A stretch of DNA of 64,000 bases from Kocuria rhizophila (GTDB lineage: Bacteria > Actinomycetota > Actinomycetes > Actinomycetales > Micrococcaceae): NCBI RefSeq assembly GCF_003667225.1, contig NZ_RCOM01000002.1, positions 1-64,000 on the forward strand, written 5' to 3'. A program made the translations under genes and the position numbers. Position 1 is the first letter of the stretch. Each line of letters opens with the position of its first letter. The notes beneath the pieces were generated by a model, which was not told the origin of the DNA, ran no database searches, and was given only the letters and a program-made list of their open reading frames with translations. Shown piece after piece: positions 1-64,000 of this stretch.

Positions 1-774
1 CCCCGGCACCGCCCCATGCAACCGCCGCGTCAGCGCCTCCGCCGTCCGCCGCACGTGCCCCACCAGCTCCGCCCGCCGCTCATCGTCGATCTTGTGTCCC
101 AGGAACGTGAGCGCCACCCCCGCCACCGGCAGCCCCCGGTGGTCGTGCGCCGCCACCGCCACGGAGGCGAAGTTCGGCGTCACGTCCCCCTCCTCCACGG
201 CCCAGCCGCGCTCACGGGTCCGCGAAAGCTCGGCGCGCAGCTGCCCAGGCGTCGTGATCGCCGTGCTCTCCCAGCGCGACGCGAACGAGTCCCTGTCCGG
301 GTACAGCGCCCGCACCTGGGCCGCGGGCAGGCCCGCGAGCATGGACCGCCCGCTCGCCGTGAGGTGCGCCGGGATGCGCACCCCCACGTTCGTCACCAGT
401 GACGGCTTGTACGGCGCCCGTTCCTCCACCACGTACACCACGTCCCGCCCGTGCATCACCGCGAGGTGCGCGTTCTCACCCACCGCGTCCACGAGCGCGC
501 GCAGCAGTGGCTCACCCAGCCGGGCCATGGGATCCTGCCGCGTGTACGCCGAGGACAGCTCGAACGCCGCGATCCCCAGCCCGTACAGCCGCTCCTCCGG
601 CAGGTGCACCACGAACCCCTGCTCCGTCATCACCGCCAGCAGGTGGTACACGCTGGACCGCGGCAGCTCCAGCGCCGTCCCAATCGATGACGCCGCCACC
701 GGCCCCTTCCGCGACGCCAGGAACCGCAGGATCCGCAGCGTGTTCTGCGCGGCGGGGACTTTGGCTCCGGTCAT
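1..774 (-). CDS. IclR-family transcriptional regulator (partial, runs off the window)
   Basis: The reading frame is open from an ATG at 774 down to base 1, giving at least 258 residues, close to the usual full IclR length, so only the extreme C-terminus is missing. Residues about 8-65 form the winged-helix domain (AQNTLRILRFLASRKGP, then SSIGTALELPRSSVYHLL), and the rest matches the IclR effector-binding domain. It is divergent from hutG and an amino-acid permease, so it probably controls histidine catabolism; that role is inferred from position only. Paired palindromes at 1051-1075 are its likely operator. Family assignment is firm, the ligand is unknown. Confidence 0.9.
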   Translation of the reverse strand, partial: MTGAKVPAAQNTLRILRFLASRKGPVAASSIGTALELPRSSVYHLLAVMTEQGFVVHLPEERLYGLGIAAFELSSAYTRQDPMARLGEPLLRALVDAVGENAHLAVMHGRDVVYVVEERAPYKPSLVTNVGVRIPAHLTASGRSMLAGLPAAQVRALYPDRDSFASRWESTAITTPGQLRAELSRTRERGWAVEEGDVTPNFASVAVAAHDHRGLPVAGVALTFLGHKIDDERRAELVGHVRRTAEALTRRLHGAVPG

Positions 775-807
775 CGCGTTCCCTTCGGACGGTGTTAGTT
801 CGGGCGG

Positions 808-821
808 ACGACGCCGCACGG
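808..821 (+). repeat. Dispersed 14-mer ACGACGCCGCACGG, copy 1
   Basis: This is the first of seven exact copies in the window (808, 3799, 30747, 46279, 47281, 51864, 56451). This copy is intergenic, upstream of the IclR start. The function is unknown. Confidence 0.7.
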
Positions 822-1050
822 TCACCCCGGGCGCGTCCGGTACCCCCGCGGTGCCCGCAGCCCGCGGTGTGAGTACGGTCTGGCACAGTGCCGGTGATGC
901 GGTGGGGCTGTCGATGGCCGAGGCCGCACCTCGCGCGTCTCGGCTCCGCAACGGTAGGGCCGGCCCCGGCCGTTTCCGAGATGCGGCGCCGCGCCCCAGG
1001 GACCCAGCGAGCGGCGTCGTTGTCTGGCCCGCGTGTCGTACGATCTGCGT

Positions 1051-1075
1051 GTCTGGAATACCAGACGATATCTGG
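1051..1075. promoter_or_regulatory. Overlapping palindromes, probable IclR operator
   Basis: GTCTGGAATACCAGAC (1051-1066) is a perfect inverted repeat with a 4-base centre. It shares its right half-site with CCAGACGATATCTGG (1061-1075), a second inverted repeat with a 5-base centre. Three alternating TCTGG/CCAGA half-sites on roughly one helical face suggest cooperative dimer binding. The site lies about 115 bases before hutG and 277 bases from the IclR start. Assignment to this IclR protein is inferred. Confidence 0.6.
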
Positions 1076-1191
1076 TGTCGGGCCTCCCCGCGATCCCCGG
1101 TGATGGGCTTGTGTGGAGCAAAGGTAATTCAGATCACACGTGAGCACCGCGAGGCGGCCCGGGGAGGCGGCACCGCAGGGAAGGATGCTGC

Positions 1192-2292
1192 ATGACGACC
1201 ACCCGGATCACCCCGCCGGACCCCGAGGTGTGGAGCGGCAGGACGGACGGGGACACCCCCGAGCACCTGCGCTGGCACCAACGAGCAGGGCAGGGCATCG
1301 CTCATGAAGCCGCGCAGCAGACCCCTCAGAATGCCTCGCGAGGTGACGGACAGCGCGGCGCCGACCAGGACACTGCGCAGACTGCGCAGACTGCGCAGAC
1401 TGCGCAGACCCCCGCCGTCGAGCTCATCGGCTTCTCCTGCGACGAGGGCGTGCGCCGCAACAAGGGCCGCGTGGGCGCCTCCGAGGGCCCGGACGCCCTG
1501 CGCGGTGCCCTCGCCCCTCTGGCGATGCATGCCGACTTCGGCATTCACGACGCCGGCACCGTGGTGGTCCCGGGCCGCGACCTGGAGGACGGCCAGGACA
1601 CCCTGGGCCACCAGGTCGCACGCCTCCTGGACACGGGCAACCCCGTGGTCGTCCTGGGTGGCGGCCACGACACCGCGTGGGGCAGCTACCTGGGACGCAC
1701 CCGCTGCGACCGCCTGCGGGACCAGCGCGTGGGTGTGCTGAACCTGGACGCCCACTTCGACCTGCGGCAGGCGGACGAGCCCTCCTCCGGCACCCCGTTC
1801 CTGCAGATGGCCCGCGCGGACCAGGAGGCCGGCCGCGCGTTCGACTACACCGTGCTGGGGATCAGCGAGCCCAACAACACCGGCATCCTGTTCCGCACCG
1901 CGGAGGAGCTGGGCGTCGAGTTCCTCACGGACGAGCAGTGCCAGCCCCGCCACCTCGACGCCGTCCTGGAGGTCGTGGACCGCCTCGTCGAACGCGTGGA
2001 CGCCATCCACCTGAGCATCGACCTGGACGTCCTGCCCGCCGCCGTGGCGCCCGGCGTGAGCGCCCCGGCCGGATACGGTGTTCCCCTGGAGACCATCCAG
2101 GCCGTGTGCCACCGGGTGGCCCGCAGCGGCAAACTGGTGCTCGTGGACGTGGTGGAGCTGCTGCCGCGGATGGACGTGGACGGCCGCACCGCCCGCGCCG
2201 CCGCGCGCCTCATCACCACCCTGGCCCACGACGCCCTGAGCACCCCACCCACCGGCCTCGCCGGGAACACCACAGGAGAGCGCCATGAGTAG
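1192..2292 (+). CDS. hutG: Formimidoylglutamase (HutG), arginase/ureohydrolase family
   Basis: It hydrolyses N-formimidoyl-glutamate to glutamate and formamide, the last step of the histidine utilisation route, in the cytoplasm. The Mn-binding ureohydrolase motifs are all present: [18 protein letters not shown] and [14 protein letters not shown]. The N-terminal blocks [18 protein letters not shown] and [13 protein letters not shown] are HutG-like. Between them sits an unusual low-complexity insert of about 45 residues rich in Q, A and T, including four TAQ repeats. At 366 residues it is longer than typical HutG because of that insert. The stop overlaps the permease start by 8 bases, implying translational coupling. 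hutH, hutU and hutI are not in this window. Confidence 0.93.
1372..1407 (+). repeat. In-frame 9-base tandem repeat inside hutG
   Basis: Four perfect head-to-tail copies of ACTGCGCAG encode Thr-Ala-Gln four times in the N-terminal insert of HutG. Because the unit is three codons, gain or loss of copies would change insert length without breaking the frame. Confidence 0.9.
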
Positions 2293-3739
2293 TCCCGCAT
2301 ACCCGCCGCCCGCACCGCAGCAGGGCGGGGCGGGCCACCCCACGCTGTCCCGCGGGCTGAGCATGCGCCACATCCAGTTCATCGCGCTGGGCTCGGCGAT
2401 CGGCACGGGCCTGTTCTACGGCTCCGCCACCGCCATCCAGGCGGCCGGACCCTCCGTGATCCTGGCGTACCTGATCGCCGGAGCGGTGGTCTACATGGTC
2501 ATGCGGGCCCTGGGCGAGATGGCCGTGCGCCACCCCGTTCCGGGCTCCTTCGGCCAGTACGCTGCGCGCTACCTGGGCCCGTTCGCGGGCTTCGTCACGG
2601 GCTGGACGTTCGTGTTCGAGATGATCGTGGTGGCCATTGCGGACGTCACCGCGTTCGGCGTGTACATGGGCTTCTGGTTCCCGGACACGCCCCGCTGGAT
2701 CTGGGTCACGGCCGTCATCCTGTTCATCGCCGCGATCAACACCCGCAACGTGAAGATCTTCGGCGAGATGGAGTTCTGGCTGACCATCATCAAGGTGGGT
2801 GCCATCCTGGCGATGATCGGCGGCGGCATCGTGCTCATGGTCCTCGGCGTCTCCTACGCCCCGGGCGAGCCCGTGGGGCCGCAGAACCTGGTGGACCACG
2901 GAGGCTTCATGCCCAACGGCCTGGGTGGTCTGCTGGCCGCGCTGTCCGTGGTGGTCTTCGCGTTCGGCGGCATCGAGACCATCGGCATCACCGCGGGTGA
3001 GGCCGGCGATCCGGCCCGCTCCATCCCCAAGGCCGTCAACGCCGTGCCCGCCCGCATCCTGCTGTTCTACGTGGGCACCATGGTGGTGCTGATGTCTCTG
3101 GTCCCGTGGACCGAGATCACCGGCGAGGCCAGCCCGTTCGTGCAGATCTTCTCCGCCCTGGGTATTCCCGCGGCGGCATCCATCCTCAACGTGGTGGTCA
3201 TCGTGGCCGCTGTCTCCGCAATCAACGCGGACACCTTCGGCGCCGGCCGCATGCTCTTCGGCCTCGCGGAGCAGGGGCAGGCGCCCCAGGCGTTCACCAA
3301 GGTGTCCAAGAGCGGCGTCCCGTGGCTCACCGTGGTGGTCATGTGCGTCGCCCTGGGCATCGGCGCGATCCTCAACGTGGTAATCCCCGAGGACGTGTTC
3401 CTGGTGATCGCCTCGATCGCCACGTTCGCCACCGTGTGGGTGTGGCTCATGATCCTGCTCTCGCACATCGCCATGCGCCGCGAGATCGAGCGCAAGAACC
3501 GCCCCGAGTCCGCGTTCAAGGTCCCGTTCTGGCCCGTGGCCTCGTGGGCCGCGACCGCCGGCATCCTGTTCGTGATCGTGCTGCTCGGCTGGTTCCCGGA
3601 CACCCGCGTGGCGCTGATCGTGGGCGTCGTGTGGCTCGTGCTCCTGGGCGTGGGCTACCTGCTGTTCGTCAAGGGCGGCGGCCGCAACCGCCCCGACCTG
3701 GACGACCACACCGCGCTGATCACCCTGCCCCGCAGCTGA
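2285..3739 (+). CDS. Amino-acid permease, APC/AAT family (candidate histidine permease)
   Basis: The 484-residue integral membrane protein begins with the AAT signature [18 protein letters not shown] and continues through about twelve hydrophobic segments, with the family blocks [22 protein letters not shown] and [18 protein letters not shown] permeases import amino acids by proton symport. The 8-base overlap with hutG makes histidine the most likely substrate, as for HutT, but ProY-like proline permeases are close relatives and the sequence alone cannot separate them. A hairpin follows the stop codon. Confidence 0.88.
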
Positions 3740-3751
3740 TCCCCGCCTGCT

Positions 3752-3785
3752 GAGAGCCCCGGCCCGTCCGCGAGCCGGGACTCTC
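3752..3785 (+). terminator. Hairpin after the hutG-permease operon
   Basis: A 12-base stem, GAGAGCCCCGGC paired with GCCGGGACTCTC (one G-T pair), begins 12 bases after the permease stop. No U-tract follows, as is common in high-GC actinobacteria. Confidence 0.65.
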
Positions 3786-3798
3786 CCATGCCCGGACG

Positions 3799-3812
3799 AC
3801 GACGCCGCACGG
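3799..3812 (+). repeat. Dispersed 14-mer, copy 2
   Basis: Exact copy in the convergent gap between the permease and the TetR gene, just past the terminator hairpin. Confidence 0.7.
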
Positions 3813-3993
3813 CCGGGCCCGCGCGCCCCGTCACGCGCCGCGCGGGTCACGGGTTCGTCCTCGCGGGGCCGTGGCCGCCTCCTGAGCGGGGCGCGGCCGC
3901 CGTCCGCTCCAGCGCCTGCCCGTGACGCGCTGGCGCCGCTCCGTGCTCCCTGAGCAGGCCACCCGGGGCACGGCGGCGTCGCGCCCCGGCGGG

Positions 3994-4761
3994 CTACCGG
4001 GCGGACTCCGGGGAGGCGGGGACGGCGGCGTCGTGCGCGGGAGCGTGTGCGGTGCCCACGCCCGCGGCCACGAGCGCGACGATCTCCCGCATCCGCTCCA
4101 GCACCAGGTCCAGCTCCGCGCGACCCTGGCGGGCGCGGTTGAGCTCGGCCAGCCCGCTGGTGACGATCATCCGCGCACCCACGTCCAGGGGGGCGGCGTC
4201 GGCGTCCGAGGCGGCGGGGCGGCAGCCCGCGAGCATCCGGGCGATGTGGTCCTCCAGCTTCTCCACGAGCACCAGCACCTCGCGGCGGTGCGGCAGGTCC
4301 TCCCCGAAGAGGATCTCGCGGGCGATCCACACCGTGGTCTCGGGCCAGTGGACGGCCATGTCGAAGATCGGGTCCAGCGAGTCCATGATCGCGTCCACCA
4401 CGGCGGCGGGGGAGTGCCGGGCAGGGCCGGGAGTCGCGTCCAAGGCGTCGTTGACGTGGTCCGCCCAGATGTTCTCGGTGACCATCATGAGCAGCTCCGC
4501 CTTGGTGGCGGCGTACTGGAACACGGTGCCCGCTGCCACGTCCGCGCGGGCGGCCACCTCGCTCATGGACATCTGCGCGTAGCCCTTCTCGCTCACGAGC
4601 GCGCGGGCAGCGGCCAGGATGCGGGCGCGCTTCTCGGCCTTGGCGATTTCACGGCGGCCGGGACCGCGCGGACCCACGCGGGAGGCTACGTGCTCCAGGG
4701 GCCGTGCCCTGCGGCGCGGCGTCGGGTTCTGAATGTTCTCCACCAGATAATTGTATTGCAC
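3994..4761 (-). CDS. TetR-family regulator divergent from oleate hydratase
   Basis: The TetR helix-turn-helix is clear (AKAEKRARILAAARALVSEKGY, then MSEVAARADVAAGTVFQYAATKAELL), followed by a variable ligand-binding C-terminus. From the GTG at 4761 the protein is 255 residues, with about 40 residues before the HTH, longer than usual. GTG codons at 4743 or 4677 are possible alternative starts. The GTG at 4761 overlaps the operator palindromes, so this start would be nearly leaderless. Divergent position and shared palindromes suggest it represses oleate hydratase and itself in response to a fatty acid or acyl-CoA; that is inferred. Confidence 0.85.
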   Translation of the reverse strand: MQYNYLVENIQNPTPRRRARPLEHVASRVGPRGPGRREIAKAEKRARILAAARALVSEKGYAQMSMSEVAARADVAAGTVFQYAATKAELLMMVTENIWADHVNDALDATPGPARHSPAAVVDAIMDSLDPIFDMAVHWPETTVWIAREILFGEDLPHRREVLVLVEKLEDHIARMLAGCRPAASDADAAPLDVGARMIVTSGLAELNRARQGRAELDLVLERMREIVALVAAGVGTAHAPAHDAAVPASPESAR

Positions 4762-4781
4762 TCAAAATTGAGTAAGCTCAA
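4760..4781. promoter_or_regulatory. Nested palindromes in the TetR/oleate hydratase divergent region
   Basis: ACTCAAAATTGAGT (4760-4773) has 6-base arms around AA, and TTGAGTAAGCTCAA (4768-4781) has 5-base arms around TAAG. The two share a half-site. This AT-rich island in a GC-rich region lies between the divergent genes and is the obvious TetR operator. TTGCAC at 4756-4761 could serve as a -35 for the plus-strand gene. Confidence 0.65.
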
Positions 4782-4831
4782 TTATGTACGCAGGGAGCGC
4801 CAGAGCGACGCCCCGCGGAAGGAGGAACGAC

Positions 4832-6589
4832 ATGCAGTTCACAGCAGGCAACTACGAGGCCTTCATGCGGCCCCGCCCGGCGGAGCACGCCCAGGACACC
4901 CGCGCGTGGATCGTGGGATCCGGTCTGGCCGGACTCGCCGCAGCCGTGTTCCTGGTCCGGGACGCCGGCGTGCCCGGCGAGAACGTGACCGTGGTGGAGA
5001 AGGGGCGGCTGCCCGGCGGCGCCCTGGACGGTCTGGACGTCCCCGAGAAGGGGTTCGTGATCCGCGGCGGGCGCGAGCTCGAGAACCACATGGAGTGCCT
5101 GTGGGACATGATGCGCTCCGTGCCGTCCTTGGAGATCGAGGGCGCGTCCGTGCTGGACGAGTTCGCGTGGCTCAACCGGGACGACCCCAACTACTCCCTG
5201 CGCCGCGCCACCGTGAAGCAGGGCCAGGACGCGGGCCACGAGGGCAAGTTCGACCTCCCGCAGCGCGCCCAGAAGGACCTGCTGCACGTCTTCCTGGCCA
5301 CGCGCGAGGAGATGGAGGGCAAGCAGATCCAGGAGGTCATGAGCAAGGAGTTCCTGGCCTCCCCGTTCTGGATGTACTGGCGCACCATGTTCGCGTTCGA
5401 GGAGTGGCACTCCGCGCTGGAGTTCAAGCTCTACCTGCACCGCTTCGTGCACCACATCGGCGGGCTGCCGGACTTCTCTGCGCTGAAGTTCTCCAAGTAC
5501 AACCAGTACGAGTCCTTCGTGCTGCCCCTGATCTCCTACCTCACCGAGCGCGGCGTCACCTTCCAGTACGACACCGACGTCCGCGACATCGACTTCTCCC
5601 ACCGCAACGGTGAGATCCGCGCCACCGCGATCCACTGGGTGCGCGAGGGCGCCACCGAGACCCAGGAGCTGGGTGAGCACGACCTCGTGCTCACCACCAT
5701 CGGCTCCCTCGTGGACAACTCGGACGACGGCGACCACGCCACCCCCGCGAAGCTCGACCGCGGCCCCGCCTCGGCCTGGGACCTGTGGAAGCGGATCGCC
5801 GCCAAGGACCCCTCCTTCGGGCGCCCCGAGGTGTTCTGCTCCTCGATCGACGAGACCAAGTGGGAGTCCGCCACCGTCACCACCCTGGACGAGCGGATCC
5901 CCGAGTACATCCGGAAGATCGCGCAGCGGGACCCGTTCAGCGGCCGCGTGGTCACGGGCGGAATCGTCACGGCGGAGGACTCCTCGTGGCTGCTCAGCTG
6001 GACCGTGAACCGTCAGCCCCACTTCAAGAAGCAGCCGAAGGACCAGATCGTGGTGTGGGTCTACTCGCTGTTCGTGGACACCCCCGGCGACTTCGTGAAG
6101 AAGACCATGGCCGAGTGCACGGGTGAGGAGATCACCCAGGAGTGGCTCTACCACATGGGCGTTCCCGTGGAGGAGATCCCGGAGCTTGCGGCCACCGGCG
6201 CCAAGACGGTGCCCGTGATGATGCCGTACGTGACCAGCTTCTTCATGCCGCGCCACGCGGGTGACCGCCCCCAGGTGGTGCCCGAGGGGGCCCGGAACTT
6301 CGCGTTCCTGGGTCAGTTCGCGGAGACGAGCCGCGACTGCATCTTCACCACCGAGTACTCGGTGCGCACCGGCATGGAGGCCGTCTACCAGCTCATGGGG
6401 GTGGAGCGCGGCGTTCCCGAGACGTGGGGCAGTACCTACGACGTGCGCGTGCTGCTGGAAGGCCTCACCCGGCTGCGGGACGGCGAGAAGGTCCGGATCC
6501 CCGGGCCGGAACCGCTGCGCAAGCGGCTGCGTCGTCGTCTGGAGAACGGCGAGGTGGGCGAGCTGCTCGAGGAGTACGGCGTGCTGTGA
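4832..6589 (+). CDS. ohyA: Oleate hydratase (MCRA family)
   Basis: This FAD-binding hydratase adds water to the cis-9 double bond of oleic and related unsaturated fatty acids, giving 10-hydroxy fatty acids. It is often linked to detoxification of free fatty acids. The start at 4832 (585 residues) is chosen because AAGGAGG lies 8 bases upstream; an in-frame upstream ATG at 4784 sits within the operator and lacks such a site. The N-terminal nucleotide-binding motif is GSGLAGLAAAVFLVRD (residues about 28-43), followed by the family blocks RGGRELENHMECLWDM and FSKYNQYESFVLPLISYL. Length and end are typical for the family. It is divergent from, and probably regulated by, the adjacent TetR protein. 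Confidence 0.93.
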   Translation: MQFTAGNYEAFMRPRPAEHAQDTRAWIVGSGLAGLAAAVFLVRDAGVPGENVTVVEKGRLPGGALDGLDVPEKGFVIRGGRELENHMECLWDMMRSVPSLEIEGASVLDEFAWLNRDDPNYSLRRATVKQGQDAGHEGKFDLPQRAQKDLLHVFLATREEMEGKQIQEVMSKEFLASPFWMYWRTMFAFEEWHSALEFKLYLHRFVHHIGGLPDFSALKFSKYNQYESFVLPLISYLTERGVTFQYDTDVRDIDFSHRNGEIRATAIHWVREGATETQELGEHDLVLTTIGSLVDNSDDGDHATPAKLDRGPASAWDLWKRIAAKDPSFGRPEVFCSSIDETKWESATVTTLDERIPEYIRKIAQRDPFSGRVVTGGIVTAEDSSWLLSWTVNRQPHFKKQPKDQIVVWVYSLFVDTPGDFVKKTMAECTGEEITQEWLYHMGVPVEEIPELAATGAKTVPVMMPYVTSFFMPRHAGDRPQVVPEGARNFAFLGQFAETSRDCIFTTEYSVRTGMEAVYQLMGVERGVPETWGSTYDVRVLLEGLTRLRDGEKVRIPGPEPLRKRLRRRLENGEVGELLEEYGVL

Positions 6590-6636
6590 TCCTCAGCGCG
6601 CACTGAGCGACCCTGCGCGGGTGCGGCCGGAGGGTG

Positions 6637-7059
6637 TCACCGCGAGGTGTACAGCCTCCGCGCCAGCTCGTGCAGGGTCAGCCTCTCCCGCTGAGTCATG
6701 TCCAGTTCGTCCAGCAGCTTCTTCTGCATGGCGGCGGCCTTCTCCTCCAGGGAGCGACCGGCGTCCGTGAGGGAGACGACCACGGAGCGCTCATCGCGTT
6801 CGCACCGCTTGCGGGTGACGAAGCCGGCGGCCTCCATGCGCCGCAGCAGGGGTGAGAGAGTCCCGCTGTCCAGCATGAGGGTCTCCCCCAGCTGGTGGAC
6901 GGAGCGGTGGTCGTCCTCCCACAGCACGAGCATCACCAGGTACTGAGGGTAGGTCAGACCCATCGCCTTCAACGGCTCCCGGTAGGCACTGGTGACCTTG
7001 CGCGAGGCGGTGTACAGCGCGAAGCACAGTTGCGTGTCCAGGCGGAGCTCGGGATCCAT
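6637..7059 (-). CDS. ohrR: OhrR-type MarR-family regulator (peroxide sensing)
   Basis: The 140-residue protein closely follows OhrR: the N-terminal block LDTQLCFALYTASR carries the reactive cysteine (Cys12) that senses organic hydroperoxide in this family. It is followed by TYPQYLVMLVLWE and the winged helix LDSGTLSPLLRRMEAAGFVTRKR and DERSVVVSLT. Oxidation of the cysteine normally releases the repressor from DNA. No ohr peroxiredoxin gene is visible nearby; the divergent neighbour is an SdaC-like transporter, so either the regulon is elsewhere or the transporter is a target. A palindrome at 7110-7120 is a candidate operator. Confidence 0.85.
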   Translation of the reverse strand: MDPELRLDTQLCFALYTASRKVTSAYREPLKAMGLTYPQYLVMLVLWEDDHRSVHQLGETLMLDSGTLSPLLRRMEAAGFVTRKRCERDERSVVVSLTDAGRSLEEKAAAMQKKLLDELDMTQRERLTLHELARRLYTSR

Positions 7060-7109
7060 GCGTCCATGGTACGGGAGGGCCCTGCGGTGCGACCTGGGCC
7101 GACGGGAGT

Positions 7110-7141
7110 TTGTTGAACAATGCCACCGAATCGCGTATAAC
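7110..7141 (+). promoter_or_regulatory. Promoter of the SdaC-like gene with overlapping palindrome
   Basis: TTGAAC (7113-7118) and TATAAC (7136-7141) are separated by 17 bases, a good sigma-70 pair. TTGTTGAACAA (7110-7120) is a near-palindrome that covers the -35 element and is a plausible OhrR/MarR site, so the regulator could control both divergent genes. Confidence 0.65.
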
Positions 7142-7209
7142 TATGATCCGGCTCACAGGGTGTCCGCATCCTTTCGCTCGTCCCTTTCCCCGACAGCACG
7201 GAGACCCCG

Positions 7210-8532
7210 GTGGCTGACCACGACCACGCCCCAGACCCCACGAACGCCTCGACCGGAGGGTCCTCCGTGGCCACGGCCACGCAGGCGGGGGCCGCGAACG
7301 AGCGGCCCGTCAACCGCCGGTTCGAGACCAACTGGGCCATCTCCCTCTTCGGCACCGCCGTCGGCGCGGGCGTGCTGTTCCTGCCCATCAACGCTGGGCT
7401 TGGCGGCCTCTGGCCGCTGCTGGTCGTCACCATCCTGATCGGCCCCATGACGTACCTTTCCCACCGGGCGCTGTCCCGCTTCGTGTGCGCCTCCCCCGTC
7501 CCGGGCGAGGACATCACGGTTGTGGCCCGCAAGGCCTTCGGTGAGGGCATCGGCCGGGTCATCACCGTCCTGTACTTCCTGGCGATCTACCCGATCGTGC
7601 TGATCTACGGGGTGAGCATCACCAACACCGTGGACAGCCTCATGGTCAACCAGCTGGGCATGGCGTCCCCGCCGCGCTGGCTGCTCTCGGGCATCCTGGT
7701 GGCGCTGCTCATGCTCGTGATGTTCACGGGTCAGCGCATCATGCTGATCGTCACCCAGTGGCTCGTGTACCCGCTGATCCTGATCCTGCTGGGCGTGACG
7801 CTGTACCTGATCCCCACGTGGGACCTCAGCGTGTTCCAGGGCGTGCCGTCCGCGGGCGACTTCCTGATGTCCGTGTGGATGATCATCCCGGTGCTCGTGT
7901 TCGCCTTCAACCACTCGCCGGCCGTGAGCCAGTTCTCCGTGGCCATGAAGCACCAGTACGGGGAGCACGCGAGCGCGCGCGCCTCCGTGGTCCTGCGCCG
8001 CAGCACCCTGCTCCTGGTCGTCTTCACCATGGGCTTCGTGTGGTCCTGCGTGCTCTCGCTGGGCCCGGACGGGCTGCAGGCCGCCAAGGACCAGAACCTG
8101 CCCGTCCTGTCCTACCTGGCCAACGAGAACGGCAGCCCGTTCATCGCCTACCTGGGCCCCGCCGTGGCGCTGACGGCGATCGCCTCCTCCTTCTTCGGCC
8201 ACTACATGGGTGCCGCCGAAGGCGCCGTGGGGGTCGTGCGCTCCACTGTGGACCCGCAGGGAACCAGGATCGGCACCAAGACGCTGCACACCGCCGTGGC
8301 CGTGTTCATGTTTGTGACCACGTGGCTCGTGGCCATCGCAAACCCCAGCGTGCTCTCGCTCATCGAGTCCCTCGCGGGCCCGGTGATCGCGATGATCCTG
8401 TACCTCATGCCCATGTACGCGATCCACAAGCTCCCCGCGCTGGAGCCCTACCGCGGCAAGCTCTCCAACGTGTTCGTCACGGTGGCTGGCCTGGTGGCCG
8501 TGAGCGGCATCATCTACGGCCTGGTGGCCTGA
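7210..8532 (+). CDS. SdaC-like serine/threonine transporter (HAAAP family)
   Basis: The 440-residue inner-membrane protein aligns by eye along its whole length with SdaC/TdcC transporters: SLFGTAVGAGVLFLPINAG near the start, ALSRFVCASPVPGEDIT, YGVSITNTVDSLMVNQLG, PVLSYLANENGSPFIAYLG, SFFGHYMGAAEG and the C-terminal YRGKLSNVFVTVAGL. About eleven membrane segments follow a polar N-terminus of some 40 residues. Family members import L-serine or L-threonine by proton symport. It starts with GTG and has its own promoter, divergent from ohrR. The exact substrate is not settled by sequence. Confidence 0.85.
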   Translation: MADHDHAPDPTNASTGGSSVATATQAGAANERPVNRRFETNWAISLFGTAVGAGVLFLPINAGLGGLWPLLVVTILIGPMTYLSHRALSRFVCASPVPGEDITVVARKAFGEGIGRVITVLYFLAIYPIVLIYGVSITNTVDSLMVNQLGMASPPRWLLSGILVALLMLVMFTGQRIMLIVTQWLVYPLILILLGVTLYLIPTWDLSVFQGVPSAGDFLMSVWMIIPVLVFAFNHSPAVSQFSVAMKHQYGEHASARASVVLRRSTLLLVVFTMGFVWSCVLSLGPDGLQAAKDQNLPVLSYLANENGSPFIAYLGPAVALTAIASSFFGHYMGAAEGAVGVVRSTVDPQGTRIGTKTLHTAVAVFMFVTTWLVAIANPSVLSLIESLAGPVIAMILYLMPMYAIHKLPALEPYRGKLSNVFVTVAGLVAVSGIIYGLVA

Positions 8533-8669
8533 CGCCCCACGCCGCCGCATGACGACGCCGCTGGGCTGGGTTCGCGCCCGGCCGCCGGTGGCGCGGTGCG
8601 GACCGCTGCGGGCCTCCCGCCCCGGGCCCGGCGCGGTCCCCCTGTGTAGATTGGCCGTGACCGAGGCCG

Positions 8670-8698
8670 CGACCCCCGCTGCTGAGCAGCGGGGGTCG
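8670..8698 (+). terminator. Perfect hairpin between the SdaC-like gene and photolyase
   Basis: CGACCCCCGCTGC (8670-8682) and GCAGCGGGGGTCG (8686-8698) form a perfect 13-base stem with a TGA loop, followed by TTG. It lies 36 bases before the photolyase start and probably insulates it from the upstream transcript. Confidence 0.75.
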
Positions 8699-8733
8699 TT
8701 GCACACCCCCGACCGAACGGGTGAGGAGCCCAG

Positions 8734-10059
8734 ATGACCACCGTGGTGCTGTTCCGCGACGACCTCCGGGTCACCGACCACCCCGCCCTGCACGAGGCGG
8801 TGTCCCACGGCGAGCCCGTGGTGTGCCTCTACGTCCTGGACGAGGAGTCCGAGGGCGTCCGCCCGCTCGGCGGCGCGGCGAAGTGGTGGCTGCACCACTC
8901 CCTGAGCTCACTGGCCGCGGACCTCTCCGACCTGGGGGTGCCCCTCACGCTGCGGCGCGGCCCGGCAGGGGAGGTGGTGCCCGGCGTCGTGCGCGAGACC
9001 GGTGCGGACCGTCTGCTGTGGAACCGCCGCTACGGCGGGCCGGAGCGTACGGTGGATGCCGGGCTCAAGGAGTGGGCCGGGGAGAACGGTGTGGACGCCC
9101 ACTCGTATGCCGGTTCGCTCATGTTCGAGCCGTGGACCGTCAGCACCCAGAACGGGGACCCCTACCGGGTGTTCACGCCGTTCTGGCGCGCGTGCACCAG
9201 TGGGCCGCCGCCCCGGGAACCGTACCCGGCGCCGTCGTCGATCCAGCCTGCGGACCCGGCACCGGCCTCCGATGACCTGGCCAAGTGGGGCCTGCTGCCC
9301 ACGCACCCGGACTGGTCCGGGGGGCTGGCGCGCACGTGGACCGTGGGGGAGCGGGCGGCGCACGAACGGCTGGACGAGTTCCTGGACGAGCGGCTGCCCC
9401 GCTACGCCCAGGACCGGGACGTGCCCGCCAAGCCGGCCACGTCGGGGCTGTCCCCGCACCTGCGCTGGGGCGAGATCAGCCCGTACACCGTGTGGCACAC
9501 GGCGCTGGAGCGTGCCGAGAACCCCGGGAAGTTCCTCACCGAGGTGGGGTGGCGCGAGTTCTCCTGGTACAACCTGTACGTCCACCCGGACATGGCCACC
9601 GAGAACATCAACCCGAAGTTCGACGCCTTCCCGTGGCCCCCGCTGGACGAGGACGTGCTCGCCGCGTGGCAGATGGGGCGCACCGGGATCCCGCTGGTGG
9701 ACGCCGGGATGCACGAGCTGTGGGAGACCGGGACCATGCAGAACCGCGTGCGCATGGTGGTGGCCTCCCTGCTGGCCAAGAACCTGCTGATCGACTGGCG
9801 GCTGGGCGAGCAGTGGTTCTGGGACACCCTGGTGGACGCGGACCCCGCGAGCAATCCGCACAACTGGCAGTGGGTGGCCGGCTGCGGCACGGACGCCGCA
9901 CCCTACTTCCGGATCTTCAACGCCGAGACGCAGCAGAAGAAGTTCGACCCGGACTTCGAGTACGTGGACCGCTGGAACGGGCGCCAGGAGGGCGTGGAGC
10001 CCATCGTGGACCTCAAGGAGTCCCGGGCGCACGCGCTGGAGCTGTTCAAGAGCCTGTAG
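8734..10059 (+). CDS. phrB: Deoxyribodipyrimidine photolyase (class I CPD type)
   Basis: It repairs UV-induced cyclobutane pyrimidine dimers using light and FADH-. The N-terminal antenna-binding domain starts TTVVLFRDDLRVTDHPAL. The FAD-binding C-terminal half has SPHLRWGEISPYTVW, VGWREFSWYNLYVHP, GIPLVDAGMHELWETGTMQNRVRM split over adjacent blocks, and DADPASNPHNWQWVAGCGTD, all typical of photolyases. Its 441 residues are slightly short but complete. GAGGAG precedes the ATG. The next gene follows after 22 bases and is probably co-transcribed. Confidence 0.94.
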   Translation: MTTVVLFRDDLRVTDHPALHEAVSHGEPVVCLYVLDEESEGVRPLGGAAKWWLHHSLSSLAADLSDLGVPLTLRRGPAGEVVPGVVRETGADRLLWNRRYGGPERTVDAGLKEWAGENGVDAHSYAGSLMFEPWTVSTQNGDPYRVFTPFWRACTSGPPPREPYPAPSSIQPADPAPASDDLAKWGLLPTHPDWSGGLARTWTVGERAAHERLDEFLDERLPRYAQDRDVPAKPATSGLSPHLRWGEISPYTVWHTALERAENPGKFLTEVGWREFSWYNLYVHPDMATENINPKFDAFPWPPLDEDVLAAWQMGRTGIPLVDAGMHELWETGTMQNRVRMVVASLLAKNLLIDWRLGEQWFWDTLVDADPASNPHNWQWVAGCGTDAAPYFRIFNAETQQKKFDPDFEYVDRWNGRQEGVEPIVDLKESRAHALELFKSL

Positions 10060-10081
10060 GTGCCGGGTCTACCCTGACCCC

Positions 10082-10837
10082 ATGAAGATCACGGTGCTGG
10101 GTGCCAGCGGGAACTTCGGGGCGAACGTGGCGGACGTGCTGGAGGGGCGCGGCCACACGGTGGTGCGGGCCAGCCGCCGCACGGGGGTGGACGCGGTGGC
10201 CGGAAAGGGCCTCACCCGCGCGTTCGAGGGCGCGGACGCCGTGGTGGACGCCCTCCACATCACCACCATGGGAGCGCGCAAGGCCGTGCCGTTCTTCGCG
10301 CGCTCGGCGTCGAACATCGCCTCGGCGGCACACGAGCAGGGCGTGGGCCGGATCGTGTGCCTGTCCATCGCCGGGGCCGAGGACCCGCGCGTGAACTCCG
10401 GGTACGGCTACTACAAGGGCAAGGCCGTGCAGCAGAGCATCTACCAGCAGTCCCCGGTCCCGTCCGTCACGGTGCGCTCCACGCAGTGGTTCGACTTCGT
10501 CCCCGCGACCGTGGGCATGGTCAGCCGGGGCCCGGTGGCGCTCGCCCCCACCATGCTCATGGCCCCCGCCCTGCGCGAGGAGGTTGCGGAGTTCGTGGCC
10601 GACGCCGCCACCGCACCGCGCGAGGCCCGTCACGAGATTCTCGCGGTCCGGGGCCCGGAGGCGGACACCATCGCGAACTTCGCCCGCCGCATCCTCGCCG
10701 CCGGTGGGGACCTGGGCGGCCAGCGCCCGAGCACGATCAAGGAGGCGCCCTACCTGGGGCGCGGCATCGCGAACGGCGGGCTGATCCCGCAGGACGCGTT
10801 CGTCACGGCCACCCGGTTCGAGGACTGGCTGGGCTGA
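10082..10837 (+). CDS. NAD(P)H-binding (NmrA-like atypical SDR) protein
   Basis: The 251-residue protein has the Rossmann motif GASGNFG at residues 7-13 and the layout of NAD(P)H-binding atypical short-chain dehydrogenases: VGRIVCLSIAGAEDP in the middle, a YYKGK block, and VTVRSTQWFDF after it. Such proteins act as quinone or flavin reductases, epimerases or redox sensors; the substrate is not evident. It lies 22 bases after photolyase. Its 3' end abuts the truncated relE remnant on the other strand, with the sequence junction close to its stop codon. Confidence 0.8.
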   Translation: MKITVLGASGNFGANVADVLEGRGHTVVRASRRTGVDAVAGKGLTRAFEGADAVVDALHITTMGARKAVPFFARSASNIASAAHEQGVGRIVCLSIAGAEDPRVNSGYGYYKGKAVQQSIYQQSPVPSVTVRSTQWFDFVPATVGMVSRGPVALAPTMLMAPALREEVAEFVADAATAPREARHEILAVRGPEADTIANFARRILAAGGDLGGQRPSTIKEAPYLGRGIANGGLIPQDAFVTATRFEDWLG

Positions 10838-10916
10838 TCGCCGGTGCCTGGTCGGGGCGGTCGACTTTCTTAAGGGCTCGCAAAGACGTTTCGGAGAACT
10901 CAATCGCCCAGGTCAA
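10836..10916 (-). pseudogene. relE: Truncated RelE toxin remnant
   Basis: Immediately downstream of relB, in the overlapping frame expected for relE, a TTG at 10916 opens a frame reading MTWAIEFSETSLRALKKV and then DRPDQAPA. That is a good match to the first 25 or so residues of RelE toxins (core pattern W-x-I-E-F-S with LKK-D). The homology ends near 10840 where the 3' end of the NAD(P)-binding gene begins, and the frame stops at 10803 after 37 codons. The catalytic C-terminal part of RelE (usually about 85-90 residues) is absent, so it cannot be an active toxin. Confidence 0.75.
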
Positions 10917-11133
10917 GAATGTCCTCCACCTCGGCCAGCGAGTAGGTGCGTTCGCGGCCGGCACGCACATTCTGTGCGGTGTCCAGGATCTCGTAGTCGC
11001 GGACCAGCTGGTCGATGTGTGTCTCCACGGCCTCGCGCAGGTAGTAGGACTTCGAGCGCCCTGTGCGGGCCGCCAGGCGCTCCAGCTTGGCCCCGGTTTC
11101 GTCGGACAGCTTCACAGATGTGGCCACGGTCAT
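10900..11133 (-). CDS. relB: RelB-like ribbon-helix-helix antitoxin (orphan)
   Basis: The 77-residue protein has the RelB/CopG N-terminal DNA-binding block (TSVKLSDETGAKLERLAARTGRSKSYYLREAVE) in pieces typical of actinobacterial RelB. A toxin-binding tail with ERTYSLAEVEDILDLGD follows. It should bind its own promoter as a dimer; a perfect palindrome at 11160-11175 sits just upstream of its start. Its cognate toxin gene is reduced to a fragment, so it survives as a solitary antitoxin, possibly still able to neutralise related RelE toxins elsewhere in the genome. Confidence 0.88.
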   Translation of the reverse strand: MTVATSVKLSDETGAKLERLAARTGRSKSYYLREAVETHIDQLVRDYEILDTAQNVRAGRERTYSLAEVEDILDLGD

Positions 11134-11159
11134 GGGGACATCCCCTTTCAGGGGCGGAT

Positions 11160-11175
11160 TGACTACAGGTAGTCA
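11160..11175. promoter_or_regulatory. Palindromic operator upstream of relB
   Basis: TGACTAC and GTAGTCA flank a two-base AG centre: a perfect 7-base inverted repeat 27 bases before the relB ATG. The position fits autoregulation by the ribbon-helix-helix protein. Confidence 0.7.
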
Positions 11176-11188
11176 GTCTTACCCGCCG

Positions 11189-11905
11189 TCAGGATGGCGA
11201 CAAGGGGCGGTGCGCACCATTGCACGCGCGCTCAACCCCGAAAAAGCGGCGCAGGGCTTCCGTGCCCTCGCAGGTCACCGGAGTCTCGGGGCGCACGTAC
11301 GTCTCCGGGGTGACGACGACGCGCTGCTCCTCCACGCCCGCGGCGCCGTCGCGGGTGTTCTGGGCAATGCGGGCCCTGCCGTTGTCCACGTAGCCGGTCT
11401 TCCGGCTCACCGCGGCGGAGGCGTGGTTGCCCACCACGTACTCCGAGTGGCACGCGAGGGCGTCCAGCTCGTCGAACGCGAACCCCACGGCCATCTGGCG
11501 CATGAGAGTGCCTATGCCCTGTCCGTGGTGCGCGCGCCCGAGCCACGAGCCCGAACTGACCGAGCGTGCCACGGGGAAGTCCCGGGCCGCGAGGTCCTGC
11601 ATCCCCACCAGCTCGCCCCGGAACCGGACGACCAGCGCCAGGTTCCAGTGCTGCGGTGCGAACGTGGCCCGCTGAGTCCACCACCAGGACAGCGATGTGG
11701 TCGGGAAGCCGTCGGGCGTCCCCGGCGCGAACGGTTCCTCGTGCCAGGCGCGTAGGAACGGCATGGGCAGACCCGCCACGGAGATCCCGCCCTGGACGAG
11801 TTCCACCAGCTCCGGGAAGTCCTCGTCCCGCAGCACGCGCAGCTCCAGGTCCCCGCACGTGATGCGCAGTCCGAAGGGCGGAAAGATCTCCTCGAGGGTC
11901 AGCAT
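11189..11905 (-). CDS. GNAT-family N-acetyltransferase
   Basis: The 238-residue protein from the ATG at 11905 has the RimJ/RimL-like GNAT layout: LELRVLRDEDFPELVELV near the N-terminus, LALVVRFRGELVGMQDL in the core strands, and the acetyl-CoA loop GRAHHGQGIGTLMRQMAV. The later part has LACHSEYVVGNHASAAVSRKTGY split as usual for the family. The substrate is unknown. It begins 11 bases after the corrected stop of the glycosyltransferase and is the last gene of the minus-strand operon. An upstream in-frame extension to 12043 is an artefact of the glycosyltransferase gene. Confidence 0.87.
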   Translation of the reverse strand: MLTLEEIFPPFGLRITCGDLELRVLRDEDFPELVELVQGGISVAGLPMPFLRAWHEEPFAPGTPDGFPTTSLSWWWTQRATFAPQHWNLALVVRFRGELVGMQDLAARDFPVARSVSSGSWLGRAHHGQGIGTLMRQMAVGFAFDELDALACHSEYVVGNHASAAVSRKTGYVDNGRARIAQNTRDGAAGVEEQRVVVTPETYVRPETPVTCEGTEALRRFFGVERACNGAHRPLSPS

Positions 11906-11916
11906 GGTCGATTCTC

Positions 11917-12857
11917 TCAGTCCAGGGGCCACGTGGCCGGGGGAAACTCCGTGAGGGGTGCCATGGGGCCCCGGGGATCCAGTCCATGTACCAGGGCCCC
12001 CTGCCCATGAGCATGTCGGCGTAGACCGCCCGCAGCTCCTCATCGCTCAGCAGGTCGAGGTCCGACCAGCTGTGACCCACGGGGGCGCCCTCCCGGTTCT
12101 GCCCCAGGGCCCTGCTGCCGTGGCGGATCTTCGCGAGGAAGTGCTCCTGGGACCGGTAGGGGAAGTGCAGGACGCGCAGGTCCTGTCCGATGAGCCCCGG
12201 TCGGTGCACGGAGTGGTTGCCGTGGGCCAGGTGCGCCCAGCGGTGGGGCCGGAAGGCGACCTTGGGCAGCGGGTCGGGCCCTGTTCCCACCAGGAAGCCC
12301 TCGGGCGTGCGCACCGCGTTGTGGACGTGCGCGGACTGCACGGGTCTGTCCGGGGCAGAACGCTGCAGGACCTCGGCCAGGGTGCCGCCCAGCCCGTACC
12401 AGAACTCGTCGGCGTCGAAGGGAACGATCCACTGGGCACCGCGGGCCACAGCTGCCTGCGCCAGCAGGTCCATCTTGTGCTCCTGCAGGAACCGGGGCTC
12501 GGAGTCGTCCACCACGATCAACCCCAGCGGGCCCTCGTAGACCTCCAGGAACTGCCTGGTGCCGTCCGTTGAGCCGTTGTCCGCGACCACCAGACCGGTG
12601 ACTCCCTGCTGCTCGAGGTGGGCGATCACGAGCGGCAGCAGATCCATCTCGTCCCGGACCATCGACACGCCCCACACGCCCCCGAGTGCCCGGTCGTCAC
12701 CCAAGGCGCCCGAGGGGAAGCGCATGGCTCCGGAGAGCGCACGGCTGGTGCGGATGCGCGAGGGCGAGTGGTGCCGTGCCGCGGCCTCCGCCGACCGCCT
12801 CACCCGTTTCAGGGCCAGGTCCTTCCGGCTCGCCATCCTGGCCAGCACGTCACCCAT
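11917..12857 (-). CDS. Glycosyltransferase family 2-like protein with apparent frameshift
   Basis: Residues about 58-270 form a GT2-type domain: [18 protein letters not shown], the nucleotide-sugar motif [15 protein letters not shown], and [10 protein letters not shown] as the DxD-like site. The frame as read does not stop here but runs on through the acetyltransferase in the wrong frame to 11232. Adding one G to the run at 11997-12001 restores a frame reading GALVHGLDP, then [17 protein letters not shown] and a stop at 11917-11919, just before the next start. So there is a one-base deletion, or a sequencing error, about 25 codons from the end. The start overlaps the acyl-CoA synthetase stop by 8 bases. 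Confidence 0.75.
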
Positions 12858-14484
12858 CGCGCCGGCCCTCCAGGTCCAGCAGCTTCAGCGCCTCCTCGCG
12901 CATCTCCACCTTGCGGACCTTGCCGGTCACGGTCATGGGGAACTCGTCCACCACGTGCACGTAGCGGGGGATCTTGTGGCGGGAGATCTTCCCGTCCGCG
13001 AACTCCAGGATGGCCTCGGCGGTGAGGGCGGGAGCGCCGTCGCGCAGCCGCAGCCAGGCCATGAGCTCCTCGCCGTACTTCTCGCTGGGCACGCCGATCA
13101 CCTGGGCGTCCACGATGTCCGGGTGGGTGTAGAGGAACTCCTCCACCTCGCGCGGGTAGATGTTCTCCCCGCCGCGGATCACCATGTCCTTGATGCGCCC
13201 GGTGATCTGCGCGTAGCCGTCCTGGTCCATCACGGCGATGTCCCCGGTGTGCAGCCAGCCCTCCGGGTCGATGGCCTCGCGGGTCTTCTCCTCCTGGCCC
13301 CAGTAGCCCTTCATCACCGAGTAGCCGCGGGTGCAGAACTCGCCGGCCTGCCCGCGGGGCACGGTCTCGCCCGTGGAGGGGTCCACGATCTTGACCTCCA
13401 CGTGCGGGTGCACCCGTCCCACGGTGCCCACGCGGCGGTCCAGGGAGTCGTCCGAGCGGGTCTGGAAGCTCACCGGGGAGGTCTCGGTCATGCCGTAGCA
13501 GATGGCCACGTCCCCCATGTTCATCCGGTCGATGACCTTGCGCATCACCTCCATGGGGCACGGGGACCCGGCCATCACCCCGGTGCGCAGGGTGGAGAGG
13601 TCGTAGTCCGCGAAGTCCGGCAGCTCCAGCTCCGCGATGAACATGGTGGGCACCCCGTACAGGCTGGTCGCCCTCTCCTGGGCGACGGCGCGCAGCGCGG
13701 CCCGCGGGTCGAAGCCCGGCCCGGAGAGGATGATCGCGCAGCCGTGGCTGGTGGCGGCCAGGTTGCCGATCACCATCCCGAAGCAGTGGTACAGCGGCGG
13801 GACCACCACGATCCGGTCCTCGGCGGTGTAGTGCAGCAGCTCGCCGATGAAGTACCCGTTGTTGAGGATGTTCCGGTGGCTGAGCGTGGCTCCCTTGGGT
13901 CGCCCGGTGGTGCCGGACGTGTACTGGATGTTCACGGCGTCGTCGGCGTGCAGACCGGCGGCGACCGAGGCGAGCCGGGCGTCGTCTGGCTCCACGAACA
14001 GGGCGTCCCACTCGGGGCTGCCCATGAGCACCACGTTCTGCAGCTCCGGGGCGTGGGGGCGGGCGGCCTCCAGCATTCCCGCGTAGTCGCTGTTCTTGAA
14101 TGCGGGGCTGCTGATGACCGTGGAGATCCCGGCCTGCGCGAGCGCGAAGTCCACCTCGTGCTGGCGGTAGGACGGGTTGATGTTGACCAGGATGGCGCCG
14201 AGCTCAGCGGACGCGTACTGCGTGAGCACCCACTCCCACGAGTTGGGCCCCCAGATCCCCACCCGGTCACCCGCGCGCACGCCCAGCCGGTCCAGCCCCG
14301 TGGCCAGGGACCGGACGTCTCGCAGGAACTCGCGGTAGGTCCACCGTTTCCCGGCGGCCACCTCCACGAGGGCCTCGTGGTCTGGGAAGCGCTCGGCGGT
14401 GCGGTGCAGGTTCTCGCCGATGGTCTCCTCCAACAGCGGCTGATCGGTGGGCCCGGCGGCGTAGGACGGCGTGGGGTCGGTCAT
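12850..14484 (-). CDS. AMP-binding acyl-CoA synthetase (FadD-like)
   Basis: This 544-residue member of the ANL superfamily activates a carboxylic acid to its acyl-CoA through an acyl-AMP intermediate. The motifs are [18 protein letters not shown] around residue 187 (P-loop), [11 protein letters not shown] (A5), [11 protein letters not shown] (A7), [16 protein letters not shown] (A8 hinge) and the C-terminal [11 protein letters not shown] carrying the adenylation lysine. It sits in a minus-strand operon behind a TetR regulator and an acyl-CoA dehydrogenase, divergent from the leucine-degradation genes. The substrate is therefore probably a short or branched-chain acid that feeds the same pathway; that is inferred. 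Confidence 0.92.
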
Positions 14485-14561
14485 CGGTGTCTCCTTGGTC
14501 GGGTGCCGGGAGGGTCAGCAGGGGCCGCGGCCGGCGGGTGGCTCGAGGTGGGGTGGTGTGC

Positions 14562-15731
14562 TCAGTTCGCGGCCGCGATGTGGTGGCCCACCGTGGCCTT
14601 GAGGATCTCGTCCGTGCCGCCGAAGATCGTGAGCAGCCGCACGGCCGTGTACGCCTGCGCCACGGAGGACTCCAGGATGTAGCCGAACCCGCCGTGCAGC
14701 TGCAGGCAGCGGTCCACCAGGTCCTTCACGGTGCCGGTGGCCTGCAGCTTGACCTTCGACGCCGCGATGAGATCCAGCTGACCGCGGTTGAACAGCTCCA
14801 CGCAGTGCGCCACGTACGCCTGCGAGGCCTCCAGCTGCGCGGTCAGCTCCGCGAGCTCGAACTGCGTGTTCTGGAAGTCCAGGACGCGCTCGCCGAACAC
14901 GTTGCGGCTGGAGACGAACTCCGTGGTCTCGGCCAGCACGCCCTCGGCGATGGCCATGGCGGCCACGGCCACGCCCAGCCGCCCCTGCGGCAGCTGCTCG
15001 GTGACCTGGTCCAGCCCCTTGCCCTCCTCGCCCACGAGGTTGGCGGCGGGCACCCGGACGTCGTCGAAGAACAGCTCGGCGGTGTCCGAGGCCTGCAGGC
15101 CCATCTTGTCCAGCTGCTTGCCCGTGGTGTAGCCCTCGTGGTCCTTCTTCTCCACGAGGAACAGGCTGAAGCTGTCCCGGTTCCCGCGCGGGGAGGTGCC
15201 GCCGTCCGTGCGGGCAAGGACCAGGGCGGCGTCGCCGGAGATGCCGTTGCCGATGAACGTCTTCTGGCCGTTGAGCACGTACTCGTCGCCGTCGCGCACG
15301 GCCTTGGTGCGCACCCCGCGCAGGTCGGATCCCGCGCCGGGCTCGGTGAAGGCGACGCTCGTGACCATCTCCCCGCCCAGGATCGCGGGCAGCCAGCGCT
15401 GCTTCTGCTCGTCCGTGCCGTACGCGAGCAGGTGCGGCAGCACCCAGTCGTCCTGCAGGTGGAACGCGAGCCCCAGGGCCAGGTGGCCCGAGCGCACGAA
15501 CTCCTCGTCCATCACGCAGCGGAAGCGGTAGTCGGCGAGCCCCATGCCCTCGTGGTCCTCCGGGACGGCCAGCCCGAGCAGCCCGGCCTCCGCGGCCTGG
15601 TTCCAGATGCCACGGTCCATCATGTGCTCGGCGTGCCACTGCGCGTAGTGCGGGGCCACCTCGCGCTCGTTGAACTCGCGGGCCACCGAGCGGAACTCCT
15701 CGTGCTCTTCGTCGTAGAAGCCGTGGATCAT
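14562..15731 (-). CDS. Acyl-CoA dehydrogenase
   Basis: The flavoprotein introduces the 2,3 double bond into an acyl-CoA and passes electrons to ETF. From the ATG at 15731 (AAAGGTGA just upstream) it has 389 residues; the GTG at 15746 is less likely because it lies before that ribosome-binding site. Motifs include VAFTEPGAGSDLRGVRT, GQKTFIGNGISGD and HGGFGYILESSVAQAY. At the site of the canonical YEGT glutamate the sequence is IFGGTDEI, so the catalytic base probably lies elsewhere, as in the isovaleryl- and long-chain-type branches. It follows the TetR gene by 4 bases. Confidence 0.9.
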   Translation of the reverse strand: MIHGFYDEEHEEFRSVAREFNEREVAPHYAQWHAEHMMDRGIWNQAAEAGLLGLAVPEDHEGMGLADYRFRCVMDEEFVRSGHLALGLAFHLQDDWVLPHLLAYGTDEQKQRWLPAILGGEMVTSVAFTEPGAGSDLRGVRTKAVRDGDEYVLNGQKTFIGNGISGDAALVLARTDGGTSPRGNRDSFSLFLVEKKDHEGYTTGKQLDKMGLQASDTAELFFDDVRVPAANLVGEEGKGLDQVTEQLPQGRLGVAVAAMAIAEGVLAETTEFVSSRNVFGERVLDFQNTQFELAELTAQLEASQAYVAHCVELFNRGQLDLIAASKVKLQATGTVKDLVDRCLQLHGGFGYILESSVAQAYTAVRLLTIFGGTDEILKATVGHHIAAAN

Positions 15732-15735
15732 GGGG

Positions 15736-16341
15736 TCACCTTTCACTGGGAACGGGTTCGGCGGAGATGCCCAGCGCGAGCCGGGACATCTCCTTGAGGA
15801 CCGCGCTGACCTGGGCGTCCGGGCTCTCGGTCCGGGCGCGGGAGTACGCGGTGGAGTTGATCAGGCCGATCACGGCGAACGCGCGCGTGGTCTGGTCCTG
15901 GAGGGAGCGACCGGGCTCCAGGGCGAGCAGCACGTGGCGCCACTCGGCCAGGTAGAGCCGCTGGATCTCCCGCACGGTGCGACGGTTGTGCTGCTCCAGG
16001 GACCCGAAGTCGCGTTCGTGCACGCGGATCAGAGCGGCGTCCGCGAGGGCGAAGTCCACGTGGAAGGAGATCAGCTCCGCCAGCGCCCGGGATGTGTCCC
16101 CGTGCTCGGCGCGGATCGCGCGCCCGCCGTCCAGCAGGCGCTGGGAGATCCCCACGAGCAGCTCGCACAGGATCTCCTGCTTGCTCTCGAAGTGCCGGTA
16201 CACCCCGGGCCCGGAGATCCCGGCGCGCTCGCCGATGCTCTGCAGGGTCACCGCCTGGTAGCCGTGGCGCGCGAAGAGCTCGGCGGCGGCGTCGAGAATC
16301 CTGCGACGGCGCTCGCTCTTGGCCTGCTCGCGGGGCGTCAC
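15736..16341 (-). CDS. TetR-family regulator of the acyl-CoA/leucine catabolic genes
   Basis: The TetR HTH is clear: RRRRILDAAAELFARHGY, then LQSIGERAGISGPGVYRHFESKQEIL. The GTG at 16341 (201 residues) is preferred because AAGGAGGT at 16351-16358 gives a 9-base spacing; GTG at 16347 is possible, and a longer frame to 16431 has no ribosome-binding site. It heads the minus-strand operon and faces accD1 across a 140-base region. It is probably a repressor released by an acyl-CoA intermediate, comparable to other TetR regulators of acyl-CoA catabolism; the ligand is not known. Confidence 0.88.
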   Translation of the reverse strand: MTPREQAKSERRRRILDAAAELFARHGYQAVTLQSIGERAGISGPGVYRHFESKQEILCELLVGISQRLLDGGRAIRAEHGDTSRALAELISFHVDFALADAALIRVHERDFGSLEQHNRRTVREIQRLYLAEWRHVLLALEPGRSLQDQTTRAFAVIGLINSTAYSRARTESPDAQVSAVLKEMSRLALGISAEPVPSER

Positions 16342-16444
16342 GACCACGCAACCTCCTTCGGGTGCCGTGCCCACCCCCGGACCTGTGCGGACGCTGGGCG
16401 GTGGGGCGTGGACAACGGTGATGCGCATCACTATAGTCCATCTT

Positions 16445-16462
16445 AGTTATCGAGCATTAACT
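16445..16462. promoter_or_regulatory. Inverted repeat upstream of accD1
   Basis: AGTTA and TAACT arms flank 8 bases in the AT-rich stretch 20 bases before the accD1 start. It is a modest candidate for the binding site of the divergent TetR protein; the arms are short. Confidence 0.4.
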
Positions 16463-16482
16463 GAATTTTCCGAAGGGACGAC

Positions 16483-18090
16483 ATGGCTTTCCTCACGAGC
16501 GAGCTGGACCGCAGTTCCGCCGCGTTCCGCACGAACAGCGAGACCAGTGCGCGGCTGCGGGACGAGCTGCGTGAGCGCACGGCGCGGGCCGTCCTGGGCG
16601 GACCCGAGAAGAGCCGTGAACGCCACCGCTCCCGCGGCAAGCTGCTGCCGCGCGAGCGCGTGGCCCGGCTGCTGGACGAGGGCTCGCCGTTCCTGGAGAT
16701 CGGCGCCCTGGCCGCGGAGGACATGTACGACGGCGCGTGCCCGGGTGCCGGGGTCATCGCTGGGATCGGGATGGTCCGGGGCCGCCTGGTGGTGGTGGTG
16801 TGCAACGACGCCACCGTGAAGGGCGGCGCCTACTACCCCATGACGGTCAAGAAGCACCTGCGGGCGCAGGAGATCGCCGCGGAGAACAAGCTGCCGTGCG
16901 TGTACCTGGTGGACTCCGGCGGGGCGTTCCTGCCCCTGCAGGACGAGGTGTTCCCGGACCGGGACCACTTCGGGCGGATCTTCTACAACCAGGCGAACCT
17001 CTCCGGTCGCGGTATCCCGCAGATCTCCGCCGTGCTGGGCTCGTGTACCGCGGGCGGCGCGTACGTCCCCGCGATGAGCGACGAGACCGTGATCGTGCGC
17101 AACCAGGGCACCATCTTCCTGGGCGGCCCGCCCCTGGTGAAGGCTGCCATCGGGGAGGAGGTCACCCCGGAGGAGCTGGGCGGCGGTGAGCTGCACACCC
17201 TCACCTCCGGTGTGACCGACCACCTCGCGGAGAACGACGAGCACGCCCTGGAGATCGTCCGGGACATCGTGGCCACCCTGCCCGAGCAGAAGACCGTGGC
17301 GTGGGACGTGGTTGCCGCCCGGGAGCCGGACCTGAGCGTGGCGGACCTGGACGGGATCATCCCCGCGGACGTCAACGGCTCCTACGACGTGCGGGAGGTC
17401 ATCGGGCGGATCGTGGACGGCAGCGAGTTCCACGAGTTCAAGAAGGACTACGGCACCACGCTGGTCACGGGCTTTGCGCACATCGACGGCCACCCCGTGG
17501 GGATCGTGGCGAACAACGGCATCCTCTTCTCCGAGGCAGCGCTCAAGGGCGCGCACTTCATCGAGCTGTGCGACCAGCGCGGCGTGCCCCTGGTGTTCCT
17601 GCAGAACATCACGGGCTTCATGGTGGGCCGGGACGCGGAGGCCGGTGGCATTGCCAAGAACGGCGCCAAGATGGTCACCGCGGTGGCCTCCACCCGGGTC
17701 CCCAAGTTCACGGTGGTGGTGGGCGGCTCCTTCGGCGCCGGCAACTACTCCATGTGCGGGCGCGCGTACTCCCCGCGGTTCCTGTTCATGTGGCCCAACG
17801 CCCGGATCTCCGTGATGGGCGGCCCGCAGGCGGCGTCCGTGCTGTCCACGGTCAAGAAGGACCAGCTGGCGGCGCGCGGCGAGCAGATGGACCCGCAGGA
17901 GCAGGAGCGCTTCGAGGCTCCCATCCGTGAGCAGTTCGAGTCCCAGGGCAACCCGTACTACTCCACGGCCCGGCTGTGGGACGACGGCGTGATCGAGCCC
18001 GCGGACACCCGCCGCGTCCTGGCCATGGCGCTGGCCGCGGCGTCCCTGCAAGCCCTTCCCGACCCGGGCTTCGGCCTCTTCCGGATGTAG
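16483..18090 (+). CDS. accD1: 3-methylcrotonyl-CoA carboxylase beta subunit (AccD1/LiuB type)
   Basis: This is the carboxyltransferase half of a biotin-dependent acyl-CoA carboxylase, transferring CO2 from carboxybiotin to 3-methylcrotonyl-CoA in leucine breakdown. Its 535 residues show the MCC-type order: [74 protein letters not shown] and [21 protein letters not shown]. The last blocks distinguish MCC from propionyl-CoA carboxylase. It is the first gene of the plus-strand operon. The order accD1, accA1, acyl-CoA dehydrogenase, MaoC, CitE-like is the same as in the mycobacterial leucine-degradation locus. Confidence 0.92.
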
Positions 18091-18102
18091 GAGTCCTCGT
18101 TC

Positions 18103-20193
18103 ATGTTTTCCACCGTGCTCGTCGCCAACCGAGGCGAGATCGCCGTGCGCGTGATGCGCACCCTGCGCGCCATGGGCATCCGCTCCGTGGCCGTGTACTC
18201 GGACGCCGATGCCGGCGCCCGCCACGTGAAGGAGGCGGACGTGGCCGTGCGGATCGGTCCCGCGGCCGCCGCCGAGAGCTACCTGGACATCGACGCTGTG
18301 GTGGCCGCCGCCCGGGAGACCGGCGCGGAGGCCGTCCACCCCGGCTACGGCTTCCTGGCCGAGAACGTGGACTTCGCCCGCGCGTGCGCCGCGGCGGGAA
18401 TCGCGTTCATCGGCCCGCGGGAGCGTGCCCTGGAGATCATGGGGGACAAGATCGCCTCCAAGCTGCAGGTGGCCGAGCACGGGGTCCCCCTGGTGCAGGG
18501 CGTCTCCGAGCCCGGTCTCACGGACGAGCAGCTCGTGGCGGCCGCGGCGGACATGCCGTTCCCCGTGCTCATCAAGCCGTCGGCCGGTGGTGGCGGCAAG
18601 GGCATGCACGTGGTCGAGCGCTTCGAGGACCTCGCCGAGGCGCTGCCCGCCGCGCGCCGCGTGGCGAAGCAGAGCTTCGGGGACGACACCCTGCTGATCG
18701 AGCAGCTCGTGGCTACCCCGCGCCACATCGAGGTGCAGGTTCTCGCGGACACCCACGGCCACGTGATCCACCTGGGGGAGCGGGAGTGCTCGCTGCAGCG
18801 CCGCCACCAGAAGGTGATCGAGGAGGCGCCGTCCGCTCTGCTGGACGCCGCCACCCGTGCGCGCATCGGGGAGGCCGCCGTGGCCGCCGCGAAGGCCGTG
18901 GACTACGTGGGCGCCGGGACCGTGGAGTTCCTGGTCTCGGACCGCGAGCCGGACACCTTCTACTTCATGGAGATGAACACCCGCCTGCAGGTGGAGCACC
19001 CGGTGACCGAGATGGTCACGGGCGTGGACCTGGTGGAGTGGCAGGTGCGGATCGCGGACGGCGAGCACCTCACGCTCACCCAGGAGGACGTCCACCTGGA
19101 CGGCCACGCCGTGGAGGCGCGCGTCTACGCGGAGAACCCCGCGCGCGGCTTCCTGCCCACCGAGGGCACCGTGGTGGCCCTGCGGGACGCCTCCGGCCCG
19201 GGGGTCCGCGTGGACTCCGGGATCATGGCGGGTCAGCGCGTGAGCCTGGACTACGACCCCATGCTCGCCAAGGTCATCGCCCACGGCCCCGACCGTCGCA
19301 CCGCGCTGCAGCGGCTGCGCACCGCGCTCGAGGACACGGTGGTCCTGGGCGTGGCCACCAACGTGGAGTACCTTCACATGCTGCTCACGGACGAGGACGT
19401 GGTGGCCGGGCGCATGGACACCGGCCTCATCGAGCGCAAGCTTCCGCAGCTGCAGTTCGCCCGGCCGGACCCCTACGTGGAGGCGCTCGCCGCCCACGTG
19501 GTCCTGGGCTCCCGGGACGACGACGCCGCCCGCGCGGGCTCCCTGCTCGCCACCCTCGGTGCCGGGGCCGGCACGGACCCCGTGGTCGGCTCCGGAGCCC
19601 ACGGGCACCACGGTGCCGACCGCCGCACCGACACCGACACCGCAGCGCACCGGGACCGGCTGGCCGCACGCCGGATCGGCGGCACCGCGTGGCGCGCGGA
19701 CGGCTTCTCCGCCACCACGGCCCTGCCCGGACCGGCGCCGTTCGAAGAGGACCCCTCGCGCGCCGTCGTGACCGCCGTGGGAACCGGGAACCCGGACACC
19801 GCGGAAGGCCGCACGGTGCACGTGAGCGAGGGGGCGGCGTCGTTCGAGATCCCCGTGCGGACCCGCACCGGGGCGCTGCAGGCGCAGCTCGCGCAGATCG
19901 AGCGGGAGACCACCGCGGGCGGACCGGAGCTGCGCTCCCCCATGCCGGGCACCGTGGTGGCCGTGCTCGCGGAGAGCGGCGAGCACGTGGCCGAGGGCCG
20001 CACCGTGGTCTCCGTCGAGGCCATGAAGATGGAGCACCCGATCACCGCCACCCTGCCCGGGACCGTCACGGTCCTGGTGGGCGTGGGGGACCGCGTGAAG
20101 GTGGACCAGGTGGTCGCCACGATCGAGACGGACGACACCGAGCAGGACAGCACCGAGCAGGACACCCACGACCACACGGAGGACCAGGCATGA
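18103..20193 (+). CDS. accA1: 3-methylcrotonyl-CoA carboxylase alpha subunit (biotin carboxylase + biotin carrier)
   Basis: The 696-residue protein carries a biotin carboxylase module (residues about 1-445: FSTVLVANRGEIAVRVMRTL, ATP-grasp loop PSAGGGGKGMHVV, ERECSLQRRHQKVIEEAP, EMNTRLQVEHPVTEMVTG). A linker of about 150 residues follows, then a C-terminal biotinyl domain with VEAMKMEHP, placing the biotinylated lysine near position 642. It ends in a Thr/Asp/Gln-rich acidic tail. It starts 12 bases after accD1, and its stop overlaps the next start as ATGA, so the three genes are translationally linked. Confidence 0.93.
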   Translation: MFSTVLVANRGEIAVRVMRTLRAMGIRSVAVYSDADAGARHVKEADVAVRIGPAAAAESYLDIDAVVAAARETGAEAVHPGYGFLAENVDFARACAAAGIAFIGPRERALEIMGDKIASKLQVAEHGVPLVQGVSEPGLTDEQLVAAAADMPFPVLIKPSAGGGGKGMHVVERFEDLAEALPAARRVAKQSFGDDTLLIEQLVATPRHIEVQVLADTHGHVIHLGERECSLQRRHQKVIEEAPSALLDAATRARIGEAAVAAAKAVDYVGAGTVEFLVSDREPDTFYFMEMNTRLQVEHPVTEMVTGVDLVEWQVRIADGEHLTLTQEDVHLDGHAVEARVYAENPARGFLPTEGTVVALRDASGPGVRVDSGIMAGQRVSLDYDPMLAKVIAHGPDRRTALQRLRTALEDTVVLGVATNVEYLHMLLTDEDVVAGRMDTGLIERKLPQLQFARPDPYVEALAAHVVLGSRDDDAARAGSLLATLGAGAGTDPVVGSGAHGHHGADRRTDTDTAAHRDRLAARRIGGTAWRADGFSATTALPGPAPFEEDPSRAVVTAVGTGNPDTAEGRTVHVSEGAASFEIPVRTRTGALQAQLAQIERETTAGGPELRSPMPGTVVAVLAESGEHVAEGRTVVSVEAMKMEHPITATLPGTVTVLVGVGDRVKVDQVVATIETDDTEQDSTEQDTHDHTEDQA

Positions 20194-21371
20194 GCGAGAA
20201 CACCGAGCTGAACACGTTCGAACTGTCCGAGGAGTACCAGGCGCTCTCGGACGCCGTGCGCGAGTTCGCGGACGAGGAGATCGCCCCGGTCTCCGCCAAG
20301 CACGACGAGGAGCACTCGTTCCCGTACGAGATCCAGTCCCAGATGGCGGAGATGGGCCTGTTCGGCCTGCCGTTCCCGGAGGAGTACGGGGGACAGGGCG
20401 GGGACTACTTCGCGCTGTGCCTGGCCCTGGAGCAGATCGCCCGCGTGGACCAGTCCGTGGCCATCACCCTGGAGGCGGGCGTCTCGCTGGGCGCCATGCC
20501 CGTGTACCTGTTCGGCACCGAGGAGCAGAAGCAGCAGTGGCTGCCCCAGCTGGCCAGCGGCCAGGCGCTCGCGGGCTTCGGGCTCACCGAGCCGGAGGCC
20601 GGCTCCGACGCCGGCGGCACCCGCACCCGCGCGGAGCTCAAGGACGGCAACTGGGTGATCAACGGCAGCAAGGAGTTCATCACCAACTCCGGCACGGACA
20701 TCACCAAACTCGTCACCGTCACCGCGGTCACGGGCACCACCACCACGGCGGACGGGAGGGAGAAGAAGGAGATCTCCACCATCCTTGTCCCCACGGACAC
20801 CCCCGGTTTCACCGCGCAGAAGGCGTACAACAAGGTGGGCTGGAACGCCTCGGACACCCACCCGCTGACGTTCGAGGACGTCACCGTTCCGGAAGCCAAC
20901 CTGCTGGGCCAGCAGGGCCGCGGCTACGCGAACTTCCTGCGGATCCTGGACGAGGGGCGCATTGCCATTGCCGCCCTCGCCACGGGTGCCGCGCAGGGCT
21001 GTCTCGAAGAGGCCATCCGCTACGCCACCGAGCGTGAGCAGTTCGGCCGCTCGATCGGCAAGAACCAGGCCGTGGCGTTCAAGATCGCCCGGATGCGTGC
21101 CCGGGTGCACCAGGCCCGCCTGGCCTACTACGACGCCGCGTCCCGCATGCTCAAGGGCAAGCCGTTCAAGACGGAGGCCGCGATCGCCAAGCTGGTGGCC
21201 GGTGAGGCCGCCATGGACAACGCCCGGGACGCCACCCAGGTGTTCGGCGGCTACGGGTTCATCAACGAGTTCCGCGTGGCCCGCCACTACCGCGACTCCA
21301 AGATCCTGGAGGTGGGCGAGGGCACCACGGAGGTCCAGCTCATGCTGATCGCCCGCGAGCTGGGGCTGTGA
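20190..21371 (+). CDS. Acyl-CoA dehydrogenase, FadE19-like (probable isovaleryl-CoA dehydrogenase)
   Basis: The 393-residue flavoenzyme begins at the ATG overlapping the accA1 stop; the long upstream frame is a shadow of accA1. Motifs include GFGLTEPEAGSDAGGTRTRA, GSKEFITNSGTDITK, ATEREQFGRSIGKNQAVAFK and VFGGYGFINEFRVARHYRDSK. The active-site block EVGEGTTEVQ has glutamate 377 in the canonical catalytic position. In mycobacteria the equivalent gene (fadE19) sits between accA1 and a MaoC gene and acts on branched-chain acyl-CoA. Here it would supply 3-methylcrotonyl-CoA to the carboxylase, with electrons going to the ETF encoded downstream. Confidence 0.9.
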   Translation: MSENTELNTFELSEEYQALSDAVREFADEEIAPVSAKHDEEHSFPYEIQSQMAEMGLFGLPFPEEYGGQGGDYFALCLALEQIARVDQSVAITLEAGVSLGAMPVYLFGTEEQKQQWLPQLASGQALAGFGLTEPEAGSDAGGTRTRAELKDGNWVINGSKEFITNSGTDITKLVTVTAVTGTTTTADGREKKEISTILVPTDTPGFTAQKAYNKVGWNASDTHPLTFEDVTVPEANLLGQQGRGYANFLRILDEGRIAIAALATGAAQGCLEEAIRYATEREQFGRSIGKNQAVAFKIARMRARVHQARLAYYDAASRMLKGKPFKTEAAIAKLVAGEAAMDNARDATQVFGGYGFINEFRVARHYRDSKILEVGEGTTEVQLMLIARELGL

Positions 21372-21444
21372 CAGGGGCGCCCAGCACCACGTCACCCGAG
21401 CACGACTGAACGCGCCGCCCCGGCGCACCGGCAAGGAGAACCGC

Positions 21445-21927
21445 ATGGCCAAGGTCATCGAGCAGCGCGGGCTGTACTTCGACGAGTTCGAGGTGGGCGC
21501 CGTGTACAAGCACGCCCCCGGGCGCACCGTCACGGAGGCGGACAACGTCCTGTTCACCACCCTCACCATGAACACGCAGTCCCTGCACCTGGACGCCGCG
21601 TGGAGCGAGCGCCAGGAGTTCGGGGAGCGGCTGGTGAACTCCATGATGACGCTGTCGATCATCGTGGGCGCGTCCGTCGCGCAGCTCACGCAGGGCACGA
21701 TCGTGGCGAACCTGGGCTTCGAGGAGGTCGCGTTCCCGCACCCCATGCACCACGGGGACACGCTCTACAGCGAGTCCGAGATCCTGGACGCGCGCCCCTC
21801 CAGATCCCGGCCGGGCCAGGGCATCATCAGGGTCCGCCACGTGGGCCGCAACCAGGACGGCACCGTGGTGGCCACGTGCGTGCGCTCGGTGCTCATGCAG
21901 GGCGCCCCAGGGAAGGACCAGTCATGA
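21445..21927 (+). CDS. MaoC-family hydratase (probable 3-methylglutaconyl-CoA hydratase)
   Basis: The 160-residue single hot-dog protein has the MaoC pattern: DEFEVGAVYKHAPGRTVTEADNVLFTTLTMN at the N-terminus (D/H-type hydratase site) and GFEEVAFPHPMHHGDTLYSESEI in the second half. It hydrates 2-enoyl-CoA with R stereochemistry. By synteny with mycobacterial Rv2499c it should act on 3-methylglutaconyl-CoA, giving the R isomer of HMG-CoA for the CitE-like lyase. AAGGAG precedes the ATG, and the stop overlaps the next start by 4 bases. Confidence 0.87.
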   Translation: MAKVIEQRGLYFDEFEVGAVYKHAPGRTVTEADNVLFTTLTMNTQSLHLDAAWSERQEFGERLVNSMMTLSIIVGASVAQLTQGTIVANLGFEEVAFPHPMHHGDTLYSESEILDARPSRSRPGQGIIRVRHVGRNQDGTVVATCVRSVLMQGAPGKDQS

Positions 21928-22814
21928 CGATCCCCACGTTCACGATGGGCCCGGCCATCCTCTTCTGCCCGGCGGACCGCCCCGAGCGCTTCGCCAAGGC
22001 GGCCGAGCGGGCGGACGCGGTGATCCTCGACCTCGAGGACGCCGTGGCCCCGGACGCCAAGCCCGCCGCGCGCGAGCACATCGCCGCTGCGGACCTGGAT
22101 CCCGCCACCACGGTGGTGCGCGTCAACGACGCCGCCTCGCCGTTCTTCGAGGACGACCTCGCCGCGGTGCGCGACACCCCGTTCCGGACCGTGATGCTCG
22201 CCAAGGCGGAGTCCGCCGAGCAGGTCCGCCGGGTGACGGACGCCCTGCCGGAGGCGCGGGTCATCGCGCTGTGCGAGACGGCCGCCGGGATCGTGGCGGC
22301 GTCCGAGATCGCGGAGCAGAGCGGCGTCGTCGCCCTGATGTGGGGCGCGGAGGACCTGGTGGCATCCCTGGGCGGACGCTCCAGCCGCCGCCCGGGCGGC
22401 TCCTACCGGGATGTGGCCGTGGCCGCGCGCGCCGCGGTGCTGCTGGCCGCGGGCGCCCACGGCAAGGCCGCGATCGACGCCGTGCACGTGGACATCGCGG
22501 ACACCGAGGGCCTCGCGGCGGAGGCGGAGGACGCCGCGGGCAGCGGATTCGCGGCCACCGCGTGCATCCACCCCGGCCAGGTGGCGGTGATTCGCGAGGC
22601 GTACCTACCCACCGCCGAGGACGTGGACTACGCGCGCCGTTTGCTGGCGGCCGCGGAGGGCGCGCCCGGCGTGTTCCGCTTCGAGGGCCACATGATCGAC
22701 GGGCCGCTGCTGCGCCACGCGGAGCGCACCGTGGCCCAGGCACGCCGCGCCGACACACTCGGCACCGATGAACCGGGCACCGAGACGTCCCGCACCGAGA
22801 CGAGGGAGAACTGA
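21924..22814 (+). CDS. HpcH/HpaI-type CitE-like lyase (candidate (R)-HMG-CoA lyase)
   Basis: The 296-residue TIM-barrel protein shows the CitE/HpcH signatures ILFCPADRPERFAKA, DAVILDLEDAVAPDAK (metal/substrate acid), VIALCETAAGIVAA and LMWGAEDLVASLGGRSSRR. No classical HMG-CoA lyase (TIM barrel of the HMGL type) is in the cluster. The mycobacterial homologue in the same gene order (Rv2498c) is described as an R-specific HMG-CoA lyase of leucine catabolism, so the same role fits here. The start is at the ATGA overlap with maoC; the C-terminal 20 residues are a Thr/Glu-rich tail. Its TGA overlaps the etfB ATG. Confidence 0.87.
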   Translation: MTIPTFTMGPAILFCPADRPERFAKAAERADAVILDLEDAVAPDAKPAAREHIAAADLDPATTVVRVNDAASPFFEDDLAAVRDTPFRTVMLAKAESAEQVRRVTDALPEARVIALCETAAGIVAASEIAEQSGVVALMWGAEDLVASLGGRSSRRPGGSYRDVAVAARAAVLLAAGAHGKAAIDAVHVDIADTEGLAAEAEDAAGSGFAATACIHPGQVAVIREAYLPTAEDVDYARRLLAAAEGAPGVFRFEGHMIDGPLLRHAERTVAQARRADTLGTDEPGTETSRTETREN

Positions 22815-23620
22815 TGAGCACGAACATCGTGGTTCCGGTCAAGCACGTTCCGGACGCCCAGAAGCAGCGCACGTTCCAGGAGGACCTCACCGTGGACCGC
22901 GGCGAGTCGATCCTCTCCGAGCTGGACGAGTACCCCCTGGAGGCGGCCATCGCCCTGCGCGAAGCGGCCCCGGAGGCGGAGGTCACCATCATCGCCGTGA
23001 CCGTGGGCCCCGAGGACGCCTCCGGTGCCGTGAAGAAGGCCCTGCAGATGGGCGCGGACGCCGCGTTCCACGTGGCCGACGACGCCCTGGCCGGCTCCGA
23101 CGCGCTCGGCACCTCCGCGGCGCTCGCCGCCGCGATCCAGCACGTGGGCGAGGAGCACGGCGGGGTGGACCTGGTGCTCACGGGCCTGGCGTCCACGGAC
23201 GGGGAGACCTCCGTGATGCCCGCGATGCTCGCCGAGCGCCTGGACTTCGCGCTCGTGACCCGCGCGGACAGCGTCGCCTGGGACGAGGGGAACACCGGGC
23301 TGGCCCTGACCCGCCCCGGAGCGGACGCCACCCAGACCGTGGCGGTGCACTTCCCCGCGGTCGTCTCGGTCACGGACCAGGCGAACGAGCCGCGCTACCC
23401 CAACTTCAAGGCGATCATGGCCGCGAAGAAGAAGCCCTCGGCCGTGCTGAGCCTCGCGGAGATCGGCGTGGAGGCCTCCACCGTGGGGCGCGACGCCGCG
23501 GCCGCCTCCGTGCAGTCCGCCACCGCCCGGCCCCCGCGCGAGGCCGGAACCGTGGTCCAGGACGAGGGCGAGGCCGGGATCCAGCTCGCGGACTTCCTCG
23601 CGCAGCGCCGCCTGCTCTGA
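22814..23620 (+). CDS. etfB: Electron transfer flavoprotein beta subunit
   Basis: Together with EtfA it accepts electrons from acyl-CoA dehydrogenases and passes them to the quinone pool through ETF dehydrogenase. The 268-residue protein has IVVPVKHVPDAQKQRTFQ, LDEYPLEAAIALREAAPE, the AMP-binding region VLTGLASTDGETSVMPAM and VTDQANEPRYPNFKAIMAAKKK. The ATG shares a base with the citE-like stop. Its location downstream of the FadE19-like gene makes it the likely acceptor for both dehydrogenases here. Confidence 0.95.
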   Translation: MSTNIVVPVKHVPDAQKQRTFQEDLTVDRGESILSELDEYPLEAAIALREAAPEAEVTIIAVTVGPEDASGAVKKALQMGADAAFHVADDALAGSDALGTSAALAAAIQHVGEEHGGVDLVLTGLASTDGETSVMPAMLAERLDFALVTRADSVAWDEGNTGLALTRPGADATQTVAVHFPAVVSVTDQANEPRYPNFKAIMAAKKKPSAVLSLAEIGVEASTVGRDAAAASVQSATARPPREAGTVVQDEGEAGIQLADFLAQRRLL

Positions 23621-23755
23621 CGGCCGCGTGGCCCGGGGCGCCTCACACGGCTGCCCGGGGTCTCTGTTCCCGGCGGTCCGAGCACCGCACCGGGCCGCTG
23701 CGGGCCCGTCCCGCGCCGCACCCACGATCTTCCACTGCGTTCGAGAGGAAACACC

Positions 23756-24700
23756 ATGCACGTCCTCGTAGACCTCGGCCACACCCGTCAGCTGCGCTCC
23801 CCGGACCATGAGCTGCTCACGCTCGCGCGCACCCTCGCCGGGGGAGATTCCGTCACCGTGCTCAGCCACGCCCCCCAGCCCGAGGGCCTGGCCGACGAGC
23901 TCGGCGGCTACGGCGCGGCCACGCTGCTCGTCCCAGAACGGGAGGCCGAGGACCTGTCCCTCACGGACACCGCCCTGCTCGACGCCGCCCTGGCGGACTC
24001 CGGTGCCACTCTCGTGCTGGGCGCCAACGACGCGGACACCACCGAGTGGTTCGCCCGCCTGGCCGTGCGCCACTCTTCGGCGATCATCACCGACGCGGTG
24101 GGCGTGGCGCAGGACCGCACCGTGACCAAGTCCGTGCTCGCGGGCGGCTACACCACCACGGCGGAGCCCACCACGGAGCTCGCGTTCGTCACGCTCGCGC
24201 CCAACTCGGTGCAGACCGAGGATGTGAGCGGGGGCCAGGCGCCGGAGGTGAAGCCGCTGGCGGTCTCGGTGTCCGGTCCGGCGGCCACGGTCACGGGAAC
24301 GGAGGCCGCGCCGGCGTCGTCGCGCCCCAAGCTCACCGAGGCCAAGACCGTGGTGGTCGGCGGCCGCGGCGTGGGTGAGGACTTCTCGCTGGTCGAGCAG
24401 CTCGCGGACGAGCTCGGTGCGGCGGTGGGTGCGTCCCGCGCGGCCGTGGATGCGGGCTGGGTGGAGCACGCCGCGCAGGTGGGTCAGACTGGTGCGACGG
24501 TGTCCCCACAGCTGTACCTGTGCGCGGGTGTCTCCGGAGCCATCCAGCACCGGGCGGGCATGCAGACCTCGCAGACGATCGTGGCGATCAACAAGGACGA
24601 GAACGCCCAGATCTTCGAGATCGCGGACTACGGCGTGGTGGGAGACCTCAATAAAGTGCTGCCGCAGCTGATCGAGGCGCTGCGGGAGCGGAAGGGCTGA
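23756..24700 (+). CDS. etfA: Electron transfer flavoprotein alpha subunit
   Basis: The 314-residue protein carries the FAD-binding C-terminal domain: [53 protein letters not shown] and [20 protein letters not shown], ending [17 protein letters not shown]. It follows etfB after a 135-base GC-rich gap without an obvious promoter, and has its own ribosome-binding site (GAGAGGAAA). It is convergent with the TauE-type gene 18 bases downstream. Confidence 0.95.
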
Positions 24701-24718
24701 CTCGGGTCCACGTCCCCC

Positions 24719-25633
24719 TCACACCTTCTCCGGCACCCGCACCTCCGTGCGCACGGGGGCGGCGCGACGGTCCGCCACCTCCCGGCGGATCACCCACACG
24801 AGCGCACCGGCCCACAGGGCGGCGAGAGCCGCGAGGATCACGACGGGAGCGGCGTCGGGCAGGGCGTTGCGGACGGCGTCCACCCCCAGGAGGGTGCGCG
24901 CGTTGGTCACGATGATGAGCCCGCCCGCGCCGATGGCGAGGATGCGCGGGGCGAGCAGGCGCACGAGCCACGCGGCCAGCGGTGCGGCCGCGACGCCGCC
25001 GATGAGCAGGGCCACCACCATGCCGTAGTTGATGTTCTGGCTGCCGAGCGCCAGCAGGAAGCCCGCGGAGGCGCCCAGGCTGACCACGAACTCGGACGTG
25101 TCGATCGAGCCGATGACCTTGCGGGGTGCGATCTTGCCGGAGGCCAGCAGCGTGGGCGTGCCCACGGGCCCCCACCCGCCGCCGCCGATCGCGTCCATGA
25201 ACCCGGCCACCGCGGCCAGGGGCACGAGGAACGCGGCGGGCACGCGGCCACGGAACGAGGGGCGCCGTCCGCCGATGCTGAGGAGCCGCCACACCACGTA
25301 CACCCCGAGCAGCAGGAGGATGGTGGACATGACCGGCGCGGCGGCGTCGCCGGAGACGGTGAGCAGGTTCGCGCCGAAGAACGCCGCGATCCCGCCGGGC
25401 ACGGCCATGAAGCCCACCACGCGCCAGTCGATGTTGCCGAAGCGCCAGTGCGAGAACCCGGACGCGAGCGTGGTGCCCACCTCTGCGAGGTGCACCGTGG
25501 CGGACACGGACGCCGGGGTCAGCCCGGCGGCGAGCAGCAGGGTGGAGGAGGTCACGCCGTAGGCCATGCCCAGAGAACCGTCCACGAGCTGCGCTCCGAA
25601 GCCCACGAGGGCCAGCACGATGAGTGTGCGCAC
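24719..25633 (-). CDS. TSUP-family (TauE/SafE) membrane permease
   Basis: From the GTG at 25633, preceded by GGAGG, the protein has 304 residues with about eight membrane segments. The family features are FGAQLVDGSLGMAYGVTSST and FMDAIGGGGWGPVGTP, the two related half-motifs, and TSEFVVSLGASAGFLLALG. TSUP proteins export sulfite, sulfonates or other small anions; the substrate here is not evident. A longer in-frame extension to 25897 adds 88 residues without family support and is probably untranslated. Confidence 0.85.
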   Translation of the reverse strand: MRTLIVLALVGFGAQLVDGSLGMAYGVTSSTLLLAAGLTPASVSATVHLAEVGTTLASGFSHWRFGNIDWRVVGFMAVPGGIAAFFGANLLTVSGDAAAPVMSTILLLLGVYVVWRLLSIGGRRPSFRGRVPAAFLVPLAAVAGFMDAIGGGGWGPVGTPTLLASGKIAPRKVIGSIDTSEFVVSLGASAGFLLALGSQNINYGMVVALLIGGVAAAPLAAWLVRLLAPRILAIGAGGLIIVTNARTLLGVDAVRNALPDAAPVVILAALAALWAGALVWVIRREVADRRAAPVRTEVRVPEKV

Positions 25634-25890
25634 GATGCCTCCTGCACGGCGGGCGGCGGTGCCGGCGGGGTACCGGCGGGTTGCCGCGCGAATCGCCCCA
25701 GCGTAGAAACCGCCCGAACCCGGGCCCAAGGAATGTGTCGTCGTGCGTCGTCCCATGTCACAGCGTGACGTGGGCTTGACACTGCCCTCGGAACGTGGCT
25801 CACGCCACCACTTGTCAGCAGACAGCACGCTGACGAAAATGGGGATGTCGGTGATCCCGCCGATCAGCAGTCCAGAGGAAGGGCAGCACC

Positions 25891-26058
25891 GTGGCACAGA
25901 AGAATCCCGCCAACGCCGGGGAAGAGTCCATCAAGATGAACCCGCAGGACGAGGCCGCGGCCATGGCCCAGGACACCCAGGTGGACGCCGAGCCCGCCGA
26001 CGAGGGCGTCGGCGCCATGACCGACAACAAGGGCGAGCACCCCGCCACCGAGAACTGA
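25891..26058 (+). CDS. Small acidic protein, paralogue of the one at 54321-54497
   Basis: A 55-residue frame starts with GTG, preceded at good spacing by AGAGGAAGG. It is rich in Asp, Glu, Ala and Gln, with no hydrophobic segment, so it is probably cytosolic and disordered. Its end, PADEGVGAMTDNKGEHPATEN split around the core GAMTD, matches the C-terminus of the small protein at 54321-54497 (PADGGIGAMTD, then P-x-T-x-N). That shared pattern between two distant loci is good evidence that it is real. A perfect terminator hairpin follows 15 bases after its stop. Function unknown. Confidence 0.75.
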   Translation: MAQKNPANAGEESIKMNPQDEAAAMAQDTQVDAEPADEGVGAMTDNKGEHPATEN

Positions 26059-26073
26059 GCTCCGCGCGCGGAC

Positions 26074-26111
26074 AAGGGCGCCCCGCAGACACGTGTCTGC
26101 GGGGCGCCCTT
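26074..26111. terminator. Perfect 19-base-stem terminator, bidirectional
   Basis: AAGGGCGCCCCGCAGACAC at 26074-26092 is followed directly by its exact reverse complement to 26111. The A/T-ended stem can serve the small gene on the plus strand and the CDGSH operon on the minus strand. Confidence 0.9.
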
Positions 26112-26183
26112 CTGTGTTCGGAGGGGATGCGGGGGAGAGCGGCTGCCGTGCGGGCCGTTCTACACCGCCCTGCGACCTGGGCC

Positions 26184-26462
26184 TCAGTCCTCCTGGTCCG
26201 CGTCCTCCCGCGGGCTGCCGATGTTGTAGCGCGGCGGGCGCGTGCGGAAGTTCGCGAGCTTGTGGGAGCCGTCGCAGAACGGGGCGATCGAGGACATGTT
26301 GCACCGGCACAGGGCGACGACGCGGCGCGGCGGCTTCTGCGGCTCGGCTCCCGGCTCCGGGGCGATCATCACGTCCCCGCGCACCAGCAGCGGCCCGTTG
26401 GGGCACGGGGTGATGACCACGGGATCGTCGGCGGGGGAGTCCTCGGGGCGTTCGTTGCTCAC
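26184..26462 (-). CDS. CDGSH iron-sulfur protein
   Basis: The 92-residue protein starts at the GTG overlapping the stop of the upstream gene (GTGA). The CDGSH [2Fe-2S] ligand motif is complete: CRCNMSSIAPFCDGSH, with three cysteines and one histidine. The N-terminal half is the acidic, proline-rich ERPEDSPADDP followed by VVITPCPNGPLLVRGDV. Bacterial members are small redox or Fe-S transfer proteins. In actinobacteria this gene commonly accompanies the haem-oxygenase-like iron redox enzyme found here, suggesting electron supply to it; that is inferred. Confidence 0.92.
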   Translation of the reverse strand: MSNERPEDSPADDPVVITPCPNGPLLVRGDVMIAPEPGAEPQKPPRRVVALCRCNMSSIAPFCDGSHKLANFRTRPPRYNIGSPREDADQED

Positions 26463-27520
26463 AGAGCCGCCCCAGCGGCGTCGTCCGCACGCAGCGAGGA
26501 GCGCTCGTTGCTCCAGCACTCCAGCATGTGATCGCCCATGAGCCCGTCCACGTACAGGCACGCGGCCGCGCCGAACAGCACGTCCTCCAGCAGCTCTGGC
26601 TCGTCCTGGCCCAGCGCCCCGGCGAGGTCCCGGGCGGCGATCTGCTCGTGGACGGCGTCGGCCTCCACGTGCTCGTCGTAGTACCAGGTGACGTCCTCGC
26701 CGTAGCCGAGCTTGCGGAACGCGCGGCCGTAGTACTTGTTGGGGATCGAGGAGGTCATCTCGAACGCCGCGAGGTGCCCGGCGATCGCCCCGCGCAGCCG
26801 GCGGTGCAGCCCGAAGAGGCTCATCACGTTCATGGACGCGAGCGTGGGCGCGGGCACCAGGTCCAGGTAGTGGTCCAGGGTGTCGTCCAGCCCCACGCCG
26901 CGCATGCTCTGCGCGAAGATCGTGGCGTGCACGCGCTCGGGGCGCCCGCCGCCGTACTCGTCCGACTGGATCTCCACCAGCGCGGCCTTCGCACGGCCCC
27001 GCAGCCGGGCGATGCCCCACGAGTGCGGGTCCGCCTCGCGCAGCGTGTAGATGGAGCGGTGGATCAGGAACTCCCGCAGGATCTCCTCGCTCGGGTGCCG
27101 GGCGAGCCACGTGGCCAGGGTGGGCTTCTCCGCCCCGCCGGTGATGGCGAACATCGTGTCCACCAGCTCGGCGCCGTCCTGCGGCATGGGGTCCGGCATG
27201 GGCACCCGCTCCCGCAGCTCGCGCTCGAAGCGCTCCTCGAGCACCGCGCGGATGCGCAGCAGCTCGGGGTCCCACTCGCGGTCCCCGGTCACGAACTCGG
27301 CCGGGCCGTAGTGCAGCAGGTACAGCAGGAACAGGGAGAGCTGGACGTCCTCGTCCGCGAGCACGTCCTCGGTGCTCTCCACGGCGCGGGCGACGGCGCT
27401 CGCGAGCGCCTCGTAGGCGGCGTCCGGGGTGTCCTCGGGGCCGGTCAGGACGTCCAGGAGGGCGGTGCTCACGGGTCCCCGAGCGGCCGGGGCGGCAGTG
27501 CGGACGGGGGTTGTGGTCAT
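26459..27520 (-). CDS. Iron-containing redox enzyme (haem-oxygenase-like fold)
   Basis: The 353-residue protein from the ATG at 27520 resembles the actinobacterial iron-containing redox enzyme family, all-helical with a haem-oxygenase-like fold. Recognisable parts are FLLYLLHYGPAEFVTGDREWDPELL, EIQSDEYGGGRPERVHATIF, HLAAFEMTSSIPNKYYGRAF and YYDEHVEADAVHEQIA, where conserved Glu, His and Asp residues would hold a di-iron or iron centre. The reaction is not established for this subgroup. It overlaps the CDGSH gene by 4 bases, so the pair is co-translated. The frame extends upstream to 27844 without support. Confidence 0.8.
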   Translation of the reverse strand: MTTTPVRTAAPAARGPVSTALLDVLTGPEDTPDAAYEALASAVARAVESTEDVLADEDVQLSLFLLYLLHYGPAEFVTGDREWDPELLRIRAVLEERFERELRERVPMPDPMPQDGAELVDTMFAITGGAEKPTLATWLARHPSEEILREFLIHRSIYTLREADPHSWGIARLRGRAKAALVEIQSDEYGGGRPERVHATIFAQSMRGVGLDDTLDHYLDLVPAPTLASMNVMSLFGLHRRLRGAIAGHLAAFEMTSSIPNKYYGRAFRKLGYGEDVTWYYDEHVEADAVHEQIAARDLAGALGQDEPELLEDVLFGAAACLYVDGLMGDHMLECWSNERSSLRADDAAGAAL

Positions 27521-27682
27521 GATCGTGGTCTCCCGTGACGAAGTCGTTGAGTGGCCCGCCCGCGGGTTGTGTGGCCCGCTGGCGGACGTGCCGCCGAGGA
27601 TGCACACCGGGTGGGTGGCATCGTTGGCACAGCGTGCACGGTGTCCTACCGCGCACGCGATGGGTGGGGGAGCAGACGGTGA

Positions 27683-27715
27683 CCCGCGGACCGTGACCGG
27701 GTCACGATCCGCGGG
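27683..27715 (-). terminator. Long hairpin after the catalase gene
   Basis: CCCGCGGA (27683-27690) pairs with TCCGCGGG (27708-27715), and inside it CGTGAC pairs with GTCACG with a short loop. It lies 28 bases beyond the katE stop and upstream of the iron redox enzyme gene, so it probably ends katE transcription. Confidence 0.65.
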
Positions 27716-27743
27716 CAACTCCGTGAACTGCTGTGGTTGTTCC

Positions 27744-29963
<2,220 letters not shown>

Positions 29964-30052
29964 GATGATCCTCCTGCGAAGAGACGGCACACACCCGCGG
30001 ATGGAGCACCGGGTGTGCCCCTCCACAATGTCAGCACCCTGATGGACTGACT

Positions 30053-30066
30053 ACACCTCTAGGTGT
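30053..30066. promoter_or_regulatory. Palindrome in the katE/GNAT divergent region
   Basis: ACACCT and AGGTGT flank a two-base CT centre 90 bases upstream of katE and 70 bases upstream of the acetyltransferase. It is a possible operator; which protein binds is unknown. Confidence 0.4.
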
Positions 30067-30135
30067 GCCCTGCCCCGGCGCTCGCGCGAGGCCCGGCTGA
30101 GGAGCAGCATCGCGGCGTCGTGAGACAGTGGCCCC

Positions 30136-30723
30136 ATGACGTGGACACCCGTGACCCTGCACGGCCGGCTCGTGCGGCTGGAGCCCCTGACCCGAGAGCA
30201 CCTGGACGGCCTGGTCGAGGCCACCGAGGACGGGAGCATGTGGGACCGCTGGTACACCTCCGTGCCGTCCCCGGACGGAATGGCGGATGCGATCGAGCAG
30301 CGGCTCGCGTGGCAGGAGGAAGGCTTCATGCTCCCGTTCACCACGGTGCGCCAGTCGGACGACGCCGTCCTGGGCATGACCACCTTCTACGACCCCCAGT
30401 GGGCGGTCCCGCGCGTGAGCATCGGGCACACCTGGAACCGGGCCTCCACCCACGGCACGGGCACCAACGCGGAGTCCAAGCTGCTGCTCATGACCCACGC
30501 GTTCAAGGAGCTCGGCTGCCGGTGCGTGCGCTACGAGACCAGCTGGGCCAACCAGCAGTCCCGCGCCGCCATCGAACGCCTCGGTGCCCGGCTGGACGGC
30601 GTGCTGCGCGGGGACCGGCTGGAGCGCAACGGGGTGCTTCGGGACACCGTGGTCTACTCGGTGCTCGAGCACGAGTGGCCGTCCGTGCGGACCGGGCTGG
30701 AAGCGCGGGTGGCGCGGCGCTGA
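30136..30723 (+). CDS. GNAT-family acetyltransferase (RimJ/RimL type)
   Basis: The 195-residue protein has the GNAT_3 arrangement: LHGRLVRLEPLTREHLDGLV at the N-terminus, FTTVRQSDDAVLGMTTFYD, SIGHTWNRASTHGTGTNAESK (acetyl-CoA loop region) and CVRYETSWANQQSRAAIERLGA. RimJ/RimL relatives acetylate ribosomal-protein N-termini, but many homologues act on small molecules or antibiotics, so the substrate is open. It is convergent with the conserved hypothetical gene that ends 36 bases later. Confidence 0.88.
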   Translation: MTWTPVTLHGRLVRLEPLTREHLDGLVEATEDGSMWDRWYTSVPSPDGMADAIEQRLAWQEEGFMLPFTTVRQSDDAVLGMTTFYDPQWAVPRVSIGHTWNRASTHGTGTNAESKLLLMTHAFKELGCRCVRYETSWANQQSRAAIERLGARLDGVLRGDRLERNGVLRDTVVYSVLEHEWPSVRTGLEARVARR

Positions 30724-30746
30724 GGTGAGCGGGCGGCAGGTGCCGA

Positions 30747-30760
30747 CCGTGCGGCGTCGT
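30747..30760 (-). repeat. Dispersed 14-mer, copy 3
   Basis: Exact copy, inverted relative to copy 1, in the convergent gap; its last base falls on the stop codon of the 30760-31389 gene. Confidence 0.7.
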
Positions 30761-31389
30761 CAGCGCCCGGAGCTGGGAAGCCTCACCGTGCTGGTCAGCG
30801 CGGTGAGGCTCGGGCGGCGGGGCGTGGAGCTGAACCCGAAGTCCGGGGGAGGGGTCATGTCCGTGAGCGTGCCCAGGTCGTGGCCGCCCCACGTGGCGCG
30901 GGAGAACGTGATGGTGTGTAGGTCGTAGGCGGAGTACCACTCGGTGCGGCCGTTGCCCGCGGTGCCCAGGGTCTGCACGCCGGACATCACGTGCGGCGCC
31001 ACCAGGTTGGTGATCCGCGCGAAGGGCAGCGAGGTGCCCAGCGGCCGTGGAACCGACTGCAGCAGCAGACCGAGTGGCGCTCGTGGACCCACGCTGAACT
31101 GCCACGTGAGCGGTCCGGCGGTGACCGTCCAGCGGGAGGCGCGGGAGAACCCGGTGCGCTGCACGCTCACGGGAACGCGGGTGACGGTGTCGAAGGAGTA
31201 GGTGGCGGACACGAAGTCGGCCACCCAGTCGGTGGGGGCCAGCAGCTCACGGCGGCCGTCCGGGTGGGCGACCATGACGTCCGCGAACGGACCCTGCGGG
31301 GTGCGGTCCCAGCAGCCGAGCACCAGGCGCGTGCCGCCGGAGGTGCTGACGCCGGCGATGTGGCCGGTGAAGCGGTGGGTGTGGGTCAT
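30760..31389 (-). CDS. Conserved hypothetical protein
   Basis: The 209-residue frame starts at the ATG at 31389; the longer frame to 31608 runs back through the crRNA-like element and the cas3 upstream region and is unlikely. The protein has the feel of a beta-rich soluble domain (FTGHIAGVSTSGGTRLVLGCWD, ADVMVAHPDGRRELLAPTDWV, TVTAGPLTWQFSVGPRAPLG) and no signal peptide or membrane segment. The codon use and GC skew match its neighbours. I do not recognise its family function. It is divergent from the cas operon across 255 bases. Confidence 0.7.
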   Translation of the reverse strand: MTHTHRFTGHIAGVSTSGGTRLVLGCWDRTPQGPFADVMVAHPDGRRELLAPTDWVADFVSATYSFDTVTRVPVSVQRTGFSRASRWTVTAGPLTWQFSVGPRAPLGLLLQSVPRPLGTSLPFARITNLVAPHVMSGVQTLGTAGNGRTEWYSAYDLHTITFSRATWGGHDLGTLTDMTPPPDFGFSSTPRRPSLTALTSTVRLPSSGR

Positions 31390-31452
31390 GGGGTCAAGGG
31401 TAGTGAGCGCAGCAGTGAAACTACTGGTCAGGCTGTCGTACTGTGGTGGGCA

Positions 31453-31527
31453 GTTCCCCGCGGTGCGGGGGTGAGCCCGCTCTGGTTTTGACGTGCTCGT
31501 GCTCCCCACGCTGGTGGGGCTCAAGCG
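31453..31527 (+). ncRNA. crRNA-like element (pseudo-repeat, short pseudo-spacer, pseudo-repeat) upstream of cas3
   Basis: Two degenerate copies of the array repeat lie in tandem in the cas3 upstream region. The first (31453-31477) keeps the stem CCCCGC/GCGGGG and the 3' handle GTGAGCC. The second (31499-31526) begins GTGCTCCCC exactly and keeps the stem with a compensatory change, CCCCAC/GTGGGG. Counting one C as the last repeat base, the pseudo-spacer is 20 bases (31479-31498) against 32 in the array, a difference of two 6-base Cascade segments. Its first 14 bases, GCTCTGGTTTTGAC, match GCTCTAGTTTTTAC at 31559-31572 except at guide positions 6 and 12. It resembles CreR/CreA-type guide RNAs that direct Cascade to a promoter. 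Transcription is not shown. Confidence 0.8.
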
Positions 31528-31555
31528 GTTACCAAGGCCGGTGGAAAAAATGGGG

Positions 31556-31572
31556 AACGCTCTAGTTTTTAC
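31556..31572 (+). promoter_or_regulatory. Predicted Cascade target site in the cas3 upstream region
   Basis: AAC (31556-31558) serves as PAM, followed by GCTCTAGTTTTTAC, the 14-base partial match to the pseudo-spacer. The site lies 73 bases before the chosen cas3 start in an AT-rich stretch where the promoter should be (TAGTTT at 31563-31568 is a possible -10). Beyond position 14 pairing ends, so binding without cleavage is expected. Confidence 0.7.
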
Positions 31573-31644
31573 TCCAAATGTGTGTGAAGATGAATGCGCA
31601 TGGGGCAAGGGTGCTCCACCTCACTGACACGCATAGGAGACCCC

Positions 31645-34600
31645 GTGAAACTCACGATGGACGCCTGGCAGCTCTGGGCCAAGACTCCGTCGGAGCGCGC
31701 ACGGGGAGTGGAGGAACTGGGGGTGCGGGAGTGGCTGGCACTCATGCAGCATCTTCGTGATGCCGCGGACGTGGGGGAGCGGCTCGTCGCCGAGTGGCTC
31801 CCCGGGCAGCTGCAGGATCGTCTTGCAGGTATCTGTGGCGGTGACCTCGACCAGGCTGCTCGGTTGGTGGCTCTCCTCTGCGGTGTCCATGACATTGGCA
31901 AGGCGGACGTGGCCTTCCAGAGTCAGATCGACGGCTCCCCGGAGCACGGCTGGTTGTGGGACCAGGTGCGCTCCCTCCCCAGCTGTCCTCCTCACAGGGA
32001 CGGCGTGCCCGTGCCTAAGCCCCAGCACGCCGAGGTCTCAGATCTCATCCTGCGACGGTGCTTCGCCCAGATCGTCCCGGACGCGAACCCGGCTGCCATC
32101 AGATCCGTCACGGTCACCGCAGGGTGCCATCACGGCCGCCTGGGTGAACTGGGCCCCCTCACGGGGCCGGGCGGTGGGCGCGCGCACCAGCTGTCCCTCT
32201 GGCTGGACCGCCACGGAACGGCCTGGAGTCAGCTGTGGGACCAGATGGTCCACGACATCATGGATCGGACGAGAGCTCAGACCGTTCTTGAACAGCTCTT
32301 CCGCGCGGGGGGCCTGGGCATCGCGGACCAGATGATGCTGTGCGGTCTGGTGACCATGGCGGACTGGATTGCCTCCAACCAGGAACTCTTCCCACTCAGT
32401 GAGAGCGGGCGGCATGACAGCGATGGAACGCGCGCGGACAGGGCCCTCGAGCAGCTGAAGCTGACCCGCGCATGGGTGCCCGACGACGTCGTTGCGCCGT
32501 CTTTCCAGCGACGCTTCGGCTGGCCCGAGAGTGCGTCGCTGCGTCCCTGTCAGAGTGCTGCTGTCGAGGCTGCCACGACGTCGCAGGGCCCCCGCCTGGT
32601 CGTCATCGAGGAGGAGATGGGACAGGGGAAGACGGAAGCCGCGCTCATGGCGGCCGAGATCATTGCGGGCCAGCGTGGAGGCGGGGGAGTGGCGTTCGCA
32701 CTGCCCACCATGGCCACGGCGGACTCCATGTTCGCCAGGGTCAAGTCCTGGGTGGAAACCCTCGAAATGGATTCGAATGTCCCGCACTCCCTGTTCCTGG
32801 GCCATTCCCGGTCCTGGCTGGAGCCGCGGAACGAGAAGCTCATCCGGCAGACACGGGCAGTGGGCGCCCAAGGCGGCCAGAGCGTTGTCGCCCACGAGTG
32901 GTTCACGGGCAAGAAGGGGATGCTCGCGGAGTTCACGGTCAGCACCATCGACCAGGTGCTGATGGCTGCACTCTGCACCCGGTACGTGACCATGCGCCAC
33001 CTGGGTCTGGCGGGCAAGATGGTGATCCTGGATGAGGTTCACTCCTACGACGTCTTCACGTCCAGCTACATGGAGCGGACGCTGACGTGGCTCGCCGCGC
33101 ACGGGGTGTCCGTCATCCTGCTCTCTGCAACCCTGGCCTCCGGGCTGCGAGGTCAGTTGGAGGCCGCCTATCGCTCCGGGCTGGGGGCCAACCCACGACC
33201 GCATCTCGACTCCGCCCTTGGCCCAGTGGAGCCGCAGGTTCGAGGCAAACTGGCCGCAAAGGCGGGGACCGGGGGGCCTCGTGGCGCGGGAGAGGCCGTG
33301 GCGGCGGCGTCGGTCCCCGCCTATCCGCGGATCTCCGTCACTGGGTCGAGTGGTACGCACATCACCCCCATCACCCAGCGCGCGACGCACCGTCGCGTGC
33401 GGATGAACCTGGTGCCGGACGACCTCGAGAGTCTTGTCAACCTCGTGGCCTCGCTTGCCGAGGACGGCGGGGTGGTGGGGGTGGTGTGCAACACCGTTCG
33501 ACGTGCGCAGGAGGCCTACGGGCAGCTTGTGGAGCACTTCGGTGAGGACGTCGTGGAGCTGCACCACTCCCAGTTCACCGCCTGGGACAGGTCCGAGCGG
33601 GAGCACCGGCTGGTGGCCGAACTGGGCCCTGCGGCGCACCGTGGCACGGGAAGACCCGCGCGGCGGGTTCTCGTGGGAACGCAGGTGCTCGAACAGTCCC
33701 TGGACATCGATCTGGACCTCCTGGTCACGGACCTGGCCCCGGCGGACAGCCTGGCGCAAAGGGCCGGTCGGCTCCACCGCCATGAGCGGCCGGACGCGGA
33801 CAGGCCACGCGCCATGCGGGAGGCGCTGGTCTACATGCGGGGTGTGGATACCTCCGGGGGCCTGCCGGAGTTCGAGTCGGGGGCGGTGGGCATCTACGGG
33901 GATCGAGTCCTGCTGGCCACCTTCGCTGTCATGCAGCCGTACCTCTCCGGCGAGCCGTGGTGTCTGACCCACGAGCTGGAGTTCGTGGTCGAGGAGACCT
34001 ACCGGGGGGATCTTCGTGTCCCGGATTCCTGGCAGGACGTGTATGAGGCGGCGCGAGCGGAGGAAACCCAGAGAATGGCTGAAGCCCGGCACAAAGCGGG
34101 GACATTCCAGCTTGTAACGCCCGCCGAGAGCCGCGGTGACATGCGCCGCGCCCTCGAACGGATGATCGCCTCGGATCCGGACCGGAGCGATTCGCTGGCC
34201 GCGGCCCACGTGCGTGACATCGAGCCCTCTCTTGAGGTGCTCGTGGTGCAGGAACGGGACGGACTGCTGAGTCCGCTCCCATGGATCTTGCCGGGAGGAG
34301 CCGCGCGGGGAGAGTGGTTCCTCTCGGAAATGGCAGCGCCGCCTCCGCGCTTCGCTCGCGCCGTGGCCATGAGCACGCTGAGACTGCCGAGGTGGTTGGT
34401 GGCACCGTGGGAGCTCGACCGAGCCATCGCCGAGCTGGAGGCGCAGGGGATTCGGTCCTGGCAGGAGGACTTCCGTCTGCGGGGGCAACTCGTGATCCGG
34501 CTGGACGAGCAGCTGCGCGGGCGCATTCTGGGCAAGCCATTCGGCTACGACCGTGGGGTGGGGATCCACCGCGTGGAGGAGTCCGAACCGGTCGGTGGCC

Positions 34601-34662
34601 TTGTCGACGACTACGTAGATTTCGACGTGTGGGACACAAAGGAAGAAGAGGGATTTCGGTGA
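31645..34662 (+). CDS. cas3: CRISPR-associated helicase-nuclease Cas3 (type I-E)
   Basis: Cas3 is recruited by target-bound Cascade to nick and degrade invader DNA. The GTG at 31645 is chosen because AGGAG lies 5 bases upstream, giving 1005 residues; an in-frame ATG at 31594 would lengthen it by 17. The N-terminal HD nuclease has GVHDIGKADVAFQ (His/Asp near residue 82) and later CHHGRLGE. The helicase part has Walker A EMGQGKTEAALMAAE near residue 324, the DEVH box LDEVHSYDVF near 462, LLSATLASG, and TQVLEQSLDIDLDLLVTD with QRAGRLHRH. All active-site motifs are intact. The stop overlaps the cse1 GTG. Confidence 0.96.
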   Translation: MKLTMDAWQLWAKTPSERARGVEELGVREWLALMQHLRDAADVGERLVAEWLPGQLQDRLAGICGGDLDQAARLVALLCGVHDIGKADVAFQSQIDGSPEHGWLWDQVRSLPSCPPHRDGVPVPKPQHAEVSDLILRRCFAQIVPDANPAAIRSVTVTAGCHHGRLGELGPLTGPGGGRAHQLSLWLDRHGTAWSQLWDQMVHDIMDRTRAQTVLEQLFRAGGLGIADQMMLCGLVTMADWIASNQELFPLSESGRHDSDGTRADRALEQLKLTRAWVPDDVVAPSFQRRFGWPESASLRPCQSAAVEAATTSQGPRLVVIEEEMGQGKTEAALMAAEIIAGQRGGGGVAFALPTMATADSMFARVKSWVETLEMDSNVPHSLFLGHSRSWLEPRNEKLIRQTRAVGAQGGQSVVAHEWFTGKKGMLAEFTVSTIDQVLMAALCTRYVTMRHLGLAGKMVILDEVHSYDVFTSSYMERTLTWLAAHGVSVILLSATLASGLRGQLEAAYRSGLGANPRPHLDSALGPVEPQVRGKLAAKAGTGGPRGAGEAVAAASVPAYPRISVTGSSGTHITPITQRATHRRVRMNLVPDDLESLVNLVASLAEDGGVVGVVCNTVRRAQEAYGQLVEHFGEDVVELHHSQFTAWDRSEREHRLVAELGPAAHRGTGRPARRVLVGTQVLEQSLDIDLDLLVTDLAPADSLAQRAGRLHRHERPDADRPRAMREALVYMRGVDTSGGLPEFESGAVGIYGDRVLLATFAVMQPYLSGEPWCLTHELEFVVEETYRGDLRVPDSWQDVYEAARAEETQRMAEARHKAGTFQLVTPAESRGDMRRALERMIASDPDRSDSLAAAHVRDIEPSLEVLVVQERDGLLSPLPWILPGGAARGEWFLSEMAAPPPRFARAVAMSTLRLPRWLVAPWELDRAIAELEAQGIRSWQEDFRLRGQLVIRLDEQLRGRILGKPFGYDRGVGIHRVEESEPVGGLVDDYVDFDVWDTKEEEGFR

Positions 34663-36302
34663 GTGATCAGACATTCAACCTGTTGCGTGAACCATGGATT
34701 AAAGTGCGCCACAATGACGGGGTCGTGAGCGAGGTTGGACTCCTGGAGCTGTACGAGCGGGCTTCGGAGTTCACGGATCTCGCCGGTGAATCGCCCACTC
34801 AGGATCAAGCGGTGTTCCGGACTCTGGAGGCGGTTCTGATCCGCGCGCTGCGCTGGCACAACTTCTTCGCTCCGGGCTCCGATCCGGTCGAGGTCTGGGA
34901 AGACGTTCAGGGGGCGCCGGAGCTCGGTGAGCTGGTGGACAAGTACCTCGTCGAACAGGAAGCGCGGTTCGACCTCTTCGACCCCGTGGCGCCGTTCTTC
35001 CAGGTCGCGGATCTCCGAACGGCCAAGGGCGAGCACCCGGACGCCTCTGTGCTGATTCCTGACGTGGGGCCGGGGCTCTTCTCGACCTCGACCGCAGCGG
35101 CAGGACGTCGGCTTCCCACCGCCGTGGCCGCGCGGTGGCTCATCTCGACCCAGGCCTACGACATCTCCGGGATCAAATCCGGTGCCGTGGGTGATCCCCG
35201 AGTCAAGGGAAGCAAGGGGTATCCCATCGGCACGGGCTGGGCGGGAGCTATCGGTTCGGTTCAAATCCTGGGGCCGACGCTGCGGGACACATTGGTTCTG
35301 AACCTCCCGGTCGAGGAACTGCTCAGGGAATTCCAGGACATCGAGGCTGATCTCCCGCCGTGGGAACGCGCACCGAATGGCGCAGCGCCTCGCGCCGTGG
35401 AAGAGGTGCTGCCCGAGGGCGTGGTCGATGTTCTGACGTGGCAGCAGCGGAGAATACGCCTGTTCCCCAGCACTGACGGAAAATATGTTGAGGGTGTCCT
35501 GATCTGCAATGGGGACAAGGTCCAGCGGGCAAACAACTTTGCGGACCCCACCACGGCCTACAGATATTCGGTCGTTCAGTCGAAGAAGGCCGGTATGAAC
35601 GTCTTCTTCCCCAAGGCGCACGATCCTGAGCTGACGGTCTGGCGTGGGATCCAGAGCATCTTCTCGGAGGACGGCACGGAGCCGGGGCAGGACAAGAAGC
35701 CTGCCCTGGTGACTCAGCTCCGGACGGACCTCGCGTTGCCAATCGCCCAGAGATACGGGAAGGAACGCACGATGGTGCGGCTCACCGGTGTCAGCTACGG
35801 AACCCAGGACGCCGTCGTCAGCAGCGAGATCTCCGAGACCTACCCCGTCAACGTGCGGCTCCTGGGAGATGACGCAGGGCAGCTGCGGGAAACGGCAGTG
35901 CGGGTGATTCAGCGGGTCATGTCCTTCCGCGGCAGCATGTCGTGGTTCCACAAACAGCTGCTCGTCTGCGCCGGGGCCTCACCCGAGGAAGCGCCGACAG
36001 CACCCGTTCAGGCATGGCTGGCAGCACTCGAGACGGAGTTCGTGGAGTGGTTGAGCTACCTGGGGGACCTGCCCGATCCACGGGACGCCGAAGAGGAGTG
36101 GGCCCGCCGCATGGTCGCGGTGACTCGACGGTTCGTGGAGCAGGCCGTGGATGCGGCGGGGCCCCGTGCGGCTATCGGCCGCAGTGAACAGAGCGAGGTG
36201 GGAAAGATGATTCTGCACTCGTCCGCGCGGTACGAGGCGTGGATCATGTCGAAACTTCACGACAACCTGGAGATTTTGAAAGGAGAGGTGAGCACATCAT
36301 GA
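34659..36302 (+). CDS. casA: Cascade large subunit Cse1 (CasA, Cas8e)
   Basis: This subunit recognises the PAM and helps load target DNA onto Cascade. The GTG at 34659 overlaps the cas3 stop (GTGA) and gives 547 residues beginning SDQTFNLLREPWIKVRH, the usual Cse1 opening. Other family blocks are FRTLEAVLIRALRWHNFF, FDLFDPVAPFFQV, RWLISTQAYDISGIKSGAVGD split as normal, and GSKGYPIGTGWAGAIG near the PAM-sensing loop. The upstream part of the open frame belongs to cas3 in another frame. It is followed by cse2 with an ATGA overlap. Confidence 0.95.
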   Translation: MSDQTFNLLREPWIKVRHNDGVVSEVGLLELYERASEFTDLAGESPTQDQAVFRTLEAVLIRALRWHNFFAPGSDPVEVWEDVQGAPELGELVDKYLVEQEARFDLFDPVAPFFQVADLRTAKGEHPDASVLIPDVGPGLFSTSTAAAGRRLPTAVAARWLISTQAYDISGIKSGAVGDPRVKGSKGYPIGTGWAGAIGSVQILGPTLRDTLVLNLPVEELLREFQDIEADLPPWERAPNGAAPRAVEEVLPEGVVDVLTWQQRRIRLFPSTDGKYVEGVLICNGDKVQRANNFADPTTAYRYSVVQSKKAGMNVFFPKAHDPELTVWRGIQSIFSEDGTEPGQDKKPALVTQLRTDLALPIAQRYGKERTMVRLTGVSYGTQDAVVSSEISETYPVNVRLLGDDAGQLRETAVRVIQRVMSFRGSMSWFHKQLLVCAGASPEEAPTAPVQAWLAALETEFVEWLSYLGDLPDPRDAEEEWARRMVAVTRRFVEQAVDAAGPRAAIGRSEQSEVGKMILHSSARYEAWIMSKLHDNLEILKGEVSTS

Positions 36303-36931
36303 CCAAGACATCAGTATCGGTGCGCGAAGAAGAAATTACGCCGGGACCAGCGGCGAAGAAGAGAACGCTGGATGCCGCCGTCGGGACCTACGTCGCCGGA
36401 CTGCAGCGGGACTACCTGGGCGGGCGGGAGAGCTCCGCCCGGGCCACCCTGGCGCGGCTGCGTCAGGCCGTGGACGAAGCGCCCGGCGTCAACCCGGACG
36501 TGTGGCAGACAGTCCTGGAGATCCTTCCCGAGCAGTTCATCGGATCCCGGGACCAGCCGACAAAGGGTGAATGGGCGGCTCATTTGGCTCTCACGTTGTA
36601 CGGGGTGCACCAGCAGGGCAACAACACACCAATGCACGAGCCCGGGGTCACCTTCGGAACCGCGATGGGCAGGCTGATGCGTGAGCGTCCCTCGGCGAAA
36701 TCACGCTACGACGCCCTGCTGAGCGCCAGTCACTTCGCCGGACGCAGGAACTATCTGCGCAGCCTCACCGGGCTGCTCTCGACCGACGGGATCCCCGTGG
36801 ACCACGGCCGGTTGGCTCTGGACCTTTTCCGGCTGCAGAGCGCCGACCACAAGAACTCTGTGGTGCGGGTCTGGGGGCGTGACTTCTATCGCGCATTCGC
36901 CCACCGCGTCACCGAGAAAGCATCCGACTGA
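36299..36931 (+). CDS. casB: Cascade small subunit Cse2 (CasB)
   Basis: Cse2 is the small all-helical subunit that stabilises the displaced strand in the Cascade belly. The ATG at 36299 overlaps the cse1 stop, with AAGGAG just upstream, giving 210 residues. Family features are RDYLGGRESSARATLARLRQAV, WAAHLALTLYGVHQQGNNTPMH split by normal spacing, and the C-terminal ALDLFRLQSADHKNSVVRVWGRDFYRAF. An upstream frame to 36239 is a read-through of cse1. Confidence 0.93.
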   Translation: MTKTSVSVREEEITPGPAAKKRTLDAAVGTYVAGLQRDYLGGRESSARATLARLRQAVDEAPGVNPDVWQTVLEILPEQFIGSRDQPTKGEWAAHLALTLYGVHQQGNNTPMHEPGVTFGTAMGRLMRERPSAKSRYDALLSASHFAGRRNYLRSLTGLLSTDGIPVDHGRLALDLFRLQSADHKNSVVRVWGRDFYRAFAHRVTEKASD

Positions 36932-36957
36932 TTCCCTCCCTCCGAAAGGAAAAAATC

Positions 36958-38100
36958 ATGACCACGTACATCGATTTTCATGCACTGCAGACCCTCGCCC
37001 CCAACAACATCAACCGAGGCGAGGACGGCGCCCCGAAAACGGCCTTCTTCGGTGGTGTGCAACGTCAGCGGATCTCATCGCAGGCCCTGAAAGCGGCTCA
37101 GCGACGCAGCTTCGCCGACTACCTGGACCGGTCGGAACTGGGAACTCGCACCAAGAGGGTCGTGGAGCTGGTCGCCCAGCGCATGGTGGAGATCGACTCC
37201 ACCGCAGACTACGACGATGCCCTGACATCGGCCGAGGCGGCATTCAAAAAGGCGGGCATCAATGTGAGTGCCCCCAAGGCCAAGAAGTCGGGCACCGAGC
37301 CCAAGGCACCAGCGGCGGGTTACCTGGTCTTCCTCGGCTACCACCAGGTGGACAGGTTGGCCCGCGTGCTCCTCGAGCGGGGGGAGGCCGGCTTGGCGAG
37401 CAAGAAAGAGGCTCAGGAACTCCTGGACACCGAGCACGCTGTGGACGTGGCTCTGTTCGGGCGCATGGTAGCGGAGGACGCCACGTTGAACGTCGATGCT
37501 GCGGTGCAGGTGGCACATGCCCTGGGCACCCATGCTGCGGTTCCCGATTTCGACTACTACACGGCCATCGACGAGATGGAGCGTCTCAACGAGCAGACGG
37601 GTGCGGGCATGATCGGCACCCTCGAGATGATGTCCTCCACGGTGTACCGCTATGCGACGCTCAACGTGGACCAGCTCGTGGCCAATCTCGGCAGCGTGGA
37701 CGCGGCCGTCCGTGCGGCGGAAGCCTTCGCAGCCACGTTCATCGAGAGCCTTCCGTCAGGGAAGCAGAACACATTCGCCGCGCATTCCTTGCCGGAGCTC
37801 GTCTCGGTGGCGGTCCGAGACCGTCGTCCGGTGAGCTACGTGAATGCGTTCGAGAAGCCGGTTGAGGTGGACGAAGGCGGCAACCGGCGAGTGGCTGCCA
37901 CGGCTGCGCTCGCGAGTGAGGCACAGGGTGTGGAGGACACCTACGGCATGTCGCCTCTGCACTCGTGGGTCATGACCGTGCCTGCGCTTCGTGAGAGCGC
38001 CGAGGGACTGGGCGAGAACGTCAACCAGAAGCGACTGGTGGAGGCTGTTGGAGAGGCTGTTCGGGAGGCCTCGGACGCTGGCGCCGAGGCCGCACGATGA
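36958..38100 (+). CDS. cas7e: Cascade backbone subunit Cas7e (CasC, Cse4)
   Basis: Six copies normally polymerise along the guide RNA, each thumb displacing every sixth nucleotide from pairing. The 380-residue protein starts YIDFHALQTLAPNNINRGEDGAPKTA in consecutive blocks and has QRQRISSQALKAAQRR, both hallmarks of Cas7e. It ends with MSPLHSWVMTVPALRES. A 26-base gap with AAAGGAAAA separates it from cse2, the only non-overlapping junction in this part of the operon besides cas1. Confidence 0.95.
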   Translation: MTTYIDFHALQTLAPNNINRGEDGAPKTAFFGGVQRQRISSQALKAAQRRSFADYLDRSELGTRTKRVVELVAQRMVEIDSTADYDDALTSAEAAFKKAGINVSAPKAKKSGTEPKAPAAGYLVFLGYHQVDRLARVLLERGEAGLASKKEAQELLDTEHAVDVALFGRMVAEDATLNVDAAVQVAHALGTHAAVPDFDYYTAIDEMERLNEQTGAGMIGTLEMMSSTVYRYATLNVDQLVANLGSVDAAVRAAEAFAATFIESLPSGKQNTFAAHSLPELVSVAVRDRRPVSYVNAFEKPVEVDEGGNRRVAATAALASEAQGVEDTYGMSPLHSWVMTVPALRESAEGLGENVNQKRLVEAVGEAVREASDAGAEAAR

Positions 38101-38801
38101 GTGTTCTGATCCTGCGTCTGAAGGGTCCGCAGCAGTCGTGGGGCACCTCGTCCCGCTACAGGACCCGCGAAGCCGGGACGGAACCCAGCAAGTCCGGCGT
38201 GATCGGTCTGCTCGCCGCCGCGCAGGGACGATCCCGCGCGAGTGAGCTGACGGATCTGCTCGAGCTGGGTTTCGGCGTGCGAGCCGATCAACCGGGTCGG
38301 CTCATGGTCGACTACCACACGGCACGGGTGCGCGGGGCCAAGAACTCCTCGCTGTCGTCGCGTCACTACCGGGTTGACGCCGCCTATACAGCCGCAATCT
38401 CTGGCCCGGACAGCCTAGTCGCCGCTTTGGCGGAAGCCATCGACTCGCCGCGTTTCCCGCTGTATCTGGGCCGGCGGGCGTGCCCCGCCTCGGTGGATTT
38501 GCTGGGCGGGGTGCTCCCGGGCGACGACGTCGAGGCAACCCTCCGGGACGTCGACGCCACTCCATGGCTGGCCTCCGATTGGTACCGCAGGGAAGCGGCG
38601 AAGGTCGTCTATTTGCCACTGGCCAGGGACGCCTGTGCTGACGAAGTTGGCGAAACGGTTCAGGACGTGCCCGTGAGTTTCGACCCCCGCCATCGACTCT
38701 ACGATGCCCGCGCCGTGGTGCGTCCGGCTCCTGTGATGATCGAGAATCCCGACGGCGTGGATGTTAAGGACGACTTCTTCCAGACAGTCAAGGAGGGCTG
38801 A
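38097..38801 (+). CDS. cas5e: Cascade subunit Cas5e (CasD)
   Basis: Cas5e caps the 5' handle of the crRNA. The 234-residue protein has the standard start SVLILRLKGPQQSWGTSSRYRTRE over two blocks, the SGVIGLLAAAQGR block and LYLGRRACPAS in the middle. The ATG overlaps the cas7e stop, and its own stop shares its last base with the cas6e ATG. Confidence 0.94.
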   Translation: MSVLILRLKGPQQSWGTSSRYRTREAGTEPSKSGVIGLLAAAQGRSRASELTDLLELGFGVRADQPGRLMVDYHTARVRGAKNSSLSSRHYRVDAAYTAAISGPDSLVAALAEAIDSPRFPLYLGRRACPASVDLLGGVLPGDDVEATLRDVDATPWLASDWYRREAAKVVYLPLARDACADEVGETVQDVPVSFDPRHRLYDARAVVRPAPVMIENPDGVDVKDDFFQTVKEG

Positions 38802-39490
38802 TGTACTTCAGCAGGATCCAACTCAATCCGCAGCGGCGTGAGTCCCGAAAACTGCTCGCCAACCCTCGGGCCATGCACGGCGCGGTCGAGGCGTGCTTCC
38901 CACCCGCCCGTGATGCTCAGGTGGGGGCCCGGAATCTGTGGCGCGTGGACGCAGACGGGGCAGACGTGCGGTTGTACATGGTGTCGCCTGACGTCCCGGA
39001 CATGCAGCACCTGGTGGAGAACGCAGGGTGGGAGAGTTCGCCAGCCGAGACCACTGACTACGACCGGTTCCTGGATGGTCTGAGGACGGGTCAGGAGTAC
39101 AGCTTCCGCGTGACGGTCAACCCTGTGAAGCGCCAGTTCGTTCAGGGACAGCGCGGAAAGCTCATGCCCCACCTCACCGAGGAGCAGCAACTGGCCTGGT
39201 TCCACGAACGTTCCTCCAGCTGGGGGTTTGAGACTCTCGATTTTCCCCAGCAACGGGAAATGCCGAACGAGGAGATCACCATCAAGTCGTTACGCGTGGT
39301 CAAGCGGCACGACCGGGTGTTCGGTAAGCAGGATGGCGACGGTCGACGGACGGTGACTCAGCGCCAGGTGACCATCGCGGGTCAGCTGCGCGTCACTTCC
39401 GCGGGCCTGTTGAGATCCCACCTGACGGGTGGAATGGGCCGGGGCAAGGCGTACGGGTGCGGACTGATGACGCTGGCCAGGGTCCGGTGA
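38801..39490 (+). CDS. cas6e: crRNA-processing endoribonuclease Cas6e (CasE, Cse3)
   Basis: Cas6e cuts the precursor at the base of each repeat stem and stays bound to the 3' hairpin. The 229-residue protein begins MYFSRIQLNPQRRESRKLL and contains the family start region HGAVEACFP, and the C-terminal glycine-rich RNA-binding loop GGMGRGKAYGCGLMTLAR. Its natural substrate is the stem CCCCGC/GCGGGG of the array, which the pseudo-repeats before cas3 also keep. Confidence 0.94.
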   Translation: MYFSRIQLNPQRRESRKLLANPRAMHGAVEACFPPARDAQVGARNLWRVDADGADVRLYMVSPDVPDMQHLVENAGWESSPAETTDYDRFLDGLRTGQEYSFRVTVNPVKRQFVQGQRGKLMPHLTEEQQLAWFHERSSSWGFETLDFPQQREMPNEEITIKSLRVVKRHDRVFGKQDGDGRRTVTQRQVTIAGQLRVTSAGLLRSHLTGGMGRGKAYGCGLMTLARVR

Positions 39491-39494
39491 CCTC

Positions 39495-40442
39495 GTGACT
39501 GGCGCTCCACCTCCGGAGAGCAGGGAGCTCGTCAGGGCGGAAGAACGGTTGTCTTTCGTGTACCTGGAGCGCTGTGTCGTGCATAGGGACAGCAACGCGA
39601 TCACTGCGACGGACGAGACTGGGACCCTTCACATCCCAGCTGCCATGATCGGTGCTCTGCTGCTGGGGCCCGGTACACGCGTCACTCATGCGGCCATGAG
39701 CCTGATCGGGGCCAGCGCGGCAAGCGTGGTGTGGGTGGGTGAGGGTGGTGTTCGGTGCTATGCGGCTGGCCGGCCCTTGGCCCGGTCAAGCCGACTCCTG
39801 GAGGCTCAGGCGAGGGCATTTGCCAATCAGCGGCAGAGACTGTCCATCGCGCGGCGAATGTACGAATACCGGTTTCCCGGCGAGGATGTATCCGCCCTGA
39901 CCATGCAGCAGCTTCGCGGGCGAGAGGGTGCGCGGGTCAGGCAGCTCTACCAGCGTGAGGCTGCGCGGACCGGTGTCGAGTGGGTGAAGCGGGACTACCG
40001 TCCCGGTGATCTCTCTGGGTCGGATCCGATCAATCAAGCTCTGTCCAGCGCCAACACGTGCTTGTACGGGGTGGTGACGGCTGTCATCCATGCTCTGGGC
40101 ATGAGCCCCGGGCTCGGGTTTGTCCATGTGGGGCACGACCAGAGCCTCGTCTACGACGTGGCGGACCTCTTCAAGGCAGAGACGACAATCCCGGCCTCTT
40201 TCGACGTGCTGGCCCAGGGCAGCGAAGATCCCGTGAATGACGTGAGAAGGCTTTTGCGAGATCAACTCGTCACCGGGCACGTGATGGATCGGTGCGTAGA
40301 TGTCCTGCGTGAGCTGTTCCTGAGCGCTGAAGAGCGGGAGGAAGTTATGCGAATTGTTTACGACGACGCCATGTCGCTGTGGTCTGGTCGGCGTGAAGGC
40401 CGCATGCCGACGGGGCAGAACTTCTCTCGGGAGGACTCATGA
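39495..40442 (+). CDS. cas1e: Adaptation integrase Cas1e
   Basis: Cas1 with Cas2 integrates new spacers at the leader end of the array. The 315-residue protein starts with GTG and follows the type I-E form: SFVYLERCVVHRDSNAI, HAAMSLIGASAASVVWVGEGG, the acidic site in LRGREGARVRQLYQREA, and GFVHVGHDQSLVYDVADLFKAE with the catalytic His and Asp. All catalytic residues are in place, so acquisition should be functional. Confidence 0.95.
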   Translation: MTGAPPPESRELVRAEERLSFVYLERCVVHRDSNAITATDETGTLHIPAAMIGALLLGPGTRVTHAAMSLIGASAASVVWVGEGGVRCYAAGRPLARSSRLLEAQARAFANQRQRLSIARRMYEYRFPGEDVSALTMQQLRGREGARVRQLYQREAARTGVEWVKRDYRPGDLSGSDPINQALSSANTCLYGVVTAVIHALGMSPGLGFVHVGHDQSLVYDVADLFKAETTIPASFDVLAQGSEDPVNDVRRLLRDQLVTGHVMDRCVDVLRELFLSAEEREEVMRIVYDDAMSLWSGRREGRMPTGQNFSREDS

Positions 40443-40795
40443 TCGTCTTGGTCCTCTCAGCCTGCCCGGTAGGGCTCCGTGGGGATCTGACGAAATGGCT
40501 GTACGAAGTCTCTGCCGGGGTTTTCGTAGGTAAAGTCAGTGCGCGGATTCGGGAGCACCTGTGGGAGCGAGTGCTGGAGTCATCTGGCTCGGGGCGGGCC
40601 ATCCTTGTATGGAATGCCAGGGGAGAGCAGGGCTTGACGTTCTCTGTCAAGGACCACCACTGGGACCCAGTGGATCTCGATGGGTTGACCCTGATGAAAC
40701 GCCCCTCGCGCACCAAGCCCCGATCTTCTCCCGAGCTCAGGCCGGGGTGGAGCAAAGCCGGTGCCCGTCGCAGGTTCGGCGACAAAAAGACCTGA
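40439..40795 (+). CDS. cas2e: Adaptation protein Cas2e
   Basis: The 118-residue protein is the type I-E form of Cas2, with VLVLSACPVGLRGDLTKWLYEVSAGVFVG (split around LRGDLTKW) and VSARIREHLWERV, then a basic C-terminal tail. It forms the central dimer of the Cas1-Cas2 integration complex. The ATG overlaps the cas1e stop by 4 bases. The array leader begins right after its stop. Confidence 0.95.
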   Translation: MIVLVLSACPVGLRGDLTKWLYEVSAGVFVGKVSARIREHLWERVLESSGSGRAILVWNARGEQGLTFSVKDHHWDPVDLDGLTLMKRPSRTKPRSSPELRPGWSKAGARRRFGDKKT

Positions 40796-40860
40796 CCGCA
40801 AAAGTGTCGAAGTCAAAGGAAAAACACCCCTCGGGGGACAATAACCCCTAGTCACCAAGT
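40796..40860 (+). promoter_or_regulatory. CRISPR leader
   Basis: The 65 bases between the cas2e stop and the first repeat are A-rich compared with their surroundings and hold a small CCCCTCGGGG-like hairpin and ATAACCCC. This position is where new spacers enter. No clear promoter pair was found; the array may be transcribed from here or by read-through from the cas operon. Confidence 0.7.
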
Positions 40861-43800
40861 GTGCTCCCCGCGCCTGCGGGGATGAGCCCCCTGGGGCGGC
40901 GCGGGTGATGCCGTTGTCCACGGTGCTCCCCGCGCCTGCGGGGATGAGCCGGATGCGGACTACACCGTGTTCATCCTGCTCATGTGCTCCCCGCGCCTGC
41001 GGGGATGAGCCCGCGTCAGCCTTGTTCACCAGCAGGGTGGTGTAGTGCTCCCCGCGCCTGCGGGGATGAGCCCATCTCCCGTGCTCTCCGTCCCACGTGT
41101 TCGCAGTGCTCCCCGCGCCTGCGGGGATGAGCCCCAGGTCCCGGGCCATGACCCGCAGGTTATCCCGTGCTCCCCGCGCCTGCGGGGATGAGCCGTGCAA
41201 GTTCGCGGACCCCGAGATGCGAGCCAAGTGCTCCCCGCGCCTGCGGGGATGAGCCCGGGCGGGCTGGCATCTTGTTCGTGCCCGCCTGGTGCTCCCCGCG
41301 CCTGCGGGGATGAGCCCTGTGCACGGCGCATGTAGAATCGGTCATAGCCGTGCTCCCCGCGCCTGCGGGGATGAGCCCTGGTACGTGCTCACCGACGTGG
41401 ACTTGTACCGGTGCTCCCCGCGCCTGCGGGGATGAGCCCTTCACCTGTAGGTACTGCGGAGCGAAAGCCCCAGTGCTCCCCGCGCCTGCGGGGATGAGCC
41501 CGGGAAAGAGATCGCGGCCATGTGGCAAGGGTGGTGCTCCCCGCGCCTGCGGGGATGAGCCCTGTGCCCACTGGGACGGCATCGCCCCGGCGTTGTGCTC
41601 CCCGCGCCTGCGGGGATGAGCCCGCCATGTCGAGGGTTTGGGTGGCTTTGTCGGAGTGCTCCCCGCGCCTGCGGGGATGAGCCCAGGGCGTACGTGCTGG
41701 ACCTGTACAACCCGGCGTGCTCCCCGCGCCTGCGGGGATGAGCCTCTCGCGCAGCTCGTCCTTCTTCAGGTACGCGGGTGCTCCCCGCGCCTGCGGGGAT
41801 GAGCCCTAGTGGCCGCAACGTACGACTACGACCAATGGGTGCTCCCCGCGCCTGCGGGGATGAGCCGGGTGCCGGTGCGGGCAGCACGGTCACCCAGGCG
41901 TGCTCCCCGCGCCTGCGGGGATGAGCCGGTTACGGCCCATCTGGTCCAGGTTCGCCTCAGGTGCTCCCCGCGCCTGCGGGGATGAGCCGTCCCGGAAAAA
42001 CATCGCCGCCGCCTTCGACGGGTGCTCCCCGCGCCTGCGGGGATGAGCCGGTGACCGCGTCGGGCCAGAAGGCATTGGAGGCGTGCTCCCCGCGCCTGCG
42101 GGGATGAGCCGCCTGGAAGTCAGCCATGGTCTAGTTCCTGTCCGTGCTCCCCGCGCCTGCGGGGATGAGCCCATCATGCTCCCACCATGGCACGCCACAC
42201 GCGAGTGCTCCCCGCGCCTGCGGGGATGAGCCGTACGCGCAACATCACCGTTCTCAAACTGGATAGTGCTCCCCGCGCCTGCGGGGATGAGCCCGTGACG
42301 GGGGCGATGTCCGCGGAGATCGTGCGGTGCTCCCCGCGCCTGCGGGGATGAGCCCCCATCGTGCATGTCGCGGACGTGGGTGGACCCGTGCTCCCCGCGC
42401 CTGCGGGGATGAGCCCTTCCTCGCGGACACCGCAGACATCTGGGGTCCGGTGCTCCCCGCGCCTGCGGGGATGAGCCCGTGCCGGTGAGGTAGTTGTTCT
42501 TCCCGTTGAGGTGCTCCCCGCGCCTGCGGGGATGAGCCGTCATCCGGCAGGGTCACACGGGCGTCATCCCCGTGCTCCCCGCGCCTGCGGGGATGAGCCC
42601 AGCGACACGGTCAAGATGTTCTGGACGGTCAAGTGCTCCCCGCGCCTGCGGGGATGAGCCGAAGAAGCCCACGATGGCCGGGACCCGATCCTGGTGCTCC
42701 CCGCGCCTGCGGGGATGAGCCCTCGGGTGGTGGGACCGCGCAGTGGGGTGTGTAGTGCTCCCCGCGCCTGCGGGGATGAGCCCTTCACCCCGTCACCCGC
42801 CTCACGTGCACCTCGGTGCTCCCCGCGCCTGCGGGGATGAGCCCCGACGCCGAGCTCTTCGCCAGCAGACACGGCCGTGCTCCCCGCGCCTGCGGGGATG
42901 AGCCCGGGGTCTCGTGGACGATCGGGAGGAGCCCCCCGTGCTCCCCGCGCCTGCGGGGATGAGCCCTGATGGGCTCCTTCACGGCATCCTTCAGCTTGGT
43001 GCTCCCCGCGCCTGCGGGGATGAGCCCGCCGGGAACGTCGAGGCATGGCCCAAGTTCGTGTGCTCCCCGCGCCTGCGGGGATGAGCCGGAGACCTCCGCG
43101 GATCATGAACGTATCCGCGAGTGCTCCCCGCGCCTGCGGGGATGAGCCGGCGGGCACGGCGCAGGCGGCGGCGGACGGGAAGTGCTCCCCGCGCCTGCGG
43201 GGATGAGCCGTTGCTCGCCCTGTCTGGGAGGAACCCGTCATGGTGCTCCCCGCGCCTGCGGGGATGAGCCCTTCTTGGGGTCCTTGCCAGCGGCGATGTA
43301 GTTGTGCTCCCCGCGCCTGCGGGGATGAGCCGCACTTCGGGGGGCTGGGCATCTCTGGCCAGGAGTGCTCCCCGCGCCTGCGGGGATGAGCCCGCGGACG
43401 CCAGATCGAGGGCGTACCCCGTGACGTGCTCCCCGCGCCTGCGGGGATGAGCCGATCCTTCTCCGCCTGAGCAATCGCCTCCCGACGTGCTCCCCGCGCC
43501 TGCGGGGATGAGCCGCTCCCCAACACGGCCCTGGTGTTGGCTGTGCAGTGCTCCCCGCGCCTGCGGGGATGAGCCCCCCGTGTCCACCAGCCACGACGGC
43601 TTCCCGAAGTGCTCCCCGCGCCTGCGGGGATGAGCCAACGATGCGGGGTCGGCGTCTCGGGCGATCAACGTGCTCCCCGCGCCTGCGGGGATGAGCCCCG
43701 CCACCGCACACGAGACTGCTCACGGTCGGCGTGCTCCCCGCGCCTGCGGGGATGAGCCCGGCAACTCCACCTCCGTGACGATCCACAGGTCGTGCTCCCC

Positions 43801-45773
43801 GCGCCTGCGGGGATGAGCCGACACCATCGCCCGGTGGATCAACCCCGCCACCGTGCTCCCCGCGCCTGCGGGGATGAGCCCCACGAAGGAGAACTGACCA
43901 TGGCAGCACAGGCGTGCTCCCCGCGCCTGCGGGGATGAGCCGGAGAACTTCGCGGAGGGCTTCTTCCGGTCCGTGTGCTCCCCGCGCCTGCGGGGATGAG
44001 CCGTTGCCCGGCACACGGGCGGTCTTCACGGTGCCGTGCTCCCCGCGCCTGCGGGGATGAGCCGGGCGCGGGGCACAAGGCGCGTGCGGCGACTGTGTGC
44101 TCCCCGCGCCTGCGGGGATGAGCCTCGGCTGATGGCCGTCGACAGGTTCGCGAGCGCGTGCTCCCCGCGCCTGCGGGGATGAGCCGCCCTGCCAGCGCAT
44201 CGACGTCGCCGACGAGGCGTGCTCCCCGCGCCTGCGGGGATGAGCCGTGGGAGCCCTCCGCGTCGAACTGGGCGCGGGTGTGCTCCCCGCGCCTGCGGGG
44301 ATGAGCCCAACCCGCCGCGAAGTCCCACGAGCGGGCTGAGGTGCTCCCCGCGCCTGCGGGGATGAGCCGCCCAGCGCGTTCGTCGTGCTGCTGGCGCTAG
44401 CGTGCTCCCCGCGCCTGCGGGGATGAGCCGCCCAGCGCGTTCGTCGTGCTGCTGGCGCTAGCGTGCTCCCCGCGCCTGCGGGGATGAGCCCGTGGACGCC
44501 GAGCCCGAAGACCTCGAGGAGTTGTGCTCCCCGCGCCTGCGGGGATGAGCCGGCGGCCTCGGTGGTCATGACCACGGGCGCGGTGTGCTCCCCGCGCCTG
44601 CGGGGATGAGCCGATCAACGACTTCTGGAAGGGCGACGACATCAAGTGCTCCCCGCGCCTGCGGGGATGAGCCCGCGTCCTTCAGCAGTCCCAAACCGGC
44701 CTTGAAGTGCTCCCCGCGCCTGCGGGGATGAGCCGGCGGGGATGGACAAGCCTGGTGGGGGTCTGCCGTGCTCCCCGCGCCTGCGGGGATGAGCCCGGTC
44801 ACGGGCTTCTTGCGGTACGTCTTGGGTTGGGCTCCCCGCGCCTGCGGGGATGAGCCGCGGTGGACGGGCAGGTGCAGCTGCAGCTGCCGGTGCTCCCCGC
44901 GCCTGCGGGGATGAGCCCCGCAGGGCAACCTGGTCGTTCTCGGCCAGGCTGTGCTCCCCGCGCCTGCGGGGATGAGCCTGCCCCGGATGCGGCGGGCGGG
45001 GTCCCTGGCCCGTGCTCCCCGCGCCTGCGGGGATGAGCCCTGGTCAGAGAGCGGAGATACGAGGATCACGGTGTGCTCCCCGCGCCTGCGGGGATGAGCC
45101 CGAGCGGAACTCGGCGGCGGCTTCCAGCGGCGAGTGCTCCCCGCGCCTGCGGGGATGAGCCGTCCGTGGCGCCGTGCAGCGCCCCGCCCTGGAAGTGCTC
45201 CCCGCGCCTGCGGGGATGAGCCCGCCCTACCCACCTCGGGGCGGGACAGCGCTGCGGTGCTCCCCGCGCCTGCGGGGATGAGCCGACGGTGCTCTCCAAC
45301 ACCTAGGCCGGGATTAAGTGCTCCCCGCGCCTGCGGGGATGAGCCGCTCGGCCCCGGCGTCCTCACCATCGGGGACAGGTGCTCCCCGCGCCTGCGGGGA
45401 TGAGCCCTTCCGGGCTTCCTCCAGGGTCTCCCACTCGGTGTGCTCCCCGCGCCTGCGGGGATGAGCCCGGAGCGCCGGGGGACTCACAGAACTCGAACGC
45501 GTGCTCCCCGCGCCTGCGGGGATGAGCCCCTCCCCTCCCTGCCCCGCGGCAAGAGTTCAAAGTGCTCCCCGCGCCTGCGGGGATGAGCCCCGTTGCCGGT
45601 CACGTTCCGTCAACGGCTCCCCGTGCTCCCCGCGCCTGCGGGGATGAGCCGAGACCACCGCCGCGCTCGCGGCGATCCGCCCGGTGCTCCCCGCGCCTGC
45701 GGGGATGAGCCCGGCGGGGGCGGTTTCGGCTTGGCCGTCGAGCTGGTGCTCCCCGCGCCTGCGGGGTTCGAAC
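40861..45773 (+). CRISPR. Type I-E CRISPR array, 81 repeats and 80 spacers
   Basis: The 28-base repeat starts GTGCTCCCCGCG, continues CCTGC and ends GGGGATGAGCC, forming a 6-base stem with loop GCCT. Counting start to start from 40861 to 45746 gives 80 intervals: 75 of 61 bases and 5 of 62, so spacers are 33 or 34 bases. Repeats are almost invariant; one at 44829 has a T-to-G change at base 2, and the last (45746) loses its 3' end after GCGGGG, marking the old end. The spacers at 44369-44401 and 44430-44462 are identical. Nearly every spacer begins with C or G, with only four beginning A or T, consistent with the last PAM base being captured as in type I-E systems. Confidence 0.98.
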
Positions 45774-45808
45774 ACGGCCGGGACAAAACGGCGAGTTCCT
45801 CTTCCATT

Positions 45809-45843
45809 TAGTTGTGGACAACTAAAAATTGCACAACTATAAT
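45809..45843 (+). promoter_or_regulatory. Strong promoter with palindromic operator downstream of the array
   Basis: TGGACA (45815-45820) and TATAAT (45838-45843) are separated by 17 bases, one of the best sigma-70 promoters in the window, reading toward the DoxX-like gene. TAGTTGT/ACAACTA with a GG centre (45809-45824) is a perfect palindrome over the -35, and a second ACAACTA half-site (45833-45839) overlaps the -10. The pattern is like MarR-family operators. The transcript would have an untranslated leader of about 165 bases. Confidence 0.75.
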
Positions 45844-46015
45844 CAGTCGCGGTCGGGTCGCGTGGCACCCGCCCTGGTCTTGCCAGCCGAGCATCCAGGG
45901 TGGCCAGTAACGAGGGGCAGCGAAAAATCTGCACCCGTTTGCGGCATCGATGTCGGCGGGTCTCGGCACTTGGGGGGTCGAGGCCCGTCAGGATCACCAG
46001 TGAAAAGGAGTCGTC

Positions 46016-46477
46016 ATGAACGTTCTGCACACCTCCGGTCGTCCTTTCCGGCGCAGTGCGCGGGCGGAAAACCCCGCCGCGCTCTCCCCCGCCCGCCACA
46101 TCGTCCGCACGGCCCTCGGCGGCTTCCTGGCCTTCGCCGGCGTCAGCCACCTGACCTTCGCCCGTGACGAGTTCCAGGCCCAGGTTCCGAACTTCGTGCC
46201 CCTGGACACGGACGTCACCGTCCTCGCGTCCGGTGTGGTGGAGATTGCGCTGGGTGCCTCGCTGATCGCCGCCCGGTCACGACGCCGCACGGTCGGGCTG
46301 GTCGCCGCCGGCTTCTTCGCCGCGGTGTTCCCCGGCAACCTGGCCCAGTGGATCCACCACCGGGACGGCTTCGGGCTGGACACGGACACCAAGCGCTTCG
46401 TACGCCTGTTCTTCCAGCCCGTCCTCATCGCCGCGGCGCTGTGGTCCACCGGCGCTCTGCGAGGCCTTCGCAAGTAA
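46016..46477 (+). CDS. DoxX-like membrane protein
   Basis: The 153-residue protein has a polar N-terminus of about 30 residues followed by four membrane segments, with RTALGGFLAFAGVSHLTFAR, VVEIALGASLIAA, LVAAGFFAAVFPGNLAQWIHH and FFQPVLIAAALWSTGAL. This is the layout of small DoxX/DoxD-like proteins, whose roles include redox or thiol stress at the membrane. AAAGGAG precedes the ATG. It is transcribed from the strong promoter behind the array and may be controlled by a MarR-family protein encoded elsewhere. Confidence 0.75.
   Translation: MNVLHTSGRPFRRSARAENPAALSPARHIVRTALGGFLAFAGVSHLTFARDEFQAQVPNFVPLDTDVTVLASGVVEIALGASLIAARSRRRTVGLVAAGFFAAVFPGNLAQWIHHRDGFGLDTDTKRFVRLFFQPVLIAAALWSTGALRGLRK
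46279..46292 (+). repeat. Dispersed 14-mer, copy 4
   Basis: Exact copy inside the DoxX-like coding sequence, encoding part of the short loop SRRRTVG between membrane segments. Confidence 0.7.
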
Positions 46478-46489
46478 CCGCACGGGTCA

Positions 46490-46513
46490 CCGGCCGTGGC
46501 GCGCCACGACCGG
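46490..46513. terminator. Hairpin between convergent DoxX-like and YjdF-like genes
   Basis: CGTGGCGCGCCACG (46495-46508) is a perfect palindrome with outer CCGG arms at 46490-46493 and 46510-46513, 12 bases past the DoxX-like stop. Confidence 0.5.
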
Positions 46514-46593
46514 CGGGCTCGGGCGGACCTGTGGGCCGGGCAGCCGGCAGGCTCCCCGGAGGGTTCCTTCACGCTGCCCTGCCCCACCCGTGT

Positions 46594-47346
46594 TCACCGC
46601 GGCTCCCGGTGCCGCCCCACCATGGCGGCGCCCAGCACCCCCACGGTCACGTCGAGGAGGGTGTCCAGCGGCGGGATGTGGATCTCCGGGGGCACGAACA
46701 GGAACCCCAGCAGCTCCATGATCTCCCACACCGTGGCGAGCGACAGCCCGGCCAGCGCGCACAGCAGGTACGGTTCCCGGCGCGCGTCCCGCATCCGGTC
46801 CCGCAGCTGCGCGCTGCCCCGAAGCACCCGGTTCCAGAGCATCCACACTAGTGCGTGGACCGCGAGGAAGTGGATCAGGATGTCCCACCACCAGATCCGG
46901 TTGTAGAGCTGCTGCGCCGCGCTCACCGCCGCCGTGAGCAGGACCAGGGAGCACACCGCCCGCGGCCACGGCGCGCGGAACCACAGGAACGCGATCACCT
47001 GCCCCAGCCCGGCCAGCATGAGCACGGCGGTGTCCACCCAGCGGGCGTCCAGGGCGTAGACCAGGGCCACCACGATCGCCGTGAAGCACGTGGCCGACGC
47101 CGCCACCGCACCCGCTCGGCGCAGCCACCCCGTGTGCCAGACGAGGGAGCCCCCGGTCTCGGCCGGCACTCCCGCATCCGGCGCCGAGGACGACGACGCC
47201 GCTGTCGCCCCGTCCTGCTCGCAGCCCGAGTTCGAGCCCCGGTGGGCCGACACCTCCGAGGGACGGGCGCGCCCGGGCGACCGTGCGGCGTCGTCGTCCC
47301 GGGGGCCCTCCGGGGAGGTGGTCCGTGCTGCGGAACGGTGCGTCAC
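46594..47346 (-). CDS. Polytopic membrane protein, YjdF/DUF2238-like
   Basis: From the GTG at 47346, which overlaps the stop of the glycosyltransferase (GTGA), the protein has 250 residues. The first 70 are polar, low in complexity and rich in Ser and Arg. About six membrane segments follow. WWWDILIHFLAVHALVW, LSLATVWEIMELLGF and PPLDTLLDVTVGVLGAAMVG have the conserved W/D/H and WE-x-x-E pattern of YjdF-like proteins. The function of that family is unknown. Co-translation with a glycosyltransferase hints at an envelope role; that is inferred. Confidence 0.7.
   Translation of the reverse strand: MTHRSAARTTSPEGPRDDDAARSPGRARPSEVSAHRGSNSGCEQDGATAASSSSAPDAGVPAETGGSLVWHTGWLRRAGAVAASATCFTAIVVALVYALDARWVDTAVLMLAGLGQVIAFLWFRAPWPRAVCSLVLLTAAVSAAQQLYNRIWWWDILIHFLAVHALVWMLWNRVLRGSAQLRDRMRDARREPYLLCALAGLSLATVWEIMELLGFLFVPPEIHIPPLDTLLDVTVGVLGAAMVGRHREPR
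47281..47294 (-). repeat. Dispersed 14-mer, copy 5
   Basis: Exact inverted copy within the polar N-terminal part of the YjdF-like gene, encoding DDDAAR in that frame. Confidence 0.7.
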
Positions 47347-48131
47347 GGGCGGGCACCCCGGCGGGTCAGGCGAGTGCGGATCCGCACCCACGGCCGCTCG
47401 GTGCGCCAGTTGGCGCGCAGCGTGGCGGCGGCCATGCGCAGCTGCCTGCGGATCCGCGGCGGCGAGACCACCGCCCGCCACGAGACCACGGCGGCGCTGC
47501 CCGGGTCCATGACCACCCGCTCGCGGGGCCGCACGCGGAAGCTGAGGTCGAAGTCGTCGTGCACGTGCGCGTCGCGGTGCACCGCGGGGGATACCCGCCG
47601 CCACCAGGACCGCGTGAACGCCATGTTGGAACCCCACAGCGCCCAGTGCCCCAGGGCGGTCCCGGCCACCAGCCGGTAGGCCGTGATGTAGGCGGCGCCC
47701 GCGAGACGCCCGAGGCCCGGGCACCGCGGGCCGAAGCGCGCGATCCCGGAGACCGCCACGACGTCCTTGCCCTGCGGTCGGCCCAGTGCCCGCGTGAGGG
47801 TGTTCGCGTGCCGCTCGACCCACCCCGGGGCGGGCAGGCTGTCCGCGTCGCAGCGCAGGATCAGGTCGCCGCGCGCGGCGTCGTATCCCGCCGCGGCCGC
47901 ATGGGCGACGCCGGGCTCCGGCTCACGCACGCACCGCACCTCGGGGTGCCGTGCGAGAACGTCCGCCAGGTGGTCGGAGGACGCGTTGTCCACCACCACG
48001 ATCTCGTCCGGCACGCGGGTCTGCTCCCGCAGGGCGCGCAGGCAGCGCTCGAGGTACGCGGCGTCGTTGCGCACGGGGATGACGACGCTGCACGTCATGC
48101 TCTGCGCCGCACTCACCCGTTCCACCCGCAC
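47343..48131 (-). CDS. Glycosyltransferase family 2
   Basis: The GT-A domain begins CSVVIPVRNDAAYLERCLRAL, with VVDNASSDHLADVL and the metal-binding LILRCDADSLPAPGW (DxD), then NMAFTRSWWRRV and HDDFDLSFRV, which carries the acidic catalytic region. It is soluble, without membrane segments, and should transfer a sugar from a nucleotide donor to lipid, protein or polysaccharide. The start is uncertain: GTG at 48131 gives 262 residues, but the conserved fold begins at the ATG at 48098. It is coupled to the downstream membrane protein. Confidence 0.87.
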   Translation of the reverse strand: MRVERVSAAQSMTCSVVIPVRNDAAYLERCLRALREQTRVPDEIVVVDNASSDHLADVLARHPEVRCVREPEPGVAHAAAAGYDAARGDLILRCDADSLPAPGWVERHANTLTRALGRPQGKDVVAVSGIARFGPRCPGLGRLAGAAYITAYRLVAGTALGHWALWGSNMAFTRSWWRRVSPAVHRDAHVHDDFDLSFRVRPRERVVMDPGSAAVVSWRAVVSPPRIRRQLRMAAATLRANWRTERPWVRIRTRLTRRGARP

Positions 48132-48312
48132 AGTCTGTCACGCCGCCCGTGAGGTGACCTGGGCGCAGCGGTGGGTGCGAGCGGTGCAACGAGGTCCCCC
48201 ACTCCCGAGCGGATCCACCACGGCTGCTCGTGGGACTGCGCCCTCGTAGTGGTCCGGCAGACCTCGGTAAACCTGCCCGTGCCCCGTGCCCCGTGCCCCG
48301 TGTCCGCCGAGC

Positions 48313-48816
48313 TCAGCGCGCCCGCCCCGCCGCCTCCCGTTCCAGCAGGCTCCGCTTCACGTCCTCGCCCCACGCGAAGCCACCCATCGAGCCGTCCGAG
48401 CGCAGCACCCGGTGGCACGGCACGAACAGCGCCACGGGATTGCGCGCGCACACCGAGGCCGCCGCCCGCACCGCCCGCGGGGTGCCCAAGACCTCCGCGA
48501 ACTCCGTGTACGTCTGCGGGTCACCGGGCCGGATGCGCCGCAGCTGCTCCCACCCTGCGAGCTGCCCGTCCGTGCCGTGCAGCTCCACGGGCACGGCCAT
48601 GACCGGGTCGAGCTCCCCCGCGTAGTACGACCGCACCGCGTCCATCGCGGCCACGGTCCCGGCGCGCACGTCCTGCGGACGCCACTGCTCCCGCACCCGG
48701 GCCAGCGCCTCATCGGGGGACGCCGTCCAGCCCGAGGCGATCACCGCCCCGTCCGGCCCGGCCACGGCCGTGAAGGGGCCGTCCGGGGTGTCGATGGTCT
48801 CCACGGTGTGGGTCAT
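48313..48816 (-). CDS. ogt: Methylated-DNA-protein-cysteine methyltransferase
   Basis: It removes O6-alkyl groups from guanine by transfer to its own cysteine, a suicide repair reaction. The 167-residue protein has a divergent N-terminal domain and the conserved C-terminal part: TEFAEVLGTPRAVRAAASVC, NPVALFVPCHRVLRSDGSMGGFAWG in consecutive pieces, with the acceptor cysteine in PCHRV. The ATG overlaps the alkA stop by 4 bases, so alkA and ogt form an alkylation-repair operon. No Ada-type regulatory domain is fused or adjacent. Confidence 0.94.
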   Translation of the reverse strand: MTHTVETIDTPDGPFTAVAGPDGAVIASGWTASPDEALARVREQWRPQDVRAGTVAAMDAVRSYYAGELDPVMAVPVELHGTDGQLAGWEQLRRIRPGDPQTYTEFAEVLGTPRAVRAAASVCARNPVALFVPCHRVLRSDGSMGGFAWGEDVKRSLLEREAAGRAR

Positions 48817-49799
48817 GGCTGCTCGCTCTCGTCGAAGGTGGCGGGTGGTGTCAGCGGACCCCACAGGTGGGTGGTGGCGTAGCTGCGCCACGGGGCGGCG
48901 TCCTGCGCCCACGCGGTCAGCGCCTTCTTGTCCCCGGGCAGGCCGATCCGCTGGGCACCGGCCCGCATGGCGCCGTCGTCCACCAGGAACACGTCCGGGT
49001 CCCCGGTGACCCGCATGCGCACGTGGTCCGCGGTCCACGGCCCCACCCCGGGCAGGGCGAGCAGGGCGGCACGCTGCTGGGCGGCGTCGTCCCCGGGGGA
49101 CAGGCTGAGCTCCCCGGAGGCGACGGCGCGTGCGGCCCCGAGCACCGCGCGCACCCTGGCCGCGGGACCGCGCAGGAAGCGCTCGCCGTGCTCCGCGATT
49201 GCCGCCGCCGTGGGGAACATGCGGCTCAGCCCCGGGGCGAAGTCCGGGGCGGGCTCACCCATCTCCCGCGTGCGGGCACCGAGCATCGTGCGCGCGGCGG
49301 CCAGGGAGATCTGCTGACCGATCAGGGTGCGGAACAGTGTCTCCTCCGGGTCCACGGAGCCGACGACGCGCACACCCGGCCGGGCCTCGACGAGCGGGTG
49401 CAGGGCGGGCACGCGGGAGAGCGCCTCGTCCACGGCCAGGGGGTCGGCATCCAGGTCCAGGAGTCTCCGGACCCGGGCGATCAGGTCGGGCAGGTCCGCG
49501 AGGTCCGTGAGACGGGCACGCATCCGCAGCTCGTCCGCGCCCCGCCGGTACACCCGCAGCCACGCGGGGCCGCCCGGCAGGCGCAGGGTCCGGGAGTAGG
49601 AGGTGGCCGTGCCGACCTCCATGCCCTCGACGGCATGCACCGCGAACCAGACGAACAGCCCGTGCAGGTCCAGGGGTGCACGGTAGTGCAGGGCGAGGTC
49701 CACCTCGCCAGAGCCGGCCGCGGCGTCGGGGTACGCGTCCCGAGAAGGCGCGGCCCGGTGCTGCTCGTCAGAGGCGGGGTTCTCGGTGGGCACGGGCAC
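48813..49799 (-). CDS. alkA: DNA-3-methyladenine glycosylase II (AlkA-like)
   Basis: The 328-residue protein excises alkylated bases. An AlkA-type N-terminal domain (LALHYRAPLDLHGLFVWFAV, SRTLRLPGGPAWLRVYRR) is followed by the helix-hairpin-helix-GPD domain: FRTLIGQQISLAAARTM, LLALPGVGPWTADHVRMR, and DVFLVDDGAMRAG with the catalytic Asp. The N-terminal 35 residues are a polar, Ala/Asp-rich extension. The operon with ogt covers both direct reversal and base excision of alkylation damage. Confidence 0.93.
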   Translation of the reverse strand: MPVPTENPASDEQHRAAPSRDAYPDAAAGSGEVDLALHYRAPLDLHGLFVWFAVHAVEGMEVGTATSYSRTLRLPGGPAWLRVYRRGADELRMRARLTDLADLPDLIARVRRLLDLDADPLAVDEALSRVPALHPLVEARPGVRVVGSVDPEETLFRTLIGQQISLAAARTMLGARTREMGEPAPDFAPGLSRMFPTAAAIAEHGERFLRGPAARVRAVLGAARAVASGELSLSPGDDAAQQRAALLALPGVGPWTADHVRMRVTGDPDVFLVDDGAMRAGAQRIGLPGDKKALTAWAQDAAPWRSYATTHLWGPLTPPATFDESEQP

Positions 49800-49857
49800 C
49801 AGACTCGCACTGTGCGGAGCCGGGCGCCAGTGGATCGCGGAGGCGTTGCCCGGGGCG

Positions 49858-50361
49858 TCAGTTCAGCAGCGCAATCCCCAGGTTCAGGGCCGCGGCGAAC
49901 GTGACCCACCCGAGATACGGGACCATGAGCCCCGCGGCCAGGCGGTTGACCTTCCAGAACACGGCCACGCACCACACCACGGCCACCCACAGGGCGGCGA
50001 TGTCCACGAACGCGAGCCAGTACAGCTCGGCGCCGAAGAACAGCGGGGTCCACAGGGCGTTGAGCACCAGCTGGGCGGCCCACAGATAGAGGGGGAAGGA
50101 GAAGCCACGGGCGCGGAACACGAGCCAGCCGGCCACGGCGATCAGCGTGTAGAACACGGCCCAGGCGGGTCCGAACAGCCACGCGGGCGGGGCGAAGAAC
50201 GGCAGTTCCAGGCTCCCGTAGACCTCCTGCGCGTTGGAGGACGCCAGTCCGCCGAGCGCGGCGACCGCCGCGACGAGCAGGACGAACGGGATCAGGCAGA
50301 GCCACGAGCGGCCTCCGCGGGTCGGGGTGCTGACGGTTGGGGCGGCGGCGGGCGTGCTCAT
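49858..50361 (-). CDS. tspO: TspO/MBR-family membrane protein
   Basis: The 167-residue protein, from the ATG at 50361 with AAGGA just upstream, has five membrane segments and the TspO signatures LPFFAPPAWLFGPAWAVFYTLIA, LWAAQLVLNALWTPLFFG and the WVAVVWCVAVF helix. TspO proteins bind porphyrins and related tetrapyrroles and are tied to oxidative or light stress. Here it stands next to DNA repair genes. An in-frame extension to 50439 is probably not translated. Confidence 0.92.
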   Translation of the reverse strand: MSTPAAAPTVSTPTRGGRSWLCLIPFVLLVAAVAALGGLASSNAQEVYGSLELPFFAPPAWLFGPAWAVFYTLIAVAGWLVFRARGFSFPLYLWAAQLVLNALWTPLFFGAELYWLAFVDIAALWVAVVWCVAVFWKVNRLAAGLMVPYLGWVTFAAALNLGIALLN

Positions 50362-50491
50362 TCGAGTGTCCTTGTCCATGTCGGTCGTGCGGCAATGGGC
50401 ACGTCCAGTGTCCCACAACCGGTGATGACGTATCAACAACTAGATAGGCGAGCGAAAAAATCGCGCGGCCGCACGGCGGGTGCGCGGCGCA

Positions 50492-50614
50492 TCAGGCCCC
50501 GGCGCTCAGCAGCTCCTCGTATGCCAGACCGGCCAGGGCGCTCGCCGTGATCGCGAGCCAGCGCGAGATCCGACGACGCCGCCGCGCGACTCCCTTCCCC
50601 GACGCTCCGCTCAC
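50492..50614 (-). CDS. Small predicted membrane peptide
   Basis: A 40-residue frame starts at a GTG that overlaps the stop of the pyrimidine-dimer glycosylase gene (GTGA). It reads as a strongly basic N-terminus (KGVARRRRRISRW) followed by one hydrophobic helix (LAITASALAGLAYEELL). The coupling geometry is the same as for real gene pairs in this genome, but there is no family match, so it is a tentative call. Confidence 0.4.
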   Translation of the reverse strand: MSGASGKGVARRRRRISRWLAITASALAGLAYEELLSAGA

Positions 50615-51060
50615 GGCTTGATCCGCTCCCACTCGGCCACGTCCCCGGGAACCACCGCGAACAGCGGGTGGGCAGGGGCGGCGTCGGGATCCGTGCCGTC
50701 CAGGGCGGTGCGGGCCCACTGCGGGTCCCGGGCGAGGACCTTCTGCAGCAGGAACTCGAACTCGTAGCGCAGCTGGCCCGTGGTGACCGTGATGGAGCGG
50801 GGCTCGGTGTCCCGGGGGCGCGCCACGCGGGAGCGGTCGAAGCTGTAGCCGCGCCGGTCCGCCTCGTCCGCGACCCCGTGCAGGTAGGCCGTCACGAAGC
50901 CCACCGGATCACTCGTGGCGCGGAAGCGCTGCAGCTGCGGGTGGCGGGTGTAGCCCGTGGTCTGACCCAGCAGCACCTTCTGGGCCAGCAGGCCCTCCCG
51001 CCAGTCCGCCACGAGGGCGCGTCGATCCAGCAGGGACGGGTGAAGTGACCACAGGCGCAT
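50611..51060 (-). CDS. Pyrimidine-dimer DNA glycosylase (Pyr_excise/endonuclease V type)
   Basis: The 149-residue protein begins MRLWSLHPSLLDRRALVADW, followed by REGLLAQKVLLGQTTGYTRHPQLQRF in adjoining blocks, the hallmark of the small bacterial pyrimidine-dimer glycosylase family related to T4 endonuclease V. Later features are AYLHGVADEADRRGYSFDRSRV and LRYEFEFLLQKV. It cuts the glycosidic bond at UV-induced dimers and nicks the backbone. With the photolyase at 8.7 kb it gives the organism both light-dependent and light-independent dimer repair. The longer frame upstream lacks family support. Confidence 0.85.
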   Translation of the reverse strand: MRLWSLHPSLLDRRALVADWREGLLAQKVLLGQTTGYTRHPQLQRFRATSDPVGFVTAYLHGVADEADRRGYSFDRSRVARPRDTEPRSITVTTGQLRYEFEFLLQKVLARDPQWARTALDGTDPDAAPAHPLFAVVPGDVAEWERIKP

Positions 51061-51164
51061 GCGCCCATTCAACCGTGCAACGCCCCGGAACCTCCAAGCC
51101 GGCTCCGAGCCAGCGCCCGTAGGATGGGGCCCACCCCTGACGACCACGTGCGGAGAACACCTTC

Positions 51165-51833
51165 ATGTCCTTGCCTGCCATCCTGGCCGCCACCGCTGAG
51201 AGCGGTTCCCCACTCACCGGCGTCGCGGCGTGGGTGGTGGACGTGATGAACGCGATCGGTGCCCCCGGTGCCGGTTTCCTGGTGGCGCTGGAGAACCTGT
51301 CCCCGCCGCTGCCGTCCGAGGTGATCCTCCCGCTGGCCGGATTCACCGCGAGCCAGGGCGGCTTCAGCCTGGCGAGTGCCATCTTCTGGACCACCCTGGG
51401 CTCGATCGTGGGCGCCATCGCGCTGTACTGGATCGGCATCGCCCTGGGGCGCCGCCGGCTGCGGATCGTCGTGGACAAGATGCCCCTGGTGGACCTGTAC
51501 GACCTGGACCGCACCGAGGCGTGGTTCGACCGCCACGGCCGCAAAGCCGTGTTCTTCGGGCGGATGGTCCCCATCTTCCGCTCCCTGATCTCCATCCCGG
51601 CGGGCATCGAGCGGATGCCGTTCGGACTCTTCGTGCTGCTCAGCGGCCTGGGATCCCTGATCTGGAACACCATCTTCGTGCTGGCCGGGTTCTACCTGGG
51701 CGAGAACTGGCACATCGCGGAGCAGTACGCGAGCGTGTTCTCGCGCATCGTGGTGGTCGTGGTCCTCGTGGCGGTGATCGGGTGGGGGCTCAAGCGCATC
51801 CGCCGCAACCGGCAGGCGCGCTCCGACACCTGA
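51165..51833 (+). CDS. DedA-family membrane protein
   Basis: The 222-residue integral membrane protein has the DedA/VTT features: NLSPPLPSEVILPLAGFTAS, the FFGRMVPIFRSLISIPAGIERM re-entrant region with the conserved Arg and G-x-x-x-M/P pattern, and a C-terminal segment pair. DedA proteins act in lipid carrier recycling (undecaprenyl phosphate) or membrane homeostasis. It is monocistronic, with one dispersed 14-mer just after its stop. Confidence 0.92.
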   Translation: MSLPAILAATAESGSPLTGVAAWVVDVMNAIGAPGAGFLVALENLSPPLPSEVILPLAGFTASQGGFSLASAIFWTTLGSIVGAIALYWIGIALGRRRLRIVVDKMPLVDLYDLDRTEAWFDRHGRKAVFFGRMVPIFRSLISIPAGIERMPFGLFVLLSGLGSLIWNTIFVLAGFYLGENWHIAEQYASVFSRIVVVVVLVAVIGWGLKRIRRNRQARSDT

Positions 51834-51863
51834 GCGGCGCGGTGGGGGCCGCACGGGAGCCGG

Positions 51864-51877
51864 CCGTGCGGCGTCGT
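51864..51877 (-). repeat. Dispersed 14-mer, copy 6
   Basis: Exact inverted copy in the gap between dedA and the TetR gene. Confidence 0.7.
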
Positions 51878-51946
51878 GGGCCGGAGGCGGTGTCCGCGTT
51901 CCGTCATCGAGCGCCCGACCCCGGCCTGACCAGTAGCATTGCGATC

Positions 51947-52594
51947 GTGGCGCGCCCCCGCAAATTCGATGAGACCACCCGCCGAGCCCTGATCCAGGAC
52001 GCCGCCGAGCAGATCCTGTCCGGTGGTGTGGACTCCGTGTCCCTCCGGCCGCTGGCCGCCAAGCACGGCTGCTCCACCACCGCCATCTACACCATGTTCG
52101 GCAGCCGGGACGCGCTGATCGCCGAGGTGCGCCGTGAAGCCCTCGCCGACTACCTCCGGGCTCAGAGAGGGGCGCTCACCACGGGACGGCCGCTCGAGGA
52201 CCTGTGCGCGCTCGCGCGGGAGAGCCGCCGCTGGGTGCTCGCGAACCCCGAGCTGTACAAGGTGATCCTGGGGCGCGGCCGCCCCTGGCTGGGCACACCC
52301 ATGGTCGGGGACGCGGAGCGCGTGGAGTTCGCGGAGGCCTCCACGCGCCTGATGTACCGGCTGATCCGCGCCGGGATCGACGAGGGCGCCCTCCACCCCG
52401 TCCCCGTCACGGACATCGGGGCGTCCGTGCGGGCGGGGATCCACGGCTGGATCGCCATCGAGATGCACCACCCCGGGGCGCCCGGTGAGGACGCCGACGC
52501 CGCCTACGACCGCCACATCCACGCCCTGCTGCGTGCGTGGCAGGTGAGCACACCCCTGACCCTTTCCTGCCGCACCACCGAGAGGACCCCATGA
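51947..52594 (+). CDS. TetR-family regulator of the carnitine acyltransferase-like gene
   Basis: The 215-residue protein starts with GTG (ARPRKFDETTRRALIQDAAEQIL) and has the HTH VSLRPLAAKHGCSTTAIYTMFGSRDALI. Its C-terminal half resembles the WHG-type TetR ligand-binding domain (ELYKVILGRGRPWLG, AGIHGWIAIEMHHP). Its stop overlaps the next ATG by 4 bases. The regulator is therefore co-translated with the acyltransferase and probably senses a related acyl or carnitine-type compound; the ligand is inferred from linkage only. The long upstream open frame is a shadow of dedA. Confidence 0.88.
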   Translation: MARPRKFDETTRRALIQDAAEQILSGGVDSVSLRPLAAKHGCSTTAIYTMFGSRDALIAEVRREALADYLRAQRGALTTGRPLEDLCALARESRRWVLANPELYKVILGRGRPWLGTPMVGDAERVEFAEASTRLMYRLIRAGIDEGALHPVPVTDIGASVRAGIHGWIAIEMHHPGAPGEDADAAYDRHIHALLRAWQVSTPLTLSCRTTERTP

Positions 52595-54324
52595 GCGCGA
52601 AGACCCTGCCAGTGCCCCCGCTGGACGGGACGCTCTCCCGCTTCCTCACGGCCGCGGAGCCGCTGGTGGACCGGGAAACCCTTGAGGGTGCCCGCCGGGA
52701 GGTCGAGCGCTTCGCATCCCAGGAGGGCCCGCGGCTGCAGACCGCACTGGAGGAGTTCGCCCGCGCGGAGGACGCCGCGGGACGCAGCTGGCTCTCGCGG
52801 GAGTGGCTGGACGGCTACCTCACGGTGCGCACCCCGTTGCCGCTGACCACCAGTGTGGGCTTCCAGATCGCGGGGGACTACGGCTCACCCGGCGTGGGCC
52901 GGGCCGCGGAGCTCGTGCACCGGGCGGCGTCGGTGCACCTGCGGCAGGTGCGCGGGGAGACTCCCCAGCAGGTGGACCCCCGGGGCAACCCCCTGAGCAT
53001 GGAGCAGTGGGAGTGCCTGGCCGGGGGAGTCCGCCATCCCCTCCCGGAACGTGACGAGATCCGCAGACCGGGCCACGCGGCGTCGTCGTCCGGCGGCGTG
53101 GTGAACGTCCCGGAGATCGGTGTGATCCACCGCGGGCGGCTGTACGCGCTGCCGATCGCCACCGGGCAGCTGCGGCCGGTGCCGCTGCGGACCGTGGCGC
53201 AGGGGTTGCGGGGGGTGCTCGAGCGGGACGAGCCGCGCGAGACCGAGCTGCCGTTCGGGGCGCTGTCCTACCTGGGCAGCGAGGTGGCGGCGCCGCTGCT
53301 GGAGCGACTGACCGCGGACGCGCACAACGCGGCGGTCTACGAGCGCATCACGCGCATGCTGTTCGTGGTCAACCTGGTGGAGGCACGCGCGGAGGTCGTG
53401 AAGCACCTGGAACGCTCGGCGTTCGAGGTGGGGCACGCGTGGGTGTACAAGCCCATCACGTACGAGGTGTGCCTGGAGGACGAGTGGCTCGCGATGCTCG
53501 TGGAGCACAGCACCGTGGACGGCGCCACGATCCTGGCGGTCGCCGGGGAGCTGCAGGACGTCACGGTCCCGGACGAGGCGCCCCTGCCGGACGCACCGTC
53601 ACCGGAGGCCCTCACGTGGGACATCGACCCGCAGCTGCGGGAGGAGCTCGTGGCGGCGGTCGCCGGCTACCGCAGCGAGGCCGCGCTGCTGGGCGTGCAC
53701 CGCGTGGTGGTGCCGCGCCCGCACCGCGCGGAGCTGCCCTTCCGGATCAGCGACGACGCCGCCCAGCAGCTCATCCTGCTGCTCGCCCAGCACGCCACGT
53801 ACGGGCGCGTGCGCGGGGTCTACGAAGCGGTGGACATGCGCGAGTACCAGGCCGGGCGCACCGAGTGCCTGCGGCCCGTCACCCCGGAGGCCGCCGCGTT
53901 CGTGCGCGCCCTCCATGAGGGTCACGCCACCGAGGAGCTCTTCCGCGCCGCCCTGGACGCCCACCGCGGCTGGGTCAAGGCGTGCAAGAGCGCCCACGGG
54001 GTGGACCGGCACATGCTGGGGCTCGCCATGATGGCCGAGCGCACCCGTGAGCCCTCCGCGTTCTTCGGATCCCCGGCGCTCGCGGCGGTGCGCCATGACT
54101 TCCTCTCCACCACGTCCATCGGTGGACCGGACCGGATCGTGCGCTACGCGTTCGCCCCCACCACACCCGAGGGCTTCGGGGTCACCTACACCACGTGCGC
54201 GGACAGCTACGAGTTCTGCGTGAACTACCGCCGGGACACCAGCGAGGACCTGGAGGGCTTCGCGCACCACCTCACCACGGCCGCGCAGACGCTGTGGGAG
54301 TTCTTGGCGTCGCTGCGGGGCTAG
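52591..54324 (+). CDS. Choline/carnitine O-acyltransferase family protein
   Basis: The 577-residue protein matches the carnitine acyltransferase family, which moves acyl groups between CoA and carnitine or choline. Signatures are SFLTAAEPLV-type N-terminal helix, LSREWLDGYLTVRTPLPLTTSVGF in pieces, the catalytic VEHSTVDGATI with His306 and Asp310 (H-x-x-x-D-G), and VYEAVDMREYQAGRTECLRPVT, the carnitine/CoA-binding block. The end has FLSTTSIGG and FGVTYTTCADSYEFCVNYR, also diagnostic. Such enzymes are standard in eukaryotes but uncommon in bacteria. The ATG is at the overlap with the TetR gene, preceded by GAGAGGA. Confidence 0.9.
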   Translation: MSAKTLPVPPLDGTLSRFLTAAEPLVDRETLEGARREVERFASQEGPRLQTALEEFARAEDAAGRSWLSREWLDGYLTVRTPLPLTTSVGFQIAGDYGSPGVGRAAELVHRAASVHLRQVRGETPQQVDPRGNPLSMEQWECLAGGVRHPLPERDEIRRPGHAASSSGGVVNVPEIGVIHRGRLYALPIATGQLRPVPLRTVAQGLRGVLERDEPRETELPFGALSYLGSEVAAPLLERLTADAHNAAVYERITRMLFVVNLVEARAEVVKHLERSAFEVGHAWVYKPITYEVCLEDEWLAMLVEHSTVDGATILAVAGELQDVTVPDEAPLPDAPSPEALTWDIDPQLREELVAAVAGYRSEAALLGVHRVVVPRPHRAELPFRISDDAAQQLILLLAQHATYGRVRGVYEAVDMREYQAGRTECLRPVTPEAAAFVRALHEGHATEELFRAALDAHRGWVKACKSAHGVDRHMLGLAMMAERTREPSAFFGSPALAAVRHDFLSTTSIGGPDRIVRYAFAPTTPEGFGVTYTTCADSYEFCVNYRRDTSEDLEGFAHHLTTAAQTLWEFLASLRG

Positions 54325-54497
54325 TTGCCGGTGTCCGGCTCCCGGCCCTGCATGTCCGTCATGGCGCCGATCCCGCCGTCTGCGGGCTGCGGCTGGGTGC
54401 GGTCGTCCTGGAGGTACTCCTGCTCCTGCTCGGGAGTCATCCCCACGGTCTGCTCCTTGGCGGTCTGGCCGTCATCCGCAGTGTGCCTACCCGCCAT
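54321..54497 (-). CDS. Small acidic protein, paralogue of the one at 25891-26058
   Basis: A 58-residue frame from the ATG at 54497 reads MAGRHTADDGQTAKEQ, then TPEQEQEYLQDD, and ends PADGGIGAMTDMQG with a P-x-T-x-N-like tail. It is Gln/Asp/Glu-rich and hydrophilic. The C-terminal pattern PAD-x-G-(I/V)-GAMTD-x-x-G is shared with the small protein at 25.9 kb, which supports both as genuine genes. It starts 3 bases after the next small gene upstream and shares CTAG with the convergent acyltransferase stop. Function unknown. Confidence 0.75.
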   Translation of the reverse strand: MAGRHTADDGQTAKEQTVGMTPEQEQEYLQDDRTQPQPADGGIGAMTDMQGREPDTGN

Positions 54498-54500
54498 GGC

Positions 54501-54692
54501 TCAGCCCTCCCGCTGGGCGAGGATGTCGTCCAGGGTCTCGCGGGCGGCCTGACGTGCGGCCACGCGCGAACTCGCCGCGCGCTGCTGCTCGTGGTTGTCC
54601 GCGTCCTCGACGCGCTGCTTCTCCTCGTCCTCACGCTCCTTGGCCTTGTCGCGGGCGGTCTGAAGGGCTTCCCAGATGCTGTTTTCACTCAT
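54501..54692 (-). CDS. Small charged helical protein
   Basis: A 63-residue frame from the ATG at 54692 begins MSENSIWEALQTARDKAKER and continues as one long charged helix with heptad-like EDEEKQRVEDADNHEQQRAA in pieces, ending TLDDILAQREG. No membrane segment or known domain is visible; a coiled coil is likely. It precedes the small acidic protein by 3 bases, so the two form an operon. An upstream in-frame GTG at 54725 lies close to the MFS upstream region and is less likely. Confidence 0.65.
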   Translation of the reverse strand: MSENSIWEALQTARDKAKEREDEEKQRVEDADNHEQQRAASSRVAARQAARETLDDILAQREG

Positions 54693-54795
54693 GGAGCCAG
54701 TCGACCACTCAGCGCGCGGCACCACAACCCTCTCGAGCCCACCGGATGAAATGACACAGTCGACACTTTTCTGCCGAACGGGGTTCGCGAGGTAT

Positions 54796-54824
54796 TTGAC
54801 GCTCTGCGACCTGGGTCACATAGT
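54796..54824 (+). promoter_or_regulatory. Promoter for the MFS-amidohydrolase-SDR operon
   Basis: TTGACG (54796-54801) and CATAGT (54819-54824) are 17 bases apart, about 80 bases before the MFS start. It overlaps a TCACA/GTCACAG direct motif that might be a regulator site. Confidence 0.6.
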
Positions 54825-54905
54825 GGCAGGGCAGGGGTCACAGCGTGGTGGTCCCGCCGGCCACCGCGTGGACCGGTTCTCCTCCCTCCTGATCCAGAGG
54901 TGCCC

Positions 54906-56288
54906 ATGTCCCACACCGTCGGTGGTCCCGCAGACCACGCGCAGGGCGGCCAGACCGTCCGGCAGCACGACCCCCGCAAGGCCCGCCGCGCGCTGGTCGG
55001 CGCCTACGTGGGCACGTCCCTCGAGTGGTACGACTTCTTCCTGTTCGGCACCACCTCCTCCATCGTCTTTGCGCCGCTGTTCTTCGGCGGGGACGATCCC
55101 GCCTTGGCAGTGATCAGCTCGTTCCTGCTGTTCGGGGTGGGCTTCATCGCACGCCCCATCGGGGCGCTGCTCGCGGGGCACTTCGGGGACCGGCTGGGCC
55201 GGCGCACCATCCTCATGATCACGATCGTGGCCATGGGTGTGTCCTCCACGCTGATCGGGGTGCTGCCCACGTTCGAGACCGCTGGGATCGTGGCGCCGAT
55301 CCTGTTGGCGGTCCTGCGGTGCGTGCAGGGCATGGCCGCGGGCGGCGAGTGGGGTGGTGCCACCCTCATGGCGGTGGAGAACGCCCCCGAGGGCAAGCGC
55401 GGATTCTACGGATCAGTGGTGCAGCTGGGCTCTCCCACCGGCACCATCCTGTCCTCGATGATCGTGGCCGCCGTGGTGGCGCTGTCCGGCGAGAAGTTCC
55501 TGGAGGGTGCCTGGCGCATCCCGTACCTGATCTCCATCCTGCTGGTCGTCGTGGGCGTGTGGATCCGGCTGCGCGTGGACGAGACCGACGACTACAAGGA
55601 TGCCCAGGCCGCCCGCGCGGCCGCTCCCCAGGAGAAGGAGGGCCTGCCCGCCGTCGAGATCCTGCGGACCGTGCCCGGCCGCCTGATCCTGGGCGTGGGC
55701 ACGTACCTGTTCGGCAACGCCGGGTTCTTCGTGCTCACCACGTTCATGATCAGCTACGTCACCGGGGAGCTCGGCCTGCCCTCCACCGTGATCCTCACGG
55801 CCATCACGTGGGGTGCGGTCGCGCAGCTGGTCACCATGTCCGTGGCCGGCAAGCTGGCGGACTGGACCTCCCCGTCCATCGTGGTGGTCCTGGGCTACGC
55901 ACTGGCCACGGTGCTCGCGTTCCCCATCTTCTGGCTCGTGGACACGCGCGACGTCGCGTGGATCACCGCCGCGATGATCCTGGGCATCGGCTTCGCGTCC
56001 ATCCCGTACGCGCCGGTGGGCACGATGCTCACCCAGCTGTTCCCGGTGAAGGTCCGCTACTCCGCGATCGCCATGTGCGCCAACTTCGCGGGCGTGATCG
56101 CCGGGTTCATGCCCGCGCTCGCCGCGTGGATCCTCGGTGTCACGGGCGGCGGTTCCACGGGCCCGGCCCTGCTGCTGATGGTGCTGGGTGTCATCTCCCT
56201 GGTCTCCTCGATCGCCGCCCGCCGGCTCATCCGCCGCGACGAGGAGCAGAACGTGGACCAGATCTCTGGAGACCTGCTGAACCGGTGA
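54906..56288 (+). CDS. MFS transporter, metabolite:H+ symporter (MHS) family
   Basis: The 460-residue protein has twelve predicted membrane segments and the MHS opening VGAYVGTSLEWYDFFLFGTTSS, followed by FGVGFIARPIGALLAGHFGDRLGRR (the conserved loop 2-3 motif, split) and RCVQGMAAGGEWGGATLM. MHS carriers import organic acids, shikimate, betaine or similar solutes with protons. It leads an operon with an amidohydrolase (25 bases downstream) and an SDR, so it probably imports the amide or ester that the amidohydrolase cleaves; that is inferred. The ATG at 54906 follows GAGGTG. Confidence 0.9.
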   Translation: MSHTVGGPADHAQGGQTVRQHDPRKARRALVGAYVGTSLEWYDFFLFGTTSSIVFAPLFFGGDDPALAVISSFLLFGVGFIARPIGALLAGHFGDRLGRRTILMITIVAMGVSSTLIGVLPTFETAGIVAPILLAVLRCVQGMAAGGEWGGATLMAVENAPEGKRGFYGSVVQLGSPTGTILSSMIVAAVVALSGEKFLEGAWRIPYLISILLVVVGVWIRLRVDETDDYKDAQAARAAAPQEKEGLPAVEILRTVPGRLILGVGTYLFGNAGFFVLTTFMISYVTGELGLPSTVILTAITWGAVAQLVTMSVAGKLADWTSPSIVVVLGYALATVLAFPIFWLVDTRDVAWITAAMILGIGFASIPYAPVGTMLTQLFPVKVRYSAIAMCANFAGVIAGFMPALAAWILGVTGGGSTGPALLLMVLGVISLVSSIAARRLIRRDEEQNVDQISGDLLNR

Positions 56289-56313
56289 CCCCGGTGGAAA
56301 CGAGGAATCAGAC

Positions 56314-57975
56314 ATGACAGGGCAGAACACCCGCAGCCTCACCGTGGTCAATGCCGTGGTGCACCGACCCGCCGGGCAGTACCGTCCCGAGCCGCAGGCC
56401 GTGGTGGTCCAGGACGGCGTCATCACCTTCGTGGGGGACACCGGCGAGGCACGACGCCGCACGGCACCGGATGCGCCGGTGGTGGACGCGGGCGGGCGGT
56501 ACCTCATGCCGGGGCTCATCGAGACGCACGGGCACCCGGGGCTGTACGCGCGGCTGGCGCTGAACGCGGACTGCCGGCCGTCCGTCACTCCGCGAGCGGG
56601 CGACGTCGTCACGGCTATCCGTGAGGCAGCCCGGGAGACTGCGGCGGGGGAGTGGGGGATCGGTTGGGGCTACGACGAGCACCGCATGAACGGGGGCGGG
56701 CCCACCCGCGCGGACCTGGACGAGGCCGCACCGGAGCACCCGGTGTACCTCAAGCGCACGTGCGCGCACATGGCGCTCGTGAACACGGCGGCGCTGGAGC
56801 GCATGGGCATCACCCGGGACACTCCGGATCCCTCCGGCGGGTGCATCGTGCGGGATGAGAGCGGTGAGCCCACCGGGCTGCTCCAGGAGACCGCGATGTC
56901 GCTCGCGGACCTGCCCGTGAGCGGGGCGGACGAGCTGCTGGACGGCATGCGCGTGGCCCAACAGGACTTCGCGGCGTGGGGGCTCACCACGGTGCACGAC
57001 ATGAGCACCGGGCCCCTGGAGATGGGCACCTACCTGCGGCTGAAGGACGAGGGAGAGCTCACCACACGGTTCCGCCCGTGGTACTTCGCGCTGAAGCTCG
57101 GTGACTTCCACGGCAGCTACGACGAGGTGATCGGCACCGGGATCCGCAGCGGCCTGGGGGACGACATGGTGCGGATCCAGGGCATGAAGTTCATCCTGGA
57201 CGGCTCCGTGGGTGGACGGACCGCGGCGGTGGAGGAGCCCTTCGAGGGCACCGACTCCCGCGGCATCCTCTACTACGACACCCCGGACATCGCCCCCATG
57301 GCCGCCCAGGCGCTGCGCAACGGTCTGCGGCTGGCCATCCACGGGATCGGGGAGCGCGCCGTGGAGCAGGCCCTGGACCTCATCGAGGGGGCGGGCCGCG
57401 AGGTCGCCGCCGAGGCCGAGGGCCCCGAGGCGGCATACGAAAAGGCGGTCACGCGGCGTCGTCACCGGGTGGAGCACTGCGCGCTGCCCACCGAGGAGGA
57501 CCTCCGGCGGCTGGTCGAGGGCCGGATCGTGGCGGCGTCCTCCACGGCGTTCCTCCACGAGCTCGGGGACTCCTACCTCACGAACCTGGGGCCGGAGCGG
57601 ATGCGGCGGACCTACCCCATGCGCACATTCCTGGACCGCGGGATCACGGCGCCGAGCAACTCGGACTTCCCGGTGACCACGGCCAACCCCTGGCTGGGCA
57701 TCTCCGCGTGCGTGACCCGCACGTCCGTGTCCGGCAAGGTCACGGACACCACCCAGAACATCACGGTGGCCGAGGCCCTGGACGCCTACACCGTGGAGGC
57801 CGCCAAGGCCTCGTTCGAGGAGCACAGGGTGGGCTGTATTGCGGAGGGCTTCCTGGGAGACTTGGTGCTGTTGGACCGTCATCCCTTCGAGGTGGACGTC
57901 CGGGAACTCCAGGACGTCACCGCGGAGCTGACCGTGTGCGACGGGCGGATCGTGCACCGCACGGACTCCGTCTGA
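56314..57975 (+). CDS. Amidohydrolase family 3 (YtcJ-like) metal-dependent hydrolase
   Basis: The 553-residue protein has the layout of amidohydrolase_3 enzymes: AVVVQDGVITFVGDTGEA at the N-terminal beta domain, the metal ligands LMPGLIETHGHPG (HxH), GMKFILDGSVGGRTAA, LAIHGIGERAVEQALD, RRHRVEHCALP and APSNSDFPVT with the last Asp. The natural substrate of this group is usually unknown; formamides and N-acyl compounds have been reported for relatives. It sits between an MHS importer and an SDR. One dispersed 14-mer lies in its 5' part. Confidence 0.88.
   Translation: MTGQNTRSLTVVNAVVHRPAGQYRPEPQAVVVQDGVITFVGDTGEARRRTAPDAPVVDAGGRYLMPGLIETHGHPGLYARLALNADCRPSVTPRAGDVVTAIREAARETAAGEWGIGWGYDEHRMNGGGPTRADLDEAAPEHPVYLKRTCAHMALVNTAALERMGITRDTPDPSGGCIVRDESGEPTGLLQETAMSLADLPVSGADELLDGMRVAQQDFAAWGLTTVHDMSTGPLEMGTYLRLKDEGELTTRFRPWYFALKLGDFHGSYDEVIGTGIRSGLGDDMVRIQGMKFILDGSVGGRTAAVEEPFEGTDSRGILYYDTPDIAPMAAQALRNGLRLAIHGIGERAVEQALDLIEGAGREVAAEAEGPEAAYEKAVTRRRHRVEHCALPTEEDLRRLVEGRIVAASSTAFLHELGDSYLTNLGPERMRRTYPMRTFLDRGITAPSNSDFPVTTANPWLGISACVTRTSVSGKVTDTTQNITVAEALDAYTVEAAKASFEEHRVGCIAEGFLGDLVLLDRHPFEVDVRELQDVTAELTVCDGRIVHRTDSV
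56451..56464 (+). repeat. Dispersed 14-mer, copy 7
   Basis: Exact copy within the amidohydrolase gene, encoding ARRRTA between the beta-domain blocks. Confidence 0.7.
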
Positions 57976-58018
57976 ACCACCCCACTGTTCGTCGATGTGC
58001 TGATCGAAGGAGATCGAA

Positions 58019-58819
58019 ATGTCCGAGAATCCCGCCATGCCCCAGATGCTCAACGCCGAGTGGGTGGAGAAGGCCACCCCGGAGAGGTTCGCCGGCCAGA
58101 CCGTGGTGGTGACCGGAGCGGCGTCGGGCATCGGCCGTGCCGTGGCCATGCGCGTGGTCCAGGAGGGCGGCCGCGTGGTCGCCGTGGATCTCGCGGAGGA
58201 CGGCCTGAGGAGCCTCGCTGAGGAGCTCGGCGAGAACCTCGTGCCCGTGACCGCGAACCTCACGGAGGAGGATGCCGCCCAGCGGGTCGTGGCCGCCTGT
58301 GACGGCCGGGTCGACGCCCTGGTGAACAACGCCGGGATCATGGACAACTTCGCCCCGGTGCACGAGGTCACGGACGCCACGTGGCAGCGGGTGTTCGCCG
58401 TGAATGTGGAGGCCATGATGCGTCTGACCCGCGCGGTGGTCCCGCTCATGCTCGAGGCCGGCCGCGGCAGCGTGGTGAACCTGGCATCGGAGGCCGCTCT
58501 GCGCGGTTCCGCGGCGGGCATCGCCTACACGGCGTCCAAGCACGCGGTGATCGGCATGACCCGCAATTCCGCCTTCATGTACGCGACCTCCGGGCTGCGC
58601 TTCAACGTGGTGGCACCGGGCGGCGTGGCCACGGGCATCCAGATCCCGAAGGACGCCTCGCAGTTCGGCGGAGCCCGCCTGGCCACCGTGCAGGCGAACA
58701 TGCCCGGTGTGGCCAGCGCGGCCCACCTGGCGTCCTCCATCTGCTTCCTGGCCAGCGACGACGGCGTCAACGTCAACGGCGCCGTCCTGCCCTCGGACGG
58801 CGGCTGGTCCGCGGTCTGA
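58019..58819 (+). CDS. Short-chain dehydrogenase/reductase
   Basis: The 266-residue classical SDR has the cofactor motif TGAASGIGRAVAM at residues about 32-44, DALVNNAGIMDNF, the catalytic Ser near VVNLASEAALRGS and the Y-x-x-x-K pair in AYTASKHAVIG. An acidic residue after the second strand (AVDLAEDG) suggests NAD preference. The C-terminus SDGGWSAV is typical. The third gene of the MFS-amidohydrolase operon, it may oxidise the alcohol released by the amidohydrolase; that is inferred. GAAGGAGA precedes the start. Confidence 0.92.
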   Translation: MSENPAMPQMLNAEWVEKATPERFAGQTVVVTGAASGIGRAVAMRVVQEGGRVVAVDLAEDGLRSLAEELGENLVPVTANLTEEDAAQRVVAACDGRVDALVNNAGIMDNFAPVHEVTDATWQRVFAVNVEAMMRLTRAVVPLMLEAGRGSVVNLASEAALRGSAAGIAYTASKHAVIGMTRNSAFMYATSGLRFNVVAPGGVATGIQIPKDASQFGGARLATVQANMPGVASAAHLASSICFLASDDGVNVNGAVLPSDGGWSAV

Positions 58820-58854
58820 TCCCCGCGGCACCTCGTACGGGTGCCGCGGGGATC
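58818..58854. terminator. Hairpin overlapping the SDR stop codon
   Basis: A perfect 15-base stem, GATCCCCGCGGCACC with GGTGCCGCGGGGATC, and a 7-base loop begins within the stop codon. It ends the plus-strand operon and, 23 bases away, the convergent thioesterase gene. Confidence 0.8.
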
Positions 58855-58876
58855 GTCATCGTTCAGCCGCTCGGGC

Positions 58877-59317
58877 TCAGGCCTGCACCTGCGTCTTCGG
58901 GGCCGGGGGCGTGGTGCCCTGGCCGGTGAAGTAGGCGACCACGCGACCGTCGGCCTCGAGCACGACGTCGCAGATCTGGTTCCTGCCGAAGCTCACCCGG
59001 CGCGTGGCCGTGGCCGTGATGGTCTGGCCGGTGTGCGCGGGGGCCGTGAACGTGATCTCGGCGTTGCGCGTGACGATCGGCGCGCCCGCGGTGGCGCAGC
59101 AGTACGCGAGCGTGGTGTCCGCGAGGGTGAACGGGTCCCCGCCGTGGCAGATGCCGTGGCCGTTGGCCATGAAGTCCGAGACGGTCATGGACATGGTGAC
59201 CTTGCCCTGCTCGATCTCGCCCAGGTCGATCCCCAGGTGCAGCGGGGCCGGGTCGTTGCGGAGGATCTCGTGGAGCAGCTCGCGGATGGCGTTCATGTCG
59301 GTGGGATCGGCGTACAT
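58877..59317 (-). CDS. PaaI-type acyl-CoA thioesterase (hot-dog fold)
   Basis: The 146-residue protein hydrolyses aromatic or other acyl-CoA thioesters. The active-site region NGHGICHGGDPFTLADTTLAY has the PaaI-type HGG followed by the catalytic Asp, and the second half has NAEITFTAPAHTGQTITATA. The start at the ATG at 59317 follows GGAGGACCACC-like spacing; a second ATG lies 8 codons in. There is no phenylacetate gene cluster in the window, so its CoA substrate is open. It is divergent from the AraC regulator. Confidence 0.87.
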   Translation of the reverse strand: MYADPTDMNAIRELLHEILRNDPAPLHLGIDLGEIEQGKVTMSMTVSDFMANGHGICHGGDPFTLADTTLAYCCATAGAPIVTRNAEITFTAPAHTGQTITATATRRVSFGRNQICDVVLEADGRVVAYFTGQGTTPPAPKTQVQA

Positions 59318-59519
59318 GGTGGTCCTCCGGACGTCGGGGCCGCAGCGGTGCAGGCCCGGGGAGCCGCGCCCGAGGGCGGGCGGCGGCGCGGTCTGAGAAC
59401 ACTCTAGGGGCAGGGGGGTGCGGGTGTTTCCCCGGTGACGCCCAGAGCCGCGGCCCGCGGCGGCGTAGCATGCGGACACGGGCCCGCAGTGCCGCGGGCG
59501 GATCGGAGAGGGGGCGCGC

Positions 59520-60470
59520 ATGACGGGCCAGGAAGCCGCCGGGCGCCGCACGGACCTCACCCTCGCGCAGTGGCGCGAGACCATCAACGTCTCTTTCGCG
59601 GCCCTGGAGATCACTGCCCCCGTGGACAGCGAGTTCCGTGCGGATCTCACCACGGTGGAACTGGACGACGTCCACCTCTTTGACATGACCACCAGCGCCC
59701 ACCGGGTGGTGCGCACCGCCGAGATGGTGGCCCGGGACGCGGGGGAGTACCTCAAGCTCAGCCTGCAGCTGCAGGGTCGGGCGCGGCTGCGCCAGGACGG
59801 GCGGGAGTGCGTGCTGGGCCCCGGCGGACTGGGCCTGTACGCGGCCTACCGCCCGTACGAGTTGGTCTACGACGGCCCCCAGCACAGCCTGGTGATGACC
59901 TTCCCGCGATCGGTGGTGCAGCTGATCCCCGCCCAGCTGGACCTGGTGACCGCCCAGCGCATCGGCCAGGAGGACGGTCTGGGCCGGGTGGCCGTTCCCA
60001 TGTTCCGCAACCTGGCCGAGAACATGGACCTGCTGCGCGGCCCCCACGCGAGCAAGCTGGTGCGCTCCGCGCTGGACATGCTGGTCAGTGTGCTCTCCGC
60101 GGAGGTCGTGGAGCCGGCCGGGGAGCACGCGGGGGACCTCCTGGTGCAGCAGGCCACCGCGTACATCGCCGACCACCTCGCGGATCCGGAGCTCTCCCCG
60201 GGGTCCATCGCCCGCGCCCTGTACGTGTCGGTGCGTCAGCTGCACAGCCGGTTCGCGGCACAGCACCTCACGGTGGCCGCCCACATCCGCGCGGTGCGCC
60301 TGGCCGCCATCCGCGCGGAGCTCGCGGACCCGGCCCACCGGGACGACGCCGTCCACACCATCAGCGCCCGACACGGCCTCACGGATCCCGCCCACGTGAG
60401 CAAGGCCTTCAAGGCCGAGTACGGGGAGTCCCCCACCGCCTACCGACGCCGCGTGCTCAGCTCCTCCTGA
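59520..60470 (+). CDS. AraC-family transcriptional regulator
   Basis: The 316-residue protein has an AraC-binding-type sensor domain (residues about 40-190: LKLSLQLQGRARLRQDGREC, LGLYAAYRPYELVYDGPQHS) and a C-terminal AraC DNA-binding domain. The latter has two HTH motifs: SPGSIARALYVSVRQLHSRF and ISARHGLTDPAHVSKAFKAEYGESP. Regulators of this form commonly activate amine or aldehyde catabolic genes. It ends 231 bases from the convergent amine oxidase, which together with the permease and aldehyde dehydrogenase makes a plausible target set. Confidence 0.9.
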   Translation: MTGQEAAGRRTDLTLAQWRETINVSFAALEITAPVDSEFRADLTTVELDDVHLFDMTTSAHRVVRTAEMVARDAGEYLKLSLQLQGRARLRQDGRECVLGPGGLGLYAAYRPYELVYDGPQHSLVMTFPRSVVQLIPAQLDLVTAQRIGQEDGLGRVAVPMFRNLAENMDLLRGPHASKLVRSALDMLVSVLSAEVVEPAGEHAGDLLVQQATAYIADHLADPELSPGSIARALYVSVRQLHSRFAAQHLTVAAHIRAVRLAAIRAELADPAHRDDAVHTISARHGLTDPAHVSKAFKAEYGESPTAYRRRVLSSS

Positions 60471-60531
60471 GAGTGCCGCCGCACGACGCCGCCCGACGGC
60501 CTCCGTGCCGCACCGCGCCGGGCGTCCCGCG

Positions 60532-60603
60532 CGCCGCAGGCACACCGGCACCGTGCACCGCAGGCACACCGGGGCCGCGCACCGCATGTGCCCCGGCACC
60601 GAG
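60532..60603. repeat. Three imperfect 24-base tandem repeats
   Basis: Units begin at 60532, 60556 and 60580; the first two share CCGCAGGCACACCGG, the third is diverged (CCGCATGTGCCCCGG). They lie in the convergent gap between the AraC gene and the amine oxidase. The region is otherwise very GC-rich with no gene that I can support. Confidence 0.7.
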
Positions 60604-60701
60604 GGCCGTGTGGCCAGGGACCGGGTGGCCCGGCACGGATCGCATGCGCGGACGCCGCCCGCCCCTGGAAGGGCGCGAGCGGCGTCGTCCTGCGGTGCGG
60701 C

Positions 60702-62033
60702 TCAGACGCGGATGTCCCGGAGGACGTCCCGGGCGGTGGACAGGCCCGTCTCGATGGCGCCGTCCACCACCACGCCGCGCCAGCCGCGCGCCCAGTCCGC
60801 CCCGGCGAAGCGCAGCCGCGAGTCGGTGGAGCGGAAGTGGTGCCAGCCGTTGGTGAACTGCCCCGAGCGCAGCGTGGCCCACGCCTGACCGCTCCACCTG
60901 TCCGCCACCCAGTCGTGGCCCGTGCAGTCCACGACCTCCAGGTCCGGGCGCCACTGGTCCACGATCGCCTGGGCGTCCCGCGGGTCGGTGAGGTCCACGG
61001 CGTCGTGGTGGGAGCCGAAGCCCACGCAGATGGTGGTGTCGTCGTCCATGAAGAACTCGCTGCGGAACACGGCGGCCTTGTGAGGGGTGGGCGCGTAGCC
61101 CAGGATGCTGTGGTGGCCCTTGACCTTGACCCAGATCTTGCAGCCCGTGGAGTTCCAGCGCTGGTCGATCACGGTGCGCATCCCCGAGGGCAGGCCCGGG
61201 GTGAACTCGATGGTGGGCAGCGCCCCCACCGGCACCGTGACGATCACGCTGTCGCACGAGATCTTCTCGCCGGTGCCCAGGGTGACCGTGGCGCCGTCGG
61301 AGCGGTGGTCGACCGCCGTGACCGGGGTGTTCAGGCGGATGGGGCAGCGCAGGTCCGCGGCGATGTTCTCGTACAGTCCCCGCATGCCGTGGGTGAGCTT
61401 GAAGCGCAGGGTCTGCTCGTCCATCAGGCTCAGCCGGTGGTCGGACAGTGCCGCCCACTGCTTGGCCATCAGCGGTGAGCCCTGGTGCGGGTCCCCGATG
61501 TACGCGGCGGACCAGTACGCGTCGCACAGGTCCCGCTCCTCCTGGGTGAAGTCACCGCCCTCGAGGCAGTCCAGGACGCTGCCCTGGTCCGCCGCGCGGA
61601 AGCGCTCCCGCAGCTCGGGGGTGCTGCCGCTGCTCTCGTCCAGCACGTGCAGGGGCTCGTACGGGTACGGGAAGAACTCCCGCGAGTCCTCGAAGATCTT
61701 GGCCATCGGGCGGGCCAGAGCGGCATCCAGGTCCGCCTCGGTGCCGTGCTCCACCCGGCCCCCGGTGATCCAGTAGGCGTCGTCGCAGAACGGGCTGGGG
61801 TAGATGCTCTGGTCGTAGCGGGTGATCTCGCTCCACACGTGCGGCTGCATCCAGTGCACCCACGTGGCGCCCAGCTCCAGGGGGCGGCCCATGCGCTCCT
61901 CGGTCCAGGCGCGGCCGCCCACGCGGTCGCGGGCCTCCACGATCTCCACGTCCACGCCTGCCATCTGCAGTTCACGGGCGGCCACCAGGCCGGCGAAACC
62001 GGCTCCGACGATCACGACATGCGGGTTGCTCAC
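60702..62033 (-). CDS. Flavin-containing amine oxidase
   Basis: The 443-residue protein from the GTG at 62033 (GGAGGTACCC upstream) oxidises an amine to an imine/aldehyde with release of peroxide or transfer of electrons. The FAD-binding motif is VVIVGAGFAGLVAARELQMAG, in residues about 6-26, followed by VEIVEARDRVGGRAWT. The substrate half has LELGATWVHWMQPHVW and the C-terminal FAD block RLRFAGADWARGWRGVVVDGAIETG. It lies in an operon with an APC permease and faces an aldehyde dehydrogenase gene, so amine import, oxidation and aldehyde oxidation are all encoded. The particular amine is not evident. Confidence 0.9.
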   Translation of the reverse strand: MSNPHVVIVGAGFAGLVAARELQMAGVDVEIVEARDRVGGRAWTEERMGRPLELGATWVHWMQPHVWSEITRYDQSIYPSPFCDDAYWITGGRVEHGTEADLDAALARPMAKIFEDSREFFPYPYEPLHVLDESSGSTPELRERFRAADQGSVLDCLEGGDFTQEERDLCDAYWSAAYIGDPHQGSPLMAKQWAALSDHRLSLMDEQTLRFKLTHGMRGLYENIAADLRCPIRLNTPVTAVDHRSDGATVTLGTGEKISCDSVIVTVPVGALPTIEFTPGLPSGMRTVIDQRWNSTGCKIWVKVKGHHSILGYAPTPHKAAVFRSEFFMDDDTTICVGFGSHHDAVDLTDPRDAQAIVDQWRPDLEVVDCTGHDWVADRWSGQAWATLRSGQFTNGWHHFRSTDSRLRFAGADWARGWRGVVVDGAIETGLSTARDVLRDIRV

Positions 62034-62202
62034 GGGTACCTCCAGGGGTTGCGGGTTGTCGGGACAAAAAGAGAGGGGACGACGCCGCCCGGTCACCCGG
62101 CTGCCGAGCGCGCCCCGGGCGCCCGGTGCCGACTGGTGGTGCGCGGTGGTGCCGGGCGTCCGTGGGCCGGGCGCGGCGTCGTCGTCCGGGAACGGGGTGG
62201 GC

Positions 62203-63687
62203 TCAGCGGCGCTCGGGGACCACGGGGATCTCCTGGGACTCGGGGATCTGGTCCACGTGGTCCATCCCGGCGTAGATCTCCGGGCGGGTGCGGCGCAGCA
62301 CCTCGCCCCAGATCAGGCCCACCACGCCGGAGCCGATGATGATCCCGGGCATCACGACCACCAGCGGGGAGAAGCCCTCGGCGCCGATCATGAGGTCGAA
62401 GTTGGAGAGGATCAGCGCGGCCACGACGATCAGGGCCACGGCCGAGATCACCGGGGCCACCAGCCGGGTCCAGAGCCCGTGGCCGTGGTGGTCCCGTGCG
62501 AACCAGGCGACCACGGCCACGGACGTCACGGCCAGCAGGAACACCAGCCCGAAGGCGGCGGCGTTGGTCAGCCACGTGAACAGGGTGAGCACGGGGAACA
62601 TCTCCCCGAGCTCCGACCCCGCTCCGGCCACCGCGAAGACCACGATGACCACCAGGCCCACCACGGACTGCGCGAGGGACCCCGCGAAGGGGGCGCCGGA
62701 GCGGGCGGACACCCGGCCCAGCACGCGGGGCAGCACGCCGGTGCGGCCCAGGGCGAAGAAGTAGCGGGCCGCGCCGTTGTGGAACGCCACGAGGGCCGCG
62801 AGCAGCGAGGTGATGAACAGGACGTTGGCCACCGTGGCCAGGGCGGGACTGCGCTCGCCGAGCCACGCGAACACCAGGTCCGGCCCGAGCTCCTGTGAGG
62901 CCCCCACGATCGCGGACGGGCCCACCCCCACGGAGAGCGCCCACGCGGAGAGCGCGTAGAACACGGCGATCACACCCACCGCGATGTACGTGGCACGGGC
63001 CACGGTGCGGCGCGGGTTCCTGGTCTCCTCCGAGTAGATGGCGCCGGACTCGAAGCCCATGAACGCGGCGATGCCGAAGGCGAGCAGCACGCCCACACCC
63101 CCGGTGAGGAAGTGTGACGGGTTCACGGTCTCCAGGGACAGGCCCTCCGGGGCGCTGACCAGGGCCATCACGGAGACCACGGTGACCACCAGGAACTCCA
63201 GGGCCACCAGGAAGCCGAGCACCTTGGCGGAGAGGTCCACGCTGTTGACGCCCAGCGCCGCGACCACCAGCCACCCGATCCCCCCGGCCACCCACCACGG
63301 GACGGCCACGCCCAGGGTCGAGGACAGCAGGGTGGCCAGGGAGAAGCCGAACAGGCCGTAGAGGCCCACCTGCATCATGTTGTAGGACACCAGGGCCAGG
63401 ATGGCCGCGGCAATGCCCTGCCGGTTGCCCAGGCCCTCGGTCACGTAGGCGTAGAACGCTCCGGCGTTCTGCACGTGCCCGCTCATGGCGCCGTAGCCCA
63501 CGGCGAAGACCATGATCACGATTCCCAGCGCCAGGTAGCCCAGGGGCACGCCCAGCAGCCCGGACACCGCGAAACTGGTGGGGGCGCCGCCCGCCAGCAC
63601 GGTCAGCGGGGCGGATGCCGCAATGATCATGAACACCACGGACGTGGTGGACAGGTGACGTCTCGCAAGGGTGGTGGTCTCTGCCAC
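62203..63687 (-). CDS. APC-family amino-acid/amine permease
   Basis: The 494-residue protein from the GTG at 63687 (GGAGGCCCCC upstream) has about twelve membrane segments, with the APC block VFMIIAASAPLTVLAGGAPTSF near the N-terminus, NAGAFYAYVTEGLGNRQG, and GFESGAIYSEETRNPRRTVARA in the middle. It belongs to the actinobacterial APC permeases associated with amine catabolism and probably imports the substrate of the downstream amine oxidase. The longer frame to 63861 includes an unlikely cysteine-containing extension. Confidence 0.88.
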   Translation of the reverse strand: MAETTTLARRHLSTTSVVFMIIAASAPLTVLAGGAPTSFAVSGLLGVPLGYLALGIVIMVFAVGYGAMSGHVQNAGAFYAYVTEGLGNRQGIAAAILALVSYNMMQVGLYGLFGFSLATLLSSTLGVAVPWWVAGGIGWLVVAALGVNSVDLSAKVLGFLVALEFLVVTVVSVMALVSAPEGLSLETVNPSHFLTGGVGVLLAFGIAAFMGFESGAIYSEETRNPRRTVARATYIAVGVIAVFYALSAWALSVGVGPSAIVGASQELGPDLVFAWLGERSPALATVANVLFITSLLAALVAFHNGAARYFFALGRTGVLPRVLGRVSARSGAPFAGSLAQSVVGLVVIVVFAVAGAGSELGEMFPVLTLFTWLTNAAAFGLVFLLAVTSVAVVAWFARDHHGHGLWTRLVAPVISAVALIVVAALILSNFDLMIGAEGFSPLVVVMPGIIIGSGVVGLIWGEVLRRTRPEIYAGMDHVDQIPESQEIPVVPERR

Positions 63688-63842
63688 GGGGGCCTCCTGT
63701 GGTCCGGGGATCGTTGTCTTCAGTGTGTCCTGGACAACATCGGAGCACCTTGTCCCACAGTGCGTCGCACTTGTCTCTGCCTGCGCAGCACCTCCGACGC
63801 CTGCCGCGCGCGAGTGATCCACGGCACAATGGGGGCAGTCGG

Positions 63843-63869
63843 CCGCGCTCACCGCGCTCACCGCGCTCG
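63843..63869 (+). repeat. 9-base tandem repeat in the aldehyde dehydrogenase upstream region
   Basis: CCGCGCTCA occurs twice and then as CCGCGCTCG, head to tail, 37 bases before the GTG start. The divergent region 63688-63905 also holds TGTCC-T-GGACA, a small palindrome; no firm promoter was found. Confidence 0.6.
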
Positions 63870-63905
63870 CCCGCGCCGCCCGTCCACCGCCCCAGAGGAG
63901 CCACT

Positions 63906-64000
63906 GTGAACACCTGCCAAGACCTGCTCTCCGCCATCACGGACCCGTCCGGCCACGAGATCCTGGACCCCGCCACGGGGGAGGTGGTCGGCACGGTCCA
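63906..64000 (+). CDS. Aldehyde dehydrogenase (partial, N-terminus only)
   Basis: A GTG preceded by GAGGAG opens a frame that runs off the window after 31 residues. The segment EILDPATGEVVGTV is the typical N-terminal strand of NAD(P)-dependent aldehyde dehydrogenases. It is divergent from the permease-amine oxidase operon, fitting oxidation of the aldehyde produced from the amine. Catalytic residues lie outside the window. Confidence 0.75.
   Translation, partial: MNTCQDLLSAITDPSGHEILDPATGEVVGTV

Follow-up and report, generated by a model that had tools for sequence, protein, structure and literature searches.

A crRNA-like element upstream of cas3 in the type I-E CRISPR-Cas locus of Kocuria rhizophila is, judged from its sequence and with a probability of roughly 0.9, a creR gene, which would encode a CreR-type autorepressor aimed at its own cas upstream region. 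The window analysed is a stretch of 64,000 nucleotides (contig NZ_RCOM01000002.1, positions 1 to 64,000, forward strand). The original prediction had likened the element to CreR and CreA RNAs and set it apart as lying in an actinobacterial I-E locus. The likeness stands, both in anatomy and in the partial match to the cas upstream region. Regulators of the CreR class have been reported before, in I-B, I-E and V-A (PMC13131331), so the window element is not a first for subtype I-E.

The I-E set in the window is complete, in the order cas3-cse1-cse2-cas7-cas5-cas6-cas1-cas2, and is accompanied by a large array:

31645 to 34662, plus strand: cas3 (TIGR01587, TIGR01596), first gene of the I-E operon and the predicted regulated gene
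34659 to 36302, plus strand: cse1/casA (TIGR02547)
36239 to 36931, plus strand: cse2/casB (TIGR02548), from its first possible start
36958 to 38100, plus strand: cas7/cse4 (TIGR01869)
38097 to 38801, plus strand: cas5e (TIGR01868)
38801 to 39490, plus strand: cas6e (TIGR01907)
39495 to 40442, plus strand: cas1e (TIGR03638)
40439 to 40795, plus strand: cas2e (TIGR01873)
40861 to 45773, plus strand: CRISPR array of 81 repeats and 80 spacers, period 61 (75 times) or 62 (5 times)

Array spacers measure 33 or 34 nt after the 28-nt repeat, equal to 32 or 33 after 29. The last repeat of the array is degenerate (23/28). The element and its target consist of the following parts:

31439 to 31444, plus strand: putative −10-like hexamer for creR, TANNNT type, proposed from sequence only, starting 11 nt upstream of psiR1
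31450 to 31477, plus strand: psiR1, degenerate type I-E repeat, 18/28 against the array repeat, hairpin retained, 3' end GTGAGCC corresponding to the crRNA 5' handle
31478, plus strand: base 29 of psiR1, a C; 44 of the 80 array repeats share it
31479 to 31498, plus strand: guide (pseudo-spacer) of 20 nt, 12 nt less than the 32-nt array spacer, counting from after base 29
31499 to 31526, plus strand: psiR2, degenerate repeat, 20/28 against the array repeat, handle gone
31556 to 31558, plus strand: PAM AAC, directly preceding the target
31559 to 31572, plus strand: target site, 12/14 match to guide positions 1–14, lying 73–86 nt before the cas3 start

The predicted arrangement of two degenerate I-E repeats around a 20-base pseudo-spacer before cas3 was thus recovered, except that psiR1 begins 3 nt before the earlier element start of 31453. 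The stem of psiR2 differs from that of the array repeat by one paired change (G-C to A-T). These repeats and the pseudo-spacer lie outside the array, beside the cas genes, and lack the conserved repeats and 32/33-nt spacers of an ordinary I-E array. A TANNNT hexamer started 9–22 nt before psiR1 in 10 of 26 loci from the survey described below, against a shuffle mean of 4.7, with 17 of 2000 shuffles equally high. A consensus promoter scan of the window's intergenic region predicted no promoter, the fold of the whole 77-nt element was no better than that of shuffles (z −0.65), and an Rfam search of 31300–31700 gave nothing near a gathering score, its single match reaching 10.7 bits. On the minus strand, a divergent ORF (30760–31389, inside the ORF 30760–31608) points away from creR, its likely ATG about 60 nt from psiR1.

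The 12/14 match between guide and target was found as predicted, the only mismatches being at position 6 (G/A) and position 12 (G/T), and it is real in statistical terms. With positions 6 and 12 left free, the guide-target pattern has a single occurrence in the window and a single one in the genome, and 100 shuffles contained none; a shorter seed pattern with AAS likewise has one genomic occurrence. The chance expectation for an AAN-preceded match of this kind in a 560-bp region is 5.6e-7. The window guide gave a run of 14 in its own region, whereas the best among 38 other regions was 6, and none of 1000 shuffles reached 14. The AAC before the target had been said to agree with the PAM deduced from the array, and this also stood: of the 80 bases at position 29 after the array repeats, 44 are C, 32 G, 3 T and 1 A, which suits a PAM of AAC or AAG. 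Phage protospacers did not add proof. When most of the array (40820–44900) was compared with phage records, 12 records were returned, the best match of each at 60–80% identity, and no usable protospacer was among them; these matches were rejected as protospacers, as they resemble repeat or low-complexity matches.

To place the element among its relatives, Cas3 homologues were drawn from relatives, family, class and order, giving 131 cas3-upstream regions, the window's own among them. Each genome contributed a single region: 35 came from the family and 4 from others, 40 from 44 additional genomes of the order and 52 from 56 additional genomes of the class. A second set, limited to 60 further regions, brought the total to 191, all of them actinobacterial. 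The detector in the first scan consisted of the crRNA handle and the preceding stem only and yielded 100 candidate guides in 66 loci; a match was an AAN-flanked site in the candidate's own region with mismatches permitted only at positions 6, 12 and 18. Runs of at least 8 in the own region were obtained with 28 of the 100 candidates, compared with 12 of 4000 swapped guides. The final detector, applied to all 191 regions, combined the handle with psiR2 at an offset of 12 to 49 and identity at positions 1–5. It gave 262 candidates, of which 29 matched at no fewer than 12 of 15 paired positions (swapped guides, 3/10480) and 37 at 10 or more (swapped, 101/10480, so that chance may account for two or three of them). 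In the second set, 5 of 27 candidates matched, against 5 of 810 swapped guides, and all five PAMs were AAC. When targets were sought without a PAM filter, 16 of 17 carried AAN (9 AAC, 6 AAG, 1 AAT) and the remaining one TAC, a count of non-array targets from which the tandem arrays of L139, L163 and L172 (19 rows) were removed. In these other loci, guides of unrelated sequence match their own upstream regions; as in the window, the targets precede cas3, and their distance from it varies.

Most regions gave no match: a candidate at 11 or more was found in 32 of the 191 with the final detector, and about 14 more came only from other scans. No creR-like element was detected in two congeners, L057 and L058, whose Cas3 is 48–49% identical. 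First-scan matches that are absent from the final detector are L065, L072, L084, L100, L102, L111, L117 and L123 (8 of 28); also absent are L061–L064 and L067, which came from another scan, and L223 of the second set. In all of these but L102 and L062–L064 psiR2 was scored, and there it fell below the threshold. The 28-pair, TANNNT and psiR2-length tables omit L068, which duplicates L066, and L102, which is close to L101, and L061 stands for L061–L064 in the 28-pair table. Matches in L071, L088, L181, L150 and L203 are marginal and are not claimed.

Of 31 non-duplicate loci, 25 had guide and target on one strand, whether creR pointed toward or away from cas3, a bias that may reflect how creR arises. 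In L066, L068, L070, L072, L073 and L084, creR is on the opposite strand between target and cas3, and a cas transcript begun at the target would therefore cross creR antisense. Another Kocuria locus, L056, has a 32-nt creR-like guide at −206 from cas3 that matches the cas3-cse1 gap (target at +2900, minus strand, AAC, run 11) and not the cas3 upstream region, in a scan where array guides gave a few such runs by chance.

The matches follow the pairing footprint of Cascade, in which every sixth base does not pair (PMC13122317, PMC5904413). When mismatches were allowed at the phase {6, 12, 18}, 16 of the 100 candidates had a run of at least 11 and 11 had a run of at least 13; the six other phases gave 2–5 and 0, respectively. 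In an equal-weight search, 17 positions were scored alike and 32 loci reached 11/17 or better; a few of these are chance, since swapped guides do so in 3.8% of cases, and L066 is one base out of register in this search. The match fractions at positions 1–11 were 1.0,.91,.88,.94,.91,.28,.97,.91,.72,.91 and.84, those at positions 12–18 were.34,.75,.75,.69,.72,.56 and.28, and beyond 18 the values were.22–.47. The match is thus at background at 6, 12 and 18 across loci, in agreement with the earlier statement that positions 6 and 12 are unpaired in I-E Cascade. Such selection for pairing, together with drift at the flipped-out bases, is hard to explain unless the RNAs act in Cascade. Position 6 is not wholly neutral, however, because E. 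coli off-target Cascade sites match there in 45% of cases, above chance (PMC5904413). In the second set, 3 of 5 pairs matched at position 6 and three targets had A there, where about 25% and mostly A had been predicted.

The target base at position 6 (31564 in the window) is A in 19 and G in none of the 28 pairs, 12 of which have C as the guide base there; among the 31 non-duplicate loci, the target has A in 17 and G in none. A mismatch at guide position 9 recurs: it is present in 10 of the 31 non-duplicate loci and, over the several scans together, in L061, L084, L090, L094, L098, L109, L117, L119, L125, L146, L189, L191 and L225. Such pairs match further at positions 13–17 (mean 4.2 of 5, compared with 2.8), which is in part ascertainment.

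Alignment of homologous loci had been proposed as a check on whether guide and target change together, and co-change was observed in the aligned sets L187/L188 and L131/L226 versus L133. In L187/L188 (one genus), position 3 is T in one locus and C in the other, in guide and target alike, while position 6 is mismatched in both and differs between them. L131/L226 and L133 (also one genus) differ at positions 1, 4 and 5, where guide and target have changed together within alignable flanks; at positions 6 and 12 the guide is altered and the target unaltered. Between L066/L068 and L070, guide and target are both replaced and the flanks are conserved. L101 and L102 share their first 20 guide bases, and their targets over positions 1–14 differ at position 6 only. 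Taken with the own-versus-swapped comparisons, this co-change supports, at the level of sequence comparison, the proposal of a guide RNA through which Cascade would repress its own operon. The co-change is seen in relatives; the nearest orthologue of the window, in K. tytonicola, has its upstream region missing. Its cas3 contig (genome G015, 70–71% identity) begins inside cas3, for which reason this locus (L055) was left out of the survey, and a further contig (L054) agrees with the flanking gene of the window over 38 nt, after which it diverges, and it stops with no element present. An alignment of the window with L094 as homologous sites was set aside as a hint only, the flanks aligning too poorly.

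Guide length was found to vary between loci in classes. The final detector gave lengths of 20 (19 loci), 21 (4), 26 (1), 32 (10), 33 (2) and 13 (1) in 37 loci, the 13-nt guide being probably spurious. psiR2 played no part in the first scan and was afterwards placed by a repeat matrix at offsets of 12–49. This placement gave 20 (10), 21 (5), 26 (1), 30 (1), 32 (7) and 33 (5) in 29 loci, with 6 of the 29 psiR2 scores no better than those of shuffles. Lengths that fall outside the classes (12, 18, 40 and 42) came from four candidates for which there was no target. The prediction of six-base steps was set down before the second set was collected, and the five matches of that set had guides of 20, 32, 20, 20 and 21 nt; the values for L223 (20) and L191 (32) are weak because the psiR2 score is poor in L223 and barely adequate in L191. 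L131 and L226 are 96.6% identical over a 2494-nt alignment, and an indel of 12 nt separates their pseudo-spacers, which are 20 and 32 nt long. Their guides begin at about 1377 (L131, plus strand) and about 1465 (L226, reverse complement), and the element is otherwise conserved.

One Cas7 covers six guide bases, and CreR-loaded Cascades may thus lose whole Cas7 footprints. We give an even chance to the reading that actinobacterial I-E CreRs, the window guide among them, have discrete guides of 20/21, 26 and 32/33 nt shortened by whole 6-nt Cas7 footprints, mostly two. These would form a dedicated smaller Cascade with about four Cas7 subunits, whose R-loop would stop short of the Cas3-recruiting state, giving a stoichiometry-coded repressor beside the full-length defence complex. 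The literature searched contained no account of CreR guides whose lengths step by six bases, which does not establish that none is in print.

The proposed mechanism is as follows. creR would be transcribed toward cas3, and Cas6e would cut the transcript at the two degenerate repeats. The product would be a crRNA-like RNA with a 20-nt guide, loaded into Cascade. The complex would bind the AAC-flanked site 73–86 nt before cas3 through positions 1–5, 7–11 and 13–14, with bases 6 and 12 flipped out. Bound Cascade would block transcription of the cas operon, with too few paired bases to license Cas3. Array crRNAs would compete for Cascade, so that cas expression would rise when free Cascade is scarce. 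The loop described for CreR is of the same form: Cascade that is free takes up CreR and turns off its own operon, a repression relieved by array crRNAs (PMC12737573).

The claim that partial pairing favours binding without Cas3 cleavage agrees with published thresholds. In E. coli, I-E Cascade binds from as little as 5 bp and interference or priming needs more than 18 bp (PMC5904413), and the 12 paired bases of the window fit binding without cleavage on these thresholds. According to the same source, local expression in E. coli did not respond to Cascade bound at off-target sites, which counts against repression by the window element. Guides of 20–24 nt in the I-B system of H. hispanica repress without interference or priming, 20 nt being weaker than 21–24 (PMC10989794). 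Cas3-mediated degradation persists, markedly reduced, in I-E Cascades whose spacers have been shortened by 6 or 12 (PMC7296934); these were engineered, whereas the window guide is natural, 12 shorter, and of limited complementarity besides. Since they retain some Cas3 activity, it is the short pairing, and not the short guide alone, that should keep the locus safe.

CreR RNAs of I-B, I-E and V-A are crRNA-like, partially complementary to the cas promoter and autorepressing (PMC13131331, PMC12948488, PMC12737573), as the product of the window element is predicted to be; the window element differs in being actinobacterial and in its 20-nt guide. Two of the features by which a CreR is recognised are present in the window, namely two diverged repeats with a short pseudo-spacer, and a seed that is complementary, to a limited extent, to a PAM-flanked site upstream of cas; a further one, guide-target co-evolution, is seen in relatives. 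The primary CreR paper reportedly appeared in Cell Host Microbe in 2023. In Francisella, scaRNA is likewise a crRNA-like RNA from ectopic repeats and Cas9 a catalytically active effector serving as a repressor, but that system is type II and its target is a lipoprotein operon (PMC9458426).

An addiction module like CreTA (I-B in haloarchaea, I-F in Acinetobacter), in which the guide would repress a small toxin RNA gene between target and cas3 and not cas3 itself, is improbable here. CreA has the identical anatomy of two diverged repeats. In I-B its seed is 1–5 and 7–11, and mutation at 6 or 12 is tolerated while mutation at any other of the first twelve positions is not (PMC8501985). The I-F CreA also has a 20-nt guide, with 17 bases paired, but is said not to obey the canonical seed rule (PMC10097628). 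CreA represses a toxin gene, whereas the next gene in the window is cas3. The gap between target and cas3 is only 72 nt and holds no ORF of 60 aa or more, though it might still accommodate a tiny RNA toxin; a short plus-strand ORF from 31578 reads through AGG-AGA and overlaps the cas3 start, but AGG-AGA is likely the cas3 ribosome-binding site, and the varied target distances upstream of cas3 in other loci also speak against a toxin gene.

That the element is a decayed mini-array, its repeats dead and its match to the promoter region a product of chance or a self-acquired spacer with no present function, is very improbable. Such a relic would suit the degeneracy of both repeats and the failure to detect an element in the two congeners. 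It does not suit the high match at paired positions and the background match at 6, 12 and 18 in other loci, with positions weighted equally, nor the co-change in homologous loci and the paired change by which the psiR2 stem stays paired. We consider least probable, and only barely credible, an antisense or leader RNA that pairs with cas mRNA independently of Cascade. Both creR and target are opposite to cas3 in 10 of the 28 pairs, and such RNAs could pair with the cas leader; in 13 of the 28, the window included, the cas coding strand carries both guide and target, and the RNA, having mRNA sense, cannot pair with cas mRNA. Cascade features are, moreover, apparent in the six-base period of the mismatches, in the PAM, in the crRNA handle and in the six-base length steps.

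With the element read as a CreR-type autorepressor, what began as a suspicion from a single window becomes a case that spans multiple loci and can be tested, in which a CRISPR effector would regulate the genes that encode it. Pairs of guide and target amount to a natural mutagenesis of Cascade pairing, in which 6, 12 and 18 are free, 1–5, 7–8 and 10–11 are kept, and 9 is semi-tolerant. Guide length is the less expected result, and the length classes, which could surprise a specialist, predict natural Cascades with altered subunit number. If confirmed, such guides would be templates for gene repression by an intact native I-E system.
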